The position numbers and the translations under genes were made by a program. Below the pieces are notes generated by a model that ran no database searches, was not told the DNA's origin, and saw only the letters and a list, made by a program, of their open reading frames with translations. A stretch of 64,000 nt of DNA from Maribellus maritimus (GTDB lineage: Bacteria > Bacteroidota > Bacteroidia > Bacteroidales > Prolixibacteraceae): NCBI RefSeq assembly GCF_022267315.1, contig NZ_JAIKLE010000001.1, positions 124,001-188,000 of the forward strand, given 5' to 3'. This document shows, in pieces, positions 1 to 64,000 of the stretch. Position 1 is the stretch's first letter; every line of letters begins with the position of its first letter.

Positions 1-113
1 TATTTATTCTGTTAAATATCCATCTCATCAATTTTATCTAACAAGCGAACTTCATTTTACTTGCATTTTGCAAAAATTCCTTTAAAATTTGAACTCCATA
101 GATTTTAAAGTTT

Positions 114-629
114 ATGATTTATCACTTTAAAATACAGTCTCAGGAATCCACAGATTTTCATTTGGAAATCCAATTAGACGAAAAGCATACTTTTTTCGAT
201 TTTCATAAGACAATACAAAATTGTTTGGGTTTTGAATCTTATCAGTTGGCTTCGTTTTTTATTTCCGATAAAATGTGGAGGAAGCAAAAAGAAATATCAA
301 TGCTTGATCTGGGATTTAACGGAGCAGCCTATTTTATCATGCAGAAAACTAAATTATCTGAACTCATAAATTCAAAAGAACAAAAACTCATCTACACTTT
401 TGATTTTTTTAACGACAGATCATTTTATATAGAACTAACTGGAATTATTATGGAACGAAATCTGAATGAACCGTTAGTCACCCTTAAAGAAGGAAAATCT
501 CCAGTTCAAATTCTTGGTAATGAAACCAACGAAAGAGAACTGTCAACAATTCGAGAAGAAGAAGTTTATATGGATTTTGGTGAATTAGAAGATTACACCG
601 AGATTTTTGGTGAGATGGATGACTTTTAA
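114..629 (+). CDS. Plasmid pRiA4b ORF-3-like protein
   Basis: 171-residue soluble protein resembling the pRiA4b ORF-3-like / IS1096-passenger TnpR-like family (PF07929), which is common as a stand-alone chromosomal gene in Bacteroidota. The N-terminal half has the family's pattern: a beta strand with FKIQ, an acidic FFDFHKTIQ segment and a hydrophobic LASFFISDKMW stretch. The C-terminus is acidic (ELEDYTEIFGEMDDF). There is no signal peptide or membrane segment. The biochemical role of the family is unknown. A strong intrinsic terminator follows at 673-707, so this gene ends its own transcript just ahead of miaA. Start chosen at the first ATG. The family call is from recognition of the fold pattern and is fairly but not fully secure. 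Confidence 0.7.
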   Translation: MIYHFKIQSQESTDFHLEIQLDEKHTFFDFHKTIQNCLGFESYQLASFFISDKMWRKQKEISMLDLGFNGAAYFIMQKTKLSELINSKEQKLIYTFDFFNDRSFYIELTGIIMERNLNEPLVTLKEGKSPVQILGNETNERELSTIREEEVYMDFGELEDYTEIFGEMDDF

Positions 630-672
630 AGTTCAAGATTGTAGAGATTAAATTAATTTAGTAACAAATTTC

Positions 673-707
673 AGACTGTTCAATTCATTTTGAGCAGTCT
701 TTTTTTT
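673..707 (+). terminator. Intrinsic terminator after pRiA4b-like gene
   Basis: Ten-base arms AGACTGTTCA (673-682) and TGAGCAGTCT (691-700) pair with one G-U wobble across an eight-base loop, followed by an eight-T tract to 707. This places transcription termination only about 22 bases ahead of the miaA ATG and excludes the TTG at 706 as a miaA start. Confidence 0.85.
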
Positions 708-729
708 GTTCTTTCTTTGCCACATAAAA

Positions 730-1638
730 ATGCTTAAAACATTAATAATAATAACAGGTCCTACCGGTATCGGGAAAACGAAGGTAGGGATTACTTTGGC
801 AAGGTGTTTTAACACTGAAATTGTTTCAGCAGATTCGCGCCAGATTTTCAGGGAACTTTCCATCGGAACCGCTGTGCCCTCATCCCAAGAGCTTTCGTTA
901 GCCAAACATCATTTTATCCATTCTCACTCAGTCTCCGACGACTACAACGCCAGCAAATATGAAAACGAAGCATTAAGTGTTCTGAAAAACCTGTTTGAAA
1001 AATACAACAATGTAATAATGGTTGGTGGTTCGATGTTGTATATAGATGCAGTTTGCAAAGGTATCGATGTTATGCCCGATGCTGATCCGGAAATCAGACA
1101 AAAATTAAAAAGCAGGCTCGAAACCGAGGGTATTGAAAGCCTGAGGTTACAATTAAAAAAACTAGACCCGGATTATTATAATATTGTAGACCTAAAAAAC
1201 CCAGCACGTATTATCCACGGGCTGGAAGTTTGTTTAACGACAGGGAAAACTTTTTCATCGTTCAGAACCAGCCCCCAAAAAGAACGCCCGTTTCAAATTG
1301 TGAAAATAGGGCTGAATTGCGAAAGAGAAACATTACACGCCAGAATCAACCAACGAGTTGATAAAATGATTGAGGCCGGACTGGAAGATGAAGCAAGAAG
1401 TGTTTACCACCTAAAACATTACAATGCTTTGAACACTGTTGGATATCGTGAGTGGTTTGCTCATTTCAATGGAGAAATATCACGAGAAAAAGCAATTGAA
1501 CTGATAAAAAGAAACTCACGCCGCTATGCCCGCAAACAAATTACCTGGTTTAAAAAAGATACTCAAACTAAATGGTTTGAACCTCACCAGCAGCAAGAAA
1601 TAATTGAGACTATCAAAAAGCAAATTTCAAAAAAATGA
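730..1638 (+). CDS. miaA: tRNA dimethylallyltransferase MiaA
   Basis: MiaA transfers a dimethylallyl group from DMAPP to N6 of A37 in tRNAs reading UNN codons. The 302-residue length is normal. The P-loop GPTGIGKTKV lies near residue 10, the SADSRQIFREL segment (Asp for DMAPP/tRNA chemistry) follows, then HHFIHSHS, and the family's GYREW motif lies near the C-terminus (SVYHLKHYNALNTVGYREW), followed by a basic NSRRYARKQITWFKK stretch. An in-frame TTG at 706 would add eight residues but sits in the preceding terminator's T-tract, so ATG 730 is preferred. The stop overlaps the next gene's ATG (ATGA), indicating translational coupling to the NUDIX gene. Confidence 0.97.
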   Translation: MLKTLIIITGPTGIGKTKVGITLARCFNTEIVSADSRQIFRELSIGTAVPSSQELSLAKHHFIHSHSVSDDYNASKYENEALSVLKNLFEKYNNVIMVGGSMLYIDAVCKGIDVMPDADPEIRQKLKSRLETEGIESLRLQLKKLDPDYYNIVDLKNPARIIHGLEVCLTTGKTFSSFRTSPQKERPFQIVKIGLNCERETLHARINQRVDKMIEAGLEDEARSVYHLKHYNALNTVGYREWFAHFNGEISREKAIELIKRNSRRYARKQITWFKKDTQTKWFEPHQQQEIIETIKKQISKK

Positions 1639-2096
1639 GTGGAGCCGGCAATTTTGTAATTCGTGTTTATGGTTTAATTATCAACGAGAATAATGAAGTT
1701 TTGATTACTGATGAATTTCAACTGGGGATAAAAATGACAAAATTCCCCGGCGGCGGGCTTCAATTTGGAGAAGGACCTGTTGACTGTTTAAAAAGAGAGT
1801 TTCGAGAAGAATGTAATAATCAGGAGATAAAAAAACTGCAACATTTCTACACCACCGACTTTTATCAAAAAGCGCTTTTCTACGAAAACCATCAACTCAT
1901 AAGCATTTATTACAGGGCGGAGCTAAAGAAACCAATAAAATTCAAAATTTCAACTAAACCCTTCGATTTTGAAAAAATGGAAAATGGAAAACAAAGTTTT
2001 CGGTGGGTAAAAATTAACCAGCTTTCAGAAAATAATTTGACTTTCCCAATTGATAAAATCGTTGCTGAAAAATTAATTTTGGCATTTGCTATTTGA
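1635..2096 (+). CDS. NUDIX hydrolase
   Basis: 153-residue NUDIX domain protein, expected to hydrolyse a nucleoside diphosphate linked to another moiety; the substrate cannot be read from sequence. The Nudix box is visible as GGLQFGE, then seven residues, then REFREEC, matching GX5EX7REUXEE; the usual following Gly is replaced (ECNNQE). The N-terminus starts with the usual beta strand (FVIRVYGLIINENNEVLIT). It overlaps miaA by four bases and is followed by an intrinsic terminator at 2142-2167, so miaA and this gene form a two-gene operon. No functional link to tRNA modification is evident beyond co-transcription. Confidence 0.9.
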   Translation: MSGAGNFVIRVYGLIINENNEVLITDEFQLGIKMTKFPGGGLQFGEGPVDCLKREFREECNNQEIKKLQHFYTTDFYQKALFYENHQLISIYYRAELKKPIKFKISTKPFDFEKMENGKQSFRWVKINQLSENNLTFPIDKIVAEKLILAFAI

Positions 2097-2141
2097 GTTT
2101 CATTAAAAATTGCGGAATTTTACTTTGAACTTTATTCACTT

Positions 2142-2167
2142 ATCAGGTGACAATTCACCTGATTTTT
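2142..2167 (+). terminator. Intrinsic terminator after NUDIX gene
   Basis: Perfect nine-base arms ATCAGGTGA (2142-2150) and TCACCTGAT (2155-2163) with a four-base CAAT loop, followed by a short T run to 2167. It separates the miaA-NUDIX pair from gmhA. Confidence 0.7.
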
Positions 2168-2183
2168 AAGACAGGGGGTTAAA

Positions 2184-2765
2184 ATGAGAAAGTTACAGAC
2201 ATCTTTATCTGAGACAGGTAAAATTATCAAAGCAATTGCAAGCGATTCTAAGCTGCAAGAGTCGGTTCACAATGTTGTAAACGAAGTTGTTCGGTGTTTT
2301 AATACCGGAAAAAAAGTGATGTTGTGCGGAAATGGCGGAAGCGCAGCAGATGCACAGCACCTGGCTGCTGAATTATCAGGCCGGTTTTACATAGACCGCC
2401 ACCCATTGCCCGCAGAAGCATTACATGTAAATTCCTCATACATAACTGCTGTGGCCAATGATTATTCTTTTGACAAAATTTATTCCCGTTATGTGGCCGG
2501 AGCTGGTAAAGAGGGCGATATCTTAATCGGTCTTACCACTTCAGGAAATTCTGAAAATATTGTTCAGGCTTTTAATGCAGCTCGCGAAAATAAAATTATT
2601 ACTATTGGTTTTACAGGAAAAAACGCGGGCAGAATAACACAACTATCTGACTTTTTAATTCAGGTTCCGTCCACTATCATTCCCAAAATTCAGGAAATGC
2701 ATCTTTTAATAGGGCATGTAATTTGTGAAGTTGTGGAAAAAGAGATGTTTGGGCATGAGGGGTAA
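2184..2765 (+). CDS. gmhA: D-sedoheptulose-7-phosphate isomerase GmhA
   Basis: SIS-domain isomerase that converts sedoheptulose 7-phosphate to D-glycero-D-manno-heptose 7-phosphate, the first step of ADP-heptose synthesis for LPS or glycan heptoses. The 193-residue length is typical. The phosphosugar loop [20 protein letters not shown] is near residue 49, the second SIS motif TTSGNSENI is near residue 118, and [16 protein letters not shown] at the C-terminus carries the Gln and His of the GmhA metal/active site. The coding end overlaps the ATG of gmhB by 11 bases, the expected pathway order. It probably heads an operon with gmhB and the Rel/SpoT gene. Confidence 0.95.
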
Positions 2766-3224
2766 AAACAAAGCACTTTTTCTGGATAGAGACGGGACAA
2801 TAAACATCGAAAAAAATTATGTTTACAAGATTGAAGATTTCGAATTTATACCCGCATTTTTGATCTTATTTCCGACTACCAGAAAGAAGGTTTTTTGATT
2901 TTTATTGTTACAAATCAATCCGGAATAGCACGTGGGATGTACACAGAAACTGACTATGAAGTACTGACTCGTTGGATGATAAACCAGTTTAAACAAGAAG
3001 GGATTTACATTACGAATGTTTATCATTGCCCCCACCACCCGGAAATCACGGGTGAATGTGATTGCAGAAAACCAAATCCCGGAATGATTTTACAAGCAAT
3101 TGCGACCTATAATATCAGTCCTGTTAATTCAGTGTTGATTGGCGACAAAAAAAGAGATTTTTTAGCGGGCAAAAAAGCAGGAATAGGAAAGAATTTATAT
3201 ATTCAGGATGTTTTAAGGGAATAA
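2755..3224 (+). pseudogene. gmhB: Heptose-bisphosphate phosphatase GmhB, one-base frameshift
   Basis: HAD-family phosphatase that removes the C7 phosphate of D,D-heptose 1,7-bisphosphate. Reading from ATG 2755 gives [17 protein letters not shown] with the catalytic DXDGT motif, continuing to FEFIPA, then the frame runs into TGA at about 2898. Shifting frame at the CCCGCA around 2851-2856 restores [20 protein letters not shown] and the rest of the protein, including CPHHPEITGECDCRKPNPGM (zinc-binding Cys/His loop) and LIGDKKRD (motif IV). Adding one G (CCCGGCATT) would give a continuous P-G-I-F-D reading of about 156 residues, normal for GmhB. Either the gene is recently inactivated or one base is missing from the assembly. 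The perfect conservation on both sides favours a sequencing error or a very recent event. Confidence 0.88.
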
Positions 3225-3246
3225 CTAGTTTTTAATACGATTAAGA

Positions 3247-5478
3247 GTGCAGCATTTCACAAAATCAGAAATAAGTTATATAGAAGATCGCTATCAGGAT
3301 TTTCTGAAAGTAATTCAGGACAAGTTTGACGAGGAGCGTATGCAGCGAATTGAAAAAGCTTTTCGTTTTGCCAATGCTGCACACGATGGCATAAAACGAA
3401 AATCCGGCGAGCCCTACATTATTCATCCTATTGCTGTAGCAAAAATTATCGCAAAAGATATTGGCTTGGGGGCAACTTCAATTTGTGCGGCACTCTTGCA
3501 CGATGTGGTTGAAGACACCGAATATAGCGTTGCCGACATTGAAAATATGTTTGGCGAAAAAGTGGCTAAAATTGTAGATGGGTTGACCAAACTTTCAGGC
3601 GATTTTGACTCCCGTCAGGCACTAACACTCAAAAAGATGCTGATGACGTTGTCTGACGATGTAAGAGTTATTCTGATAAAAATTGCTGATCGTTTACACA
3701 ACATGCAGACGCTCGACTCGATGATGCCTCACAAAAAAATTAAAATTGCAGGTGAAACATTGTTTCTGTATGTCCCGCTTGCCCATCGTTTAGGGCTTTA
3801 TGCCATCAAAAATGAACTGGAAGAACTCAGTTTTAAATACAAACATCCTGAAGAGTACAATCAGATTATTTATCTGCTTCACAACCAGGAAGAAAAACGA
3901 AATTACCTTGTCAACGAATTCATAAAGCCAATCAACGAGAAACTTAACGTTGAAAACATAGAGTGCTCGGTTTCTCATCGTTTAAAATCGACTTACTCCA
4001 TTTGGCAAAAAATGAAAAAGAAAGGTGTGTCGTTTAACGAAATATACGATTTGCTTGCCATTCGGATAGTGATAAAAGCCAAGTCCAATATTTCAGAAAA
4101 AAGGCAATGTTTTGACGTACTCTCCATTGTAACAGACATCTACAAACCCAAACCCGACCGGATTCGCGATTGGATTACCATGCCAAAAGTAAACGGGTAT
4201 GAATCGTTGCATGTTACCGTTATGGGACCACAGGGTAAGTGGGTCGAGGTTCAGATAAGGACAGAACGAATGGATGAAATCGCAGAACGTGGTTTTGCAG
4301 CTCATTACCGCTACAAAGACATAAGCACATACGAAAGTGAACTGGAAACCTGGATTGAGCGGATCCGCGACCACCTTCAAAATCCTGAATCAGACGCATT
4401 CGAATTTCTTGATGATTTCAAACTCAATTTATATTCTACTGAAATCAACATATTCACCCCAAAAGGTGATATGATAACTTTGCCGCAGGGATCAACCATT
4501 ATTGATTTTGCCTACGATATCCACACTGATTTGGGAAACAAATGTATTGGTGCAAAAATAAATCTGAAACTTGTACCTGTAAGTCATGTGCTGCAGAATG
4601 GCGATCAGGTTGAAATATTGACATCAGAAAACCAAACTCCAAAACTGGAGTGGCTAAAATTTACCACCACAGCAAAAGCCCGGGCTAAAATTAAAGACGC
4701 TTTTAAGCTTGAAAAAAAAGAACACATTGAGAGAGGAAAAGAGATTGTTGAAGAGGCGATAAAAAACGCCAATGCTCCGCTCACATCCAATAATTTAAAA
4801 AAAATAATTGCACATTTTAACCTCAACAACAAGGAACAGTTATATTCTGAAGTTGGAATGGGTTTTTTGGAAATGGAAGGAGTAGATGAAATTCTGGGTA
4901 AAAAGTCTGAAAACAAACTTGTAAAATACTGGAACATCACTTTTAGCCGAAAGAAAAAAGATGAACCGGAAAATGTAGAAAAAGACACTCAAAAAACCGG
5001 CAAAAGTATCGACAGGAAAAAGCCCTTTATACTAAAAGAAGGTCAGGACAATGTAAAATACTCGCTGGCCAAATGTTGCAATCCAATTCCCGGAGAAAAG
5101 GTTATCGGATACATCAGTTCCGACGAACATATTATCATCCATAAAACCGGCTGCAAAGAAGTGGAAAAATTTCTTTCAAGCCAGGGCGAAAGAATAATTA
5201 CTGCTGAGTGGACAAAATTTAAACGTCAGTCATATTTAACCCGTCTCCGGCTGGATGGTTTTGATAGAGTTGGGATAGTTAATGAAGTCACAAATGTAAT
5301 TTCAAAGGAACACAATATAAACATGCGTTCTGTTAAATTCGACACAAATGAGGGAATTTTTGAAGGTGATCTCTTCCTTTATATCCATAATACCGACGAT
5401 TTAAATAACCTTATTAGCCGCTTAACCAGGATAAAAGGAATTGACACAGTTTCCCGAGTGGAAAAACTTTACGATTAA
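3247..5478 (+). CDS. Bifunctional (p)ppGpp synthase/hydrolase, Rel/SpoT family
   Basis: Long RSH enzyme that makes and degrades (p)ppGpp in the stringent response. Order of domains over 743 residues: HD hydrolase (His60, HDVVEDT at 85-91), synthetase domain with KSTYSIWQKM, DLLAIRIVI and NGYESLHVTV, TGS domain (INIFTPKGDMITLPQGST), a Cys-containing zinc-finger/helical region (LAKCCNPIPGEKVIGY) and a C-terminal ACT/RRM domain (DRVGIVNEVTNVISKEHNI). The synthetase motif reads RIRD at the site where bifunctional enzymes have RXKD and synthase-only RelA has EXDD, supporting a bifunctional Rel-type enzyme. The start is GTG at 3247, 22 bases after gmhB. Co-transcription with heptose genes is likely. 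Confidence 0.95.
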   Translation: MQHFTKSEISYIEDRYQDFLKVIQDKFDEERMQRIEKAFRFANAAHDGIKRKSGEPYIIHPIAVAKIIAKDIGLGATSICAALLHDVVEDTEYSVADIENMFGEKVAKIVDGLTKLSGDFDSRQALTLKKMLMTLSDDVRVILIKIADRLHNMQTLDSMMPHKKIKIAGETLFLYVPLAHRLGLYAIKNELEELSFKYKHPEEYNQIIYLLHNQEEKRNYLVNEFIKPINEKLNVENIECSVSHRLKSTYSIWQKMKKKGVSFNEIYDLLAIRIVIKAKSNISEKRQCFDVLSIVTDIYKPKPDRIRDWITMPKVNGYESLHVTVMGPQGKWVEVQIRTERMDEIAERGFAAHYRYKDISTYESELETWIERIRDHLQNPESDAFEFLDDFKLNLYSTEINIFTPKGDMITLPQGSTIIDFAYDIHTDLGNKCIGAKINLKLVPVSHVLQNGDQVEILTSENQTPKLEWLKFTTTAKARAKIKDAFKLEKKEHIERGKEIVEEAIKNANAPLTSNNLKKIIAHFNLNNKEQLYSEVGMGFLEMEGVDEILGKKSENKLVKYWNITFSRKKKDEPENVEKDTQKTGKSIDRKKPFILKEGQDNVKYSLAKCCNPIPGEKVIGYISSDEHIIIHKTGCKEVEKFLSSQGERIITAEWTKFKRQSYLTRLRLDGFDRVGIVNEVTNVISKEHNINMRSVKFDTNEGIFEGDLFLYIHNTDDLNNLISRLTRIKGIDTVSRVEKLYD

Positions 5479-5511
5479 TTAGAATCATTCTATAAAATCA
5501 AAAAAAATTTT

Positions 5512-5519
5512 TATTTTTG
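5512..5519 (+). promoter_or_regulatory. Candidate Bacteroidota -7 element for the Fur-family gene
   Basis: TATTTTTG is an exact match to the Bacteroidota -7 consensus TAnnTTTG, 25 bases ahead of the ATG at 5545. No clear TTTG is seen at the expected -33 position, so the call rests on the -7 element and its location alone. Confidence 0.4.
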
Positions 5520-5544
5520 ATGCCTATTTAAAATTGGTTTAATT

Positions 5545-5982
5545 ATGAATAGCCAGAAAACCAGAGAGACTGTTAGAAATATGTTTACCGATTACCTTGA
5601 AAAAAACGGGCATCGGAAAACACCGGAAAGATTCGCAATTCTTGAAGAGATATATTCAAGAGAAGGGCATTTTGATATTGAGTCTCTGTATATTTCAATG
5701 AAAAATAAAAATTACAGGGTGAGTAGAGCTACCTTGTATAATACGATTGATTTATTGTTGGATTGCAAATTGGTGGTTAAACACCAGTTTGGAAAAAATA
5801 TTGCTCAATTTGAAAAGGCTTTTGCAACCATGCAACATGACCACCTGATCGATACAAGCAATGGGAAGGTGGTTGAATTTTATGATCCGCGAATAAGAGA
5901 AATAATTGAAGATGCATGTCTGAAAAATAATTTTAAACTGTCGCATCATACACTCTATATTTACGGGGAGAATATAAAATAG
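5545..5982 (+). CDS. Fur-family transcriptional regulator lacking the CXXC zinc site
   Basis: 145-residue Fur/Zur/PerR-family repressor. The winged helix is clear: [17 protein letters not shown], then [11 protein letters not shown], and the recognition helix [18 protein letters not shown]. The dimerisation domain begins at QHDHLID, where most family members have HHHLIC followed by CGKV; here the two cysteines are replaced ([15 protein letters not shown]), and the C-terminal [10 protein letters not shown] ends without the usual second Cys pair. It therefore appears to lack the structural zinc site while keeping several regulatory-site His/Glu residues. The ligand metal or signal cannot be deduced. 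It is transcribed alone, with a hairpin at 6087-6127 before purA. Confidence 0.9.
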
Positions 5983-6086
5983 AAAAAACTGTTCCATTTT
6001 ACCATTATATAAAATCCTGTTGGTAAGAAGTTTTTTTATTCATGTAAACAAAAAATATTTGTACTTTTAAGTGCTTAAATAGAAAG

Positions 6087-6127
6087 CCGTGAAAATTTTA
6101 TCGGAGAGATTAAATTTTCACGGTTTT
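6087..6127 (+). terminator. Hairpin between fur-like gene and purA
   Basis: Twelve-base arms CCGTGAAAATTT (from 6087) and AAATTTTCACGG (ending 6123) flank an AT/GA loop and are followed by TTTTGTG. It looks like an intrinsic terminator for the Fur-family gene, but lies 105 bases after that gene and only 27 bases before the purA ATG, so it could also act as a leader structure of purA. Confidence 0.6.
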
Positions 6128-6153
6128 GTGTGTAAAATAAAATCAAATCACTA

Positions 6154-7428
6154 ATGAAGGTAGATGTATTACTAGGCCTGCAATGGGGCGACGAGGGAAA
6201 AGGAAAAATTGTTGATGTATTGACACCTAAATACGATGTAATAACCCGATTTCAGGGCGGACCTAACGCAGGGCACACTTTGGAATTCAACAATATAAAA
6301 CAGGTTTTACACACAATACCGTCAGGGATTTTCAGAGAAAATAAAGTAAATATTATTGGAAATGGGGTTGTAATTGATCCTATTGTATTTAAAAAAGAAA
6401 TTGAATCCTTGAAAAAAATTGGATTCGACATTTCCAAAAACCTTTATATTTCAAAAAAAGCACATTTAATTTTACCCACTCACCGTATTCTTGATGCGGC
6501 TTCAGAAAAAAAGAAAGGGAAAACAAAAATTGGCTCAACATTAAAAGGAATTGGTCCTACCTACAAAGATAAAATTGGAAGGGAAGGCTTGCGCGTTGGT
6601 GACCTTTTTATCAATTTTGAAGAAAAATACAGCTCCCGGATCGAGAACCACAAGGTTATGCTAAAAGAGTTCTTTAAATACGATTTTGAAGCAGAACTTA
6701 ACGCATGTGAAAAAGACTGGTTTGAAGGGATCCTGATGTTAAAATCGTTCGAGATAGTTGACAGCGAACACATGATCAACAACCTCCTGCTGGAAAATAA
6801 ATCGGTTCTTGCTGAGGGTGCTCAGGGAACACTTCTTGATATCGATTTTGGTTCTTATCCGTTTGTAACCAGTTCGAATACAATTTGCGCAGGCGCTTGC
6901 ACGGGACTCGGAATTGCACCACAAAAAATAGGTGGGGTATTCGGTATATTCAAAGCCTATTGCACTCGTGTTGGAATGGGCCCATTCCCTACCGAACTAT
7001 TTGATGAAACAGGAACAAAATTGCGGGACGCCGGCCATGAATACGGATCAACAACGGGAAGACCGCGTCGTTGCGGATGGCTCGATTTGGTTGCGTTAAA
7101 ATATGCGGTAATGTTAAATGGTGCAACGGAACTAATTATGATGAAAGCAGATGTACTGGATGAATTTGAAACCATAAAGGTTTGCGTAGGTTACGAAATT
7201 GACGGTGAAGTTGTAGAACATTTCCCTTTTGAACTGACAGACGATGTAAAACCAATTTATGTTGAACTTCCCGGTTGGCAAACCGATTTAACAAAAATCA
7301 AAAGCCAGAATGAATTTCCCGAAGAACTGAATAATTACATCTCTTTTATTGAAGAAGAAATGGGAATTCCGGTTTCAATTGCATCGGTTGGACCAAATCG
7401 TGAACAAACGATTTTCCTTGAAAAATAA
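6154..7428 (+). CDS. purA: Adenylosuccinate synthetase PurA
   Basis: Catalyses GTP-dependent joining of IMP and aspartate, the first committed step to AMP. 424 residues, normal length. The GTP-binding loop GDEGKGK lies at residues 12-18 with the catalytic Asp, followed by QGGPNAGHTL, the IMP-binding GSTLKGIGPTYKDK, EGAQGTLLDIDFGSYPFVTSS, and the TTGRPRRCGWLDL loop that positions the phosphate. The start ATG gives the canonical N-terminus (MKVDVLLGLQWGDEG). It is monocistronic, with a hairpin in the leader and a strong terminator at 7458-7490. Confidence 0.98.
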   Translation: MKVDVLLGLQWGDEGKGKIVDVLTPKYDVITRFQGGPNAGHTLEFNNIKQVLHTIPSGIFRENKVNIIGNGVVIDPIVFKKEIESLKKIGFDISKNLYISKKAHLILPTHRILDAASEKKKGKTKIGSTLKGIGPTYKDKIGREGLRVGDLFINFEEKYSSRIENHKVMLKEFFKYDFEAELNACEKDWFEGILMLKSFEIVDSEHMINNLLLENKSVLAEGAQGTLLDIDFGSYPFVTSSNTICAGACTGLGIAPQKIGGVFGIFKAYCTRVGMGPFPTELFDETGTKLRDAGHEYGSTTGRPRRCGWLDLVALKYAVMLNGATELIMMKADVLDEFETIKVCVGYEIDGEVVEHFPFELTDDVKPIYVELPGWQTDLTKIKSQNEFPEELNNYISFIEEEMGIPVSIASVGPNREQTIFLEK

Positions 7429-7457
7429 CAGAAACAAGTCATTATCAAATAAATACG

Positions 7458-7490
7458 AATCCTTTATTTTCTAAAATAAAGGATTTTTTT
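7458..7490 (+). terminator. Intrinsic terminator after purA
   Basis: Thirteen-base perfect inverted repeat AATCCTTTATTTT (7458-7470) and AAAATAAAGGATT (7473-7485), ending in a seven-T tract. It lies 30 bases after the purA stop. Confidence 0.85.
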
Positions 7491-7650
7491 ATTTTCAGCT
7501 TTGGAATTAAACAGAAAGAAACGCGTTTAGCTACTCTTAGATTAGTAAAAAAATTCACAGAAGCCAGTAAAACTTCATAAATTATTAGTATTACATTCTT
7601 TTATTCCCGTTGAAACTTAGTTATATTTAAGCATTCTAAAAAAGAACTTT

Positions 7651-9075
7651 ATGTACCCGACAATAGGACAGTATGGATTGTATACTGATTTCTATGAATT
7701 AACAATGGCACAAGGCTATTTTTTTTGTGGAAAAAAGGAGCAGACTGCCACCTTCGATTATTTTTTCCGTACCAATCCATTTAAAGGCGGGTTCACTGTT
7801 TTTGCAGGTCTGGAAAATTTTCTTAGTCTTTTGTCCGGTTTCTCTTTTGAAAATTCAGATATTGAATATTTGGAAAAACAAGGACTAAAAACTGAGTTCC
7901 TTAATTATTTGAAAGACTTCAGGTTCAGCGGCGATATTTTTAGCGTAAATGAAGGCGAAGTTATTTTCCCAAACGAACCGGTTTTACGCATCGATGGAAA
8001 TTTAATTGAATGCCAACTTATTGAAAGTTTACTTTTAAATATTTTGAATTTTGAGTCGTTAATTGCCACCAAGGCTTTTCGTATAAAACTGGTTTCAGGC
8101 AAAAAAATATTTTCAGATTTTGGAATGCGAAGGGCACAGGGATTAGGGGCTATTCATGCCAGCCGCGCTTCATTTATTGGCGGGGCTTCATCCACCTCAA
8201 ATGTGCTGGCCGCAAGACTTTTTGATATCCCTGTAAGCGGAACACAGGCGCATAGCTGGGTTCAGAGCTTTGATACTGAGTTGGAAGCTTTTCGTGCTTA
8301 TGCTAAAATTCATCCCGAAAACACAATTTTACTGGTCGACACTTTTGATACGCTAAAATCGGGAATTCCAAATGCGATTAAGGTTGCAAGGGAAATGGAA
8401 AAAGCCGGAAACCGTTTATTTGGTATCAGGCTCGACAGCGGAGATTTAGCATTCTTAAGTATTCATGCAAGAAAAATGCTTGATGAAGCTGGTTTCGATT
8501 ATGTAAAAATTATAGCTTCAAATCAATTAAACGAGTTGGTCGTTAAAAGTCTTTTAAGTGAACAAAATGCAGCTATCGACGCTTTTGGTATTGGCACCGA
8601 ACTTGCGACAGGAAAACCCGACGCAGCCTTAGACGGAGTTTATAAATTGGCAAAAATTGGAGACAAACCAAAAATGAAAATCTCTGAAAATATAGAAAAA
8701 GTAACTTTGCCGGGCAAAAAACAGGTTTACCGTTTTTCCGACAGTGAAGGAAACTTTTACAGAGACGCCGTTTTACTTGAAGAAGAAAACATTGAAGATG
8801 TGAAGATACTCTACCATCCGGTTTACCCTGAAAAATTCACCTCTGTTCAGGATTGTTCATTTGAGCCACTACTTCACAAAGTTGTTGAAAACGGAAGCAT
8901 CCTACTCAAAAAGAAATCTCTTGTTGAAATTCACAACTATCTTTTGGAAAGAGCAAAACTCCTTCCCAATGAACATAAACGTTTTATCAGCCCTCATTTA
9001 TACAAAGTAGGAATTTCAAAAAAACTGATGGAAACCAGAAATAACTTAGCGACACAATTAAAAACAAATAAATGA
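7651..9075 (+). CDS. pncB: Nicotinate phosphoribosyltransferase
   Basis: Converts nicotinate and PRPP to nicotinate mononucleotide in the NAD salvage (Preiss-Handler) pathway. 474 residues. The N-terminal GLYTDFYELTMAQGYF is the family's substrate-binding signature; DFGMRRAQG and FIGGASSTSNVLAA form the centre, and FGIRLDSGDLAFLS plus DAFGIGTELATG form the PRPP-binding part of the barrel. The C-terminal extension (residues about 380-474) matches the long NAPRTase class rather than the shorter E. coli PncB. It is followed 10 bases later by a D-threonine-aldolase-like gene, so the two probably share a transcript. Confidence 0.93.
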   Translation: MYPTIGQYGLYTDFYELTMAQGYFFCGKKEQTATFDYFFRTNPFKGGFTVFAGLENFLSLLSGFSFENSDIEYLEKQGLKTEFLNYLKDFRFSGDIFSVNEGEVIFPNEPVLRIDGNLIECQLIESLLLNILNFESLIATKAFRIKLVSGKKIFSDFGMRRAQGLGAIHASRASFIGGASSTSNVLAARLFDIPVSGTQAHSWVQSFDTELEAFRAYAKIHPENTILLVDTFDTLKSGIPNAIKVAREMEKAGNRLFGIRLDSGDLAFLSIHARKMLDEAGFDYVKIIASNQLNELVVKSLLSEQNAAIDAFGIGTELATGKPDAALDGVYKLAKIGDKPKMKISENIEKVTLPGKKQVYRFSDSEGNFYRDAVLLEEENIEDVKILYHPVYPEKFTSVQDCSFEPLLHKVVENGSILLKKKSLVEIHNYLLERAKLLPNEHKRFISPHLYKVGISKKLMETRNNLATQLKTNK

Positions 9076-9085
9076 ATTAGCTGCT

Positions 9086-10183
9086 ATGACCGAGATTATT
9101 CGACCAACATTTGTTGTAGATAAAGAGATTTGTTTGCGTAACATTGAAAGGATGGCTAAAAAAGCGAGCGAAAACAAAATGCGCTTTCGGCCTCATTTTA
9201 AAACACACCAGTCTGCAAAAATAGGTGAGTGGTTTAAGCTTTTTGATGTTGACGCCATAACGGTTTCGTCGGTAAATATGGCGGAATATTTTGCAACAAA
9301 CGGCTGGAAGGATATTACAATTGCATTCCCGGTTAATGTGCTCGAGATAACAAACATTAATCGTCTGGCGGCTAATATAAAATTAAATATCCTTGTTGAA
9401 AACCTCGATGCAGCTCAAATTCTTATTAAAAAAATAAGGTATCCGATAGGAGTTTATATTAAAATAGATACCGGTTATAACCGAACCGGAATAGCACCTT
9501 CAAAAACCGGTATCATCGAAAATATTATCAGCTGCTTTTCTCAGAATAAAAAAATCACTTTGAAAGGCTTTTTAACACATACAGGGCACACATACCAGGC
9601 ACGCTCAACCAACGAGATTTTTAGCCGCCATTTCGATGCTTTGTTAAAAATGAAGTCACTCAAACAGAGATATAAAACTGATTTTCCAAAAATTGAAATT
9701 AGTATGGGGGATACACCTTCAAACACCCTGTGCACTAATTTTAACGATGTTGATGAAATCAGACCCGGGAATTTCATTTTTTACGATTTGATGATGGAAA
9801 ACCTTGGAGTGTGTGATTACAAGGACATCGCTGTAAGAATGATTTGTCCCGTTGTAGCCAAACAGCTTTCACGTAACGAAATTGTTATCTATGGAGGGGC
9901 GGTTCATTTATCACAGGATTCGATTGCAAACATCGATGGAAAAAAAATGTTCGGAAGAATTGTCATTCAAAAAGATGGTGAAAAAAAGTTACTTCCGCCT
10001 TTGAATTATGTTGCAAAACTCTCCCAGGAACACGGAATCTTGAAAGTTACACAAGCACAATTTAAAAATTTCCAGGTAGGCGATCTGGTTGAGGTTATTC
10101 CTGTTCACTCCTGTCTTACGGCCAATCTGGCAAAAAAATATCTCACAACCGAAGGAGAAGAAATTCTTACGGTAAACTCATAG
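9086..10183 (+). CDS. D-threonine aldolase / D-serine dehydratase-like PLP enzyme
   Basis: Fold-type III PLP enzyme of the D-threonine aldolase/DSD1 family (alanine racemase N-terminal barrel). The PLP lysine is in RPHFKTHQ near residue 34. The barrel contains VYIKIDTGYNRTGI and GFLTHTGHTY, and the C-terminal metal-binding segment EVIPVHSCLTANL provides the His and Cys used for the divalent metal by this family. 365 residues, normal. Members cleave D-threonine/D-3-hydroxyamino acids or dehydrate D-serine; the sequence alone does not decide which. Spacing of 10 bases from pncB suggests co-transcription. Confidence 0.85.
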   Translation: MTEIIRPTFVVDKEICLRNIERMAKKASENKMRFRPHFKTHQSAKIGEWFKLFDVDAITVSSVNMAEYFATNGWKDITIAFPVNVLEITNINRLAANIKLNILVENLDAAQILIKKIRYPIGVYIKIDTGYNRTGIAPSKTGIIENIISCFSQNKKITLKGFLTHTGHTYQARSTNEIFSRHFDALLKMKSLKQRYKTDFPKIEISMGDTPSNTLCTNFNDVDEIRPGNFIFYDLMMENLGVCDYKDIAVRMICPVVAKQLSRNEIVIYGGAVHLSQDSIANIDGKKMFGRIVIQKDGEKKLLPPLNYVAKLSQEHGILKVTQAQFKNFQVGDLVEVIPVHSCLTANLAKKYLTTEGEEILTVNS

Positions 10184-10363
10184 AAATTGAAAAAATATAG
10201 CCCCTGGATATTGTACAATATTCAAAATATGAGTATTATCAACCTGCGATAATAAAAACACTAAAAAAAGTTACTCCAAAAACAGTCTACATTTATTCTT
10301 TTTTGACTCTGATTTAAAAATCCCAATCAACGGCAAACGACAATATTTCCCTCCCGGACTTTT

Positions 10364-11377
10364 CTATATAATTTCATACCTACTGGCTCCGGTTTCGACA
10401 AAAGAAATAATGCTTTGCAGTGCACAATTCACCATACTGCTTACTGCGGCATCAGTATAAAATGCAATATGCTGTGTCATAATCACATTGGGAAACTGTC
10501 GCATGTAAGCCATATCGCGATTGCTGATAATATCATTCCTACGGTCGAGGTGGTATATCCCGGTTTCATTTTCAAAAACATCCAAGGCCAGCGCACCAAT
10601 TTTCTGCATTTCAATTCGCTTAACAACATCTGGTATATTCATTAACTCACCACGGGCGCAATTCACTAAAATAACGCCATCCTTCATTTTTTCTATTGCA
10701 TCAGCATTTACCATCCGGCGGGTTTCTTCCTTTAACGGAATATGAAAACTTATTATGTCCGACTTTTTGTATAACTCATCCAAAGATACATAGCTTGCCA
10801 GTCCTTCAATATGTTCTTTTTTTGAATTGCTGTGTGCCAAAATTTCACATCCAAATCCGGAGAGATTTTTAATTACCTGTTCACCAATACTTCCTGTCCC
10901 GATTATACCAACAGTAAGATTTCTCAGTTCCTTACCACGCAAACCTGGTAAAGAATAGTCGTTTATATTTGCGCGATACATAGCCTGCTTATATTTGCGC
11001 AAGGACATCAGAATCAGCATTACAGTATAATCGGCGACTCCGTTTGGCGCATAACGGGCGGTACTAATTTTAATCCCTAAGCTTTTGGCAGCCGACACAT
11101 CAATATGATTGTATCCAATGGTACGGGTAGCAATACTTCTAACTCCCATCTTGTGTAGCTTTTGTAACAGGCCTTTATCAATCAAACTATGCCCTAAAAT
11201 AGTTACGGCGATGCTTCCTTCTGCCAAATCAAGTGAGCTGTCGCTCAACACCCCGGAAGTGTAAAGCACATGAATGTTAAGTGCTTTTGCCTGTTCTTCA
11301 AAAAATATTCTTTCGTCATCTCTAAGCTCATAAGCTGTAATCTGAATCTTAGTTCTTCCCATTGTCTCAATTTTCAT
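10364..11377 (-). CDS. D-2-hydroxyacid dehydrogenase, VanH/D-lactate dehydrogenase-like
   Basis: NAD-dependent D-isomer-specific 2-hydroxyacid dehydrogenase, 337 residues. The Rossmann signature TVGIIGTGSIGEQVIKNL is near residue 155; catalytic residues of the family appear in NCARGELMN (Arg), ALDVFENETG (Glu) and MTQHIAFYT (His). The segments RSIATRTIGYNHIDVSAAKSLG and YAPNGVADYTVMLILMSLR strongly recall VanH and fermentative D-lactate dehydrogenases. No vanA-type ligase is nearby, so pyruvate reduction to D-lactate is the more likely role. Either Met1 or the internal Met6 (11362) could start translation; a -7 element at 11403-11410 lies just upstream. Confidence 0.9.
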   Translation of the reverse strand: MKIETMGRTKIQITAYELRDDERIFFEEQAKALNIHVLYTSGVLSDSSLDLAEGSIAVTILGHSLIDKGLLQKLHKMGVRSIATRTIGYNHIDVSAAKSLGIKISTARYAPNGVADYTVMLILMSLRKYKQAMYRANINDYSLPGLRGKELRNLTVGIIGTGSIGEQVIKNLSGFGCEILAHSNSKKEHIEGLASYVSLDELYKKSDIISFHIPLKEETRRMVNADAIEKMKDGVILVNCARGELMNIPDVVKRIEMQKIGALALDVFENETGIYHLDRRNDIISNRDMAYMRQFPNVIMTQHIAFYTDAAVSSMVNCALQSIISFVETGASRYEII

Positions 11378-11402
11378 TAACCAATTACTTTAAACTTGCA
11401 GG

Positions 11403-11410
11403 CAAAAATA
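11403..11410 (-). promoter_or_regulatory. Candidate -7 element for the hydroxyacid dehydrogenase
   Basis: On the minus strand this reads TATTTTTG, an exact TAnnTTTG match, 25 bases ahead of the ATG at 11377. A -33 element was not recognised. Confidence 0.4.
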
Positions 11411-11841
11411 AAACCAGCGAATGGCTATCGCATTAAAACAAGTGCGGGATTAATAATTTGTTTAAATAGTCTTCTCACTTTTGGGCTACAGCAACTGCGG
11501 AATTTTTTATATTGTCAATTTTCATCTTTTTTTCCAACAGGAATCAAAAATTGGAAATAATTTCTGCCAACAATTATCGTTAAGCCAGATGATCTTCTTT
11601 TTACAAATACTGATGCAAATTCCGACCCGAAGCATATTTTCTTGGAAAAAGTGTTGTCCATATTATCTTTTGCCCCAATCACTAATAAATATCATTCTTA
11701 CAAAAAAAACGTCTGTATATTTTTAAAGAGCAAAAAAATAAACAAATAAGCTAACAAAAAAACAAATACATATTCATAAAATTAACAATTAGAAAATCAT
11801 AAGTTTCCAAAAAGAACAGATTAAACACAAAATTTGAAAAG
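11411..11841. other. Divergent intergenic region without a supported gene
   Basis: About 430 bases separate the divergently read dehydrogenase and dipeptidyl peptidase genes. The only open frame (11481-11726, +) is rich in Phe, Ile, Cys and Lys with no recognisable family and looks like AT-rich noise. The stretch before the peptidase (11700-11841) is very A-rich. No convincing promoter or hairpin was found for the peptidase. Confidence 0.5.
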
Positions 11842-14124
11842 ATGAAATATTTTACAAAAATTATTCCGATGCTTTTATGCCTGACTTTTTTTTCAGCGGC
11901 AAAAGCGCAAAATATTGCGGAAAAATTCGACCGTTACAACGCATTTAAAGAACTTACAAAGGACAAAGTTCTTCACGGCTATTTTGAGCCGCACTGGTTT
12001 GAAGATTCTCCGTCGTTTTGGTACAGCGTTCAAACAGAAGACGGAGAAAAGTATTATACCGTTTTAGCAGAGCGAAAGAAAAAGACAGAACTACTTGACG
12101 TAAATAAACTTATTTCAGAACTTTCAATAATCAGTAAAAAAAGCATTACACGTGAAGAAATAACAGACATTCATCCGTCTGATAATTTAAAGGAGTTTAC
12201 GTTTGTATATGACCAAAATGTTTGGACTGGTTTATTACCATCTTACAAATTATCCATTAAGGAACCATACAAAAAGCCTGGGCGTCCGGCATGGTCGATG
12301 CGACGGCGAGACCTGCGAGGTAACGATCCGGTAGAATCTCCTGACGGCAAATGGACTGCATTTGTTCAGGACTATAATGTTTGGGTTCAAAACAAAGAAA
12401 CCGGAGAAACAACACAACTAAGTTACGACGGCGGTATCGGACTTTATTATTCGTCATTTATCCAATGGTCGCCCGATTCAAAAAAACTAGTCTCCAGCCT
12501 TTATCAACCGGCAGAAAAGCATATGGTAAATTATATTGAATCCTCACCGGAAGATCAAATTCAACCCAAGTATTCGTCCATCGAATATTATAAACCGGGT
12601 GATGCTCTTCCTCAGAGTTATCCCTGCGTTTTTGATGTAACCAGGAAAACAATGATAGCTTCGTGCAAAGAAATGATTCCCAACCAATACAATATTGGAA
12701 GGCCACAATGGCGAAACAACAGCGAAAGTTTGACTTTTGAATACAACAAACGCGGACACCAGGTTTACCAGGTAATTGAGATGAATGCAAAAACCGGAAA
12801 TTGCCGCGTGCTGATTAATGAAACACAACCCTCCTTCATCGATTATAGCAGCAAAAAATACCGTTATGATGTAAATGACGGAACAGAGATCATTTGGGCT
12901 TCGGAACGCGACGGATGGAACCATTTGTATCTATATGATGGCGAAACCGGAAAAGTGAAAAATCAAATCACAAAGGGAGAATGGGTTGTGCGCCGCGTAG
13001 AATTTGTTGATACGCTTAACAAAAAAATTGTTTTTGCTGCCAGCGGAAAAGAAGGTGGCGACCCTTATTTTTTATACTACTACAGCATTAATTTTGATGG
13101 TTCCGGACAGAAACTTTTGACACCGGAAAACGGAAACCACCGTGTTAGTTTTTCTCCGAATCATAAATTCATGGTCGATTCATGGTCTAAGGTAGATGTG
13201 CCTCCAACTACGATTTTACGCAATGCGGAAACAGGAAAAGAGATTATGCCGCTTGAAAAAGCAGATATCAGCCAACTACTTGCAACAGGCTGGAAAAAAC
13301 CAGAGGTATTTTCAACAAAAGGCCGCGATGGCGAAACCGATATCTGGGGAGTATTCCTAAAACCATCTGATTTTGATGCTTCAAAAAAATACCCGGTAAT
13401 CGAATATATTTATGCCGGCCCGCACGGAAGTTTTGTTCCCAAAGATTTTAGCGTTTACTACAACCGCTGTCGCCAGTCGTTGGCTGAACTTGGTTTTATT
13501 GTGGTTATGATCGATGGAATGGGGACTTCCAACCGTTCAAAAGCATTCCATGATGTTTGCTGGAAGAACATCAAAGACGCGGGTTTCCCCGATCGTATTA
13601 TTTGGATGAAAGACGCAGCAAAAAAATATCCGTTTATGGACATCAGCAAAGTTGGAATCTATGGAAAATCAGCCGGCGGACAGAACTCAACTGCAGCAGT
13701 TCTTTTTCACCCCGAATTTTATAAAGTGGCGGTTTCTGTGTGTGGATGCCATGATAACCGGATGGACAAAATCTGGTGGAACGAACAATGGATGGGATGG
13801 CCCATAGGACCGGAATATTCAGGCAGTTCAAATGTTGACAATGCTTACCGTTTGCAAGGCGATTTAATGCTGGTAGTTGGCGAGATGGATAAAAATGTTG
13901 ATCCCGCTTCGACCTACCAGGTTTGCGATGCGCTGATAAAAGCCAACAAAGAATTCGATTTCCTGATGCTTCCCGGAAAAGGTCACGAATGGGGAGGTGA
14001 ATATGGCGAACGAAGAATTTGTAACTACTTTATAAATCATGTCATGAATATTAAGCCCCCAAAAATGAACAGCAGCGATTTTGGGAAACGACTCATAAAA
14101 ACGGATATTGATATCGACAGATAA
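11842..14124 (+). CDS. Secreted dipeptidyl peptidase IV (S9 family)
   Basis: Serine peptidase that removes X-Pro or similar dipeptides from peptide N-termini, probably in the periplasm. 760 residues, close to the usual DPP-IV length. A signal peptide ends at about AKAQ (residues 1-23). The DPP-IV beta-propeller occupies roughly residues 60-500 and the alpha/beta hydrolase domain the rest. The catalytic triad can be read as Ser610 in GKSAGG, Asp683 in GEMDKNVD and His715 in GKGHEWG, with spacing matching the family; the nucleophile elbow has Lys in place of the common Trp (GWSYGG). It is monocistronic and ended by a strong terminator. It fits with the two POT peptide transporters and PepD further along in peptide use. 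Confidence 0.93.
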   Translation: MKYFTKIIPMLLCLTFFSAAKAQNIAEKFDRYNAFKELTKDKVLHGYFEPHWFEDSPSFWYSVQTEDGEKYYTVLAERKKKTELLDVNKLISELSIISKKSITREEITDIHPSDNLKEFTFVYDQNVWTGLLPSYKLSIKEPYKKPGRPAWSMRRRDLRGNDPVESPDGKWTAFVQDYNVWVQNKETGETTQLSYDGGIGLYYSSFIQWSPDSKKLVSSLYQPAEKHMVNYIESSPEDQIQPKYSSIEYYKPGDALPQSYPCVFDVTRKTMIASCKEMIPNQYNIGRPQWRNNSESLTFEYNKRGHQVYQVIEMNAKTGNCRVLINETQPSFIDYSSKKYRYDVNDGTEIIWASERDGWNHLYLYDGETGKVKNQITKGEWVVRRVEFVDTLNKKIVFAASGKEGGDPYFLYYYSINFDGSGQKLLTPENGNHRVSFSPNHKFMVDSWSKVDVPPTTILRNAETGKEIMPLEKADISQLLATGWKKPEVFSTKGRDGETDIWGVFLKPSDFDASKKYPVIEYIYAGPHGSFVPKDFSVYYNRCRQSLAELGFIVVMIDGMGTSNRSKAFHDVCWKNIKDAGFPDRIIWMKDAAKKYPFMDISKVGIYGKSAGGQNSTAAVLFHPEFYKVAVSVCGCHDNRMDKIWWNEQWMGWPIGPEYSGSSNVDNAYRLQGDLMLVVGEMDKNVDPASTYQVCDALIKANKEFDFLMLPGKGHEWGGEYGERRICNYFINHVMNIKPPKMNSSDFGKRLIKTDIDIDR

Positions 14125-14132
14125 CAGACGAA

Positions 14133-14173
14133 AAGAGAAAGGCTTTCATTTGCAGCGAAAGCCTTTCTCTTTA
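14133..14173. terminator. Bidirectional terminator between converging genes
   Basis: Perfect 15-base arms AAGAGAAAGGCTTTC (14133-14147) and GAAAGCCTTTCTCTT (14157-14171) with a nine-base loop. It sits 8 bases after the peptidase stop and 27 bases from the stop of the converging hypothetical gene. The T-rich side serves the + strand best; the opposite side is A-rich enough to serve the - strand weakly. Confidence 0.85.
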
Positions 14174-14200
14174 TACTTGTGGTATAAACAAATTTCAATT

Positions 14201-14674
14201 CTAAAGCGCTGTAAATTTCGAAAAACCTCCAACAAAAAAAATATTGTACATCAACGAATATTTTTCAAGCAAACGAAACCCATCTGCAGACAAATCCATC
14301 ACATTCGGATAAAAATTCACCATCATCTTTTTTGCTTCTTGGTGAATTCGAGATGCCAGCTCCCGATTATCTTTATTTTCCTCAGAAAGTTTATCCACCA
14401 TCTTATTCATAATGTTAACCTCATCCGCTAAACGAACTTCGTTGTAATTCTTATCCTTGTCGCACACAGACTCGGCAGTACTAAATATTTGATTTGCATA
14501 GGTCAAAATCAGTTCCTCTAACTCTTCATTATAAACAACACCCGGATAAGCTTCGTTTACTGAATGCCAAACCTCATCTTTAAACTGATTTTGAAAGGTT
14601 TCCAGAATATCATCTAACTTCTGAAATTCAGAAATTAAACTGGCCCGAAAATTTTTTGGATTAAATTTTCCCAT
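14201..14674 (-). CDS. Hypothetical all-helical protein
   Basis: 157-residue protein that I do not recognise. It is predicted by eye to be largely alpha-helical, with acidic amphipathic stretches (EFQKLDDILETFQNQFKDEV, then IMNKMVDKLSEENKDNREL) and no signal peptide or membrane segment. The clean ATG start, the terminator just beyond its stop and coding-like composition support a real gene. It is separated by 128 bases from the terpenoid operon, whose direction it shares and downstream of which it lies, so read-through from that operon is possible but not shown. Confidence 0.7.
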   Translation of the reverse strand: MGKFNPKNFRASLISEFQKLDDILETFQNQFKDEVWHSVNEAYPGVVYNEELEELILTYANQIFSTAESVCDKDKNYNEVRLADEVNIMNKMVDKLSEENKDNRELASRIHQEAKKMMVNFYPNVMDLSADGFRLLEKYSLMYNIFFVGGFSKFTAL

Positions 14675-14802
14675 ATTTCATTAACAGCTTAAACGGTAAA
14701 AAGATTAATCAGTCTTTTTATTAGCTCTGATTTCCGTTTCTAAAATTAATGTTAAAAAAATATTAAGCGGAATATTTGATTATATTTTAAAACAGCTTAT
14801 CA

Positions 14803-16599
14803 TCAATTTATTGCAGATACCCTGTTTAAAGCTTCCAAATACGCAGTTACCGGGTACATTTTTTCGTCGTACCAAAGCGAGGCAAAATACAGTCCAATGG
14901 GTGCTGATTTAAATCCGTTTCTCTGAATATATTTTTCAAGCCAAAACAAACCGGATTCACAAATTTCCTTGTTTCCTTCTGAAATAATTGCTGAAATCGC
15001 CAGCGAAGTTTCTTCAATGGTACCCGGAATATTTTTATCACCGCCCCAGCTACCGTCTTTATTTTGAAGCGAAATCAGAAAATCGTTTCCTTTCTGAATC
15101 ATCATTTCCAACTTCTGTTTTATTTTTTCAGAATGCCATTGATGTGTCGCAGCATCTTTTAAATACGTCACTACTTTTGCTGTTCCGTAAACCGGATTCA
15201 AATGTCCATCGTTCATTTGGTTGCCAAACCAAAGCGGTAGCCAGCTTCCGTTTTCCGATTGCTCCTTCTCCAGATAACTCAACGCCCTGGTAAAAATGTC
15301 TTCCAGGATTCGAACATCTTTGCTTTCCATTTCATCCCTGTAAGTTTCCAGAACTAAGGAAACCGCCAATAAACAGTGCCCGGTCAAATCCGAACAACTC
15401 TGGTCAAACGGTAATTTGCCCCAACCTCTCGAAAAAGTTGGAAAACCACCATCGTTATTTCGCAATTCTTTTAACCATTTTGCACCAGCTAACACTTCAT
15501 TCTTCACCATTTCTTTGGGTTGAAGTTTTAACAGTGCCAGAATAACTCCGGGCGTGTCATCTCCATCAGGAACGGAACCTGAGAAGTTGGTCCAGCCCCA
15601 ACCTCCCGGGCCAGTTCCATTAAACGAATGAACTCGAATATTCTGAATCAATTTAAAATGATCCGCAATTTTATCTTGCTGATCAGTCGTTAAAAATCCG
15701 TTCAGATTCTCACGATATGCTTTTACGGAAAGCGAAGTTACCCAGGTTGATAAATCCACATCAATTGGCCAGCCGCCGTCTTCACGTTGCGTTCGTTTTA
15801 AAAATTGAATTCCCTTTTTTACCACCTCGGTTTCAGCAAAACCTGAATTTATCAAACTTAAAGCAACAAAGGCAGTCAAAGGAATTGCTTCCAGAAAGCC
15901 ACCACTTTCAGGCAACATTTTATGCAAAATCTTCATTGCTTTTTGAATAGAAAACTTCCGAATTATTCGCCAAAAAAGATTCGATTTTTTCTTTTTAAAA
16001 ATTACAATTCCAACGGCTACCAAGGCCGGAATAGCATAACTCACCACGCTTAAATTCAGCAATCGGTAAAAGCGCCGGGGCAATAAAGAAAGTTCAAAAG
16101 GCAATTGAGGAATGTGATTAAACGCGTCTTCGCCCGGAACGTTGCAAAGTCCGCACATGGCCAAAATAGGTACCGAAAACGTGTAATCTTTTTGGTAATG
16201 CGCCAAAATAAATTCAGCTACTTGCGGCGAATTCACATCAATTTTCAACGAGTTCAAATAAACAGCAATTTTTCGTTGCGTTTCTTTTACCGACTTTTCT
16301 TTTGCAGAATATAAATTCAAAGCCGCATAAACCAGTAAACTTGTACTTACATTCCCTGGACTTTCCGGCGTGTCTCCATAACTTCCGTCGGGGTTTATAT
16401 TTTTTCGCAGCCACAAAATCCCTTTCTGAATTTCTTTAGAATTCCGTTTTGCATCATCAAAATGTAAAGCCGCAACAGCTACAGCAACACCCAGTGCACT
16501 CGAAGAAAGCTGTCCTTCCCAAAAACCTTCGGGCTTTAATTCCGAGGCTACAAATCGCCCAACTTCATTTATTTTATCTTGTAATATTTTGCTGTCCAT
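14803..16599 (-). CDS. Squalene-hopene cyclase-like class II terpene cyclase
   Basis: 598-residue protein of the squalene-hopene/oxidosqualene cyclase superfamily, with two alpha-barrel domains built from prenyltransferase/squalene-oxidase repeats. The class II acid motif DXDD is present as DGDD at residues 345-348 (VPDGDDTPG). QW-type repeats include DGGWPIDVDLSTW, GGWGWTNFSGS, DGGFPTFSRGWG, NGSWLPLWFG and DGSWGGDKN. A hydrophobic segment at residues 183-200 may be the membrane-entry region. It is about 30 residues shorter than typical hopene cyclases and has lost several of their aromatic positions, so the substrate may not be squalene. It is the last gene of the terpenoid operon, 1 base from the ABC ATPase gene. 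Confidence 0.87.
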   Translation of the reverse strand: MDSKILQDKINEVGRFVASELKPEGFWEGQLSSSALGVAVAVAALHFDDAKRNSKEIQKGILWLRKNINPDGSYGDTPESPGNVSTSLLVYAALNLYSAKEKSVKETQRKIAVYLNSLKIDVNSPQVAEFILAHYQKDYTFSVPILAMCGLCNVPGEDAFNHIPQLPFELSLLPRRFYRLLNLSVVSYAIPALVAVGIVIFKKKKSNLFWRIIRKFSIQKAMKILHKMLPESGGFLEAIPLTAFVALSLINSGFAETEVVKKGIQFLKRTQREDGGWPIDVDLSTWVTSLSVKAYRENLNGFLTTDQQDKIADHFKLIQNIRVHSFNGTGPGGWGWTNFSGSVPDGDDTPGVILALLKLQPKEMVKNEVLAGAKWLKELRNNDGGFPTFSRGWGKLPFDQSCSDLTGHCLLAVSLVLETYRDEMESKDVRILEDIFTRALSYLEKEQSENGSWLPLWFGNQMNDGHLNPVYGTAKVVTYLKDAATHQWHSEKIKQKLEMMIQKGNDFLISLQNKDGSWGGDKNIPGTIEETSLAISAIISEGNKEICESGLFWLEKYIQRNGFKSAPIGLYFASLWYDEKMYPVTAYLEALNRVSAIN

Positions 16600-16600
16600 T

Positions 16601-17284
16601 CTACTTCGTCAATTCATTAATCAGTTCAAGATTGTCATTTTCAATCTTCGCAAAAACTTCCTGTTCAAATTCAGAAAAACCGCTTCTATCTCTCGTAAAT
16701 TTTATAACACCTCCCTCCAAATAATGAATAAAATCACACAAATTTGTCAAAGTCTCAATGATATGAGAAGTTACAATTATGGTCTTATTTTTCTCTTTCA
16801 AACGCAACAAAATCATTCGAATTATCCGGTTTGTTTCGATATCCAATCCGTTGAATGGCTCATCCAAAATCATTAACGACTTATCTTGTTTCAGAATTCC
16901 CAACAAGGCCAGTTTCTTTTTCATTCCGGTTGAATAACCATCGATAATCCGATCGAGAGGAAGCCCAAAAAGCCGGTTCCATTCTTCCGTTTTAAAAGCA
17001 TCGTTTTTAAACAGATTTAAATACTCACGCCCGGTAATATTCAAGTAGAAAAAATTCTCAGTTACCAAATACGCAACGGCTTTCTTATTCAATTTATGAT
17101 CATCAAAAAGCATCGTTCCTGCATCTGCCTTTTTTAACCCAAACAACGTATTTAAAAGCGTAGTTTTTCCCGCTCCGTTCAAGCCAACAATGCCATGAAT
17201 AAAACCCTCTTTCATCGACAGATTCAAATCGTCGATAACTTTTTTTCCGTTGTATGATATGGTAAGATTGCTAATTGTAATCAT
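16601..17284 (-). CDS. ABC transporter ATP-binding protein
   Basis: 227-residue ATPase of an ABC transporter. Walker A is GLNGAGKTTLL (near residue 34), the signature region is GYSTGMKKKLALLG, Walker B is LMILDEPFNGLD and the switch His is in VTSHIIETL. It overlaps the permease gene by 14 bases and precedes the cyclase gene by 1 base, so the pair is embedded in the terpenoid operon. Single-domain ATPase plus six-helix permease is the layout of ABC-2-like exporters, suggesting export or membrane-leaflet movement of the pathway product; that role is inference. Confidence 0.92.
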   Translation of the reverse strand: MITISNLTISYNGKKVIDDLNLSMKEGFIHGIVGLNGAGKTTLLNTLFGLKKADAGTMLFDDHKLNKKAVAYLVTENFFYLNITGREYLNLFKNDAFKTEEWNRLFGLPLDRIIDGYSTGMKKKLALLGILKQDKSLMILDEPFNGLDIETNRIIRMILLRLKEKNKTIIVTSHIIETLTNLCDFIHYLEGGVIKFTRDRSGFSEFEQEVFAKIENDNLELINELTK

Positions 17285-18215
17285 TTAAGTAAAAATTCAG
17301 ATTATCTACTGACTTTATATAAAACCAAACCGTTAAAAACCAAACGACAGGAAGAAAAACAGGAATAATACTTCCAACCGTGCCAATTGCAACGAAAGTT
17401 TGAGCTGCAGGAGATTTTTCATTTGATTTAAAAAAAGCATATTTTGCTGTAATGCCGAAAACCAAAAGACTACAAAAAATCAAATATTCAGCCACGGAAA
17501 AGTACCAGTTTTCAGGATGAAACAAAACGAATAAAGCAAGCAACGGCAAAACAGGAATTGAGAACAACTGAATTTGTCGCTTTATTTTTAACTTCAATAA
17601 CTTTGAGGCGTTTATTTCATAAGCCAATAAAACCTGGTAGGGCTCGCACTTTTCAAAAAAACCAAGAATTAAAATCCCAAAAACAAAAATTACGATAGGC
17701 ACACTTCCAATAAAAAAGCTGGTTCCCGCTGCAATAATCCATAGTGGCACAATCACAAAAAAATGTTTCCGAACTCCCGATTTCCATTCAACAGCATCGA
17801 CTGGAATTAACTTTTGAAGCTTGGTATTTAAGTTGGAATATCTTGTTTTAAAATCGATGCTCGGAACAATTACCAGACCCGCCAGAAAACTTAATGCAAT
17901 CCATTGTTTATGAATCAAAAAACAAATGATTACCGGAAGTGCTAACACAAGATATTCTGAAAATAGCAACATTTTATACGAAGAGAAATGCGTTTTCAGA
18001 AACAATTTGTCTTCCCTTTTTACCTGAACGTAAAACACTAAAAGTAAAAATCCGATACTGATGTATTTTGAGACCACCTCATCAGCGCTTTTAACATACA
18101 AAGCAAAACCGGCAAAGGCAAGCAGCGCAATTAAAAAAAGCATCCGAAACAGGCCGATTCCGACGATTCCTCTGGATATTTGTTTTAGTCGTATAGTTAA
18201 TAGAGCTTTTATCAT
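17271..18215 (-). CDS. ABC transporter permease-like membrane protein
   Basis: 314-residue integral membrane protein with about eight hydrophobic segments, grouped in pairs (for example IGLFRMLFLIALLAFAGFAL near the N-terminus, YLVLALPVIICFLI, and IIPVFLPVVWFLTVWFYI near the C-terminus). It overlaps the ATPase gene by 14 bases and so is almost certainly its membrane partner. The sequence does not carry a motif that I can assign to a known ABC permease subfamily. It lies 9 bases after the preceding cyclase-fold gene. Confidence 0.85.
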   Translation of the reverse strand: MIKALLTIRLKQISRGIVGIGLFRMLFLIALLAFAGFALYVKSADEVVSKYISIGFLLLVFYVQVKREDKLFLKTHFSSYKMLLFSEYLVLALPVIICFLIHKQWIALSFLAGLVIVPSIDFKTRYSNLNTKLQKLIPVDAVEWKSGVRKHFFVIVPLWIIAAGTSFFIGSVPIVIFVFGILILGFFEKCEPYQVLLAYEINASKLLKLKIKRQIQLFSIPVLPLLALFVLFHPENWYFSVAEYLIFCSLLVFGITAKYAFFKSNEKSPAAQTFVAIGTVGSIIPVFLPVVWFLTVWFYIKSVDNLNFYLNDYN

Positions 18216-18224
18216 GCAATAAAA

Positions 18225-19073
18225 TCAATGCTCATTTTTTGAAAGCGCTCCCAAAGTTAGCAAACCATAAAAAGTATATTCCAAATCGCGGGAAGAATCT
18301 CCGTCGCCCGATAAAAAAGCGCCATTTTCATAATTTCCCTGAACCAAATCCAGACAATCGGGTGCAAGTACCCGTAAATCCTGTCCAATTGTTTTCAAAG
18401 TAAAAAGCGCAACTGCCGTCGAAAGCAAATCAGCATTCGGTTGTTCCGGAAAAACTTTAAATCCTTCCCCTTTTTCAAAATAATGCAACAAGTTTTCAGC
18501 TTCATGTTTCACATTTTTCCCAGTTAAAAATTTAGCCATTAACAGCGCGGCAGAAAAACTACACGGTAAATCTTCGGGTAGTTTGTAGAATTTCAAAAAT
18601 ATCCGCACGAAAAAATAGACGACGCTGTTTTTTCCGAACAAAGCATCAAAACTGAGCACAAACAGAAAAAATCGGTAGGCTGTATTTACATTCTTTCCAC
18701 TTTTTGAAAGCCAACGAAGCAACTCAAAAAAGGATGGCTTTTGAAATTTCTCCTCCTCCAGCGACAAAAGAATTAACAACCAAGAAAATTTATCGATTAC
18801 CTTTTTTTCATCGTGCTGAAAAGTCGAAATATGTTGACTTAATTTTGTTAACTGCTCATTCAATTTTAACCCTTTGGAGAGCCAGCATCCAAACAACGAA
18901 TAATACAAATCGGGACTTCCGGCGCGATCTGTAAAAGCTCCGTTTTTATGTTGTTGTGTTCTTATGAATTCAGCGACTTCTGCCCTACTCGCTTTATTGA
19001 GCAACAAAAATCCTTTTTCCATTTCAGAAATAAACTGACGATAAACGGGTTGGTATGAATTCGGGCCACTCAC
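18225..19073 (-). CDS. Terpenoid-cyclase-fold (prenyltransferase repeat) protein
   Basis: 282-residue protein with repeats of the prenyltransferase/squalene-oxidase alpha-barrel type: FIRTQQHKNGAFTDRAGSPD followed by LYYSLFGCWL, and at the C-terminus NYENGAFLSGDGDSSRDLEY followed by TFYGLLTLGAL. No DXDD acid motif is seen, and the length fits a single alpha-barrel domain. It may be a non-catalytic partner of the DGDD cyclase, or bind an isoprenyl substrate like protein-prenyltransferase beta subunits. It is 1 base downstream of the prenyl synthase stop in the same operon. Confidence 0.75.
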   Translation of the reverse strand: MSGPNSYQPVYRQFISEMEKGFLLLNKASRAEVAEFIRTQQHKNGAFTDRAGSPDLYYSLFGCWLSKGLKLNEQLTKLSQHISTFQHDEKKVIDKFSWLLILLSLEEEKFQKPSFFELLRWLSKSGKNVNTAYRFFLFVLSFDALFGKNSVVYFFVRIFLKFYKLPEDLPCSFSAALLMAKFLTGKNVKHEAENLLHYFEKGEGFKVFPEQPNADLLSTAVALFTLKTIGQDLRVLAPDCLDLVQGNYENGAFLSGDGDSSRDLEYTFYGLLTLGALSKNEH

Positions 19074-19074
19074 C

Positions 19075-20649
19075 TTAGGATTTAAAAACTTTTCCCATAA
19101 CTCCGTATAAACTTAGGCGTAATTTCTTATTTTGAAGTTTATCCAGTTTCGTGTAACATTTTTGTACGTAGTCAGCGAGGTATTTGTCGGCTGTAATTTC
19201 GGTGTTGTGTTGTTCAAAACTCTCAAGCAAAACATCAAAATTTTCGGTTTTGATAATGTCTGAAAAAGTAGGAGAATGACCGTTAATACTTTGTTTCAAC
19301 AACGACAACAAAAATGGAAAATCGAAAGCATGTTTCAGGTGATTGGTTTCGCGGAGCTCATTTAAATCGTCACGAATTTGATAGGCAATTCCAAAATATT
19401 CAGCAAATTCAGATAAGATCTGAAGTTCGGATTCCGCGGCATTTCCAGTAATCGCGCCAGTCATTAATGCTACTTTCACTGCTTCACCGGTTTTCTGTTC
19501 AAAAATCCGCAGAATTTCATCCACCGATTTTTGCGCAATGTTTTGCTGCAAAAGAATGTCTGCGCCCTGCCCTTCCGAAAGATTTAAATGCGATGTAGCC
19601 ACCACTTTTAAACAATCCGCTTTAACTTTTGCATCGCAAGGCACACTGGCCAGTAGCTGATAACCTTTGCCAATTAAATAATCGCCAATATTAATTGCAA
19701 CGGGCACTCCAACAGTTTTGTGCAAGGCCGGTTGCTCATAACGAAAATCCTCCTCGTCCTGAATATCGTCGTGTACCAACGATGCTTTGTGAAAACACTC
19801 AATAATCACAGCCAGCGCCGATTGCACTTCTTCGGAAATTTCCTTTGTATATGATTGATACGTAAGCAAGGCCAACAGCGGCCGCATGCGTTGTCCGCCC
19901 AGCGCCATCGTTTTTAAAGCCAGTTTCTCGGTATCTGTATTCCCCTGAAAAAATCGGGCTAAACTTTCCTCCAAAAAATATTCCTGTACCTGATTTTTTA
20001 TCATCGAGACGGAAAGTGGCTGAAATTCTGTTTTATCTGTAATCTGCTCAATTTCTGAAAAAAGCCATTCATAGTCGAGGGAAGTATTCTTGCAACCATC
20101 GTACAAAAGTGGCAGCCCGATTACCGGAACTGCAGCGCGTGAAACCGGGTCAAACGAATTTTGCAACACCGGCATACAACTTACGCCAATCACTGCATCA
20201 ATAGAACCTTCTTCCACCAAACCAATGGCAACCGTAGTTCCTTCGGCCACAAGTGTTGAATATCCCAACTCCTCTGCCCTTCCGAGAATATCGTCAATCT
20301 GGCAACCTTTGCAGCCTGCGCAAATTAATCCCAACTCATCAAACACACCTTTGCATTGCAGATTATTTCGCAGACACTGTGGCAACAATAAAAGTCGTCG
20401 ATTGAAAGGTGTTGCATTCACTACGTCGCGCCATGTTTCATTTCCCAGTAAAACAATGGTAAAATCCAGAAATTCTTCATCCAGATTTAAATGCGTCAAA
20501 AGTTCTTTCGAACCGCTCTCCAGCAACTCAAATGAAGCCGGTGGCAAAATATTTTTTTCAGCAGCAAACACAGCAACTTCTTTCCGCAACAATTCACGGA
20601 TTTGCTTGTCTTTTGGAACTTTTAATATGCGTCTTTTTTTTACTGCCAT
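19075..20649 (-). CDS. DUF116-polyprenyl synthetase fusion
   Basis: 524-residue two-domain protein. Residues about 20-200 are DUF116-like, with the cysteine pattern QCLRNNLQC followed by CAGCKGC (Cys92, 99, 110, 113, 116), suggesting a metal or Fe-S site. Residues about 225-524 are an E-type isoprenyl diphosphate synthase: GGQRMRP at 251-257, first Asp-rich motif DDIQD at 294-298 and second motif DDLNE at 427-431, where the last Asp is Glu. It should condense isopentenyl units to a polyprenyl diphosphate; chain length is not predictable here. An upstream ATG would add 20 residues but would run into the preceding gene; ATG 20649 lies two bases after that gene's stop and is preferred. Confidence 0.88.
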   Translation of the reverse strand: MAVKKRRILKVPKDKQIRELLRKEVAVFAAEKNILPPASFELLESGSKELLTHLNLDEEFLDFTIVLLGNETWRDVVNATPFNRRLLLLPQCLRNNLQCKGVFDELGLICAGCKGCQIDDILGRAEELGYSTLVAEGTTVAIGLVEEGSIDAVIGVSCMPVLQNSFDPVSRAAVPVIGLPLLYDGCKNTSLDYEWLFSEIEQITDKTEFQPLSVSMIKNQVQEYFLEESLARFFQGNTDTEKLALKTMALGGQRMRPLLALLTYQSYTKEISEEVQSALAVIIECFHKASLVHDDIQDEEDFRYEQPALHKTVGVPVAINIGDYLIGKGYQLLASVPCDAKVKADCLKVVATSHLNLSEGQGADILLQQNIAQKSVDEILRIFEQKTGEAVKVALMTGAITGNAAESELQILSEFAEYFGIAYQIRDDLNELRETNHLKHAFDFPFLLSLLKQSINGHSPTFSDIIKTENFDVLLESFEQHNTEITADKYLADYVQKCYTKLDKLQNKKLRLSLYGVMGKVFKS

Positions 20650-20651
20650 TT

Positions 20652-21827
20652 TTATCCGTATGCTCCCAATCCAAAAAATGCTCGTTTTTTTGCAAAGCGG
20701 TAAATCCACCCTTTTTCAGGAACAGGAGTTCCGGAACCGTGGCTTGGAACAAGTGGCATCGCTTTTAAACGTTCGGCCTCGTTTTCTCTTCCTGAAGAAT
20801 CTTTTGCATGGTATTTTTCGGTCGTTTCAACCAGCCATTTAGGGTCTTCCATAATTACACATCCCGATGTTTTCTTAGAAATTTCATTTCTTAAAGCTTC
20901 CAGAAAAACCGATTCCTTATATATTTTCTCAAGCGATTTATCCTCAACATTCTCAGCGGCAAACTGAATAACCGGGCAAGGTTCTACAAAACCCGATGCA
21001 TTGATGTGATGACTCAATCCGGTTGCTGCAGGGCAAAGTCCGTTTCCATCCTGATCCCAATATGCATCAATAATCGCAATATCAAACTGCGAGCGTGCAT
21101 CCACCATAAATTGCCGAAGCTTCTGAATTTCAGCTTTATCCAGCGCAAGTTCAACAGTTGAATCGGCTCCTACCGGGCGGTAAATATAATACCAAAGGTA
21201 AGCCACATTTTTCTGAATCAGCGATTTGATAAAATCAGCAGAAAGTGCCAAATCCATGTTGGATTTACAAACACTCATAGCCACACCGGTAATTAATCCT
21301 GAGTTAGTGGCATTTTCAACCGCTTCCACGGTCCGGCGAAAAACATTCTTTCCCCTACGGCGAACATCCGCCACCACTTCATCACCTTCAAAACTGATAA
21401 GCGGTGTTACATTTCCCAATTTCCGCAACTCTTCCGCCACTTCCGGCGTAAGTAATGTCCCGTTTGTAAACAACTGAAAATAACAATCCGGATGCTTTTT
21501 CAGAACCTCAAAAAGAGGTTTGTATGTTAATGGCTCGCCACCTAAAATTCCAAAAAAATAGGAACCTTTTGCTTTGGTCTCTTTGATAATCCGGTTCAAT
21601 GTTTCCGGCGACATGCGGGCATTTTTCTTTTTATGTGTCACCCAGCAGCCCTGGCAATTCAGATTACAATCGTCGGTAACCGAAATAAAATGAAAAGCCG
21701 GGAAAAAATCGCCGTTCTTCAGTCTTTTTTGATAACGCGCAAAACTCAGCGAACCTTTTACTCCCATGTTGTACACAAATTTGTACAAACACCTTCTATC
21801 TGTATTTTTAAGAATCCTTTTTATCAT
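20652..21827 (-). CDS. Radical SAM protein with SPASM-like C-terminus
   Basis: 391-residue radical SAM enzyme. The [4Fe-4S]-SAM motif CX3CX2C is DCNLNCQGCW at residues 54-61, preceded by FHFISVTD; FGILGGEPLTY is the GGEP motif. Further cysteines in GLCPAATG, EPCPVIQFA and SGCVIMEDP suggest auxiliary cluster binding as in SPASM/twitch enzymes. The frame extends upstream to 21941, but the ATG at 21827 overlaps the preceding Fe-S gene by only 20 bases and fits the operon better. The position between an Fe-S electron-transfer protein and a prenyl synthase suggests radical modification of an isoprenoid or of its carrier; the reaction is unknown. Confidence 0.9.
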   Translation of the reverse strand: MIKRILKNTDRRCLYKFVYNMGVKGSLSFARYQKRLKNGDFFPAFHFISVTDDCNLNCQGCWVTHKKKNARMSPETLNRIIKETKAKGSYFFGILGGEPLTYKPLFEVLKKHPDCYFQLFTNGTLLTPEVAEELRKLGNVTPLISFEGDEVVADVRRRGKNVFRRTVEAVENATNSGLITGVAMSVCKSNMDLALSADFIKSLIQKNVAYLWYYIYRPVGADSTVELALDKAEIQKLRQFMVDARSQFDIAIIDAYWDQDGNGLCPAATGLSHHINASGFVEPCPVIQFAAENVEDKSLEKIYKESVFLEALRNEISKKTSGCVIMEDPKWLVETTEKYHAKDSSGRENEAERLKAMPLVPSHGSGTPVPEKGWIYRFAKKRAFFGLGAYG

Positions 21828-22590
21828 TCTTTGTAAAATCCATTCCCAGTTTAAACTCGGCCAGTGCTTTTCGGCGTTCTTCCTCTGCTTGTTCAACAAC
21901 TCCCTGCCGGAAAATGTTCCGGCGGTTCTGATTGCGCGCATTCAATGTCGTAAGCAAACTTCCTTTATCAATCGACACCTTTTTTCCGTTGGGTTCGTCT
22001 CCTGCCAGCACTGTGTTTTCAGCCAAACGAGGAAACATAATCGCAGAAGTCGGACAGGTTCTTCCGCATGCCGGGCAACCATTTTTACAGGCCAGCGGAT
22101 CAACTACATTCAACTTTTTTTTATCGTAACTGTAAACGCCAAACAAACAAAATCGAGCGCACTTTCCGCAATTAGAACACAACAATTCATCAATTACGGG
22201 AAACCACGCCGGCACATCCAAATCGGTAATCTGAACCTGATAACGAGCTTCGCCTTTTTCAATTTTAAAATCATTCTCCAACTTCGATAAAATCTTGTCA
22301 GCCGACAATTCTTTAAAATTCAGCACCTCAAAATCACCAAAATCAATCCCGTTTTGCAGAAACATATTTTTAATTGCCCGCGGATAGCAGGCCACAATTA
22401 TCTTTTGCTGAAATTCTTTTCCAATGGTATTTAACACCTCTTTTTCGTTGATGGTCAAAGCACATAAATCCTGCAACTCAAAAAGATCTACATCGAGATT
22501 TTTTACGCCACCTAGGATTACATTCATTGTTTCCGGAGAAATGACCTGAGCTTTACAGCGACAAAAAAGAACACATGATTTTTTTTCCAT
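21808..22590 (-). CDS. HdrA-N-like dicluster Fe-S protein
   Basis: 260-residue redox protein. The N-terminal 100 residues resemble the start of heterodisulfide reductase HdrA (VLFCRC, DLCALTINEKE and KIIVACYPRAIKNMF, compare the ACSPR motif). A C-terminal ferredoxin domain binds two [4Fe-4S] clusters: CSNCGKCARFC at residues 138-148 and CKNGCPACGRTC at 168-179. It is the first gene of the terpenoid operon, with AAAGGAGG two bases before the ATG, and most likely supplies electrons to the radical SAM enzyme or the DUF116 domain. HdrA similarity is by motif recognition only. Confidence 0.85.
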   Translation of the reverse strand: MEKKSCVLFCRCKAQVISPETMNVILGGVKNLDVDLFELQDLCALTINEKEVLNTIGKEFQQKIIVACYPRAIKNMFLQNGIDFGDFEVLNFKELSADKILSKLENDFKIEKGEARYQVQITDLDVPAWFPVIDELLCSNCGKCARFCLFGVYSYDKKKLNVVDPLACKNGCPACGRTCPTSAIMFPRLAENTVLAGDEPNGKKVSIDKGSLLTTLNARNQNRRNIFRQGVVEQAEEERRKALAEFKLGMDFTKNDKKDS

Positions 22591-22592
22591 AA

Positions 22593-22600
22593 CCTCCTTT
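22593..22600 (-). promoter_or_regulatory. Strong Shine-Dalgarno sequence at the terpenoid operon start
   Basis: The minus strand reads AAAGGAGG two bases before the ATG at 22590. Full-length Shine-Dalgarno sequences are unusual in Bacteroidota and the spacing is tighter than optimal, but the match itself is exact. Confidence 0.5.
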
Positions 22601-22632
22601 GGTTAACGCAACTAAATAACCAAAATTTTAGA

Positions 22633-22640
22633 CAAATGTA
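22633..22640 (-). promoter_or_regulatory. Candidate -7 element of the terpenoid operon
   Basis: The minus strand reads TACATTTG, an exact match to TAnnTTTG, about 43 bases ahead of the first ATG of the seven-gene operon. No TTTG is seen at -33. This is the only good promoter candidate upstream of the whole cluster. Confidence 0.45.
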
Positions 22641-22735
22641 AAATGAATACGACAGAAAAGAGTTTGAATGGGACAAATTTAGAACAAAAGCTAATTTTTA
22701 AATCAAAACTGTCAAATTTATATCCTGCCAGATTG

Positions 22736-22743
22736 TATATTTG
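22736..22743 (+). promoter_or_regulatory. Candidate -7 element of the TfoX-like gene
   Basis: TATATTTG matches TAnnTTTG exactly but lies only 12 bases before the ATG at 22756, which would leave a very short leader. The match could be chance in AT-rich DNA. Confidence 0.25.
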
Positions 22744-22755
22744 ATAAAAAACAAA

Positions 22756-23016
22756 ATGGAAAAACTAAGCGATTTACCCAACATCAGCAAAGTTTTGGAA
22801 AATGAGTTGGAACAGGTTGGAATTACTTCCGCCGAAGAGCTGCGGGAGGTAGGAACAGAAAGCGCTTTTGTCCGCATTCTGACCAATGACGAAACGGCTT
22901 GCTTTAGCAAACTCTGTGCTTTGGAGGGAGCCATCCAGGGAATCCGCTGGCACAATTTATCGTCTAACCGGAAAGAAGAATTGCGCGGATTTTTTAGAAT
23001 GAAAAAGTTGAAATAA
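22756..23016 (+). CDS. TfoX C-terminal domain protein
   Basis: 86-residue protein consisting only of a TfoX/Sxy C-terminal (helix-hairpin-helix-like) domain: SDLPNISKVLENELEQVGI, then TSAEELREVGTESAFVRI and the C-terminal CALEGAIQGIRWHNLS. The N-terminal TfoX domain found in competence regulators is absent, as is common for stand-alone versions; no competence role should be assumed. A TTG start at 22741 would add five residues; ATG 22756 is preferred. It reads away from the terpenoid operon. Confidence 0.85.
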   Translation: MEKLSDLPNISKVLENELEQVGITSAEELREVGTESAFVRILTNDETACFSKLCALEGAIQGIRWHNLSSNRKEELRGFFRMKKLK

Positions 23017-23066
23017 AGAGCTATAACCAAGAACACACAGAAATCACAAATTAAAACTTTAGCGAA

Positions 23067-23492
23067 ATGAAACCACGTTTAAATATTGTTACTCTAGGTG
23101 TAAAAGACCTGCAAAAATCCAGTTTTTTTTACCAAAATGCTTTCAGCTGGGAACCGGCCAACGGAAGTGACGAAAATATTGTTTTCTTTAATCACGGAGG
23201 AATTGTGCTTGCGTTATATCCACTCGACAAACTGGCGAAGGATGCCGAAATCCCATCTGAACGATCCGGCTTTTCGGGGGTAACACTGGCCATCAATCAG
23301 GATTCAAAAGAAGCGTTAATTGAAACGTTTAATACAGCCGTAGAAAATGGCGCAAAAATTCTGGTAGAACCGCGCGAAACCTTTTGGGGAGGTTTTGATG
23401 CCTATTTTGCAGACCCCGACAATCATCCATGGGAAATTGCCTGGGCTCCATTCTGGAAGTTTGATGAAAAGGGAAGTTTGGTTTTGGAATAG
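23067..23492 (+). CDS. VOC-family (glyoxalase/bleomycin-resistance fold) protein
   Basis: 141-residue vicinal-oxygen-chelate protein. It contains the paired beta-alpha-beta-beta-beta modules: LNIVTLGVKDLQKSSFFYQN starts the first, and GVTLAINQDS starts the second, ending with the family's typical GGFDAYFADPDNHPWEIAW. Members are metal-dependent enzymes or binding proteins with varied substrates, none predictable here. Lies 50 bases after the TfoX-like gene and probably shares its transcript. Confidence 0.88.
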   Translation: MKPRLNIVTLGVKDLQKSSFFYQNAFSWEPANGSDENIVFFNHGGIVLALYPLDKLAKDAEIPSERSGFSGVTLAINQDSKEALIETFNTAVENGAKILVEPRETFWGGFDAYFADPDNHPWEIAWAPFWKFDEKGSLVLE

Positions 23493-23510
23493 CTGCGATC
23501 TACAAGCCAA

Positions 23511-23546
23511 AAAGAATGCCACCTTTTTACAAAGACGGCATTCTTT
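23511..23546. terminator. Terminator between converging VOC and pepD genes
   Basis: Perfect ten-base arms AAAGAATGCC (23511-23520) and GGCATTCTTT (23537-23546) with a 16-base loop. On the minus strand the stem runs directly into TTTTTGG, so it chiefly serves pepD; the plus side has only a short T run. Confidence 0.7.
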
Positions 23547-23556
23547 CCTAGTTTGG

Positions 23557-25023
23557 TTATTTTTCAGGAATGTTTTCGAGTGTCACCACCAAAAAGTCCC
23601 AGAATTTTTTTACGGATTCAATATTTACTTTTTCATCAGGAGAATGGGGGAAACGAATGGTAGGACCAAACGAGATCATATCCCAGTTCGGATATTTTCC
23701 TCCAAGAATTCCACACTCCAGTCCGGCATGGATTGCCTTTATTTCAGGTATCTTTTTAAAATTTTTATTGTAGACGTCCTGCATCGTTTTTAAAATGGGT
23801 GAATCCATATTGGGTTTCCACCCGGGATAGGCACCGGAAAAAGACACCTCAGCTCCGGCAAGGGTAAAAACGGCTCTGATTCTTGAAGCCAAATCCTCTT
23901 TTGCCGAATCTACCGAACTGCGCATCAACGCAGCACATAAAATGGTTTTCTTTGAAGCATCCGATTTTACGATAGCCAGGTTTGTTGATGTTTCAACTAA
24001 CCCCTCCATACTGTCGCTCATTCGAACTACCCCGTTGGGGCAGGCGATAACCGCCAAAGTAAGACGAACCTGTGTTTTTTTATCTATCAAATCTGAAGGG
24101 ACTGTTGCCTGCTCAACAGTAATCTTTAAATCGGGTTCGGTAACAGCCAGTTCGGTTTTAATTGTATCCGATATTTCTTCAACCAAGGCTACAAAATCTG
24201 CAACATCCGCTTCGTTTACTGCAAGCAAACCAAAAGCCTCACGAGGAATAGCATTTCTTAAACTTCCTCCATCAATACTCGCCAGGCGCACACCAAGTTT
24301 CCCGTATGCCGCATTCAGAATACGAAAAAAAACCATATTGGCATTTCCTCTTCCCAGTGAAATATCCATTCCCGAATGTCCCCCTTTCATACCGGTTACA
24401 TTTAGTTTCATCCCGGTGAAACCGGCGGGCACTTCTTCTGTTGTGTAGGAAAACAAAGCACTGGCATCCTCTCCGCCGGCACAGCCTACATACAATTCAC
24501 CTTCGTCCTCCGAATCCATATTAATAAGAATATCGCCATGAAGGACGCCCGGAGCTAATCCGTTTGCTCCGTCCATGCCGGTTTCTTCGGTTGCTGTAAG
24601 TAAAACCTCAACAGGCCCATGTTGAATTGTTTTTGAAGCCAATACTGCCAAGGCTGCAGAAACCCCGATACCGTTATCTGCTCCCAATGTTGTACCCCTG
24701 GCTTTTACCCAGTCAGCATCTACAAAAGCTTCAATTGGATCTGTTTCAAAATTGTGTTCTTTATTGCTGTTTTTTTGCGGGACCATATCGAGATGCCCCT
24801 GAAGAATTACACCTTTCCGTTTTTCCATTCCAGGTGAAGCAGGCTTACGGATTATAATATTCCCTGCATCATCTTTAAAGGTTTCCAAACCCAAATTTTT
24901 CCCAAAATTATGCGCCCAACTCTGAATTTCTTCCTCGTGATCGGAGGGTCGTGGAATTTTTGTCATCTGATCAAAAATGCCCCAGACTTCCCGGGGCTCC
25001 ATACTTTTTATTTCATTATTCAT
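23557..25023 (-). CDS. pepD: Cytosolic non-specific dipeptidase (aminoacyl-histidine dipeptidase) PepD
   Basis: M20-family zinc dipeptidase that hydrolyses cytoplasmic dipeptides including Xaa-His. 488 residues, normal for PepD. Metal ligands are visible in LQGHLDMVPQ (His and catalytic Asp), GTTLGADNGIG (bridging Asp) and TATEETGMDGA (general-base Glu and metal Glu). The dimerisation (lid) domain occupies roughly residues 210-390. C-terminal HAGLECGILGGKYPNWDMISFGP contains the last His/Glu ligands. It is transcribed alone, and pairs logically with the two peptide transporters downstream on the other strand. Confidence 0.95.
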   Translation of the reverse strand: MNNEIKSMEPREVWGIFDQMTKIPRPSDHEEEIQSWAHNFGKNLGLETFKDDAGNIIIRKPASPGMEKRKGVILQGHLDMVPQKNSNKEHNFETDPIEAFVDADWVKARGTTLGADNGIGVSAALAVLASKTIQHGPVEVLLTATEETGMDGANGLAPGVLHGDILINMDSEDEGELYVGCAGGEDASALFSYTTEEVPAGFTGMKLNVTGMKGGHSGMDISLGRGNANMVFFRILNAAYGKLGVRLASIDGGSLRNAIPREAFGLLAVNEADVADFVALVEEISDTIKTELAVTEPDLKITVEQATVPSDLIDKKTQVRLTLAVIACPNGVVRMSDSMEGLVETSTNLAIVKSDASKKTILCAALMRSSVDSAKEDLASRIRAVFTLAGAEVSFSGAYPGWKPNMDSPILKTMQDVYNKNFKKIPEIKAIHAGLECGILGGKYPNWDMISFGPTIRFPHSPDEKVNIESVKKFWDFLVVTLENIPEK

Positions 25024-25256
25024 GATTATGATTTAATATTTTATTTCTGTTGCTGCTTCTTTAATACCAAAAATTGTTACAATACTTATTTTTTTATGTG
25101 ATAACAAAACAAAAGGAAAAATTAATAATTTGTCAAAATTCGCAAAAAATCCTTGCAAAATGTATAAAATTTCAGTTAAAGAATGTAAAACCTGATATGC
25201 ATCCACGATTTGTTATGATATAATTGATACATTTAGCCCTTTCAAAAAAAATTAAT

Positions 25257-26783
25257 ATGAGTGATAAGAACAAGGCATTTTTCGGACATCCGATTGGATT
25301 GTCAACTTTATTTGCCAGCGAACTTTGGGAGAGGTTTAGTTATTATGGAATGAGAGCACTGTTAGTGCTTTTTTTAACTGCGACGTTTGCTTCCGGTGGT
25401 TTCGAAATGGCGGAACTTGATGCATTTACTATTTATGGAATTTTCACCGGTTTGGTATATGTAACTCCTATTATCGGGGGAATGTTAGCCGACAAGGTGC
25501 TTGGGCAACGCAAATCAATTTATATTGGCGGTTTAACAATGGCCATTGGTCAGCTTCTGCTGGCTTCAAGCGCCTGGCTTCACGGAGCTGATGTAGATGT
25601 TGAATTACGAAAAACATTATTTTTCTCAGGACTGGGGATTTTGATAGCAGGTAATGGCTTTTTTAAACCCAATATTTCAACCATGGTTGGTGAACTGTAC
25701 GATAACAACGACCCAAGAAAAGACGGTGGCTTTACCATTTTTTACATGGGGATAAATATTGGTGCATTTCTTTCACCACTGGTTGCCGGAAAATTGGGCG
25801 AACAGGTGGCCTGGCAATATGGATTCTTGTCGGCGGGTGTTGGAATGATACTTGGAACAGTATGGTTTTTTGTTCGCAGCCACACACTTGGCTATATAGG
25901 AATGCCTCCAAAGGTAAAAGCAGAAAGGGTACGCCTGATAATAAAAGACTGGATAAGCATTTTGATTTATGTCGTAGGCTTGGTAGGCCTTATTTTTGGT
26001 GTCATTGTAGGTTGGGGCGTTTTGCCGTCAGCGGTAAGTAAAACCATTATTTACGTTGTAGCTATTGGTGGCACACTCTACCTTTTATCCAGTATTTTCA
26101 AAGGAACATCAGGAAAAACAGAATGGTCGAGAGTCGGAGTTATTCTAATCCTGGCCTTGTTTAATGTCTTTTTCTGGAGTGGTTTTGAACAGGCAGGAAC
26201 CACATTTAACATATTTGCGCGCGACAATACCCAAAGGATGGTTGGAAACTGGGAAATTCCAGCTACCTGGTTTCAAAGTATAAACGCTTTTTATATTGTT
26301 GCTTTTGCTCCTCTTTTTAGCATTTTGTGGGTAAAACTCGACAGAGTTAGGCTTAATCCCAGTACTCCCCAAAAATTTGGATTGGGAATGGCTTTTTTGG
26401 CTTTAGGTTTTGTAATTATGGCCATTGCTTTTTCAAAATCAACATCCGGAGAAGAAGTAAGATTGGTGAGCCCGTTGTGGCTGGGTATGGTTTACATGTT
26501 CCATACATGGGGTGAACTTTCTTTATCGCCGATTGGGCTGTCGATGGTTACCAAACTTTCCCCGCCAAAACTGGTATCAACCATGATGGGAATCTGGATG
26601 GGTTCATGGGCAGCTGGAAACTTTGTTGCTTCACAAATGAAAGCAATATCGATTCGCCTGCAGGATGTATTAGGAATGGAAATTCAGGTTTTCTGGTTAA
26701 TTGCAATTCAGTCAGCAATTATCGCGGCGATTCTGTTTTTGATGGCGCCCATGTTAAAAAGAATGATGCACGGAATCAAATAA
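25257..26783 (+). CDS. POT/PTR2-family proton-peptide symporter
   Basis: 508-residue major-facilitator protein that imports di- and tripeptides with protons. The POT signature ELWERFSYYG (ExxERFxYY) is in the first helix, FYMGINIGAF is the PTR2 signature and GNGFFKPNIS precedes it. About 12-14 membrane helices are visible. The frame extends 11 codons upstream, but ATG 25257 gives the family's usual N-terminus (MSDKNKAFFGHPIGL). It is monocistronic with an exceptionally strong terminator. A second POT paralogue lies at 29832. Confidence 0.93.
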   Translation: MSDKNKAFFGHPIGLSTLFASELWERFSYYGMRALLVLFLTATFASGGFEMAELDAFTIYGIFTGLVYVTPIIGGMLADKVLGQRKSIYIGGLTMAIGQLLLASSAWLHGADVDVELRKTLFFSGLGILIAGNGFFKPNISTMVGELYDNNDPRKDGGFTIFYMGINIGAFLSPLVAGKLGEQVAWQYGFLSAGVGMILGTVWFFVRSHTLGYIGMPPKVKAERVRLIIKDWISILIYVVGLVGLIFGVIVGWGVLPSAVSKTIIYVVAIGGTLYLLSSIFKGTSGKTEWSRVGVILILALFNVFFWSGFEQAGTTFNIFARDNTQRMVGNWEIPATWFQSINAFYIVAFAPLFSILWVKLDRVRLNPSTPQKFGLGMAFLALGFVIMAIAFSKSTSGEEVRLVSPLWLGMVYMFHTWGELSLSPIGLSMVTKLSPPKLVSTMMGIWMGSWAAGNFVASQMKAISIRLQDVLGMEIQVFWLIAIQSAIIAAILFLMAPMLKRMMHGIK

Positions 26784-26794
26784 CACATTTTAAT

Positions 26795-26836
26795 AAGACA
26801 TAAAAAAACCGGCGCTGGCCGGTTTTTTTATGTCTT
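26795..26836. terminator. Strong bidirectional terminator
   Basis: Perfect 18-base inverted repeat (26795-26812 and 26819-26836) with a GC core ACCGG/CCGGT, a six-base loop and A7/T7 tracts built into the stem. It serves both the POT transporter and the converging DUF4831 gene. Confidence 0.92.
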
Positions 26837-26859
26837 ATTTTTTTCACATCTCTCCGAAA

Positions 26860-27969
26860 TTATTTCTTCGAAACCGATTCAATTGCACCTGTTTCCGGAT
26901 GAATTTTCAAACTATAATCGCCAAATAATAATTCTTCAGGCACTGGTGCAACAGAACCAAACTGTGCAATAGCTGTCCGCACAGAAGCAATGATTTTTAG
27001 CTCATAAATTAAACTCACTGTTCCAACTCCCGGCATACGATAGTATACGCCACTCTCACCAGCAACAGGATTATCCGATTTTACAAGACCTGTATACTTC
27101 TTTTCCAAGTCATTCTGAGGTTCTACTTTTAACATTACAGGTTTTCCGGAAAGATCAGTGGAAGGAACAACTCCCTTTTCATCGGAAAACCGAAAAATAA
27201 TTTCACCGTTACCACCTGAAGCTGTTGGGACAAAATCGAAACTAAACACTTCGTGGCTATATGTGGTTCTCCCCGTAAATAAACTCAGGTAATTTTTCTC
27301 CATCTGCTTTAATTCATTCAGACTAATTCTGTAAGCATCCCCGTCGGGATGAAATTCATCAAGCAAACCGGAAACGATATCATACTGATTTAAACGACAT
27401 TCCAACACCCGCAAAGCGGCGTCGCTCGCTTTCTCCTCAACAGTTTTTCTCACCGGTCTGAAATTATTTGTGGAATCTCCTGTTGTATACATCGGAGAGT
27501 CATTAAAATTTTCAAATGAAAATCCATCATCATATTTTGGCGTAGTAATAAATTCGTTGCTTTTCACTGTTGGTCCAGTCTCAGCAGTAAACTCTGAATT
27601 GATACCCGCCAAACGTCCGTCTGGTGTCAGATTAAGCAAAAAGGAAGCATCTCCCAGGGCTTTATAAACCTGGTCAGGATCAGGCTCAGCAAATGTTTCC
27701 ATTTTCACGTCTTCAAAACTCCATTTCACAGCCTCTCTGTTTTTTGCATTTGTAATTCCCAACAACTGTTCGGCATATGCTGCATAAGGGCCGGGAACAA
27801 ATTTTTCCTGAACGACCTTTACATATACCCTCACTCCTGTCCGGGGTAAGGCATATACTATTCCCTCTACAAAGGTCGGAACAGCTTCTTCGTCATCCTT
27901 TTTTCTTCTTTGTCCAAAAGCAGGAATAACGATCGAAATAACCAGAATGCTTATCAATAATTTCTTCAT
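26860..27969 (-). CDS. DUF4831 family secreted protein
   Basis: 369-residue exported protein of the Bacteroidota-specific DUF4831 family; function unknown. The signal peptide is MKKLLISILVISIVIPAFGQ, followed by a charged RRKKDDEE linker. The family pattern is visible in VEGIVYALPRTGVRVYV, PYAAYAEQLLGI and YRMPGVGTVSLIYEL. The frame extends 15 codons upstream, but ATG 27969 places the signal peptide at the N-terminus and is chosen. It lies 71 bases downstream of the nnr gene on the same strand, so co-transcription is possible. Confidence 0.85.
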   Translation of the reverse strand: MKKLLISILVISIVIPAFGQRRKKDDEEAVPTFVEGIVYALPRTGVRVYVKVVQEKFVPGPYAAYAEQLLGITNAKNREAVKWSFEDVKMETFAEPDPDQVYKALGDASFLLNLTPDGRLAGINSEFTAETGPTVKSNEFITTPKYDDGFSFENFNDSPMYTTGDSTNNFRPVRKTVEEKASDAALRVLECRLNQYDIVSGLLDEFHPDGDAYRISLNELKQMEKNYLSLFTGRTTYSHEVFSFDFVPTASGGNGEIIFRFSDEKGVVPSTDLSGKPVMLKVEPQNDLEKKYTGLVKSDNPVAGESGVYYRMPGVGTVSLIYELKIIASVRTAIAQFGSVAPVPEELLFGDYSLKIHPETGAIESVSKK

Positions 27970-28040
27970 ATCTTTTTTATTTAAAGACCTAAAAATAGAG
28001 AATTTATTATGCAATTCAAGAAAAAATCACTCTCTGAAAG

Positions 28041-29561
28041 TTAATTTGTCTCCTTATTTAATTCAATAAATGCTTTCCCAAGGTAATCCGTGATATCTCC
28101 CGCAATCAGGGCAGGCTCTGACTTTTCCCGGGCAGCGAGGTCTCCTGCAAGCCCATGCAGATACACACCGGCAATTGCTGCTTCTTCGGAAGAAATTCCC
28201 TGTGCCAGTAATCCAAGCAAAATCCCGGTCAGCGTATCGCCGCTTCCGGCTGTTGCCATTCCAGGATTCCCTGTGGAATTAAAGAACAGTTGTCCATTGG
28301 GCATCGCTATAACTGTATAAGCTCCCTTTAAAATCACAATCGTATGATACTTTTGTGCAAACTCCTTTTGTTGTTGAATTCTTTCATAGGAATTGGATGA
28401 ATTGCCAACAAGCCTTTTAAACTCACCGGGATGTGGAGTTAATATAGATTTTCCAGGCAGCTTCTGCAGCCATTCGCTATTTTCCGAGAGAATATTTAAA
28501 CCGTCGGCATCGATTACCAAAGGGACTTTGGCTTTTTCGAGAAGTTCACAAAGCGCTTTTTGCGAATTTCTTTTTTTATCTATTCCTGGTCCAACTCCAA
28601 TGGCTGAAAAGGATGATAAATCAGGAAACTCTGTGAAAATTGCATCATGTTGATCGATACTGGTCATTGCCTCAGGCACTACAGATTGAATGACAGAGTA
28701 CCCCAGACGTGGAATATGCGTGGTTAACAAACCTACTCCTGCCCTTAAACAACTTCTGGAAGCCAAGACGGCAGCCCCCATTTTTCCAAAGCTGCCGGCA
28801 ATCAACAATGCGTGTCCAAAGTTGCCTTTATGTGCAAACTTTGAACGGGAGACAATAATCTTTTTTACATTTTCTTCTTCAATAAAAAATATATTCGAGG
28901 GAGTTTGTTTCATTCCACCGGGATGCAAACCAATGGGAAGCGCTTCCCATCTTCCGGTGTATATTTCATTTTCAGAAAAAAGAAAACTAATTTTTGGAAA
29001 CTGAAATGTGAGTGTAAAATCAGCTTTTATAATATTTCCGGGAATATTTGATGAATTGTCTTCGCCCATCAGGCCACTGGGAATATCGATAGCTATTTTG
29101 GTATTTTCAAGCTGATTTATCTTCCCAACAATTGCTGCCGAAAAACCTTCAAGTGGCCTCGACAAGCCGGAACCAAACATCCCATCCAGAATTACATCAG
29201 TTAAACCAAGTTCAGGAAATCCACTTTCATCCTTAAACTTCACCAGCTTAACTTTGTTTTGTTCTTCCAGGCCTTTCCAGTTCATTGCCGGTGACCCTTT
29301 TAACTCTTTCCCAAAATCGAGTAAAAAAACTTCGCAAACAAAATCCAAATTGGCTAGTTGACGGGCAATAGCCAGCGCATCGCCTCCATTATTTCCCGGG
29401 CCGGCAAAAAATACCATTTTCTGTTCTGTTGAAAAACGTTTTACCAGCCAGTGGGTAATTTGCAGTGCGGCCCGCTCCATTAGATCGATATCCGAAATGG
29501 GTTCATTTTCAATTGTAAACTTGTCTATTCCTGCTATTTGTTTTGTTGTAAAAAGTTTCAT
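28041..29561 (-). CDS. nnr: Bifunctional NAD(P)H-hydrate epimerase / ADP-dependent dehydratase
   Basis: Two-domain repair enzyme (YjeF type) that restores damaged NAD(P)HX to NAD(P)H. The N-terminal epimerase domain (residues 1-215) has FFAGPGNNGGDALAIARQL. The C-terminal dehydratase domain (about 225-506) is a ribokinase-fold ATP/ADP site with GSFGKMGAAVLASRSCLRAG, IDADGLNIL, LTPHPGEFKRL and the catalytic NPGMATAGSGDTLTGIL. 506 residues matches the E. coli-type fusion. Start ATG is unambiguous. Confidence 0.95.
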   Translation of the reverse strand: MKLFTTKQIAGIDKFTIENEPISDIDLMERAALQITHWLVKRFSTEQKMVFFAGPGNNGGDALAIARQLANLDFVCEVFLLDFGKELKGSPAMNWKGLEEQNKVKLVKFKDESGFPELGLTDVILDGMFGSGLSRPLEGFSAAIVGKINQLENTKIAIDIPSGLMGEDNSSNIPGNIIKADFTLTFQFPKISFLFSENEIYTGRWEALPIGLHPGGMKQTPSNIFFIEEENVKKIIVSRSKFAHKGNFGHALLIAGSFGKMGAAVLASRSCLRAGVGLLTTHIPRLGYSVIQSVVPEAMTSIDQHDAIFTEFPDLSSFSAIGVGPGIDKKRNSQKALCELLEKAKVPLVIDADGLNILSENSEWLQKLPGKSILTPHPGEFKRLVGNSSNSYERIQQQKEFAQKYHTIVILKGAYTVIAMPNGQLFFNSTGNPGMATAGSGDTLTGILLGLLAQGISSEEAAIAGVYLHGLAGDLAAREKSEPALIAGDITDYLGKAFIELNKETN

Positions 29562-29781
29562 TCGTGTGCTTTAAAAATTTCAATAATAAATAACTATTAT
29601 TATAAACAAATAAAAATACAAAAATTAAAAGCAAATTATAAGGCTCCGGTGAATATGCAAATCCATGAATCGAAAAAAATTATTACAGAAATCAACCGGG
29701 TTAAAAGCCGCGAAAATCTTTAGCTATGCTATTTTGTCGGAATGTACTGATCTATTTCATGTTCTGAAGATAAAAGATTTT

Positions 29782-29789
29782 TATATTTG
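29782..29789 (+). promoter_or_regulatory. Candidate -7 element of the second POT transporter
   Basis: TATATTTG matches TAnnTTTG exactly, 42 bases before the ATG at 29832, giving a plausible leader of about 35 bases. No TTTG at -33. Confidence 0.45.
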
Positions 29790-29831
29790 CTGACTTGGGA
29801 AAGAAATCAAAATAATGCTAAACGAATAATT

Positions 29832-31502
29832 ATGGGAAAACAAAAAAAACACCCGAAAGGATTAATGGTCCTTTTTTTTACCGAGATGTGGGAAAGATTT
29901 GGTTTTTACCTTCTAATCGGTATTTTCTTTTTATATATGACTGAAAGCAAAGACAGTCAGTTTCCGGGAATGGGTTTCTCGGGAGTAAAAGCCAGTGATA
30001 TTTACGGTTCATACCTGGCGCTGGTTTATTTAACCCCCTTTATAGGAGGACTTCTTGCTGACAGATACCTGGGATACCGGTTGTCAATAACCATTGGAGG
30101 CTTGTTATTTTCAGCCGGCTATTTTGGATTGGCAATTAACAATGAAACTGCATTTTTTGTATCACTTCTTCTAATTATTATGGGGAATGGATTGTTTAAA
30201 CCCAATATTTCTGCACTGGTGGGTAAAATCTACGATTCGAATCCCAAATACCGTGATTTAAAAGACAGCGGTTACAATATATTTTATATGGGGATTAATA
30301 TTGGTGCTTTTATTTGCAACTTTATTGCCGCTTACCTGAGGATTAACTACGGATGGGGATGGGCTTTCGCTGCTGCGGGAGTTGGAATGTTAATCGGAGT
30401 TATCTGGTTTTGGACAGGCCAGTTTTTTACTGACAATATAAAAATGGTTGATAAAGTATCACCCCCAACCAAAGACGATATGCCGATGAAAAAAATACTC
30501 TACACCTTATTTCTGCCCGCTGCAGTTGCTGGAACCGTTGGATGGATGATACCCGGTAATATTTTTAGTTCCGATTCAACCGATGCTTTTATATTCTTTA
30601 GTCTGGTTGTAGTAATCTTTTATTTTAATATCTACCGTACGGCTGAAAAAAAAGAGAAACAACCAATTAAGGCCTTGCTGGCTGTATTTGGTTCGGTTAT
30701 CGTTTTCTGGGCTATCTTTCATCAAAACGGAGCGGCTTTAACTGTTTGGGCTGAAAACTATACCAACCGACAAGTACCCGAGCTTTTGGAAGAGCCGATA
30801 AAAACGCTAAGTCTTAACCAGGTGGTAACAACAGATATGCGGGAAGTTGAGCAAACCGATTTACACGGAGCGCCGGTTTTGGATGCGTTTGGGCACCCGG
30901 TAACTGAATTAAAGCCTGATCCTTATTTTGACAATCTCCCCAAAGAAAATTGGCCGGAAACGGGAAAAGTAAACCTGATTTCAACGGAACTCTTTCAATC
31001 CATAAATCCCGGGTTTATCATTTTGTTTACACCTTTGGTTGTTGGCTTTTTTAATTTTCTGGCGCGAAAAAGAAAAAAAGGCCCGGTAACAACACCTGCC
31101 AAAATTGGCTGGGGAATGGTCATCACAGCCCTTTCAGCAGTTGTGATGATTCTTGCAGTTATTGCTTCCAAAAACGGAGCAGTAAAAGCGTCGGCTGGCT
31201 GGCTTTTTGGAACATACGCCGTAATAACGGTTGGAGAACTGTGCTTAAGCCCGATGGGACTGTCACTGGTTTCAAAACTAAGTCCGCCAAGAATTACAGC
31301 ATTAATGATGGGAGGCTGGTTTTTGTCAACTTCAATCGGGAATAAACTGTCGGGAGTATTATCCGGAATGTGGCAAACGTATGACAACAAAGCATTTTTC
31401 TTTCTCACCAACGCACTTTTAGCTATGGTTTCAGTAATTCTTATTTTTTCAATGCTGCCCTGGCTGAACCGTGTAATGAAAGAGTACACAGAAAAAAAAT
31501 AA
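29832..31502 (+). CDS. POT/PTR2-family proton-peptide symporter (second copy)
   Basis: 556-residue POT transporter. ExxERF motif is EMWERFGFYL, PTR2 signature FYMGINIGAF and GNGLFKPNIS are present. It differs from the first copy in the central part: a hydrophilic loop of about 70 residues (around NYTNRQVPELLEEP to WPETGKVNLI) is inserted before LFQSINPGFII, as in several Bacteroidota POT proteins. The upstream in-frame start would add 15 codons with no family match, so ATG 29832 is chosen. Monocistronic, with a terminator directly after the stop. Confidence 0.93.
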   Translation: MGKQKKHPKGLMVLFFTEMWERFGFYLLIGIFFLYMTESKDSQFPGMGFSGVKASDIYGSYLALVYLTPFIGGLLADRYLGYRLSITIGGLLFSAGYFGLAINNETAFFVSLLLIIMGNGLFKPNISALVGKIYDSNPKYRDLKDSGYNIFYMGINIGAFICNFIAAYLRINYGWGWAFAAAGVGMLIGVIWFWTGQFFTDNIKMVDKVSPPTKDDMPMKKILYTLFLPAAVAGTVGWMIPGNIFSSDSTDAFIFFSLVVVIFYFNIYRTAEKKEKQPIKALLAVFGSVIVFWAIFHQNGAALTVWAENYTNRQVPELLEEPIKTLSLNQVVTTDMREVEQTDLHGAPVLDAFGHPVTELKPDPYFDNLPKENWPETGKVNLISTELFQSINPGFIILFTPLVVGFFNFLARKRKKGPVTTPAKIGWGMVITALSAVVMILAVIASKNGAVKASAGWLFGTYAVITVGELCLSPMGLSLVSKLSPPRITALMMGGWFLSTSIGNKLSGVLSGMWQTYDNKAFFFLTNALLAMVSVILIFSMLPWLNRVMKEYTEKK

Positions 31503-31507
31503 CTCAA

Positions 31508-31538
31508 AAAAAGGTTGTGTTTTCTGCACAACCTTTTT
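31508..31538. terminator. Terminator between converging POT and receiver genes
   Basis: Perfect 12-base arms AAAAAGGTTGTG (31508-31519) and CACAACCTTTTT (31527-31538) with a seven-base loop; A and T tracts on the two sides allow function in both directions. Confidence 0.88.
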
Positions 31539-31562
31539 AATTTCCTATAAAACATCGAATTA

Positions 31563-32057
31563 TCAGAAAACTCCAATCACAAAATAAAAAAATGCCAGAA
31601 TAATCAGGAAAGCAACCATAGCCAGAAAAAAGTACATAACCTTTCTTGTTTGTCCGTGCTTTTTCTGTAGTTTAAACATGGAAATAATTTTGCGCATTTT
31701 GTAAACTACCTTTTCCAACGCCAGTTTATCTTTTACAATATAATCGAAAGCTCCGAACTTGATGGTATTCACTGCAACTTCCATATTCTCGTTACTGGTA
31801 AGAAAAATAAACTCGGAATGAGGACTAATTTTTTTAACCTGCTTTAATACCTCCAGCCCGTTGATCCCATCCAAAGAATAATCCTGAATAATAATATCCG
31901 GTTTTATTCCCTCTTCAATAGTTTGAACACACTCCTCTCCCGACACGAGTGATTTAACGTTAGGAAAACCATTTCTTTTAAGATATTCGGTAACCAAACG
32001 ATTGTATATTTTGTTGTTCTCAACAACAAAAATCAAATATTCGTTTTCTTCAAGCAT
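31563..32057 (-). CDS. Membrane-anchored CheY-like response regulator
   Basis: 164-residue protein made of a single receiver domain (residues about 7-125) and a C-terminal membrane helix (about 141-163, MYFFLAMVAFLIILAFFYFV), joined by a short basic linker (KLQKKHGQTRKV). The phospho-acceptor is Asp59 (IIIQDYSLDG), the switch Thr is Thr87 (FLTSNEN) and the conserved Lys is Lys109 (YIVKDK). The acidic pocket is reduced to VVENN (Glu13) where most receivers have two acids. There is no DNA-binding or enzymatic output domain, and no histidine kinase nearby. Membrane tethering of a receiver by a C-terminal helix is uncommon; its partner is unknown. Confidence 0.85.
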   Translation of the reverse strand: MLEENEYLIFVVENNKIYNRLVTEYLKRNGFPNVKSLVSGEECVQTIEEGIKPDIIIQDYSLDGINGLEVLKQVKKISPHSEFIFLTSNENMEVAVNTIKFGAFDYIVKDKLALEKVVYKMRKIISMFKLQKKHGQTRKVMYFFLAMVAFLIILAFFYFVIGVF

Positions 32058-32235
32058 ATTTAAAAATCACAAAAACGGATGTGTAATTATTTAAAAATAA
32101 AACAATTATTTGTTTAAAAGAATACGAAACGGATGATTGTCTAAGATTGGGAAAAACTGTGTCAGAATTAAAATCTGTATTTCAACTAAATTCCATAGAA
32201 ATCTTTATATATTGGTGACACAAAATCAAACTATC

Positions 32236-33075
32236 ATGCAAAAAGAATACAAATTATTCCCATTATTTCTTCTCTTGGGCCTTATTAGTTTTAGCCAGAT
32301 TTTATACGCGCAGGAAACAAAATCAGTAAACTATACGGTTGAAAAAGATATTTTATACAGAGATACCGAAACCCTGCAAAAGGATGCATATATAAATGAG
32401 CGTTGCCGGCTCGATATTTATTACCCTGACACAAAAAACTATACAACGGTCGTTTGGTTTCATGGAGGTGGAATTACCTCCGGAAACAAATTTATTCCTG
32501 AAAAATTAAAAGAAAAGGGGATTTCCGTTGTGGCTGTAAACTATCGTTTGCATCCCCGGGTAAAATGTCCTGAATATCTTGAAGATGCTGCGGCAGCTAT
32601 TGCCTGGACATTTAAAAATATTAAAAAATATGGTGGCGATCCGGAAAAGATAGTGGTCTCCGGCCACTCGGCGGGCGGTTATCTTACCAGCATGGTTGGA
32701 CTGGATAAAAAATGGCTGGCCAAGTTCGGAATTGACGCCGACGAAATTGCGATGCTTATTCCGTTCAGCGGGCATACCATTACGCATATGACAGTTAGAA
32801 AAGAACGCGGTATCCCGGATACGCAACCTGTGGTTGATGAATTTGCTCCGCTCTACTACGTTAAAAAGGATGCTCCTCCCTTGATTCTGATTACCGGCGA
32901 TCGGGAACGGGAAATGCTTGGACGTTACGAAGAAAATGCTTACATGTGGAGAATGATGAAAGTAGCCGGGAATACAACAACAAAACTCTACGAACTGGAT
33001 TCTTTTGACCATGGAGGAATGGCTTCGCCGGCTTTTGAAATATTATTACAGGAAATTAAAGCACTTAACAAATGA
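32236..33075 (+). CDS. Secreted alpha/beta hydrolase (esterase, BD-FAE/HSL-like)
   Basis: 279-residue exported esterase-type hydrolase. A signal peptide ends near ILYAQE. The oxyanion-hole motif FHGGGITSG, nucleophile Ser145 in GHSAGGY, acid in ITGDRE and catalytic His in DSFDHGGM are all visible. The family includes carbohydrate deacetylases and feruloyl esterases, which fits the neighbouring glycosidases, but the substrate is inference. The frame extends 33 codons upstream from a TTG; ATG 32236 places the signal peptide first and is chosen. The stop overlaps the next gene's ATG by four bases, so the two are translationally coupled. Confidence 0.88.
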   Translation: MQKEYKLFPLFLLLGLISFSQILYAQETKSVNYTVEKDILYRDTETLQKDAYINERCRLDIYYPDTKNYTTVVWFHGGGITSGNKFIPEKLKEKGISVVAVNYRLHPRVKCPEYLEDAAAAIAWTFKNIKKYGGDPEKIVVSGHSAGGYLTSMVGLDKKWLAKFGIDADEIAMLIPFSGHTITHMTVRKERGIPDTQPVVDEFAPLYYVKKDAPPLILITGDREREMLGRYEENAYMWRMMKVAGNTTTKLYELDSFDHGGMASPAFEILLQEIKALNK

Positions 33076-34052
33076 AAAAAATTGTATCTTTTCTGTTGGT
33101 GAGCTTTTCTTTTTTTTCGGGTGTCGCACAGGAAAAAATGATGTATGGAGATATATCCAGAAAAGGAGTTCCCTTTGCAAAAGATCCACATGTTATTGAA
33201 TTACAGGGACGATACCTGATGTACTTTTCAATTCCCCCTTATTCAAATAAAACAGGCGCTGAAAATGGATGGAACATAGGAATCGCAGAAAGTACTGATC
33301 TTATCCACTGGGGAAAAGTGGGTGAAATTACGCCAGTCGGAGAATATGAAAGCAAAGGTCTCTGCGCCCCGTGTGCCAGAGTCTACAACAACAAAGTACA
33401 CTTGTTTTACCAAACTTATGGCAATGGAAAAGACGATGCGATTTGCCATGCAATTTCAAATGACGGAATTACATTTGAAAGAGACAAATCCAACCCGATT
33501 TTTAAACCTGAAGGTGACTGGAACTGTGGGCGGGCTATCGACGCCGAAGTGATAAAATTTAAGAATCAGTACTTTCTTTATTTTGCCACCCGTGATCCTG
33601 ATTACAAAATTCAGATGCAGGGAGTTGCAACGGCGCCAGGATCTTCAAATTTTACAAAAAAAGCCTGGAAACAAGCAAAAAATGCACCGATTATGATCCC
33701 TCAATACGACTGGGAAGGAAAATGTGTTGAAGGAGCTTCCGTTATTCAGAGAGGCAACGAGTTATATATGTTTTATGCAGGTTCATACAATAATGCCCCA
33801 CAACAAATTGGCGTCGCAAAAAGCAGCGATGGAATCCATTGGGAGAAAATTTCAGACCAACCCTTTTTGCGAAACGGAAAAAAAGGTGAATGGAACGAAA
33901 GCGAATCAGGCCACCCACATATTTTTGAAACTTCCGGTGGAAAAACGTATCTGTTCTTCCAGGGAAACAATGACAACGGAAAAACCTGGTATATTTCGAA
34001 TATTGAAGTTTTCTGGAATGAAAACGGACCATACCTAAAGGATAAAATGTGA
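33072..34052 (+). CDS. Secreted five-bladed-propeller glycoside hydrolase (GH43-like)
   Basis: 326-residue exported protein with the five-bladed beta-propeller typical of GH43/GH32/GH62-type enzymes. Signal peptide ends near SGVAQE. Candidate catalytic positions follow the clan pattern: Asp in FAKDPHVI at the start of blade 1, Asp in RAIDAEVI at blade 3 and Glu in CVEGASVI as possible proton donor. Repeated blade phrases such as YLMYFS, YFLYFATRD and LYMFYAGS are evident. The family number cannot be fixed by eye. It is coupled to the esterase gene upstream and precedes a sugar epimerase by 67 bases. Confidence 0.8.
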   Translation: MKKIVSFLLVSFSFFSGVAQEKMMYGDISRKGVPFAKDPHVIELQGRYLMYFSIPPYSNKTGAENGWNIGIAESTDLIHWGKVGEITPVGEYESKGLCAPCARVYNNKVHLFYQTYGNGKDDAICHAISNDGITFERDKSNPIFKPEGDWNCGRAIDAEVIKFKNQYFLYFATRDPDYKIQMQGVATAPGSSNFTKKAWKQAKNAPIMIPQYDWEGKCVEGASVIQRGNELYMFYAGSYNNAPQQIGVAKSSDGIHWEKISDQPFLRNGKKGEWNESESGHPHIFETSGGKTYLFFQGNNDNGKTWYISNIEVFWNENGPYLKDKM

Positions 34053-34119
34053 TTTTTTATTTGAGGTTGTAATACCTAGTTTAAATTAGTAATTTGAGAA
34101 CCAAACTAAACTGTTTATT

Positions 34120-35109
34120 ATGAAAAAAATATATTCAATAATTTTTGCTTTTTTGTTTTTGAGCATAGCATCTGTTGCACAAAAGGCTCCTACTGGAAAT
34201 CCTGCCAATTTTAAAGTAAAAACCTGTTTACACTCGGTGAGTTATCTGGGCGTATGGCGTGGTCAAACACAGTTAACTGTAGATGAGTTCCTGGTCAAGG
34301 CAAAAGAACTTGGATATGAAGGGGTGATGCTTGTCGCCAAACGCCCGCATGTATCGCCACACGATTACGATAAAGCAGCACGCGCAAAGCTAAAAGCTAA
34401 AATTGATTCTCTGGGACTAACCCTGGTGGGGCTGGCGGGCTATACCGATTTTACTGCCGGGATTGATAAGCCCGGGATTCCAAACGCTGAAATTCAGGCT
34501 GCCTGGGTAGGCGAAATTGCTAAACTGGCGAGCGATCTGGGAACAAACATGGTACGTATATTTACCGGTTATGAACGTCCCGGAATTCCCTACGACAAAC
34601 AATATGCTGAAGTGGTTTCAGGATTAAAAATGGCGGGGAAACTCGCCGCCGAATATAATGTTACGCTTGCTGTACAAAACCATCACGACATTGCACTTCA
34701 CCACGACGCAATGCACTGGTTATTAAAAGAGGTGGACATGCCCAATGTTCTGGCCGGATGGGACGCCTGGTCTCCAACACTGGAAGGCCTTTCAAAAGGA
34801 GAACTCAGGGAATCAATCATAAAAATGAAGCCCTTTATTATAAATACGATTGCAGCCGACTATGTTGTGCATCCACGATTTAACTATGTAAACAACCTTA
34901 CCAATTACAAGGCAGAACAGGCAGCTATGCGCGCTGTGCCGATGGGGAAAGGAATTATCGATTACAAGACCTGGTTTGAAACATTAAAAGAAATCGGTTA
35001 CCAGGGATGGGTGGTTTACGAAATGTGTGAGGTGCTTGACGGCGGTGGTTCCATCGAAAATATGGATAAAACTGCAAAAATCTTTTTGGAGTATATGAAA
35101 CAGTTTTAA
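34120..35109 (+). CDS. Secreted sugar phosphate isomerase/epimerase-like TIM barrel protein
   Basis: 329-residue xylose-isomerase-like (AP endonuclease 2) TIM barrel protein with a signal peptide (MKKIYSIIFAFLFLSIASVA). Barrel motifs with potential metal ligands include LAVQNHHDIALH, AGWDAWSP and the C-terminal GWVVYEMCEV. Exported members of this family are frequent in Bacteroidota polysaccharide regions, where they are thought to act on free sugars or 3-keto-glycosides; the activity here is unproven. Likely the last gene of the three-gene + strand set with the esterase and propeller glycosidase. Confidence 0.82.
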   Translation: MKKIYSIIFAFLFLSIASVAQKAPTGNPANFKVKTCLHSVSYLGVWRGQTQLTVDEFLVKAKELGYEGVMLVAKRPHVSPHDYDKAARAKLKAKIDSLGLTLVGLAGYTDFTAGIDKPGIPNAEIQAAWVGEIAKLASDLGTNMVRIFTGYERPGIPYDKQYAEVVSGLKMAGKLAAEYNVTLAVQNHHDIALHHDAMHWLLKEVDMPNVLAGWDAWSPTLEGLSKGELRESIIKMKPFIINTIAADYVVHPRFNYVNNLTNYKAEQAAMRAVPMGKGIIDYKTWFETLKEIGYQGWVVYEMCEVLDGGGSIENMDKTAKIFLEYMKQF

Positions 35110-35130
35110 TTTACTCAACAAAAGCTGGTT

Positions 35131-36525
35131 TTAATTTCCTGAAATTACAGCAACCCATTCCAAATCCCCGGGTGCTTTCAACTGAACAAGGTTTCCGCCA
35201 CGAATCCTTTCTTCGGATAACAGTTTTCCTTTCCGCACATTATACCATTGAAGGCTGAAAGATTTTTCAAATTCTGAAAGGTCGAGATTCACTTCACCGC
35301 CGTTGGTAAAAAACAAAACATAATTTTTACCGGGCCAGGCTGCCAAATACGCCTCGTTTTCCCCACGTTCAGAGAGCAAATTATTAGCTGGCCGGAGTTG
35401 CCATAATTTTACGGTATTTTCAATCTCTCTGGCTACTTTTACTGAATTCATTGATAAATTCGATAATCCCAGACCTGAAGGTGGCCGATGAAAACGTACC
35501 GATGCAGCACCACCCAAAACATGTCGCCACCAGCGTTCCAGTCCGTCTTTGGTAGTTCCGTGTCTTCCGCCATCGGCGCCATAGGTCTTTACCGTATTTA
35601 GCGGTCGGGGATTTGACAAGATATAGCTTTTCACCCATTGAAAATTATCCCAGTGAACTTGTCCTTTTTGTTGGTTGTTCTGCGACACATCGCAAAAAGC
35701 ATATCTTTCCGGGTGGTCAAAGGTTCGTTTGTGATGTTCCGATTTTAAGTCCCAGTTATCCCACATTTCTGTAACACAAATCTCTTTACCAATCTCCTTT
35801 GCTTTTCCCAGAATATGTTCCGCCCAAAATACAGCCCACTCTTCTTCTGCCGAAGTTTCGTTATCCATGCAATACAAAACATGATTATAATTTAAGGCAT
35901 ACGAAAGCATTTTATCCACAACCTTTAACTGATAATTTAGCAGTATTTTATTGTTTTGCTGTTTGGGCGTTGTAAAAAAGAAAGGTTGTTTATTTGCTCC
36001 CGGATGATCGGGATAAACCGAGTCTAACCGCGATTGCTCAATGGAATAATTAATGTTGTTTTTAGGATTGAAAGGATGGGGAGGCCAGTTGTTACGCGAA
36101 TAATCAAACCTGTCCCAAACCTCAATCTGAACAACAATGTCTCTTTTTTGAGTCTCCTTAAGAAAGTTTTCAAATCTTTGCCAATACTCATCGTTCCATC
36201 GATCCAAATTGTATTTTCCATCTTCCACCAGCAAAAACGGATACAATTCAAATCCCTTATCTTGCCGGTCGCTCATCGTATTTCGAACATAATTTGCCCC
36301 AACCGTTTTCATCGAATCCAAATGGGGAATCAATATCTCATTTGGCCATTGAAACAAATTATCATCGCTGCTGGCTCCAAGCAGCATTACTGGTTCTCCT
36401 TTATATTGCCAATACCAGGGATCTTCAGTCCAAGGTTGAATTCTTAAGTCTTTTGAAATTTTGTTGCACCCAAAAGATAGTACCAAAAGAAAAACAACAA
36501 AAAAAGACATCCACTTCATTTTCAT
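35131..36525 (-). CDS. Lipoprotein with glycoside-hydrolase-like TIM barrel
   Basis: 464-residue predicted lipoprotein: the lipobox LSFGC places Cys20 as the lipidated residue. The central region resembles a clan GH-A-like barrel: MLLGASSDDNLFQWPN, GANYVRNTMSD, DIVVQIEVWDRFDY, HVLYCMDNETSAEEEWA (possible acid Glu after Asn, as in GH-A NE pairs) and ICVTEMWDNWD (possible nucleophile Glu). The last 90 residues look like a collagenase-type putative binding domain (YLAAWPGKNYVLFFTNGG). The family is not certain. It lies 14 bases after the neighbouring GH140-like gene in the same direction. Confidence 0.72.
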   Translation of the reverse strand: MKMKWMSFFVVFLLVLSFGCNKISKDLRIQPWTEDPWYWQYKGEPVMLLGASSDDNLFQWPNEILIPHLDSMKTVGANYVRNTMSDRQDKGFELYPFLLVEDGKYNLDRWNDEYWQRFENFLKETQKRDIVVQIEVWDRFDYSRNNWPPHPFNPKNNINYSIEQSRLDSVYPDHPGANKQPFFFTTPKQQNNKILLNYQLKVVDKMLSYALNYNHVLYCMDNETSAEEEWAVFWAEHILGKAKEIGKEICVTEMWDNWDLKSEHHKRTFDHPERYAFCDVSQNNQQKGQVHWDNFQWVKSYILSNPRPLNTVKTYGADGGRHGTTKDGLERWWRHVLGGAASVRFHRPPSGLGLSNLSMNSVKVAREIENTVKLWQLRPANNLLSERGENEAYLAAWPGKNYVLFFTNGGEVNLDLSEFEKSFSLQWYNVRKGKLLSEERIRGGNLVQLKAPGDLEWVAVISGN

Positions 36526-36538
36526 ACCAGCTTAATTT

Positions 36539-38266
36539 TTATTTTTTCTTTAGCACTATAATCATATCATTTTCAAAATTATGGGCAAATTGAATCGTAT
36601 TAGAAATTTTTGCGACAGTTACTGTTTCTGCTTCTCCCGAATCAAAATTTACGCGCTTCACATCTTCAAATTCCTGTTGAAGAATATCTGCCTTTGTATA
36701 CTTATTTGTCGCCGGGTTAAACCATTGAGCAGAATATTCATAGCCCTTCGAATTAAATAGTTTCACATCACTCTTGTCTGGAACATAAACTACTATTATT
36801 TTATCATCGGCCGATTTTACAACTGAAATCCAATGATTAAATTTCTCCTCGCCCGGTTGGCTTTCCAAAATCTCATTTGCCGGAAACAGCTTCCACCAAT
36901 CAAATTGATTTACAAATTCGGCCAAATATCCCATTTGTATACTTCCGGGGAATTCTATACTTTTTCTCCAGCCGGTAACACCATCTGTATCACCGTGATT
37001 TAAAATGCGCTCACCAGGTTGCAACCAGGGCCAAATTCCATTTGCGCCATAAGTTACACCTGCGATTGGATTAGCAAATATGCTCCAGTAGCTTGCATTC
37101 CTTACATCTGTTGCGTCAATTCGGAAACCGATTTCTTCGTAATTGGGCTCTAAATTAATATAGGGCATTGGTTTAAGTTTGCTCCACATTTTCGCCACGG
37201 GTCCTTTGTTAATCCAGTTTACGGTACCTTCCTGATTGGAATGTGACGATTGGTATCCCATTAAATCGTACCAATCTTCCTGAGCATACAAATCACCTAC
37301 AAAAGAACGTCCGTGAGGATGCAGGGTAACCGGTGCATGGTCGATGTCGTTAAAAACCCTCCGCCCGATTTCCTTCCATTTTAGCTCCAGATCATCATAA
37401 TATTTTCCGTCGCCACCCAGTGTCCAGACCACATGATTTCCCTGGTAACGCGCAACAATATATTTTGCCAGTAATACAGCCTCTTCGAGCGGCAATGTGT
37501 AGCCCGGACTCAACTCACGACCTTGTCCCATCAGAAGCGCCCATAAAATTACCGGGGAAACCAGCAGACCTTTGTCGTTTGCTTCATCTATTTTCTTATC
37601 AATGCGTTTAAAAAATTCCGGATGAATTTTAATCCGGCCCGTTCCTTCAATGGCTGTTAGTCCCTCTGCATTTTTGTCGCAGCCGCGCCATTCGGTTGTA
37701 ACCAGCTGAATGGTATTGTAATGATTCTCTTTTCGCTGACTAAGGTAATGCTGCCATTCTTCATCGGTTGATTTTAAAGCACCGTTCCATGCCGTACATG
37801 CCAGCCAGAAAAACGGTGTTCCATCGCTGTATGACAGGTAGTATTTTCCGGGTTCGTGCTGAATTGTACCTTTTTGAAAAAGTAGTTCCTGATGATTATT
37901 GCCATTGCAGGTAAAATCTCCTTCCACTTTATTTAATCCCTGATTCTCTGTGTCGGTACATTCCGATTTCCAGGTCCACTTTCCAATTTCATCGGGCATA
38001 AACCGAACTTTCCAGTCGGTTCCACCATCCCAAAATCCCCGAACCGTTTTTTGCCTGCCCGACGGTGCGGTAAAAACCACTTTAAAATCCCGGACGTCGT
38101 AGATGGGATTATCGTACGTTTTTGAGCTTATGAAAGGAATTTCAAATTTTGACCAGATTATGGGAAAAGCGTCGGTTTCCTGAGCTTGAATTTCAATCGT
38201 GTTTTGCGCAAAACCATGCGTAATAAAAATCAAAGATAGAAGTACGGAGATAAAAGCTCTTTTCAT
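36539..38266 (-). CDS. Secreted DUF5060/DUF4038 glycoside hydrolase (GH140-like)
   Basis: 575-residue exported protein. Signal peptide ends at HGFAQ. Domains in order: DUF5060 beta-sandwich (about residues 25-110; FKVVFTAPSGRQKTVRGFWDGG), DUF4038 TIM barrel (about 135-470; FFWLACTAWNG, NTIQLVTTEWRG, HVVWTLGGDG, MPYINLEPNYEEIG) and a C-terminal collagen-binding-like domain (KIIVVYVPDKSDVKLF). DUF4038 proteins include GH140 apiosidases acting on rhamnogalacturonan II side chains. Together with the PL11 remnant nearby, pectin use is a reasonable inference; the exact substrate is open. Confidence 0.8.
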   Translation of the reverse strand: MKRAFISVLLSLIFITHGFAQNTIEIQAQETDAFPIIWSKFEIPFISSKTYDNPIYDVRDFKVVFTAPSGRQKTVRGFWDGGTDWKVRFMPDEIGKWTWKSECTDTENQGLNKVEGDFTCNGNNHQELLFQKGTIQHEPGKYYLSYSDGTPFFWLACTAWNGALKSTDEEWQHYLSQRKENHYNTIQLVTTEWRGCDKNAEGLTAIEGTGRIKIHPEFFKRIDKKIDEANDKGLLVSPVILWALLMGQGRELSPGYTLPLEEAVLLAKYIVARYQGNHVVWTLGGDGKYYDDLELKWKEIGRRVFNDIDHAPVTLHPHGRSFVGDLYAQEDWYDLMGYQSSHSNQEGTVNWINKGPVAKMWSKLKPMPYINLEPNYEEIGFRIDATDVRNASYWSIFANPIAGVTYGANGIWPWLQPGERILNHGDTDGVTGWRKSIEFPGSIQMGYLAEFVNQFDWWKLFPANEILESQPGEEKFNHWISVVKSADDKIIVVYVPDKSDVKLFNSKGYEYSAQWFNPATNKYTKADILQQEFEDVKRVNFDSGEAETVTVAKISNTIQFAHNFENDMIIVLKKK

Positions 38267-38310
38267 TTTAAAGTTTAATTGGTTAAATAATTGAAAACTA
38301 AATATAACAA

Positions 38311-38336
38311 AAAAGGCCAGGTATATAAACCCGGCC
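38311..38336 (-). terminator. Terminator after the second sugar epimerase gene
   Basis: On the minus strand GGCCGGGT, a six-base loop and ACCTGGCC form an eight-pair stem with one G-U, followed by TTTTTTG. It lies 24 bases after the stop of the epimerase gene at 38360. Confidence 0.75.
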
Positions 38337-38359
38337 CTCCTTTTTCGAAATATTTTTTT

Positions 38360-39196
38360 CTATTTTGTAGTGGCAACCACGCCTCTGAAATAGCCGATAG
38401 ATTCTGCAATTCCCATAAACGGATCTTTCATATCCTTTTCATGTTCAAGACTGATAACACCTGAATAACCAACCTTGCGCATCATTTTAACCAGTGCAGG
38501 AAAATCAATTATTCCACGTCCAACTTCAAGTGAATAGCCTAATTTTGTCGTTCCGGTTACATCTTTCAGATGCATATCAAACACACGGGTGTGGTATTTT
38601 TTCAAATCTGCCACAGGGTCTTTTCCGTTTCGTGTATCGTGGCCAATATCCAGACACATCCCCATGCGCGGATCCAAATCTTTTACACTGTCCCAAACAT
38701 CTTCAGCATCAGGAAAAACCTCAATATCAGGACCATGCAAATGGATCGCGTAATTGAACCCGTATTCTTTTACTTTTTTATCTACATATGGAAGCAATTC
38801 GTAGGTAGGCACCCCAACAATGGTTTTTACACCAACTCTTTTTGCATATTCAAAGGCTTTATCAATGGCCTCTTCCGACCTCATATACAATGGACCAACC
38901 GCATAACCGGTAACATCGTATTCTTTCAGCTTGGCATGAAAAGCAGCAATTTCTTCATCGGTGCTCGTTAAAGGGAGATGAAAATCTTTGATGCACAGAT
39001 AATGTACATCACAACGTTGCAGTGTTTCCAAGGTGGTTTCCAGGTCAAAATTCACAAATGTATAACCAGCCATCCCCAGTTTAAACTTTTCACCTGTTTC
39101 GGGTGCAGGCTGAGGACCAGGACGTTCCTGACCGTTAACGATAACGGAACTTAAGAACAATAAAATAACGAGAGAGATCTTTTCTATTTTTTTCAT
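38360..39196 (-). CDS. Secreted sugar phosphate isomerase/epimerase-like TIM barrel protein
   Basis: 278-residue xylose-isomerase-like TIM barrel protein with a signal peptide (MKKIEKISLVILLFLSSVIV, cleavage near VNGQE). Barrel strands with likely metal ligands include YAIHLHGPDIEVFPD, MGMCLDIGHDTRNG, VFDMHLKDVTG and SGVISLEHEKDM, giving the His/Asp/Glu set of the family. It shares only the general fold with the protein at 34120. It is transcribed separately, with a -7 element at 39234-39241 and a terminator at 38311-38336. Confidence 0.85.
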   Translation of the reverse strand: MKKIEKISLVILLFLSSVIVNGQERPGPQPAPETGEKFKLGMAGYTFVNFDLETTLETLQRCDVHYLCIKDFHLPLTSTDEEIAAFHAKLKEYDVTGYAVGPLYMRSEEAIDKAFEYAKRVGVKTIVGVPTYELLPYVDKKVKEYGFNYAIHLHGPDIEVFPDAEDVWDSVKDLDPRMGMCLDIGHDTRNGKDPVADLKKYHTRVFDMHLKDVTGTTKLGYSLEVGRGIIDFPALVKMMRKVGYSGVISLEHEKDMKDPFMGIAESIGYFRGVVATTK

Positions 39197-39233
39197 GATT
39201 AAAAACTTTTGTCAAGTTGGTTTTTGAATGACG

Positions 39234-39241
39234 CAAATCTA
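39234..39241 (-). promoter_or_regulatory. Candidate -7 element of the epimerase gene
   Basis: The minus strand reads TAGATTTG, an exact TAnnTTTG match, 37 bases before the ATG at 39196. Confidence 0.4.
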
Positions 39242-39376
39242 CTAAAAATTATAAATCAAATTTCAAATTATTCGTTATTAAAATAATCAAAAAAGTGGGT
39301 AACCGCTTTTATTCTTTTGTTTTTTTAAAGACATTTACTATTAGTATTGATTGGTGTTCTCAAAAGAAAACGAAAA

Positions 39377-40027
39377 ATGAAATATATAGCAAATGTTATC
39401 GGGGCAACAGGTTTAGTAGGAAGCCAACTCATTCCGTTGTTGTTAGAAAACGAACAATTTGAAAAAGTACGTATTTTTGTCCGGCGTGACTCAAATATTC
39501 AACATCCAAAACTGGAACAGCAGGTTGTTGATTTTGGCGATGAGCAAACATGGAAGACACATTTGACCGGTGACGTTTTATTTTCGGCACTGGGAACCAC
39601 TTTAAAACAGGCTGGCAGCAAGGAAAAAGAATACGAAATAGATTTTACATTTAACCTGAATTTTGCCAAAAAAGCCAAAGAAAATGGCATCGAGAATTAT
39701 GTATTGGTATCGTCTGTGGGAGCAAATACAGACTCACGAATTTTTTATACGCGGATGAAAGGAGAACTTGATGAAGCTGTTTCAAAAATAGGGTTTAAAA
39801 ACCTCACAATTCTAAGGCCCTCCTCATTAACAGGAAATCGAAAAGAAAAGCGTACGGCAGAAATCATTTCAATCCCCATCCTCCTTTTACTTACTAAATT
39901 TGTATTCAAAAAGTATCGGCCCATTAAAGATAAAACGGTTGCACAGGCAATGATAAACGCAATTTTAAAACCCACGTCGAAAAAAACAATTTGGGAAGCC
40001 GATGAGGTTCTCCGGTTAGCTGAATAG
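39377..40027 (+). CDS. NAD(P)-binding oxidoreductase, HTATIP2-like
   Basis: 216-residue Rossmann-fold protein of the atypical SDR/NAD(P)H-binding group. The nucleotide loop VIGATGLVGSQL is at residues 7-18; VLVSSVGANTDS followed by FYTRMKGELDEAV supplies the Ser and Tyr/Lys-like positions typical of HTATIP2-type proteins, and LTILRPSSLTG follows. No substrate can be inferred. The frame extends upstream to a TTG at 39347, but ATG 39377 gives the family N-terminus. Confidence 0.85.
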   Translation: MKYIANVIGATGLVGSQLIPLLLENEQFEKVRIFVRRDSNIQHPKLEQQVVDFGDEQTWKTHLTGDVLFSALGTTLKQAGSKEKEYEIDFTFNLNFAKKAKENGIENYVLVSSVGANTDSRIFYTRMKGELDEAVSKIGFKNLTILRPSSLTGNRKEKRTAEIISIPILLLLTKFVFKKYRPIKDKTVAQAMINAILKPTSKKTIWEADEVLRLAE

Positions 40028-40081
40028 CAGATTTCCTTAAAAAAATCATTATTTTTAATGCTCTGGCTAACATTCAAAACC

Positions 40082-40878
40082 ATGTGGAAAAAACGTCTCT
40101 TCATCTCGCTGCTTTTGCCATTGTCTGGTTTTCAAAAAACGGCACCTTTGCGCAAATAATAATGGGAAATCCGGATCGCGGTGCCATTGCTGTAAAAAAC
40201 GCTGACAGCATTTTTCTCAGCTGGCGTTTATTGGGCAATGATTCAAAAAATACTGCTTTTAATATTTATCGGATCAATTAGAAAATAACACAAAAACCGG
40301 TAGCTAACAAAACTTGTTTCATTGCTCCGGAAGGAAAAATAAATGATTCGTAGTCAATTATTCCATTTTTAAATGAAAAAGAAAATATCCGGCAAGCGTT
40401 AAAAGTCAACGTTTATCCCAATCCTTCTTTTTGATGTTCTTCTAAAAACTTCCGAGAGGTATCATCACAATGATACATCGGCAGGCGATTTGGACGGAAA
40501 CGGCGATTGCGAAATTGTACTACACCAAGCTGGTCGAAACCACGAAAATTCGCACAACGAACCTACAAGCGACCTCATTTTACAGGCCTATAAAATGGAC
40601 GGAACATTTCTGTGGGAAATAAATCTCGGCAAGAACATTCGGGCAGGAGCTCATTACACTGAATTTATAGTGTATGATTTAGACTGTGACGGAGAAGCAG
40701 AAATAGTATGCAAAACGACAGACGGAACAAAGGACGGTGTTGGAAAAATCATTGGTGACCAGCCAAAAAACTATGCGAATGAAAATGGAAAGATTCTGGA
40801 TGGACCGAAATTTCTATGCGCGAGAGATTGACAGAAAAAGAACTTGCCACAGTCGATTATATCCCCAAGAAAACGTAA
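40082..40878 (+). pseudogene. Decayed PL11 rhamnogalacturonan lyase
   Basis: Remnant of a secreted polysaccharide lyase family 11 enzyme, which cleaves the rhamnogalacturonan I backbone. Pieces in order: ATG 40082 starts a signal peptide (MWKKRLFISLLLPLSG) in one frame; the frame then shifts and reads PDRGAIAVKNADSIFLSWRL to about 40281, where a stop interrupts INxKKITQKPVANKTCFI-like sequence; after a gap, YHHNDTSAGDLDGNG, AGAHYTEFIVYDLDCDGEAE and KTTDGTKDGVGKIIGD follow from about 40455 to 40831; a third frame gives LTEKELATVDYIPKK ending at 40878. Intact PL11 enzymes are about 600 residues, so an internal part and more than half of the C-terminus are gone. Multiple lesions show true decay, not sequencing error. 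Confidence 0.85.
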
Positions 40879-40952
40879 ATAATATCCAATTCAAAGAAAA
40901 ACTTGAACCAAACAAATAAAATCCTGTTTCTATTCAAAATAAATTAAAGACT

Positions 40953-41393
40953 ATGTACACAGGATTACTTCACACGCATAATATGTTTCGCTGGTTAGTA
41001 TTGCTTGCCCTCGTTCTGGCAATTGTTTTAGCTTACGCCGGCTGGTTTGGAAAGAGAGACTGGAAAAAAACAGATAATTTAACCGGACTGCTCCTTGTTA
41101 TTTTTATGGACGTTCAGTTTTTAGTTGGTATTATTTTATATGCCTTTGTCAGTCCGTTAACCAAAGCTGCATTTGCTGATTTTGGCGCGGCTATGAGCAA
41201 TCCCGATTTACGTTTCTACGCCGTGGAACATATTTTAATGATGATAATTGCGCTGGCAATCGTGCATATCGGTCGTTCAAAATCAAAAAAAGCAGTATCT
41301 CCATCAAAAAAACACAGGCTAGCAGCAATATTTTATACGATTGGGTTGATTTTGATTTTAGCCGCTATTCCCTGGAACAGAGCCCTCATGTAA
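40953..41393 (+). CDS. Four-helix conserved membrane protein
   Basis: 146-residue integral membrane protein with four helices: HNMFRWLVLLALVLAIVLAY, LTGLLLVIFMDVQFLVGIIL, EHILMMIIALAIVHIG and LAAIFYTIGLILILAAIPW. His residues in helices 1 and 3 (LLHTHNMFR and AVEHILMMI, IVHIG) are placed as possible haem ligands, and related Bacteroidota proteins are often labelled cytochrome b, but haem binding is not established. No operon partner on its strand. Start ATG is the only good one. Confidence 0.8.
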   Translation: MYTGLLHTHNMFRWLVLLALVLAIVLAYAGWFGKRDWKKTDNLTGLLLVIFMDVQFLVGIILYAFVSPLTKAAFADFGAAMSNPDLRFYAVEHILMMIIALAIVHIGRSKSKKAVSPSKKHRLAAIFYTIGLILILAAIPWNRALM

Positions 41394-41449
41394 ATCAAAT
41401 TGTCAAAAAATATCAGTTCAAAAACATAAGGCTGCCAGAAGAATAGGTT

Positions 41450-42637
41450 TTAGCCGGATGCCTGAAACCTTCGGAAAAATTCATACTTTCTGCGGACATG
41501 ACACTTTGAGCCACATGTGCCATCTGCACCGTAGGTTTTCCAATTGCAGCCTTTACAGGGATTAATAACAAAAAATCGTATTTTTTTAATGGTACCATAA
41601 ATAATGATTAAACCGAGGATAATCCCAAAAGGCCAGTGCCAGGCCGGGATGGAATATTCAGTTGGCCCACCCACTGAATCTCCAAAAATTAACGGAACGC
41701 AGCATTGTTTTACCACCAGTTCTCCTTGCACACGGTATGCATGATACTGATAATCAGGAAAAACAAACTGATCTGTAATCAAACCGGCAGCCAACGCCAG
41801 TACGATTAAAGCAAGCGCGTAGAAAGTTGCAGGTTTACCTCCCATCGATTTTCTAATTGCATTTAGTTCACCAAGATTCGTGGCTGGCCCCGCTATCATG
41901 TATGCGATGGCAGCCCCGGGTGTAGCACCAAGCAATAACAATCCCTGCACCACCACAATTGATGGAATGCTGCATGCATACACCGGAATTCCAAGTAAAA
42001 TCACATAAATCAGGGTTGATAATTCCTGTTGCCCCAGCCAGGCTGAAATCCATTCCAAAGGTAGAAAGGCAAGCAACAATGACGCAATTGAAAGTCCGAT
42101 TAAAATATCGACACTCACATCAGAACCCAATTCAAAAAAAGACCATTTTAATGTACCTGATAACTTTGATTTGTGTGCTTTTTCCCGAACACTTCTTTCA
42201 TACTTTGAAGAATTTTTTTGACGACTTATTTTTTTTTGAGGCTTTTTGAAAATTTTATTGCCAATTGTCCCCATTAACAACGACCCCAAAACAGCTGCCA
42301 AAACGAGTGTAACCGTCAGTTTCCAACCTAACAATTTTAACGAAACTGTAATTAGCACAGGCGAAAGAACAGGTGTGGAAGTCATAAAAGCAAGCATATT
42401 GCCAATTGTTGCACCGCTTCTGAAAAGTCCGATTCCCAGGGGAATGGTACCACAGGAGCACAGGGGGAGGATACAACCAACTCCAACAGATTTAAAAAGT
42501 GAAGATGAATCCCTTCCTCCAAGATGTTGTTTTAAAATGTTGGAGGGCACATAAAAGCGCATTATCCCGGCAATAAAAAAACCAAGAACAACATACGGAG
42601 CCGATTCCAGTAGTGTATTAAAAAGTATTGATATCAA
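41450..42637 (-). CDS. SO_0444-type Cu/Zn efflux permease
   Basis: 395-residue permease of the DUF318/ArsP-like superfamily, SO_0444 subgroup, proposed to export copper or zinc. The signature ILPLCSCGTIPLGIGLFRSG is near residue 58; a matching second half (VYACSIPSIVVVQGLLLLGA) follows, for about eight to ten helices in total. A Lys/Arg-rich cytoplasmic loop (KKPQKKISRQKNSSKYERS) divides the halves. The C-terminal tail carries a cysteine cluster (CKGCNWKTYGADGTCGSKC) that may bind metal. It overlaps the upstream gene by four bases (ATGA), indicating coupled expression. Confidence 0.88.
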   Translation of the reverse strand: MISILFNTLLESAPYVVLGFFIAGIMRFYVPSNILKQHLGGRDSSSLFKSVGVGCILPLCSCGTIPLGIGLFRSGATIGNMLAFMTSTPVLSPVLITVSLKLLGWKLTVTLVLAAVLGSLLMGTIGNKIFKKPQKKISRQKNSSKYERSVREKAHKSKLSGTLKWSFFELGSDVSVDILIGLSIASLLLAFLPLEWISAWLGQQELSTLIYVILLGIPVYACSIPSIVVVQGLLLLGATPGAAIAYMIAGPATNLGELNAIRKSMGGKPATFYALALIVLALAAGLITDQFVFPDYQYHAYRVQGELVVKQCCVPLIFGDSVGGPTEYSIPAWHWPFGIILGLIIIYGTIKKIRFFVINPCKGCNWKTYGADGTCGSKCHVRRKYEFFRRFQASG

Positions 42638-43194
42638 AGCCCCACCTCCTCTTCCGAAACAAATTCGACTTCAGCTTCATCGAAAAAAAATGCCGATTCA
42701 TAAGGTTTTCGGGTGTCAATTCTGAAAGTTCCCCGCACCTTAACAACCGCCTGAATCATATCGGTTCTTGTAACCAACCATTCTTCTTTAAGATTTATTC
42801 TTAGGGTCCACCTCATGGCTACTTCGGGAAGGTGAACGCATGCATTTGCCAATCCAAGTGTAGGATAAAGGAAAAAAGTGTGGACAGCAATTTTGTTATC
42901 CACAGCGCGGCACCCGGGACTAAAAAAAACGGCGGCACCTGTAAGCTCCATTCTTTTACCCTGAGATTCAAGCAATTCTTTGGGTATGGAAAACTCTGCA
43001 TTCTCTCCGTCGACAATATTCGCACGGACCTTATAGAAGTACTCCCAATTCTGATCTGCTTCATTAAAGGTGAGGTCATCAAGAGTTGGCATTGCGTCAG
43101 AACTTTCGTTGCCTGATTGTATTTTGCTGAATTCGATAAAATACAATAAACCAATTAAAATAATTATCAATATGGCAATTCCCCACTTTTTCAT
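42634..43194 (-). CDS. Membrane-anchored DUF3299-like partner of the metal permease
   Basis: 186-residue protein with one N-terminal membrane helix (GIAILIIILIGLLYFIEF) and an extracytoplasmic domain. The segment ELTGAAVFFSPGCRAVDNKI followed by HTFFLYPTLGLANACVHLP resembles DUF3299-type proteins, in which the Cys positions may bind metal. Its stop overlaps the start of the SO_0444-type permease, so the two proteins probably work together in metal handling. Family assignment is tentative. Confidence 0.7.
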   Translation of the reverse strand: MKKWGIAILIIILIGLLYFIEFSKIQSGNESSDAMPTLDDLTFNEADQNWEYFYKVRANIVDGENAEFSIPKELLESQGKRMELTGAAVFFSPGCRAVDNKIAVHTFFLYPTLGLANACVHLPEVAMRWTLRINLKEEWLVTRTDMIQAVVKVRGTFRIDTRKPYESAFFFDEAEVEFVSEEEVGL

Positions 43195-43252
43195 CCCTTC
43201 TGATTTTCTGAAACAGATATTCCGGTACCTCTGTCTCCCAAATTCAAACTAA

Positions 43253-44938
43253 TTACTTTAATGGATCCATTTTCCAAACCGGATAACCATCTTTGGTTCC
43301 TTCCTGCCTGATTGTTCTGGGCCATCCGGGCATTTGCCTGGCATCCTTTTTTGTTACATCTGCAGTCCTGTCCCAGCTTTCGAAGGTTACGCTTTTCCCG
43401 GCTTTATCAAAACGAACCAATCCAAATCCGCCCCTGGTAAATTCATCGTCCGGGTTTGCATAAGCAACCATTGTAATTTTATTCCCCATCCCGTCAAGAT
43501 AATCTCCGTTATACAGCAAGGGGTTACCGGGTTCCTGGTTTTCTCCTTTTTCGTCATTGGCAGGATGCCACCAGCGACTGTAATAATTATTTATAATTGC
43601 CGGCGCAACAAAAGCAAAAGGGCCGTCTCCAAATTCATCAATTCCATGGTGAATGATGGTAGCGATATGCTGGTCTCCGGCTAAATGTACGGCACCGGCT
43701 TTTCTGATGGCTTTCAAAGCTTTATTCCGGCCGGTTTGTGGCCATCCATTGCTATCTAAATCAGCGTGTAACAAATTATTAAAATTACCGTGACGCGAAG
43801 CACCGCCACAAAATCCTGTTTGCGAAAGCACCGCTTTTAAAGCTACGCCCTCCCACTGTGTACCCCAATCATCCAGAAACTCCAGCTGTCTTTCTCCCAG
43901 CAAAACAAGACCTTCCAAATCAATTGTTGCAGGATCATAATCAGGATTCCGGATATGATCCGGGCGAGGTCCCTGTTGCGGAATTTTGCCTGCAGGACCG
44001 CTTTTAAACTTTCGGTCTTCAACTATGGCAAAGTCGACTCCCCCAACAGTGAGATTAGTGTAGTAAACACCTATTCCCTGCCCGATAGGGGTGGGATCAT
44101 AAGGATCCGGTAAATGCGAGGTCTGGCAACGTTCAACCATTTTTATATATTCATGATGAAAAAAATACCCACCATCGCTACCTGCCTGGCTAAGCGATTG
44201 TTTGCCACTTTCTCCCCAAAGATTTCCCTGTCCGATATCGTGGTCATCCGGAATAGTAATACATGGCCGATCTCTGAAAATATCGCGAAACTGAATACCG
44301 AAAAGTAACCACGCAGCCGTATGTTCCTTATGATCATAACTTTGATCTCCTGCAAAAAACAATATATCAGGATCTAAATAGCTTAGATTCCTGATATATT
44401 CTTCTCTTGCTCCCCGGGTTTGGTTTGAGTTACAATTTAATGATGCAACTACTATTTCATTTTTTTCAACCGGATCTTTTCTGATCAAGCCCTCGAAAGA
44501 CGCTTTCTCTCCATGTCGCAACCGGTATTTTACATCTTTTGAATTGTCCCAGTTATCTATCCTGAAAAGCGCCGACCACCCAATATCGTTGACCTTTTCA
44601 CTGGCAACTTTGTGCCATTTTCCGTTTTCTTTTAATTCTAAAATCACTTCTCTGCTTTCGTCCGGGTACAAAGGGAAAAGCTGGGCGGTCATTTTCATCA
44701 CGCCATTTTGTACAGTGTACATTCCAAAACAAACAACTTTATCGCGTGGTACATCAACATCAATTATTCTTTTCGGATTGTTTTTCATCTTTTCAGCATG
44801 CACCCACCAATCATTTACACAATATAAGTCCAGCTTTTCAAAAGGTGCCTTTACAGGAGGTTGTCCCCTTTTTTGAGCAAGAGCATTAACAACAGTAAAT
44901 ATTATAATAGAAAATATAAGAATTCTGCTTTTGTACAT
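43253..44938 (-). CDS. Secreted PhoD-like metallophosphatase
   Basis: 561-residue exported phosphoesterase of the PhoD/alkaline phosphatase D type. Signal peptide ends near NALAQ. Metal-binding motifs of the calcineurin-like fold are visible: VASLNCNSNQ (first strand), ILFFAGDQSYD, ITIPDDHDIGQGN and HLAGDQHIATI. The N-terminal 150 residues form a beta domain. Likely releases phosphate from phosphodiesters or monoesters outside the cytoplasm. Transcribed alone from a -7 element at 44973-44980. Confidence 0.9.
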   Translation of the reverse strand: MYKSRILIFSIIIFTVVNALAQKRGQPPVKAPFEKLDLYCVNDWWVHAEKMKNNPKRIIDVDVPRDKVVCFGMYTVQNGVMKMTAQLFPLYPDESREVILELKENGKWHKVASEKVNDIGWSALFRIDNWDNSKDVKYRLRHGEKASFEGLIRKDPVEKNEIVVASLNCNSNQTRGAREEYIRNLSYLDPDILFFAGDQSYDHKEHTAAWLLFGIQFRDIFRDRPCITIPDDHDIGQGNLWGESGKQSLSQAGSDGGYFFHHEYIKMVERCQTSHLPDPYDPTPIGQGIGVYYTNLTVGGVDFAIVEDRKFKSGPAGKIPQQGPRPDHIRNPDYDPATIDLEGLVLLGERQLEFLDDWGTQWEGVALKAVLSQTGFCGGASRHGNFNNLLHADLDSNGWPQTGRNKALKAIRKAGAVHLAGDQHIATIIHHGIDEFGDGPFAFVAPAIINNYYSRWWHPANDEKGENQEPGNPLLYNGDYLDGMGNKITMVAYANPDDEFTRGGFGLVRFDKAGKSVTFESWDRTADVTKKDARQMPGWPRTIRQEGTKDGYPVWKMDPLK

Positions 44939-44972
44939 GATATAAAATTTAGTTGATTACGGTATTAAGACT

Positions 44973-44980
44973 CAAAGATA
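44973..44980 (-). promoter_or_regulatory. Candidate -7 element of the PhoD gene
   Basis: The minus strand reads TATCTTTG, an exact TAnnTTTG match, 34 bases before the ATG at 44938. Confidence 0.5.
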
Positions 44981-45032
44981 AAATAAAACTTAATTTTTTT
45001 TACCTGCATTTTGCATTTACCACAATGTTAAA

Positions 45033-45065
45033 TAAAAAGAGACTATCAGTAACGAAAGCCTCTTT
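45033..45065 (-). terminator. Terminator after the acyl-CoA ligase gene
   Basis: On the minus strand AAAGAGGCT and AGTCTCTTT pair with one G-U across a 12-base loop and run into TTTTT. It lies about 27 bases after the stop at 45092. Confidence 0.7.
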
Positions 45066-45091
45066 CCATACATTTATGCTGAATAGCTTTT

Positions 45092-46879
45092 TTAACCTTT
45101 GCCGACCGAATAAATCTCCTCAATCAAATGCTGGTATTTTACAGCGACCATATTTCTGCGTAGTTTTAATGTAGGAGACAACTCTCCACTTGCAGGAGTC
45201 CACTCCTCCCAAACCAAACGAATACGGCTTATTTGCTCATGAGAACCCAGTTGTTTGTTAATCAGCTGCACCTCTTTTTGAATCTTATCGACTACTTCCG
45301 GATTTTGAATTAGCTCCTTATTATTCTCAAAAAGTATTTTATTATCAGAGCACCATTCATGGAGCAAAGGAAAATTAGGAGAGATCAAAGCACTTGCAAA
45401 TTTTTCGTTGGCTCCGATTACCATAACCTGTTCAATCAGATGCGAGGCTTTAAGCTTGTTTTCTATCATTTGCGGAGCAATATATTTTCCACCCGACAGT
45501 TTAAATATTTCTTTTTTCCGGTCGGTTATTTTCAGGTATTTACCTTCATCCAGAATTCCAATGTCACCTGTGTGAAACCAGCCCGCATCATCAATCACTT
45601 CGGCAGTTAATTCAGGCGCTTTGTAATAACCTTTCATCACTCCCGGACCTTTACACAAAATCTCACCATCTTCGGCAATTTTCACCTCGTAGCCTTCCAA
45701 AATCGGCCCAACTGTCCCCACTTTCATCTCGCCGAGAGCAGGATTATTTACAGCGATAACAGGTGAGGTCTCTGTTAAACCGTAGCCTTCCAGATTCCAC
45801 ATTCCGGCCATTCCCAGAACGCGGGCAATTCTTGGTTGTAAAGCAGCTCCTCCGGAAACAACATATACTATATTTCCACCCAACGCTTCTCTCCATTTGG
45901 AATAAACCAGCTTATCGGCAAGTTTGATCTTTAGTGCAAGCCACGGGTTATATCTTTTATTGAATTCAAAATGTTTTGGTAAGCGAAGTGCCCAAAAATA
46001 GATCGCCTTCTTAATCCCGGTTAACTCTTTCCCTTTTGAAACAAATCCGTCATAGACCTTTTCGAGTAACCTTGGGACAGAATTAAACATGTGAGGCTTT
46101 ATCTCCTTTAAGGCAGGAATGATTTGCGACAGGTTACCAACATAATAAACTCCCATGCCTTTATATTGAAAATGATAGTTCACGCTTCTTTCGTAAACAT
46201 GGCAAAGCGGAAGAAAACTAATAACCCGATGATCCTTCCCGAGATGGTGCATCTTGGAATGAGCAACAAAATTTGAAACCAGGTTGTTTTGTGTGAGCAT
46301 CACACCTTTCGGAACACCTGTCGTTCCCGATGTGTAAATCAGAGTAGCCAAATCATCGGGTAAAACAGATTTTTTGATTTCTTTCAAAGAATCGCCCAGT
46401 TTATCCTTTTGGGCCTTCCCCAATTCAAGGATTTCCTGATAATTTTTTGCTCTTTCAACTTCTTCAAAAGTAAAAACCTTGTCAATCGCTGCAATCCGGT
46501 TGGCAAGTGGATTTATTTTTTCAAACAGTTTTCTATCTCCTACAATGACTATCTGAGCTTCCGAATGTTCCAAAATATATTTGTATTCATCCTCTCCTAT
46601 TGTGGGATAAATTGGAACATGAATAACACCAATCATTGCCATTCCCATGTCGGCGATATTCCATTCAGGCCGGTTTGTAGTGACTGTCGCAATCTTATCT
46701 CCTTTTTTCAGTCCCAATGCAATTAGCCCCATGGCAAACTGATGAGACTTTTCGTTGTATTCAGCCGTTGAATAAGTATACCATTTACCGTCTTTTTTCC
46801 CGGCAATTGCATCTTCCCGTGGAAATTCTTCTAAATAGCGCTCAAGGATGTCAAATGTACGCGTTACCACTATTCCCAT
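45092..46879 (-). CDS. Long-chain fatty acid-CoA ligase
   Basis: 595-residue AMP-dependent synthetase that activates fatty acids to acyl-CoA via an acyl-adenylate. ATP loop LIYTSGTTGVPKGVML is near residue 187; other motifs are SGGAALQPRIARVLG, EGYGLTETSPV, GWFHTGDIGIL and the C-terminal LSGGKYIAPQMIENKL with the catalytic Lys. Length and order match FAA1/FadD15-type ligases of Bacteroidota. Monocistronic between a -7 element and a terminator. Confidence 0.95.
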   Translation of the reverse strand: MGIVVTRTFDILERYLEEFPREDAIAGKKDGKWYTYSTAEYNEKSHQFAMGLIALGLKKGDKIATVTTNRPEWNIADMGMAMIGVIHVPIYPTIGEDEYKYILEHSEAQIVIVGDRKLFEKINPLANRIAAIDKVFTFEEVERAKNYQEILELGKAQKDKLGDSLKEIKKSVLPDDLATLIYTSGTTGVPKGVMLTQNNLVSNFVAHSKMHHLGKDHRVISFLPLCHVYERSVNYHFQYKGMGVYYVGNLSQIIPALKEIKPHMFNSVPRLLEKVYDGFVSKGKELTGIKKAIYFWALRLPKHFEFNKRYNPWLALKIKLADKLVYSKWREALGGNIVYVVSGGAALQPRIARVLGMAGMWNLEGYGLTETSPVIAVNNPALGEMKVGTVGPILEGYEVKIAEDGEILCKGPGVMKGYYKAPELTAEVIDDAGWFHTGDIGILDEGKYLKITDRKKEIFKLSGGKYIAPQMIENKLKASHLIEQVMVIGANEKFASALISPNFPLLHEWCSDNKILFENNKELIQNPEVVDKIQKEVQLINKQLGSHEQISRIRLVWEEWTPASGELSPTLKLRRNMVAVKYQHLIEEIYSVGKG

Positions 46880-46904
46880 TTTAAATATTGTTAAGTCAAA
46901 TGGT

Positions 46905-46912
46905 CAAATATA
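46905..46912 (-). promoter_or_regulatory. Candidate -7 element of the acyl-CoA ligase gene
   Basis: The minus strand reads TATATTTG, an exact TAnnTTTG match, 25 bases before the ATG at 46879. Confidence 0.45.
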
Positions 46913-47130
46913 ACAGTTTTGACACTTCGTCTGGCCTGTTATTTCATACTCTGGAATAGTTTCCAACTTATTTGGAATCAGTCAAAACAAAACTTTTTCA
47001 CTGAAAAACAGACAATTACATTTTTCAGCATCGAATTTTAGAGCATTTTATTCAAAAAAACAAATCTTATGTAAACTAAAAATTAATTTACACACACTTT
47101 TTAAAAATAGCTTTGGTTCAAATCAAAGAC

Positions 47131-50100
47131 TCAACTGGAAGTTCGAGCTTTTTCCTTCTCAAATTGTGAATCTTTTATATACGCCCAAATAAGCAAACCT
47201 GCCAACAACACTATTGAAACGGGAACTGCAGGACTGATACCATCTACTACTCCTTTACCGTAGGAATGCAGGCCTGATAAAAAATAGTTTACACCAAAAT
47301 AAGTCATCAAAATAAATGCAAAGCCAACAATCGAAGCCATGCTGTAATTATAGATACCTTTTAAAGAAGGGATTAAACGCATATGAACAATAAAAGAGTA
47401 GATAACCACACTGATTAACGCCCATGTTTCTTTTGGATCCCAGCCCCAGTAACGCCCCCAGCTTTCGTTTGCCCAAACGCCTCCAAGGAAAGTTCCGATG
47501 GTTAAAAAATACAATCCAACCGTAGCCGACATTTCGTTTATGGTTGTAAGCTGCTCAATAAAGCCTGAAACCTTTCCGGCATTTGATTTTTTTCGAAGAA
47601 CGATTAAAATCATTGTCATAACGCCTAAAAACATACTTAAGCCAAGGAAACCGTAACTGGCAGTAATAATCGCCACATGAATAGCAAGCCAGTACGATTT
47701 TAATACCGGAACCAAATTGGTTACCTCTGGGTTCATCCAGCTTAAATGGGCAACAAACAGCGCAATACCGGAGAGGAACGCTGCCGTTCCAACAACCATT
47801 GGATATTTTCTGCCAAAAATTAAACCGGCCAGCATGGCAGCCCAGGCAACATAAACCACCGACTCGAAGCCGTTACTCCATGGTGCGTGACCCGAAATAT
47901 ACCAACGCGTTATTAAACCGGTGGTATGAATCAAAAACAAAACGACTATTAACCCAAAGAAAATGATACGAATAAATTTTGGCAGAGGTCTTTGCCTGAA
48001 AATATTGATAAACAGTACAACCAGAAGTAAAAAACCAAACATCAGGTAAAACGGAAAGATTCGTTTAAAAGGATCTGTCTGGTTGTAAAAAATCTCAATA
48101 TCTTTTTTGCTTTGCGACGGCAGTAATTCAGCGCCATATTTCTGCTGAAAATTTCCGATAGCCTGCAGCACCTCCACCGCATCAGCATTTTGTTTTCCGG
48201 CAATGGACTGCAATAATAATTGGAACCCGCTTTTTATAAAAATAGAATCGCCACCTGAATATTCAGTGGCTTCAGCACCAGGTGCATACCACGGATCATC
48301 GCGGTGTTCCCGGGGATAAACCTGAAAAAGAGAACCCCCAAAAACCATAAAACAAATATTCACCCGCTCATCAAGATAGATGTATTCTTTTTCCAATTGA
48401 TTTCTAAAAGCAGGCATTTTGCTGTATGCGGCTCTTACATTATCCGCAATCAGGTAATTTCCTTCCGAATCAAAAAGTTGTTGAATACTTGCATATTTCC
48501 CGCTTACTCCAATTTCTGCAGCCAATTCTTTTGCAGAAACACGCACAATTGGTAATGTTCTCCAAATCTCAGGGTAAGTCATCATACTTAAAACTACTTC
48601 ATCAGCTGTTTTCCCATATAACGACGATTTGCGGCTTACCTTTCTGATGATTTCACTGTTAAGCGTAGAAATTGGTTCAATTCGTCCGTCAACTCCCTGA
48701 ACCCACAATTCACTAAAATCTATTACAACCTGATCATGAATATCAGGAATCCCCGCACCAACCCCGGTTTGTGCCGAGGCTGAAACTGATATGCCCGTTA
48801 ACAATGTAATTCCAACAACTGTTTTTACAGAAATCTGTTGAAGTTTACGCGCTAAAAATCTGAAATATGAATATCTGTTTAGCAGTGAAAGAATAATTCC
48901 AATAATTAAAAGAGCGTACCCGATATAGGTAACCCAGGTCCCAACGAAATCGTGATTAACAGAGAGGATTGTTCCCTGTTCATCCTGATCGTAGGAGGAC
49001 TGAAAAAATTTATATCCCTTATAAACCAAAGTATTATTCATAAAAATACGATAATCCTCTTCCAGCCCCACACTTTCATCACGAAGAACGACTTCGGAGG
49101 CAAACGACGACGGAGACTCTGAGCCCGGATATCTTTCCAGTTGAAAGTCTTTCAGATAAATACTAAAAGGAACTTCGAGCGGCAAAGCACCATATGCAAG
49201 TTCCAAAGTACCATTTCCCAGTGGTACCTGCACAGTATCGGGAGACATTCCTGAATGACCAAAAACCGGAACTGTCTGTGTTCGGATTCCATCAGAAATT
49301 TGAATGATAACTGCATCCTCATGCGTTTCGTTCTGACTTTTTACAGCTGAAAATGTGGCTCCGGGCAAAAAGCTGCGAATTAAAAACTGAAATCCGTCGT
49401 ACCCGTACAAAAACATACTTTTCACCTGTATCGTATCGCCGGCACTAAAAGTTAGCTTTTCCTGTGTTGCCATTGTAGTTTCAGTAAGTGGCTTACCGGC
49501 GGTCATATACAACTGGTTATTCTGTCGGAAAAACCTGATATCGGGTTCTGAAATGGTCTCAAACCCTACTTTAAATCCGGGATAATCAAGCAAATCCCCT
49601 TTTGTAAAAAAATACGACTGCATTCCCTGTGCCGTAGATGACGAAAAAACAAAATCGATAACCGCCTCTCCCGTTTCAGAGGGAATGGGTTTGCGTTCAG
49701 CATCGGAGATAAAACCAATTGACTTTACTTTTACTTTTTGACCGCTTACATCAAATTTTGCAGAAAATTGTTTTGGTGTTAGTTCTGAAAACCTTACTTG
49801 CTTTTCCTTCTCCTGAGTGCCAAAACCCGCATAAAAATAGTCATCGGAAGAAAGAATAGAATTCGAGCTGCTGTTTTCGCGAATATGCATTACTCCTTCA
49901 AAACTAAAAAAACGCGTAATTCCTGCGCCGAGCAAAATTACAAGGAAAGAAATATGAAATACGCCCAAAGTAAAACGCTGCTTTGTAAAAAAATTATAAC
50001 GGAAGAGGTTATTTATCAGGTTAAGGGCAAACAATGCCCAAAGCAGTTCAAACCAGCGCGTATTGTATATAAGCGATCTGGCTGCTGGTGTTCCGTAACT

Positions 50101-50199
50101 ACTTTCAACAAAAGTCGCAATTGCCATAGAAAAGGCAAGCATTAAAAACAAAAAGGCCATAAATGGCAAAGAAGTGATAAAAGAATACAGTTTTTTCAT
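47131..50199 (-). CDS. ccsA: Fused ResB-CcsA cytochrome c biogenesis protein
   Basis: 1022-residue System II cytochrome c synthase in which ResB (CcsB) and CcsA are one polypeptide, as usual in Bacteroidota. The ResB part has N-terminal helices (FMAFLFLMLAFSMAIATFVE) and a large periplasmic domain (about residues 110-410); a middle domain of about 200 residues (GIPDIHDQVVIDFSEL onward) follows; the C-terminal CcsA part has the tryptophan-rich haem-handling motif SWGRYWGWDPKETW near residue 925, with flanking His residues (HLSWMNPEVT, VHMRLIP). The protein moves haem across the membrane and attaches it to CXXCH motifs. Monocistronic; no clear promoter was recognised. Confidence 0.95.
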   Translation of the reverse strand: MKKLYSFITSLPFMAFLFLMLAFSMAIATFVESSYGTPAARSLIYNTRWFELLWALFALNLINNLFRYNFFTKQRFTLGVFHISFLVILLGAGITRFFSFEGVMHIRENSSSNSILSSDDYFYAGFGTQEKEKQVRFSELTPKQFSAKFDVSGQKVKVKSIGFISDAERKPIPSETGEAVIDFVFSSSTAQGMQSYFFTKGDLLDYPGFKVGFETISEPDIRFFRQNNQLYMTAGKPLTETTMATQEKLTFSAGDTIQVKSMFLYGYDGFQFLIRSFLPGATFSAVKSQNETHEDAVIIQISDGIRTQTVPVFGHSGMSPDTVQVPLGNGTLELAYGALPLEVPFSIYLKDFQLERYPGSESPSSFASEVVLRDESVGLEEDYRIFMNNTLVYKGYKFFQSSYDQDEQGTILSVNHDFVGTWVTYIGYALLIIGIILSLLNRYSYFRFLARKLQQISVKTVVGITLLTGISVSASAQTGVGAGIPDIHDQVVIDFSELWVQGVDGRIEPISTLNSEIIRKVSRKSSLYGKTADEVVLSMMTYPEIWRTLPIVRVSAKELAAEIGVSGKYASIQQLFDSEGNYLIADNVRAAYSKMPAFRNQLEKEYIYLDERVNICFMVFGGSLFQVYPREHRDDPWYAPGAEATEYSGGDSIFIKSGFQLLLQSIAGKQNADAVEVLQAIGNFQQKYGAELLPSQSKKDIEIFYNQTDPFKRIFPFYLMFGFLLLVVLFINIFRQRPLPKFIRIIFFGLIVVLFLIHTTGLITRWYISGHAPWSNGFESVVYVAWAAMLAGLIFGRKYPMVVGTAAFLSGIALFVAHLSWMNPEVTNLVPVLKSYWLAIHVAIITASYGFLGLSMFLGVMTMILIVLRKKSNAGKVSGFIEQLTTINEMSATVGLYFLTIGTFLGGVWANESWGRYWGWDPKETWALISVVIYSFIVHMRLIPSLKGIYNYSMASIVGFAFILMTYFGVNYFLSGLHSYGKGVVDGISPAVPVSIVLLAGLLIWAYIKDSQFEKEKARTSS

Positions 50200-50440
50200 T
50201 TAACCTATAATTTATTCCAGTAAACCGAAAATAGGAAAACCGAAATTTTAAACAGATTCAGATTAAAATGGTTTTGCTGTCCGATTTATTTTCTGTTAAA
50301 AATTAAATCGGATGAAAATAATTTTTATTTAGAACAAATCAAAGAAGTCTGTTATAAAACCGGACTTTTCTGTATTTTATTTTCCAAATACTTGTAAACT
50401 TGCTGTCAATATTCAATAATTGTTCAGTTTTGGAAATAAG
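50200..50440. other. Intergenic region without recognised features
   Basis: About 240 AT-rich bases between the cupin gene's stop and the ccsA start on the same strand. No gene, strong hairpin or exact TAnnTTTG element on the minus strand was seen. Confidence 0.4.
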
Positions 50441-50950
50441 CTATTTAGTTTGCCGGTTATTTTTTAACTCTTTCCACTTTTTAACAATATTTTCTTCACC
50501 TTCAAAATACTCCACTTTTGAGTCCTTCATAAAGTTTCCATATCCCAGTACATTTATTTTTCCCGTGTCGGGGTATTCACACACATCAAAACCAATAAGA
50601 ACGCGTATATCGAGGTAAACGCAGGGTTTGTCGGTATGATTAAAAAATTGATGGGCTCCATTTTCACCCTTTTCAAAAAACACAATATCACCTTGTTTCA
50701 ACACCTCAAAACCATCGGGTGAGCGCACTGTCAATTCACCTGAAACAATCATCATTAATTCTTCCGCAAACTGATGGAAATGATACGGAAATGAGAATTC
50801 TCCGGGCTTGAGTTTTCGCATGTCAAATATTAAATTTTCTGATTTTGCTACTTCCCATAACCTTGGAGACGCAGTAAACATTCTGAAATTTTCAACGGCG
50901 TTCGAATTTTCCTTGAATTCAAAGTCATCTTTTGTAAAAATGGTTGCCAT
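50441..50950 (-). CDS. Cupin-domain protein
   Basis: 169-residue single-domain cupin. Motif 1 is present around FPYHFHQFAEELMMIVSGEL (His, His, Glu metal ligands) and motif 2 around ENGAHQFFNHTDKPCVYLDI (His ligand). Such proteins bind a metal and act as small enzymes or sugar/ligand sensors; the function is not predictable. Four bases separate it from the DoxX-like gene upstream, so they form an operon. Confidence 0.88.
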   Translation of the reverse strand: MATIFTKDDFEFKENSNAVENFRMFTASPRLWEVAKSENLIFDMRKLKPGEFSFPYHFHQFAEELMMIVSGELTVRSPDGFEVLKQGDIVFFEKGENGAHQFFNHTDKPCVYLDIRVLIGFDVCEYPDTGKINVLGYGNFMKDSKVEYFEGEENIVKKWKELKNNRQTK

Positions 50951-50953
50951 ACG

Positions 50954-51352
50954 CTATTTTTTATTTATGACAATTTCACGCAGTTTTTTGTTTCGAAGAT
51001 ACAAGCCTCCCCAGATAAAAACAGCTATATACACCGGAAAAAGAGTATGAGAAAAGAGCGGACTTTCAACACGTACATGAGTGGCTACTGCCCCACCCAA
51101 ATAGCCGGTAAGAAGTAATGCGCCTGTAAACGAAAAACGCGGAATGGCATACAACAGCGTACTAATTAGCAATACAATACCCATCCCCGTAACAGTACCT
51201 TCGGGGTACCCCAGTTCAAGGGTCGCTGCAACAACGGCTTCGGGTTTTATCAATTTCCCGACACTGTCGGAAAGAAGAAAAAGTATGGCTAACGAACTGA
51301 CAAACCATCCAAAAACAATACCCCGGTTTGAAGTTAAATCTTTTGTTTCCAT
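50954..51352 (-). CDS. DoxX-like membrane protein
   Basis: 132-residue membrane protein with four helices of the DoxX/DoxD type: GWFVSSLAILFLLSDSVGK with LIKPEAVVAATLELGYPEG, then GIVLLISTLLYAIP, FSFTGALLLTGYLGGAVATH and LFPVYIAVFIWGGLYL. The helix-2/3 and GYLGGAVATHVR patterns match the family. It may be a quinone-linked oxidoreductase subunit or simple permease-like protein; function unknown. First gene of the pair with the cupin. Confidence 0.82.
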   Translation of the reverse strand: METKDLTSNRGIVFGWFVSSLAILFLLSDSVGKLIKPEAVVAATLELGYPEGTVTGMGIVLLISTLLYAIPRFSFTGALLLTGYLGGAVATHVRVESPLFSHTLFPVYIAVFIWGGLYLRNKKLREIVINKK

Positions 51353-51440
51353 CGTTTTTTAATTTTGTTATTAGAAACGAATGAAACAAATTTCAATAAT
51401 TTAAATCTTTTTTTCTTTCCGGTATTGCGACAAAGTGGGG

Positions 51441-51448
51441 TAAATTTG
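51441..51448 (+). promoter_or_regulatory. Orphan -7 element facing the end of alaS
   Basis: TAAATTTG on the + strand matches TAnnTTTG exactly, inside the 222-base gap between the DoxX-like gene and alaS, both of which are on the minus strand. It would drive transcription antisense to alaS. A 35-codon frame begins at 51504 but has no recognisable features. Confidence 0.2.
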
Positions 51449-51574
51449 CGACATTATTTTCAAAGCAGAAACACAATAACTGCTCTCTTAAACATCAGGA
51501 AAAATGTTACCCGTTACATCAAATTTGTTTTACCGGGAATTTACGGGCACAGTCTCAAAACATATCTCTCCCTA

Positions 51575-54193
51575 TTACAAAAAGGAAAGTGCTTTTTCGA
51601 TGGCTGCCTGAATTCCGGAAGCGTCTTTTCCGCCCGCTGTTGCATAAAACGCTTGTCCGCCGCCGCCGCCCTTAATTTCACGGCCAGCTTCACGTACAAT
51701 TTGTCCGGCGTTCAAACCTTTTTCCTCTACCAGATTTTCGGAAATCATCACCGTTAAATTAGGCTTTCCGTTAATTTCTGCACCAAGAACTAAAAACAGA
51801 TTCTCAACCTCTCCTTTTAGCTGAAAGGCCAAATCTTTTATCATTCCAGCATTATCCACATCAATCCGGTCGGAAATAATATTTACTCCTCTCTCCTGTA
51901 AAACCTTACTTTTTAAGCTGGCTTTCAGAATTTTTACCCGTTCGGTGTTAAACACCTCAATTTGTTTGGAAAGCTCACTGTTTTCCTTCATCAAATTCAA
52001 CACATTTTCGAGGATGTTTTTTGACCCTTTTACCGTGTCCTGAATACTTTTTAAAGTTTTTAACTGGTCGTTTACAAAACGCTCTGCGTGGTCAGCAGTG
52101 ATCGCTTCTATACGCCTGACACCGGCAGCAATGGCACCTTCCGAAACAATTTTAAATAAACCAATTTGCCCGGTAGCCTCGACATGTGTTCCGCCGCACA
52201 ATTCAACCGACTCGCCAAATTTTATGACACGAACTTCGTCGCCATATTTTTCACCAAAAAGCATCATCGCTCCCATTTCTTTGGCTTGTTCAATCGGTAC
52301 TGTCCGGTTTTCTTCACGCCGTGCGTTTTCACGAATTTTCCGGTTTACAATGGTTTCCACTTTTTCAATTTCCTCATCGGTCATTTTTTGGAAATGTGAA
52401 AAATCAAAACGAAGATGATCGGCATTTACCAGCGACCCTTTTTGCTCAACATGACTTCCGAGAATTTCGCGGAGGGCTGCATGCAACAGGTGAGTTGCGG
52501 TATGGTTATTTGCGGTTTGAATACGTTTTTCTGTGTTAACAACAGCCTTAAAAGTTTCCTCCGGTTGTTCCGGTAGTTTTGCCGTCAAATGAACAATCAG
52601 GTTATTCTCTTTTTGAGTATCAAAAATTGGTGTTTTTACTCCATTGAATTCAATATATCCCGTGTCGCCAACCTGACCACCGGATTCACCATAAAAGGGA
52701 GTCTGGTCAAAAACCAGTTGATAAAATGATTTTTTCCTTTGGGTCACTTTCCGGTAACGTGAGATACGAATTTCCGCTTCCAGTTTGTCATAACCCAAAA
52801 ACGCTGTTTTTTCTATTTTACGAATTTCTACCCAGTCGTCGGTTTCCTGGGCGGCAGCATTTCGCGAGCGGTTTTTCTGCGCTTCCATTTCCACTGCAAA
52901 ACCTTTTTCATCTACTCCAAGTCCGTTTTCACGGGCAATCAGTTCTGTCAAATCCAACGGAAAACCATATGTATCGTAAAGAACAAAAGCATCTGTTCCG
53001 CCCACCTTGTCAAGGTTATTTTGTTTGGCTTTTCCAACAATATCATCCAAAAGCTTTATTCCGGTAGACAAAGTTCGCAGGAACGACTCTTCCTCCTCTT
53101 TGATTACTTTTTCAATTAAAGTCTGCTGACTTACCAATTCAGGAAAAGCCTCTCCCATGGTTTGGTTTAGCACGTTAACCAATTTGTAAATAAAAGCTTC
53201 TTTAAAATCAAGGAAGGTATATCCGTAACGAACAGCACGGCGTAAAATCCGGCGAATTACATACCCCGCTTTATTATTGGAAGGAAGCTGACCGTCGGCA
53301 ATGGCAAATGCAACTGCACGAAGATGGTCGGCAATTACACGCATGGCGATATCTGTTTTTACTTCATCACCATATTTTTTGTCACTTAATTTTCCGATTT
53401 CAGCTATGGTGTTCTGAAAAATATCGGTGTCGTAATTCGACGTTACACCCTGCAAAACCATACAAAGGCGTTCAAAACCCATTCCGGTATCGACATGTTT
53501 ATCGGGCAATTCTTCCAGGTTCCCATTTGCCTTTCGGTTAAATTGAATAAAAACAAGGTTCCATATTTCAATCACCTGCGGGTGGTCTTTGTTTACCAAT
53601 TCGCGACCTGATATTTTTGCAACTTCTTCTTCTGGTCTCAAATCCACATGTATTTCAGAACAAGGTCCGCAGGGTCCTGTATCACCCATTTCCCAAAAAT
53701 TATCTTTTTTACTTCCGTTTAAGATTCTGTCTTGTGGCAGGTATTTTCCCCAAAAACCGGCAGCCTCGTCATCGCGTCCCAGATTATCATCCGAACTTCC
53801 CTCAAACACGGTTGCATATAAACGCCCGGCTTGAATTCCCATACGTTCAACCAAAAATTCCCAGGCCCAGTCAATGGCTTCCTTTTTAAAATAATCGCCA
53901 AACGACCAGTTTCCCAGCATTTCAAACATCGTGTGATGGTATGTATCCAGCCCAACTTCTTCCAAATCGTTGTGTTTTCCGGAAACACGCAAACATTTTT
54001 GAGTATCAGCAATCCTGTTCCACTTTACAGGCTCGTTCCCAAGAAACAAATCTTTAAACTGGTTCATTCCTGCATTGGTAAACATCAACGTTGGGTCACC
54101 TTTTACAACCATTGGAGCCGATTTTACCACCTGATGCTCTTTCTCACTAAAAAAATCCAAAAATGCTTTACGTATCTCTTTTGAAGTTTTCAT
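51575..54193 (-). CDS. alaS: Alanyl-tRNA synthetase AlaS
   Basis: Class II aminoacyl-tRNA synthetase, 872 residues, normal length. Domains: catalytic core (residues 1-240) with [31 protein letters not shown] and TGMGFERL; tRNA-recognition domain; editing domain (about 550-710) with [13 protein letters not shown] and [13 protein letters not shown], which carry the zinc-binding His/Cys residues that remove mischarged Ser and Gly; and the C-Ala domain ending in [20 protein letters not shown]. Start ATG is canonical ([15 protein letters not shown]). Confidence 0.98.
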
Positions 54194-54231
54194 ATATGTT
54201 GTTTGTCTTTTTCGTTTTGTTAAAAAAAATT

Positions 54232-54278
54232 AATGTAACTAAAATAATTTAGCTCACTGAGTGTTATTTAGTTACATT
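54232..54278. repeat. Inverted repeat between alaS and the M23 peptidase gene
   Basis: Arms AATGTAACTA (54232-54241) and TAGTTACATT (54269-54278) are perfect ten-base inverted repeats with further AT-rich complementarity inside (AATAATTT/TTATT). The right arm overlaps a TACATTTG -7 element. It may be an operator in the divergent promoter region or a cruciform-prone sequence. Confidence 0.5.
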
Positions 54279-54280
54279 TG
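54273..54280 (+). promoter_or_regulatory. Candidate -7 element, distal promoter of the M23 gene
   Basis: TACATTTG is an exact TAnnTTTG match followed by C, the commonest Bacteroidota form, 99 bases before the ATG at 54380. It overlaps the right arm of an inverted repeat. Confidence 0.4.
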
Positions 54281-54313
54281 CCGCGACAATTTTAAAACGT
54301 AAATTTTAAAATT

Positions 54314-54344
54314 CTTGCAAAGTTAGACGTTTTAATTAATTTTG
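54314..54344 (+). promoter_or_regulatory. Promoter of the M23 peptidase gene
   Basis: CTTG at 54314-54317 (consensus -33 TTTG) is separated by exactly 19 bases from TAATTTTG at 54337-54344 (consensus -7 TAnnTTTG). This is the best two-box promoter match in the window; predicted start lies near 54350, 30 bases before the ATG. Confidence 0.65.
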
Positions 54345-54379
54345 TTTAGAAACAGAAACTAAAATTTAGCCTTTATTAT

Positions 54380-55360
54380 ATGGCGAAAAAAAAGTATAAG
54401 TTTAATCCGGATACCCTGAGTTACGAGAGAGTCGGAATTTCAATCAAAGAAAAACTGACAAAAATTTTAGCCCATTTTGCAAGTAGTTTTGCACTGGCTT
54501 TACTTTTTGTAGTTGTTTTTCTGAACATGTATGAAACGCCTAAGACAAAATCACTTGAGCGGGAAAACAAAAGACTTCTGACACAGTATGAACTGATGTC
54601 GAAAGATTTGGAGAAGATTGATAAAGTGCTGGCTGAACTTGAACAGCGGGACGATAATATTTACCGCGTGGTTTTTGAAGCAGAGCCCATTCCTTCATCG
54701 GTAAGAAAAGCCGGCTTTGGGGGAACAAACAAATACTCGGAGCTGGAAGATATGAGCAACTCCAAAATGGTTATTGCAACTGCCAGAAAGCTGGACATGC
54801 TTGCCAAAGAAGCATATATCCAATCAAAATCATACGACGAAGTGTTGGAACTGGCATTAAACAAAGAAAAAATGCTGGCATCTATTCCTGCCATTCAGCC
54901 GGTCGCGAATAAAAACCTGAAGCGAACAGCCAGTGGCTGGGGATACCGGATGCACCCGATTTACAAAGTTCGTAAATTTCACTATGGCATGGATTTTACC
55001 GCTCCAACAGGAACTCCTGTTTATGCTACCGGCGACGGGAAAGTAATTGAAGTTAGCGGTTCATCAAGAAGCAGGGTTGGTTTTGGACTTGTAATAAAAA
55101 TTGATCACGGGTACGATTACGAGACCTTATATGGCCACTTAAGTGCATTTGATGTAAAACGCGGACAACAGGTAAAACGAGGCGACATTATTGGTTATGT
55201 AGGAAACACGGGCGGTTCAACAGCACCACACCTACATTACGAGGTTCATAAAAACGGGCGTGCCATCAATCCCGCTTTCTATTATTATAAAGATCTTACT
55301 CCACAGGAATATGACAAAATGATTGCCATTTCATCCAATATTGGTCAAACACTTGACTAA
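54380..55360 (+). CDS. M23 family peptidoglycan endopeptidase
   Basis: 326-residue LytM-type zinc endopeptidase acting on peptidoglycan cross-links. One N-terminal membrane helix (about residues 34-50, SSFALALLFVVVFLNM), a coiled coil (about 57-92), then the M23 domain with metal ligands His201 and Asp205 (HYGMDF), and His284/His286 (HLHYE), with YGHLS between. All catalytic residues are present, so it is an active enzyme rather than a degenerate regulator. Adjacent to alaS on the opposite strand and ahead of a MerR gene. Confidence 0.93.
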   Translation: MAKKKYKFNPDTLSYERVGISIKEKLTKILAHFASSFALALLFVVVFLNMYETPKTKSLERENKRLLTQYELMSKDLEKIDKVLAELEQRDDNIYRVVFEAEPIPSSVRKAGFGGTNKYSELEDMSNSKMVIATARKLDMLAKEAYIQSKSYDEVLELALNKEKMLASIPAIQPVANKNLKRTASGWGYRMHPIYKVRKFHYGMDFTAPTGTPVYATGDGKVIEVSGSSRSRVGFGLVIKIDHGYDYETLYGHLSAFDVKRGQQVKRGDIIGYVGNTGGSTAPHLHYEVHKNGRAINPAFYYYKDLTPQEYDKMIAISSNIGQTLD

Positions 55361-55450
55361 CAGACAGGCAAAAATTTATCAATTTTCTTGACAACACATT
55401 AGCTCCTTTTTATCTTTAACTGGATTTTAAAATGCTAAACTAATTTTTTA

Positions 55451-55804
55451 TTGCCGGTGCCGTACAAAAAACCCAAAATAGAAAAAGTAATTTTTACGAT
55501 TGGCGAAGTAGCTAAAATGATGGATGTGGAAACGACTGTAATTCGCTATTGGGAAAATCAATTTGAGGCGCTAAAGCCGCAGAAAAACAAAAAAGGCAAC
55601 CGCTTGTTTACGAAGGAGGACATTGAAGTAGTGAAATTAATTCATCATCTTGTAAAAGAGCGTGGGTTAACGATAAAAGGTGCAAAACAAAAATTAAAAG
55701 ATAATCCGGAAGGAACTTCTCACGATTTTGAGATTGTAAAAAAGCTACAGAAAATAAAACAGGAATTGATGGAAATAAGGGATAAAATGGGCAACGAAGC
55801 ATGA
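55451..55804 (+). CDS. MerR-family transcriptional regulator
   Basis: 117-residue DNA-binding protein: MerR winged helix FTIGEVAKMMDVETTVIRYW through NRLFTKEDIEVVKLIHHLV, with a short C-terminal helix (KKLQKIKQELMEIRDKM) and no effector domain. Short MerR proteins of this type precede NIF3 homologues in Bacteroidota. Translation starts at TTG 55451 or GTG 55457; no ATG is available upstream of the domain. The stop overlaps the next ATG by four bases. Confidence 0.88.
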   Translation: MPVPYKKPKIEKVIFTIGEVAKMMDVETTVIRYWENQFEALKPQKNKKGNRLFTKEDIEVVKLIHHLVKERGLTIKGAKQKLKDNPEGTSHDFEIVKKLQKIKQELMEIRDKMGNEA

Positions 55805-56898
55805 CGAAAATAAAAGGAATTGTACATTTTTTTGAAGAGTTGGCACCGCCACAATTACAGGAATCATACGATAACGCCGGATTAATTATCGGCTCGGCAA
55901 ATGCCGAAGTTGATTCTGTTCTGGTTTCGCTTGATGTTATAGAAGAAGTGGTTGACGAGGCCATTGCCAAAAAGGCACAACTAATTGTGGCGCATCACCC
56001 GATCATTTTTTCCGGCTTGAAAAAAATTACAGGGAAGAATTATGTAGAAAGAACCATAATAAAAGCAATAAAAAACAACATTGCCATTTTTGCGGCACAC
56101 ACCAATCTTGACAGTGTAACAGGAGGCGTTAACTCGATCATCTGCAAAAAAATAGGACTGGAGAACTGCCAAATTCTTCAACCTGCAAAAGGACAGTTAA
56201 AAAAGCTGGTTACCTTTATTCCAACGGAACACGCCGACAATGTGAGGGAGGCAGTGTTCGCTGCCGGGGCAGGAAATATTGGAAACTACGATTCCTGCGG
56301 ATACAATCTGGAAGGAACGGGTAGTTTTAGGGGAAATGAAACCACCAATCCGTTTGTGGGCGAAAAAGGACAAATTCATTATGAAAAGGAAATTCGTTTT
56401 GAAACCATTTTTCCCGCTTATTTGCAGCATAAGATAATAAGTGCGCTTTTAAACTCCCATCCTTACGAAGAAGTAGCCTACGACATTTATCCTTTAGAAA
56501 ATAATTTTGAAAACGCCGGGATGGGAATGGTTGGCACCCTCCCCGAAGAAAAAACAGAAAAAGAATTTCTTCAGCACTTAAAGGGTACCTTTAAAACAGG
56601 AGTAATAAAACATACCCGTTTGCAGGAAAAACCGGTTAAAAAAGTAGCTGTTTGTGGTGGAGCCGGGTCATTCTTATTACCCAATGCCATTTCAGTAAAA
56701 GCAGATTTTTTTGTTTCCGGAGATTTTAAATACCATCAGTTTTTTGATGCAGAAAATAAAATAGTAATTGCGGACATCGGACATTTTGAAAGTGAACAAT
56801 TCACTAAAGATCTTTTTTATGAATTACTTACGAAAAATTTCCCTAAATTTGCAGTCCGTTTGTCGGAAGTGAATTCCAACCCGGTTTTTTACTTCTGA
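55801..56898 (+). CDS. NIF3/YqfO family dinuclear metal protein
   Basis: 365-residue NIF3-like protein (DUF34), with the inserted PII-like domain of the YqfO type (about residues 130-230). Metal-ligand motifs: IVAHHPIIF (His, His), AAHTNLDS and the C-terminal DIGHFESEQF (His, Glu). Proposed GTP cyclohydrolase I type 2 activity is debated, so the role is best left open. It is coupled to MerR upstream and 32 bases from the zinc-ribbon gene downstream, forming a three-gene operon. Confidence 0.93.
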   Translation: MTKIKGIVHFFEELAPPQLQESYDNAGLIIGSANAEVDSVLVSLDVIEEVVDEAIAKKAQLIVAHHPIIFSGLKKITGKNYVERTIIKAIKNNIAIFAAHTNLDSVTGGVNSIICKKIGLENCQILQPAKGQLKKLVTFIPTEHADNVREAVFAAGAGNIGNYDSCGYNLEGTGSFRGNETTNPFVGEKGQIHYEKEIRFETIFPAYLQHKIISALLNSHPYEEVAYDIYPLENNFENAGMGMVGTLPEEKTEKEFLQHLKGTFKTGVIKHTRLQEKPVKKVAVCGGAGSFLLPNAISVKADFFVSGDFKYHQFFDAENKIVIADIGHFESEQFTKDLFYELLTKNFPKFAVRLSEVNSNPVFYF

Positions 56899-56930
56899 TT
56901 TTTAAGTTTGAAATTTAACATTACATAGCG

Positions 56931-57701
56931 ATGAATGCACCATATTCAAGGCAAGAAGACAAAGACATTTCTATTGAAGAAAAATTACGCGCGTTGCATG
57001 AACTGCAAAGTGTAGTTTCAGAGGTTGACAAGATAAAAACACTGCGGGGTGAACTTCCGTTGGAAGTACAGGATTTGGAAGATGATATTGCCGGGTTAAA
57101 AACTCGTTTGAAAAACCTGGAAGAAGATATCAAAAACTTGGATACAGCAATTAACAACAAAAAAATTGCAATTAAAGATTCGCAGGCGTTGATTGCTAAA
57201 TATACCGAACAGCAAAATAATGTTCGTAACAACCGTGAATTTGACTCTCTTTCAAAAGAAATTGAATTCCAAAATCTGGAAATTCAGCTTTCAGAGAAAA
57301 GAATAAAAGAATTCACCACCGAGATGGCAGAGAAAAAAGAGACCATGTCCAGTTCGGAAAAACAATTAAAAGAACGGATTGAAGACTTGGATCGGAAGAA
57401 AAAGGAGCTCGAAGAAATCACTGAGGAAACCAAAATTGAGGAAGAAAAACTTAAAGCAAAGTCGGAAAAAATTGAGTCATTTATTGAACCCAGGCTACTG
57501 ACTGCTTTTAAACGTATCCGTAAAAATGCACGCAACGGATTGGCCGTTGTTACGATTCAGCGTGATGCCTGCGGAGGTTGCTTTAACAAAATTCCACCAC
57601 AAAGACATTTGGATATTGCCAGCCGTAAAAAAATTATTGTTTGCGAATATTGCGGACGTATTCTGGTTGATAAAGATATAAATGTAGTTGAAGTTGAATA
57701 A
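56931..57701 (+). CDS. Coiled-coil protein with C4 zinc ribbon
   Basis: 256-residue protein: a long antiparallel coiled coil (about residues 15-195, heptad-rich in Glu/Lys/Leu) followed by a zinc ribbon with Cys214, Cys217, Cys238 and Cys241 (ACGGCFNKI and VCEYCGRIL). This is the CT398/DUF164-like family, which commonly follows NIF3 in Bacteroidota and is linked in other phyla to flagellar/secretion chaperoning or RNA metabolism; the function here is unknown. Last gene of the MerR-NIF3 operon, followed by a terminator. Confidence 0.9.
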   Translation: MNAPYSRQEDKDISIEEKLRALHELQSVVSEVDKIKTLRGELPLEVQDLEDDIAGLKTRLKNLEEDIKNLDTAINNKKIAIKDSQALIAKYTEQQNNVRNNREFDSLSKEIEFQNLEIQLSEKRIKEFTTEMAEKKETMSSSEKQLKERIEDLDRKKKELEEITEETKIEEEKLKAKSEKIESFIEPRLLTAFKRIRKNARNGLAVVTIQRDACGGCFNKIPPQRHLDIASRKKIIVCEYCGRILVDKDINVVEVE

Positions 57702-57723
57702 ATTCAAAAAAATTATAAAATTA

Positions 57724-57753
57724 AACCGGTTCAGACATTGAATCGGTTTTTTT
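57724..57753 (+). terminator. Terminator after the zinc-ribbon gene
   Basis: Arms AACCGGTTCA (57724-57733) and TGAATCGGTT (57739-57748) pair with one G-U; seven Ts follow. Ends the MerR-NIF3-zinc-ribbon operon. Confidence 0.85.
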
Positions 57754-57758
57754 GTGTA

Positions 57759-57790
57759 AAAAAATACCGTTCCCTGCCAGCAGGAAACGG
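57759..57790 (-). terminator. Terminator after the TPM operon
   Basis: On the minus strand CCGTTTCCTGC and GCAGGGAACGG form an 11-pair stem with one U-G and a very short loop, followed by TATTTTTTT. It lies 37 bases after the stop of the first TPM gene and back-to-back with the + strand terminator. Confidence 0.8.
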
Positions 57791-57826
57791 TTTCATATTA
57801 TTCTAATTCTGTCTTTTTCTGATCCG

Positions 57827-58618
57827 CTACCAGCTTCCACCGGCGCCACCGCCGCCAAAACTGCCACCGCCAAATCCGCCGAATCCGCCACCGCCAAAGC
57901 TTCCTCCTCCGGATGAAAAATTATTAAACGATCCCCTGTGAGAATTTCCTCCCGACATCATTCCCATAGCCACCCAAAAGGGCAGGCTTCTTCCCGGAGA
58001 ATAAAACCTTCTTCGTCTTCCTCGCAATATGGGAAGAACAACAAAAAACAGGATGATAAAAAAGAGCACCGGGATGCCTCCTCCCCTGTTTTGTGCATAA
58101 TATTCCTGGTATTCCTGTGCTGAATATTCCCCGCGGGTAATGTCCATAATTACCTTTATTCCGCTGGCTAAGCCTTTGTAATAATTGTTTTCTTTAAAAT
58201 GAGGAATCATTTCATTGTCAACTACAGTACTGTTCACTACTGCATCAGGAAGAACACCTTCCAGACCATAACCGGTAGCTACAAAAATCTGCCCGTTGCT
58301 GTCAGCTTCCTTGGGTTTCAAAAGAATAATAATTCCATTGTCATTCCCTTTTTGGCCAACGCCCCAGTTTTCACCCAAACGAAATGCATAATCACCGGGG
58401 TCGTATCCTTCCAGATCTTTTACAGTTACCACCACAATTTGAGTTGAGGTTTCACGTGCAAACTGTTCCAGTGTCCCTTCCAGCTGATTGTATTCATTCC
58501 TGCTCAAAACATTTGCAAAATCGTTTACCAAACGCGGCGGATTTGGGCGTTCAGGAATTTCTGCAAAGGCCGTGAGGGTTATGCCGATAAATAATAGTAT
58601 TAATTTGATTGATTTCAT
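57827..58618 (-). CDS. TPM-domain membrane protein (YgcG-like)
   Basis: 263-residue protein with a signal peptide (LILLFIGITLTAFA), an extracytoplasmic TPM domain (about residues 30-150; FARETSTQIVVVTVKDLEGYD and VATGYGLEGVLPDA), one membrane helix (GIPVLFFIILFFVVLPILRG), and a Gly/Ser-rich tail (FGGGGFGGFGGGSFGGGGAG). This matches the YgcG/TPM_phosphatase family linked to photosystem repair in plants but of unknown role in Bacteroidota. A Shine-Dalgarno-like AGGAGG precedes the ATG. Last gene of the LemA-TPM-TPM operon. Confidence 0.92.
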   Translation of the reverse strand: MKSIKLILLFIGITLTAFAEIPERPNPPRLVNDFANVLSRNEYNQLEGTLEQFARETSTQIVVVTVKDLEGYDPGDYAFRLGENWGVGQKGNDNGIIILLKPKEADSNGQIFVATGYGLEGVLPDAVVNSTVVDNEMIPHFKENNYYKGLASGIKVIMDITRGEYSAQEYQEYYAQNRGGGIPVLFFIILFFVVLPILRGRRRRFYSPGRSLPFWVAMGMMSGGNSHRGSFNNFSSGGGSFGGGGFGGFGGGSFGGGGAGGSW

Positions 58619-58626
58619 TATTCCTC

Positions 58627-59067
58627 CTATTTTTCGCCAAATGAAATTTCATCCGACAATTCATTTACATCATCCAGTTGGTAGGGGAAGTGAGCTTTTA
58701 ACTGTTCACCTGCTTTTACGATACCATCGGCCAATCCGTCAGCAAACTTATTTTCTTTAAACCGGGCAATGGCCTCATCTTTTATTTTTTCCCAAAAATT
58801 TTCGGGTACTTTCTCGTTTATTCCTGCATCACCTAAAATTGCAAACTTTTGGTCTTCAACAGCCAGGTAAAAAAGGACACCATTCCGCAACTCCGTTTTT
58901 TGCATTTCCAGCTTGTCAAAAATATATGCAGCCCGGTCTAACACATCTCCTTTGCAATGTTTTTCGATATGAACCCGTATCTCCCCGGAGGTATTTGTTT
59001 CTGCCACCCGGATTGCATTGGTAATTTGCAACTTGTTTTCTTCTGTAAAATATTTATATACGCTCAT
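58627..59067 (-). CDS. TPM-domain cytoplasmic protein
   Basis: 146-residue TPM-domain protein without signal or membrane segment: ETNTSGEIRVHIEKHC, LEMQKTELRNGVLFYLAVED, FAILGDAGINEKVPENFWE and ADGLADGIVKAGEQLKAHFP are the family blocks. It has lost the secretion signal of its neighbour, so the two TPM proteins would act on opposite sides of the membrane. A GAGGAGG-like ribosome site precedes the ATG; 8 bases separate it from the next gene. Confidence 0.9.
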   Translation of the reverse strand: MSVYKYFTEENKLQITNAIRVAETNTSGEIRVHIEKHCKGDVLDRAAYIFDKLEMQKTELRNGVLFYLAVEDQKFAILGDAGINEKVPENFWEKIKDEAIARFKENKFADGLADGIVKAGEQLKAHFPYQLDDVNELSDEISFGEK

Positions 59068-59117
59068 TTTATCCCTCCTCTGTTTTCCTTCTCATTTGTA
59101 AATCTCTGCAATCAACT

Positions 59118-59696
59118 TTAAAACTGAACTTCAGGAGCCTGCTCTGCACCTTGCTGTGCTTCAAAATACGTTTTCTTATCAAATCCAAACCAACCGGCAT
59201 AAATTACCCGCGGAAATTTACGAATGTAAGCGTTATAGGATTGTGTGGTTTCATTAAACTTCCTTCGTTCAACAGCGATCCGGTTTTCTGTTCCTTCCAG
59301 TTGCGCCTGTAAATCACGAAAATTTTGATTGGCTTTTAAATCGGGGTATCGTTCTACTACTACCATCAAACGTCCCAAAGCAGAAGACAAACCTTCCTGA
59401 GCCTGGGTAAATTGTTGCAGAGCCTGCGGGTTCAGATTTTCAGGATTTACATTCACTGATGTTGCTTTTGAACGCGCCTCAATCACTCCTTCCAACGTTT
59501 CCTGTTCATGCGCAGCGTAACCTTTTACCGTATTTACCAGATTAGGAATCAGGTCGGCACGACGCTGGTATACATTTTCAACCTGCGACCACGAAGAAGC
59601 AACCTGTTCATCCAGTTCAACCATTTTATTATACCCGCAACTCGAGAATAAAAAAGCTGAAACAACTGCGAGCAATACAACAAATAATCTTTTCAT
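59118..59696 (-). CDS. lemA: LemA family lipoprotein
   Basis: 192-residue LemA protein. The signal peptide ends in LFSSC (lipobox, Cys19), giving a lipoprotein; the family's helical core shows VASSWSQVENVYQRRADLIP, VNTVKGYAAHEQETLEGVIE and LMVVVERYPDLKANQNF. LemA genes are regularly followed by TPM genes, as here, but the function is unsettled. The frame extends 12 codons upstream; ATG 59696 puts the signal peptide first. First gene of the operon. Confidence 0.93.
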   Translation of the reverse strand: MKRLFVVLLAVVSAFLFSSCGYNKMVELDEQVASSWSQVENVYQRRADLIPNLVNTVKGYAAHEQETLEGVIEARSKATSVNVNPENLNPQALQQFTQAQEGLSSALGRLMVVVERYPDLKANQNFRDLQAQLEGTENRIAVERRKFNETTQSYNAYIRKFPRVIYAGWFGFDKKTYFEAQQGAEQAPEVQF

Positions 59697-59823
59697 AATT
59701 CCTTTTTTATTTTGATACTTACAAATATTCATAAAATGTGTGAAAAATCAGTGCATTTATCGGGGAAAGGCTATAATTTGCCGCTGTATTGTTACTATCA
59801 AAAGATAAATCAAAACAGAAACC

Positions 59824-61824
59824 ATGACAGCGGAAGAATTCAAATCAGCTATTTCAGAAGGAATTCCAGACCAACTCCCTGCCCTAAAAGCGTACGACAT
59901 AACGATAAATCATGCCCCGCGACGAAAGGACATTTTATCGGTAAAAGAGAAAAAACTGGCGGTAAAAAATGCGCTCCGCTACTTTCCGCAAAAATTTCAT
60001 ACTGTTTTAGCCCCTGAATTTCTGGAAGAACTAAACAGTTACGGGCGAATATATATGTACAGGTTCCGCCCCGCTTATAAGATGTATGCGCGGCCAATTG
60101 ATGAATACCCTGCAAAATCGCAACAGGCAGCTTCCATCATGCTGATGATTCAAAACAACCTTGACCCGGCAGTAGCACAACACCCACACGAACTGATTAC
60201 TTATGGGGGTAATGGTGCTGTTTTTCAAAACTGGGCACAATACCGCTTAACGATGAAATACCTCGCTGAAATGACCGATAACCAAACCCTTGTGATGTAT
60301 TCCGGTCATCCTATGGGTTTGTTTCCCTCTCATCCGAATGCGCCGCGTGTGGTGATTACCAACGGAATGATGATTCCAAACTACTCATCAAAAGACGACT
60401 ATGAAAAGTTCAATGCACTTGGCGTAACACAATACGGGCAAATGACGGCCGGTTCCTACATGTATATCGGGCCGCAGGGAATTGTACACGGCACAACCAT
60501 TACGGTGATGAACGCTGCCCGTTTGCATTCGGACGGAAACATGGCCGGGAAAATCTTTGTAAGCTCCGGACTGGGAGGTATGTCAGGAGCACAACCCAAA
60601 GCTGCGGTAATTGCGGGATTAATTTGCGTAGTTGCTGAAATAAACCCTAAAGCAGTTGAGATACGACATCGCCAGGGCTGGGTGGATGAAGTGTACACCG
60701 ATCCCGACAAACTTATAAAACGAATGCTTGAGGCTCAAATAGAAAAAGAGGCTGTTTCTCTGGCCTACCAGGGAAATATCATTGATCTGTGGGAAGAACT
60801 GGCAGAAAGAAATGTCAGGATAGACCTGGGCTCGGATCAGACATCGTTACACAATCCTTTTGCAGGTGGATATTACCCGGCTGATTTATCGCTGGAAGAA
60901 TCAAACCGGATGATGGCAGACAACCCGGAAGCATTTAAAACAAAAGTATATGCATCGTTAAGAAGACACGTAACCGCCATTCATAAAATGACAGACAATG
61001 GAATGTATTTCTGGGATTATGGAAATGCTTTTTTGCTGGAAGCCAGTCGTGCCGGTGCCAACATTATCGATACACGGGGTGAATTTATCTACCCTTCGTA
61101 TGTGCAGGATATTATGGGGCCCCTGTTTTTTGATTATGGTTTTGGTCCGTTCCGTTGGATATGTACTTCAGGCAAACCGAAAGATTTGGCAACAAGCGAT
61201 AAAATTGCCGCAAAAGTGCTGACTCAACTTGCAAAAACAGCTCCCGACGAAATAAAAATGCAGATGCAGGACAATATTCACTGGATTGAAGAGGCGGGAA
61301 AAAACCAACTGGTAGTAGGCTCGCAGGCCCGGATTTTATATGCCGATTGCAACGGGCGCACACAAATTGCACTGGCTTTTAACAAAGCTGTTAAAGAAGG
61401 GAAAATATCGGCACCCATTGTTTTGGGACGCGACCATCACGATGTTTCGGGTACCGACTCCCCCTACCGCGAAACTTCAAACATTTATGATGGCTCGGCG
61501 CTTACCGCTGACATGGCGGTTCAAAATTTTACCGGCGACAGTTTTCGGGGTGCAACCTGGGTATCGCTGCACAATGGCGGTGGTGTTGGCTGGGGTGAAG
61601 TGATCAACGGTGGTTTTGGAATGACCATCGACGGATCGGAGGAAGCCGGCAAGCGGATAAAAATGATGTTGCACTGGGATGTAAATAACGGCATCGCCCG
61701 ACGTAGCTGGGCGCAAAATCCGCCGGCAAAATTTGCCATTCAGCAGGCTATGAAACAAAACCCCGGTTTAAAAGTGACCCTGCCCAATGAAACGGATAAA
61801 GCGTTGCTGGATAGCCTGTTTTAG
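59824..61824 (+). CDS. hutU: Urocanate hydratase HutU
   Basis: 666-residue enzyme of histidine breakdown that hydrates urocanate to imidazolonepropionate using a tightly bound NAD. Family blocks: ITYGGNGAVFQNWAQYRL, MYSGHPMGLFPS, GQMTAGSYMYIGPQGIVHGT, KIFVSSGLGGMSGAQPKA (NAD loop), LGSDQTSLHNPFAGGYYP and the C-terminal VSLHNGGGVGWGEVINGGFG. The length is the longer form found in Bacteroidota (bacterial HutU is about 550-560). No hutH, hutI or other hut genes are in the window on either side, so the pathway is not clustered here. Confidence 0.95.
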   Translation: MTAEEFKSAISEGIPDQLPALKAYDITINHAPRRKDILSVKEKKLAVKNALRYFPQKFHTVLAPEFLEELNSYGRIYMYRFRPAYKMYARPIDEYPAKSQQAASIMLMIQNNLDPAVAQHPHELITYGGNGAVFQNWAQYRLTMKYLAEMTDNQTLVMYSGHPMGLFPSHPNAPRVVITNGMMIPNYSSKDDYEKFNALGVTQYGQMTAGSYMYIGPQGIVHGTTITVMNAARLHSDGNMAGKIFVSSGLGGMSGAQPKAAVIAGLICVVAEINPKAVEIRHRQGWVDEVYTDPDKLIKRMLEAQIEKEAVSLAYQGNIIDLWEELAERNVRIDLGSDQTSLHNPFAGGYYPADLSLEESNRMMADNPEAFKTKVYASLRRHVTAIHKMTDNGMYFWDYGNAFLLEASRAGANIIDTRGEFIYPSYVQDIMGPLFFDYGFGPFRWICTSGKPKDLATSDKIAAKVLTQLAKTAPDEIKMQMQDNIHWIEEAGKNQLVVGSQARILYADCNGRTQIALAFNKAVKEGKISAPIVLGRDHHDVSGTDSPYRETSNIYDGSALTADMAVQNFTGDSFRGATWVSLHNGGGVGWGEVINGGFGMTIDGSEEAGKRIKMMLHWDVNNGIARRSWAQNPPAKFAIQQAMKQNPGLKVTLPNETDKALLDSLF

Positions 61825-61917
61825 GAAATATCCCGGGTCTTTCTCATTCTGTCTGCCAATCGATTACTCAGCGCAGGTACCATGGTAAAACAACACCGGC
61901 CTACTTGACACCCGGAT

Positions 61918-61952
61918 AAAAAAAGAGGAGCATCTAAACATCAATGCCCCTC
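61918..61952 (-). terminator. Terminator after the DUF6261 gene
   Basis: On the minus strand GAGGGGCAT and ATGCTCCTC pair with one G-U across a ten-base loop and run straight into seven Ts. It lies 125 bases after the DUF6261 stop, so the transcript carries an untranslated tail. Confidence 0.75.
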
Positions 61953-62077
61953 CTAAAATCAATGACAACTCAAATGACTACAAACAAATATTTTATTTAA
62001 AACCGTTGTCCTTCACACACGCTGCAGGAGAAAAAACAATCCCTGTTCCGGTGATCAGGTTGAGTTTATTCTGTTTT

Positions 62078-62796
62078 TTACACCGTCATTTCCGGCTCTT
62101 CCTTTTTGCCCCGTTTTTTCACCGTTTCATTATTGTCGGCAATAATTTCGGCAATGGTGCGGGCTAATGCGCCATAGGTTGCTTCATCTACAATTTCCAT
62201 GGCACGCAGGTATACTACAATTTTGCCGTTTAGCAAATCAACAAGCTCTCTTTTAATCCCGAAGCACTGATTGCGGTGCTTTCCTGTGCTTTCTCCTGTT
62301 CATAAGCCAAACGCGCAGCTTCAAACTCACTCTGGGCTGCCTGTAAAGCGGCAATAAGTTCGGCACAACCCGACAGTTGGGCAATTGCATCCTGCAGATT
62401 GGGTTTTGCGAGGTCGTTAAGCAGCGAAGCCACCAGCGAAGATTCCGAAGCATAGCTTTTGCCCGTAATCGAAACCCCGTTTTTATCAAATATTTTTTTT
62501 ACTTTTTGCGCCGCTGCTTTTACATTATCATCAGGGTGATGCAGCAAGCCCAGCAGCAAATAATAAAACGAGCGTATCTCACTGTCGCGTTTTTCATCTT
62601 TTTCTTCCAAGTTACTTTCCGTTTTGCTTCGGTTGATGGCCGATGTAAGATTTTTTGAAAACGACTCAAGAGTGTTAAACATGTGAGGCAAATGGAGATC
62701 AGAGTCTAATCCCGCATTTTTGAATGCGCTGATGATACGCATTGAAACAGCGTCAACCTCAGTAACGCGGCTTTTACTTAACAAATTGGGAATCAT
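62078..62796 (-). pseudogene. DUF6261 family gene with a one-base frameshift
   Basis: Bacteroidota-specific protein of unknown function, about 239 residues if the frame is repaired. From ATG 62796 the frame reads MIPNLLSKSRVTEVDAVSMR to ISASGLKESLLIC and stops near 62230. Changing frame at GGATTAAAAG (around 62245-62255) gives IKRELVDLLNGKIVVYLRAM and ends MEIVDEATYGALARTIAEII then DNNETVKKRGKKEEPEMTV with a stop at 62078, the usual DUF6261 C-terminus. One added A (GGAATTAAA) would fuse both parts. Sequencing error or recent mutation are both possible. The protein is helical, with a Gln/Ala/Glu-rich coiled coil. The array at 62972-63150 lies on its 5' side. Confidence 0.8.
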
Positions 62797-62971
62797 AATA
62801 CTTCATTTTATTTTTTTGAAAGCACCGGGAACAGGGTTTGTACTTGTTTAGGGTGCATCAACATTTTGTTGATTTTTCAATTTTAACCAAAACCATCGGT
62901 TTGGCAAAAAAAACGATGATGTTGCTCGACATAATCTTATGCCTCTGGTTTAATTCTCAGATTGTCAGACC
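62797..62971. other. Non-coding leader region of DUF6261
   Basis: 175 bases between the DUF6261 start and the first complete 41-bp element. It contains a small hairpin with arms ATCAACA (62857-62863) and TGTTGAT (62867-62873) followed by five Ts, and the sequence TTATGCCTC at 62938-62945, in phase with the array, that looks like a degenerate half-element. No open frame is supported. Confidence 0.45.
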
Positions 62972-63150
62972 ATGGCACAATGCCACTGTTTGTTTTTGCA
63001 TCAGAATCGCTTTGGGCAAAATGCCATGGTTTTACTTTTTGTATTTTTAGCTCATGGCACGGTGCCACGCATCCACTTTTTTGCAGGAAAAGGAATGGCA
63101 CTTTGCCACCTCTTTGTTTTTCTCCGCAGCAGATAACAGCACCATGCCAC
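62972..63150. repeat. Array of five palindromic elements at exact 41-bp spacing
   Basis: Five copies of a 15-base element begin at 62972, 63013, 63054, 63095 and 63136, each exactly 41 bases apart. Consensus is ATGGCACNNTGCCAC, containing the inverted repeat TGGCA-N3-TGCCA. Copies 1, 3 and 4 are exact outside the two free bases; copy 2 (TGGGCAAAATGCCAT) and copy 5 (ACAGCACCATGCCAC) vary mainly in the left half. The 26-base intervals differ from each other but all have T at interval positions 9-11, within a run of at least five Ts. 41 is not a multiple of three and both strands' frames are broken by it, so the array is non-coding. Confidence 0.85.
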
Positions 63151-63558
63151 ACTATATTTTTAAAGCCACAACAATCCTTGTTCCTGTTTTTTTGAAATTA
63201 TGATTACTTTTAAAAGGCAATACATAAAAACTACCGGAACCATTGAACACAACTTTTGCAAATAACAAATGCCCCAACTCCCCAGTCCCCACATTTAAAA
63301 AACAGAATAACAATATTTTACAAGAATACATTATAATAAGATATATGTTGCAATGTATTACGTGCGTTGTGTTTAATTGTAAAAAAGTGCAACACGAATA
63401 ATCTTGAGTAAAACAATTTTCGTCTGACAAGTGAAATTTAATAAAAAAATGTACTGAATTTATGTAGTAAATTTTCTGACTGACTAAAAACAAAGATTGG
63501 AGTAATAAATCATTGTCGACTGAACAACGAATCTCAATCGACAAAAAATAAATTTGAT
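63151..63558. other. AT-rich intergenic region with two small inverted repeats
   Basis: Between the array and the PH-domain gene. The 147-codon minus-strand frame at 63152-63595 is rich in Tyr, Phe, Cys and Ser and matches no family, so it is not called. Two inverted repeats are present: AATACATT (63325-63332) with AATGTATT (63352-63359), and TTGTCGA (63513-63519) with TCGACAA (63538-63544), the second directly upstream of the next gene and a possible operator. Confidence 0.4.
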
Positions 63559-64000
63559 ATGAATAGTAAATTTTCTTGCAAAAAGAGTCGCTCATTTGGA
63601 GAATTTTTAATCACCGTTAGTTTATTTATTACGTTGGTCGCTTTTGGACTACCAGTCATCCTTAAAGACACAATTGATTTAGTGGCGTTTATTGTATCAA
63701 GTCTGTTCATTTTAATAACAATAGGATTATTTTTATGGTTATGGTTTGGTACTTATTACATAATTGACAATGAAATACTAATTGCGAAATTTGGACCACT
63801 TACCTGGAAAGTTCCCATTAATGAAATATCATTCATTCGGTTGAATCAAGAAACAATTGGAGGAACGTGGAAACTGACTTTATCATGGAAATGCATTGAG
63901 TTAAAATACAAAAAGCCTCGTTCAATATTCATTTCTCCAAATAATCAGAGTGTTTTTATAGATAGGTTAGTTAAAATAAATCCTCAAATTGAGATTAAAC
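63559..64000 (+). CDS. PH-domain membrane protein (partial, runs off the window)
   Basis: First 147 residues of a protein cut by the window edge. Two hydrophobic helices (FGEFLITVSLFITLVAFGLP and VAFIVSSLFILITIGLFLWL) are followed by a domain with YYIIDNEILIAKFGPLTWKV and ISPNNQSVFIDRLVKINPQI, the pattern of the bacterial PH-domain family of short membrane proteins (PF06713, DUF1200 type). ATG 63559 is the first in frame. Function unknown; typical full length is about 150 residues, so little is missing. Confidence 0.75.
   Translation, partial: MNSKFSCKKSRSFGEFLITVSLFITLVAFGLPVILKDTIDLVAFIVSSLFILITIGLFLWLWFGTYYIIDNEILIAKFGPLTWKVPINEISFIRLNQETIGGTWKLTLSWKCIELKYKKPRSIFISPNNQSVFIDRLVKINPQIEIK

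Follow-up and report, generated by a model that had tools for sequence, protein, structure and literature searches.

A conserved five-gene core in Maribellus maritimus that may encode an isoprenoid lipid pathway

The stretch of DNA analysed here (64,000 nucleotides of Maribellus maritimus contig NZ_JAIKLE010000001.1, hereafter the window) contains seven closely spaced ORFs on the minus strand (Table 1). An earlier interpretation of the letters alone, referred to below as the sequence-only reading, had described seven such ORFs separated by overlaps or small gaps, and all seven were found at the coordinates it gave. For the longest ORFs, the intergenic distances in gene order are -134, -58, 1, 9, -14 and 1 bases. 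When the Met codons at 21827 (rSAM) and 20649 (DUF116-PPS) are taken as starts, the first two distances become a 20-base overlap and a 2-base gap; these later starts are used by many relatives. Pfam searches bore out the protein families proposed, namely a radical SAM protein (Radical_SAM, E 1e-20), DUF116 and polyprenyl_synt domains in one protein, a cyclase, and an ABC ATPase (ABC_tran, E 8e-21). No Pfam match was obtained for the ABC permease.

Table 1. Coordinates of the genes, domains and motifs at the locus, as positions in the window
Feature	Position	Strand	Remarks
FeS (HdrA-N-like ferredoxin) gene	21808..22590	-	ORF and profile matches
rSAM gene	20652..21827	-	Start at Met codon matching relatives; longest ORF reaches 21941
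CxxxCxxC motif of rSAM	21645..21668	-	Residues 92-99 of 429-aa ORF; in 81/81
DUF116-PPS gene	19075..20649	-	Start at Met codon matching relatives; longest ORF to 20709
DUF116 domain	20056..20502	-	Pfam E 2e-31; residues 70-218 of 544-aa ORF
Polyprenyl-synthase domain	19351..19917	-	polyprenyl_synt, Pfam E 1e-41; residues 265-453
Tyr codon replacing second Arg of RRG	19738..19740	-	Residue 324 of 544-aa ORF
PT1 gene	18225..19073	-	Toroid protein
ABC permease gene	17271..18215	-	Local insertion, outside conserved core
ABC ATPase gene	16601..17284	-	Local insertion, outside conserved core
CYC gene	14803..16599	-	Class II (squalene-hopene-cyclase-like) cyclase
DGDD catalytic-acid motif (DxDD) of CYC	15556..15567	-	Residues 345-348; aligned with DVDD of 1gsz

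The seven genes had been read as one unit. That reading holds for five of them, FeS, rSAM, DUF116-PPS, PT1 and CYC, which form a conserved collinear core, and not for the two ABC genes. Relatives of the permease were found in none of 120 loci (116 distinct) at E 1e-5, the ATPase had only matches of 22-28% identity, in six of the 120 loci, and the nearest relative carries a different insert at the ABC position. Because the pair is not conserved with the core, a transport role for it in the pathway was rejected, and with it the export or flipping of a product that had been ascribed to these two genes. With no conserved exporter, the product probably remains in the cell envelope.

Conservation outside this genome had been set as a test by the sequence-only reading. 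Core loci are known from Bacteroidota, Planctomycetota, Verrucomicrobiota, Acidobacteriota and Riflebacteria, though their distribution is patchy. All five genes were collinear in 37 of 40 loci of relatives, including each of the 33 flanked on either side by 3.5 kb or more. In a wider scan, the complete set was present in 36 of 80 loci, or 24 of the 39 with sufficient flank; at least one core gene was missing nearby in the other 15. A different radical SAM protein is found in three loci (L092, L096 and L114), and the cyclase is split in one relative (G006). DUF116-PPS and CYC had an identical distribution among 149 genomes, both being present in 56 (the window's own included) and neither in the remaining 93, at thresholds of E up to 1e-30 for the fusion and up to 1e-40 for the cyclase; this count concerns those two proteins, to which FeS, rSAM and PT1 are linked by adjacency. 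Named carriers include Draconibacterium aestuarii and Mangrovibacterium lignilyticum.

The fusion was rare in a draw of 395 genomes from the phylum. Among the matches listed, in order of E-value, the whole fused protein was covered in the window's own genome only; the next match (169 bits) was confined to the synthase part, and the window's family was represented by no further genome. A figure of 196 of 395 was rejected as a count of fusions, given that its limit of E 1e-40 admitted ordinary polyprenyl synthases. Row counts for loci, alignments and ORF groups include duplicate loci (L044/L086, L065/L073, L069/L081 and L060/L089, with L037/L076 as near copies). Grouping of the ORFs revealed no sixth family of at least 90 aa in most loci, the next commonest occurring in 24 of 121 stretches. 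The gene maps were drawn with a mechanical ORF picker and contain antisense artefacts (group c10). No published account of this gene set was found in the open-access literature.

The FeS protein combines an HdrA-N-like domain, recognized by CxC, DLC and ACYPRA motifs that we take to be of that type, with a two-[4Fe-4S] ferredoxin domain. Its matches to 4Fe-4S Pfam models (3e-4 to 4e-3) and HdrA NCBIfam models (5e-9) all lie below the cut-offs. Each of the eight ferredoxin-type Cys residues is present in 72 of 73 aligned sequences (73 of 101 ORFs were kept), and the two halves are separate genes in several Planctomycetota and Verrucomicrobiota loci. It is proposed that FeS acts as an electron donor. 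Membership of rSAM in the radical SAM superfamily is indicated by the presence of both the CxxxCxxC motif and the Radical_SAM domain. Further Cys residues, putative ligands of an auxiliary cluster such as that of SPASM/Twitch-type enzymes, occur at 303, 322 and 361 in all 81 aligned sequences (81 of 92 ORFs kept) and at 225 in 78 of them. The closest solved relative is SkfB (E 9e-17), and a score of 38.6 bits against the HpnH model (cut-off 225) makes rSAM a distant relative of that enzyme.

PT1 is a single alpha/alpha toroid, distantly related to the beta subunit of Rab geranylgeranyltransferase (Rab GGTase). The Pfam match to Prenyltrans (E 1e-5) is just under the cut-off. Profile comparison with Rab GGTase beta gave E 1.8e-11, with pieces matching in permuted order, and that protein also supplied the top Foldseek matches (best E 1.3e-3, TM about 0.4, none at E 0.001 or better). 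Eight residues (Asp55, Asp215, Asp263, Glu265, Tyr57, Tyr58, Tyr266 and Tyr269) are invariant in 80 of 80 sequences (77 distinct), and neither Cys nor His is found among the positions conserved in at least 90% of those 80. The Zn ligands of protein prenyltransferase beta subunits are Asp, Cys and His; PT1 has the toroid fold of such subunits and lacks a conserved ligand set of this kind. A role as a partner or second isoprenoid-binding protein is proposed.

CYC matches SQHop_cyclase_C (E 1e-30) and SQHop_cyclase_N (E 1e-19) in Pfam and, by profile, 1gsz (E 2e-27), which we take to be the Alicyclobacillus squalene-hopene cyclase. The DGDD motif that had been noticed in it is indeed present, and its three Asp residues (D345, D347 and D348) are found in all 78 aligned cyclases (75 distinct), as is His408 in a D-x-T-x-H context. 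The score against the squalene-hopene cyclase equivalog TIGR01507 was 90.3 bits, below the cut-off of 431.1. Separation from known hopene cyclases was a further test named in the sequence-only reading, and in a quick tree 54 CYC rows (of 86 CYC ORFs) were split by one branch from nine other SQHop proteins (SH-aLRT 99). CYC is the single SQHop-family protein of its genome.

In the fusion protein, seven DUF116 Cys residues (112, 119, 130, 133, 136, 178 and 206) are invariant across all 105 rows (101 distinct). An AlphaFold2 model (mean pLDDT 90.1) was recognized by Foldseek as having the polyprenyl synthase fold; the 50 matches listed were all polyprenyl synthases, with none for the DUF116 fold. 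For DUF116 a mixture of alpha and beta secondary structure is predicted, in which Cys 91, 157 and 185 (model numbering) follow closely on strands. The synthase domain has the trans-polyprenyl-synthase fold and two Asp-rich motifs. Its Asp pairs, first Arg and Lys-Thr (KT) are invariant, and the last residue of the second Asp-rich motif is Asp in 62 and Glu in 43 of the 105 rows. The second Arg of RRG and the Lys of GGK presumably bind isopentenyl diphosphate, and this full set is not found in the fusions. At residue 324, the position of that Arg, 99 of the 101 distinct fusions (103 of 105 rows) have Tyr, one has His and one Asn; the two other polyprenyl synthases of the genome keep the Arg. 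The GGK Lys is retained in 52 of the 101, so that the isopentenyl-diphosphate site has not been uniformly lost. Chain synthesis had been assigned to this protein. The fold and Asp-rich motifs agree with that assignment, but ordinary elongation is doubtful, given the near-universal Tyr and the existence of two canonical synthases, which, together with IspH, are encoded elsewhere in the genome and could supply prenyl diphosphates.

It seems fairly probable that the five core genes specify a single pathway leading to a polycyclic isoprenoid lipid, with Fe-S electrons feeding both an unusual prenyl step and a radical SAM modification; the pathway looks both undescribed and dedicated. At the level of sequence, this view draws on the company kept by the genes across phyla, the shared distribution of fusion and cyclase, the retention of DxDD, and the existence of carriers that appear to have no squalene/phytoene synthase. 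In the scheme envisaged, the synthase domain would bind and ionize an allylic prenyl diphosphate from the cell's ordinary synthases, which would be reduced or else coupled to a partner that is not isopentenyl diphosphate. Electrons for this step would come from the Cys-rich DUF116 domain together with the HdrA-N-like ferredoxin, yielding a cyclizable chain without squalene synthase. CYC would cyclize that chain in a reaction started by proton attack, PT1 serving as its toroid partner or as a carrier, and rSAM would make a radical modification with the same ferredoxin. A bolder version, which we rate as rather unlikely, has cyclic triterpenoid-like lipids made by a route that is independent of squalene synthase: DUF116-PPS would couple or reduce allylic prenyl diphosphates with Fe-S electrons, taking over from the NADPH-dependent squalene synthase, and supply class II cyclases of a new clade.

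There is a modest chance that the fusion instead makes an ordinary polyprenyl chain of altered length, which is cyclized directly as the diphosphate, DUF116 serving only to regulate or stabilize. Small residues before the first Asp-rich motif are typical of long-chain synthases, and Ala and Ser occupy those positions in every one of the 105 rows; neither the Asp pairs nor the residues on the allylic side have been lost. There is also a precedent in fungi, where squalene-independent C30 cyclization from hexaprenyl diphosphate is known (PMC9177416). The replacement of the second Arg by Tyr argues against this alternative, and a fused domain with seven invariant Cys would be odd as a mere scaffold.

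The neighbourhood of the core suggests another possibility. In six loci (L048, L049, L130, L144, L148 and L150) genes for PQQ-type beta-propellers and for iron-sulfur proteins like NapG and NapH come after the core, and in five of them an NHL-type protein is also found (families were checked on members from L048 and L148, the NapG label by eye). Such company would fit a pathway that produces or modifies a membrane redox carrier, perhaps a quinone whose side chain is cyclized, for a linked electron-transport chain. This is nonetheless unlikely, as none of these genes lies beside the core in the window, of 121 stretches 19 contain PQQ propellers, 8 NapH types, 8 NHL types and 7 NapG types, and no gene for quinone modification was recognized in the core.

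The sequence-only reading had proposed an isoprenoid pathway distinct from hopanoid synthesis, and this proposal gained support, the two refuting conditions that it had named having both turned out in its favour. The hopanoid pathway comprises HpnC/D/E or a squalene synthase (SQS), squalene-hopene cyclase and the radical SAM enzyme HpnH. Were the core a variant of it, CYC would be a fast-evolving squalene-hopene cyclase fed squalene, with rSAM in the role of HpnH, as the shared SQHop superfamily, the common acid motif and the distant relationship of rSAM to HpnH might suggest. The cyclase, however, groups apart, no HpnH match above the cut-off was found in the genome, and 11 of 45 carriers, of which two are assembled as a single contig each, gave no SQS_PSY match at E 1e-5. 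In those 11, the cyclase match spans at least 587 of 602 profile positions with no stop. The other 34 carriers have an SQS_PSY protein; its genomic context was seen for the window's own genome only, where the one such protein belongs to an apparent carotenoid cluster. In addition, 10 of 30 carrier genomes hold a strong canonical-type cyclase match (E 1e-70 or better) plus at least one weaker match, which speaks against the hopanoid variant; on the same account squalene is probably present in those cells, a point against the pathway favoured here. Given the separate cyclase branch and the 11 carriers, the core is hardly a hopanoid pathway, and a variant of that kind is distinctly improbable. 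Least probable is a protein or peptide prenylation system, with PT1 as a prenyltransferase-like toroid and rSAM as a peptide-maturase-like enzyme, since, despite the profile match of PT1 to Rab GGTase beta and of rSAM to the peptide maturase SkfB, there is no common sixth ORF family of at least 90 aa, no alpha subunit was recognized, and such a system would leave the class II cyclase without a task.

Among molecular fossils, cyclic triterpenoids hold an important place, and the organisms that make them are recognized in genomes by squalene synthase and cyclase genes. A class II cyclase pathway without known squalene synthases in at least five phyla would add unrecognized lipid makers and, if the bolder version were true, a route needing no oxygen would be common among Bacteroidota, Planctomycetota, Verrucomicrobiota and Acidobacteriota. 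With the dedicated pathway favoured here, the uncharacterized DUF116 family would also acquire a function, and a prenyl chemistry powered by electrons from iron-sulfur proteins may come to light. Because the genes co-occur so tightly, the named carrier strains offer a way to test the question.

Parts of the core resemble known systems. A DUF116-polyprenyl synthetase fusion, Psta_0175 of Pirellula staleyi, has already been noted (PMC5898192), with electron transfer and a flavodoxin-like fold proposed for DUF116; the part of that account available to us names the same domain fusion and does not name a cyclase, a radical SAM partner or a pathway. With trans-polyprenyl diphosphate synthases (PDB 1wy0 and 3p8l) DUF116-PPS shares the fold, Asp pairs, first Arg and KT, and it differs in its Tyr, its fused DUF116 and the canonical paralogues in its own genome. 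FeS is likened to the N-terminal and ferredoxin domains of HdrA by its dicluster ferredoxin and its CxC and CPR-type motifs, but at 260 aa it is too short to include HdrA's flavin domain. PT1 shares the alpha/alpha toroid with Rab geranylgeranyltransferase beta and departs from it in its weak structure scores, permuted profile pieces and the lack of a recognized alpha subunit. The acid motif of CYC aligns with that of the Alicyclobacillus-type enzyme, whereas the similarity is piecewise and CYC has conserved blocks of its own (e.g. GWGKLPFD). Finally, the core resembles the hopanoid pathway in that its class II cyclase belongs to the same superfamily and carries DxDD, and in having a radical SAM enzyme close by. 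It differs in the absence of a squalene synthase from the core, in the separate position of its cyclase and in an rSAM that scores below the HpnH cut-off, and it holds in addition DUF116-PPS, the HdrA-N ferredoxin and PT1.

All seven minus-strand genes of the operon proposed at 14803-22590 were confirmed by ORF and family searches, in a genome of 7.33 Mb and 201 contigs. The sequence-only reading of these genes as an isoprenoid pathway was largely right. Five of them (FeS, rSAM, DUF116-PPS, PT1 and CYC) form a conserved core, and the fusion, DUF116-PPS, and the cyclase, CYC, occur in identical sets of genomes. The fusion was present in 56 of 149 genomes, that of the window included, and the cyclase, searched independently in the same genomes, was found in exactly those 56; the 93 genomes without the fusion gave no cyclase match at E 1e-40. 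In three relatives' genomes (G105, G147 and G051) the two lie on different contigs, so that their co-occurrence is not just adjacency counted twice. The phylogeny-blind chance of identical sets is about 2e-42, a figure that kinship among the genomes makes far too strong.

Forty loci around the fusion were taken from 40 of the carrier genomes. The complete core was found in 37 of these, always in the order and on the strand seen in the window; the other three are on short stretches, and wherever the fusion has at least 3.5 kb on either side (33 loci) none of the five genes is missing. In one carrier the cyclase is split into two matches (G006:C1:1298946-1300732), and the pathway may therefore be decaying there. 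One stop was observed within the cyclase match in each of G011, G020, G033, G057, G078 and G147.

Features of the operon and of related loci (L, loci around the fusion; coordinates within each locus)
Feature	Locus	Coordinates	Strand	Transcription order
FeS, HdrA-N-like dicluster ferredoxin	window		minus	1st
rSAM, radical SAM protein	window		minus	2nd
DUF116-PPS, DUF116-polyprenyl-synthase fusion	window		minus	3rd
PT1, small toroid protein	window		minus	4th
ABC permease	window		minus	5th
ABC ATPase	window		minus	6th
CYC, class II cyclase	window		minus	7th
Other radical SAM protein (Planctomycetota)	L091	1392-2912
Other radical SAM protein (Planctomycetota)	L092	4710-6605
Other radical SAM protein (Planctomycetota)	L096	2472-4331
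Other radical SAM protein (Planctomycetota)	L099	1-1788
Other radical SAM protein (Planctomycetota)	L100	6662-8209
Other radical SAM protein (Planctomycetota)	L114	5700-7496
GcvH-like protein (lipoyl-type lysine) and CobW-type GTPase, upstream of core	L098	220-1824
GcvH-like protein (lipoyl-type lysine) and CobW-type GTPase, upstream of core	L107	4577-6282
GcvH-like protein (lipoyl-type lysine) and CobW-type GTPase, upstream of core	L112	4723-6334
PQQ-type beta-propeller run with NapG/NapH-like proteins	L048	13387-19901
PQQ-type beta-propeller run with NapG/NapH-like proteins	L130	13643-19381
PQQ-type beta-propeller run with NapG/NapH-like proteins	L148	12984-19218

The export or flipping of a product by the ABC pair, also proposed from the sequence, is unsupported. 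Relatives of the permease were found in none of 120 loci (116 distinct), and the ATPase has matches in six of the 120, only 22-28% identical. In the nearest relative (L032), the cyclase of which is 87% identical to CYC, the gap of about 1.07 kb between PT1 and CYC has no similarity to the window's ABC genes; in other relatives the two genes touch or have up to several hundred bases between them. On this comparison of sequences, the ABC genes are a local insertion, and the conserved unit is one of five genes, not seven. By eye, the gap in L032 (genome G031, 7031-8100) contains a repeated PT1 end and a small pair of toxin-antitoxin-like genes. The PT1-CYC gap may be an insertion hotspot.

A contig scan with the fusion alignment gave at least 587 confirmed stretches, of which the best 80 were analysed: 26 from Bacteroidota, 20 from Planctomycetota, 27 from Verrucomicrobiota (Lentisphaeria included), four from Acidobacteriota, one from Riflebacteria and two unassigned. 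Two of them (L105 and L134) share one assembly, and four duplicate loci among the 40. The full core was present in 36 of these best 80, in 29 of them in the window's order; of the 39 whose flanks are long enough, 24 have it. In L092, L096 and L114 rSAM is replaced by another radical SAM protein, one of a group with members in six Planctomycetota loci; the L091 member of this group matches TIGR04013 (a B12-binding/radical SAM family) below the cut-off. No core partners were found near the fusion in L101, L108 and L121; the genomes behind L121, L138 and L139 have cyclase-family matches elsewhere, outside the fetched stretches, and that of L108 has only a weak one (8e-6). The unit is patchy, since among 395 genomes from the phylum the fused protein was, among the matches listed, found only in the window's own. 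In a quick tree the cyclase of G049 (L049), from the window's family, groups with distant Bacteroidota cyclases, and that of Labilibaculum (L125) lies, in no firm position, apart from the main group of Bacteroidota; both placements hint at horizontal transfer.

Seven cysteines of the DUF116 part are invariant in all 105 rows (101 distinct). For a DUF116-polyprenyl synthetase fusion in Pirellula staleyi, a 2015 study (PMC5898192) proposes electron transfer. The synthase part is predicted confidently (pLDDT 90.1), matches polyprenyl synthases, and keeps its Asp pairs, first Arg and KT pair invariant. In polyprenyl synthases the second Arg of RRG and the Lys of GGK bind isopentenyl diphosphate. 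That Arg is Tyr in 99 of the 101 distinct fusions, and at the GGK lysine position 52 have Lys and 40 have Gln; the two further polyprenyl synthases that the window's genome encodes, unlike the fusion, keep RR. Ordinary chain synthesis by the fusion, as envisaged earlier, is doubtful. The residues kept, together with those lost or variable, suggest that DUF116-PPS would still ionise an allylic diphosphate, with another partner and with electrons at hand.

The alignment of CYC with squalene-hopene cyclase is broken into several pieces, chiefly residues 275-522 (profile E 2e-27 to 1gsz), and CYC scores 90 bits, far below the family cut-off of 431. D345, D347 and D348 align with the DVDD acid motif. 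They and His408, which sits in a D-x-T-x-H context, are invariant in 78 of 78 cyclases (75 distinct); at the His408 position Arg occurs in eight canonical-type cyclases, although the 1gsz sequence includes DVTAH. In a quick tree one branch (SH-aLRT 99) separates 54 CYC rows (from 86 ORFs) from nine other proteins of the squalene-hopene cyclase superfamily; L172, among these nine, sits on a very long branch and lacks DxDD, which leaves eight canonical in that motif. Both types coexist, since 10 of 30 carrier genomes combine a strong match (E 1e-70 or better; truncated at the end of a contig in two of the ten) with one or more weaker ones.

The window's genome has one squalene/phytoene synthase family protein (SQS_PSY, PF00494), inside a carotenoid-like cluster, and no HpnH above the cut-off. 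That cluster (L159, contig C114, 1533-8656) holds CrtI-, CrtB-, IDI-, CrtZ- and lycopene-cyclase-like genes, named by eye except for SQS_PSY. The search for PF00494 covered 45 of the 55 carriers besides the window's genome and omitted G001, G011, G015, G016, G028, G035, G036, G051, G072 and G078, several of them for low completeness; yet completeness is 94-99% for G015, G016 and G078 and 91% for G036 and G051. One or two SQS_PSY proteins were found in 34 of the 45, and none at E 1e-5 in 11, the single-contig genomes G008 and G031 included. In all eleven the cyclase matches at least 587 of 602 profile positions, with no stop. A known squalene or phytoene synthase therefore seems unnecessary for the pathway; the substrate may instead be taken up there, or be made by a diverged synthase.

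FeS carries CxC, DLC and ACYPRA motifs, which we take to be of the HdrA N-terminus type, and two ferredoxin clusters; several loci of Planctomycetota and Verrucomicrobiota encode its halves as separate adjoining genes. Besides CxxxCxxC, rSAM contains three further invariant Cys that could bind a second cluster. PT1 is confidently predicted as a toroid (pLDDT 92.8); its profile match to Rab geranylgeranyltransferase beta (1.8e-11) is in pieces permuted in order, and its best Foldseek match is weak (E 1.3e-3).

Outside the core, 14 of 121 stretches encode a GcvH-like protein (with the lipoyl-type lysine in 13, the remaining ORF being mis-picked), and 24 encode a CobW-type GTPase, Bacteroidota accounting for four of the 24. 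A cysteine-desulfurase-type protein lies near the core in L129. Genes for PQQ-type propellers and NapG/NapH-like proteins come after the core in some Bacteroidota and in Riflebacteria (L048, L049, L130, L144, L148 and L150). These recurrent neighbours do not show a redox-hungry pathway, but they fit one. At 10364-11377 the window also encodes a D-2-hydroxyacid dehydrogenase resembling VanH D-lactate dehydrogenases (301 bits, short of the cut-off of 540).

No account of the gene set was found in the open-access literature. The pathway would belong among the class II cyclase pathways, and there is a real possibility that its prenyl step involves new chemistry.
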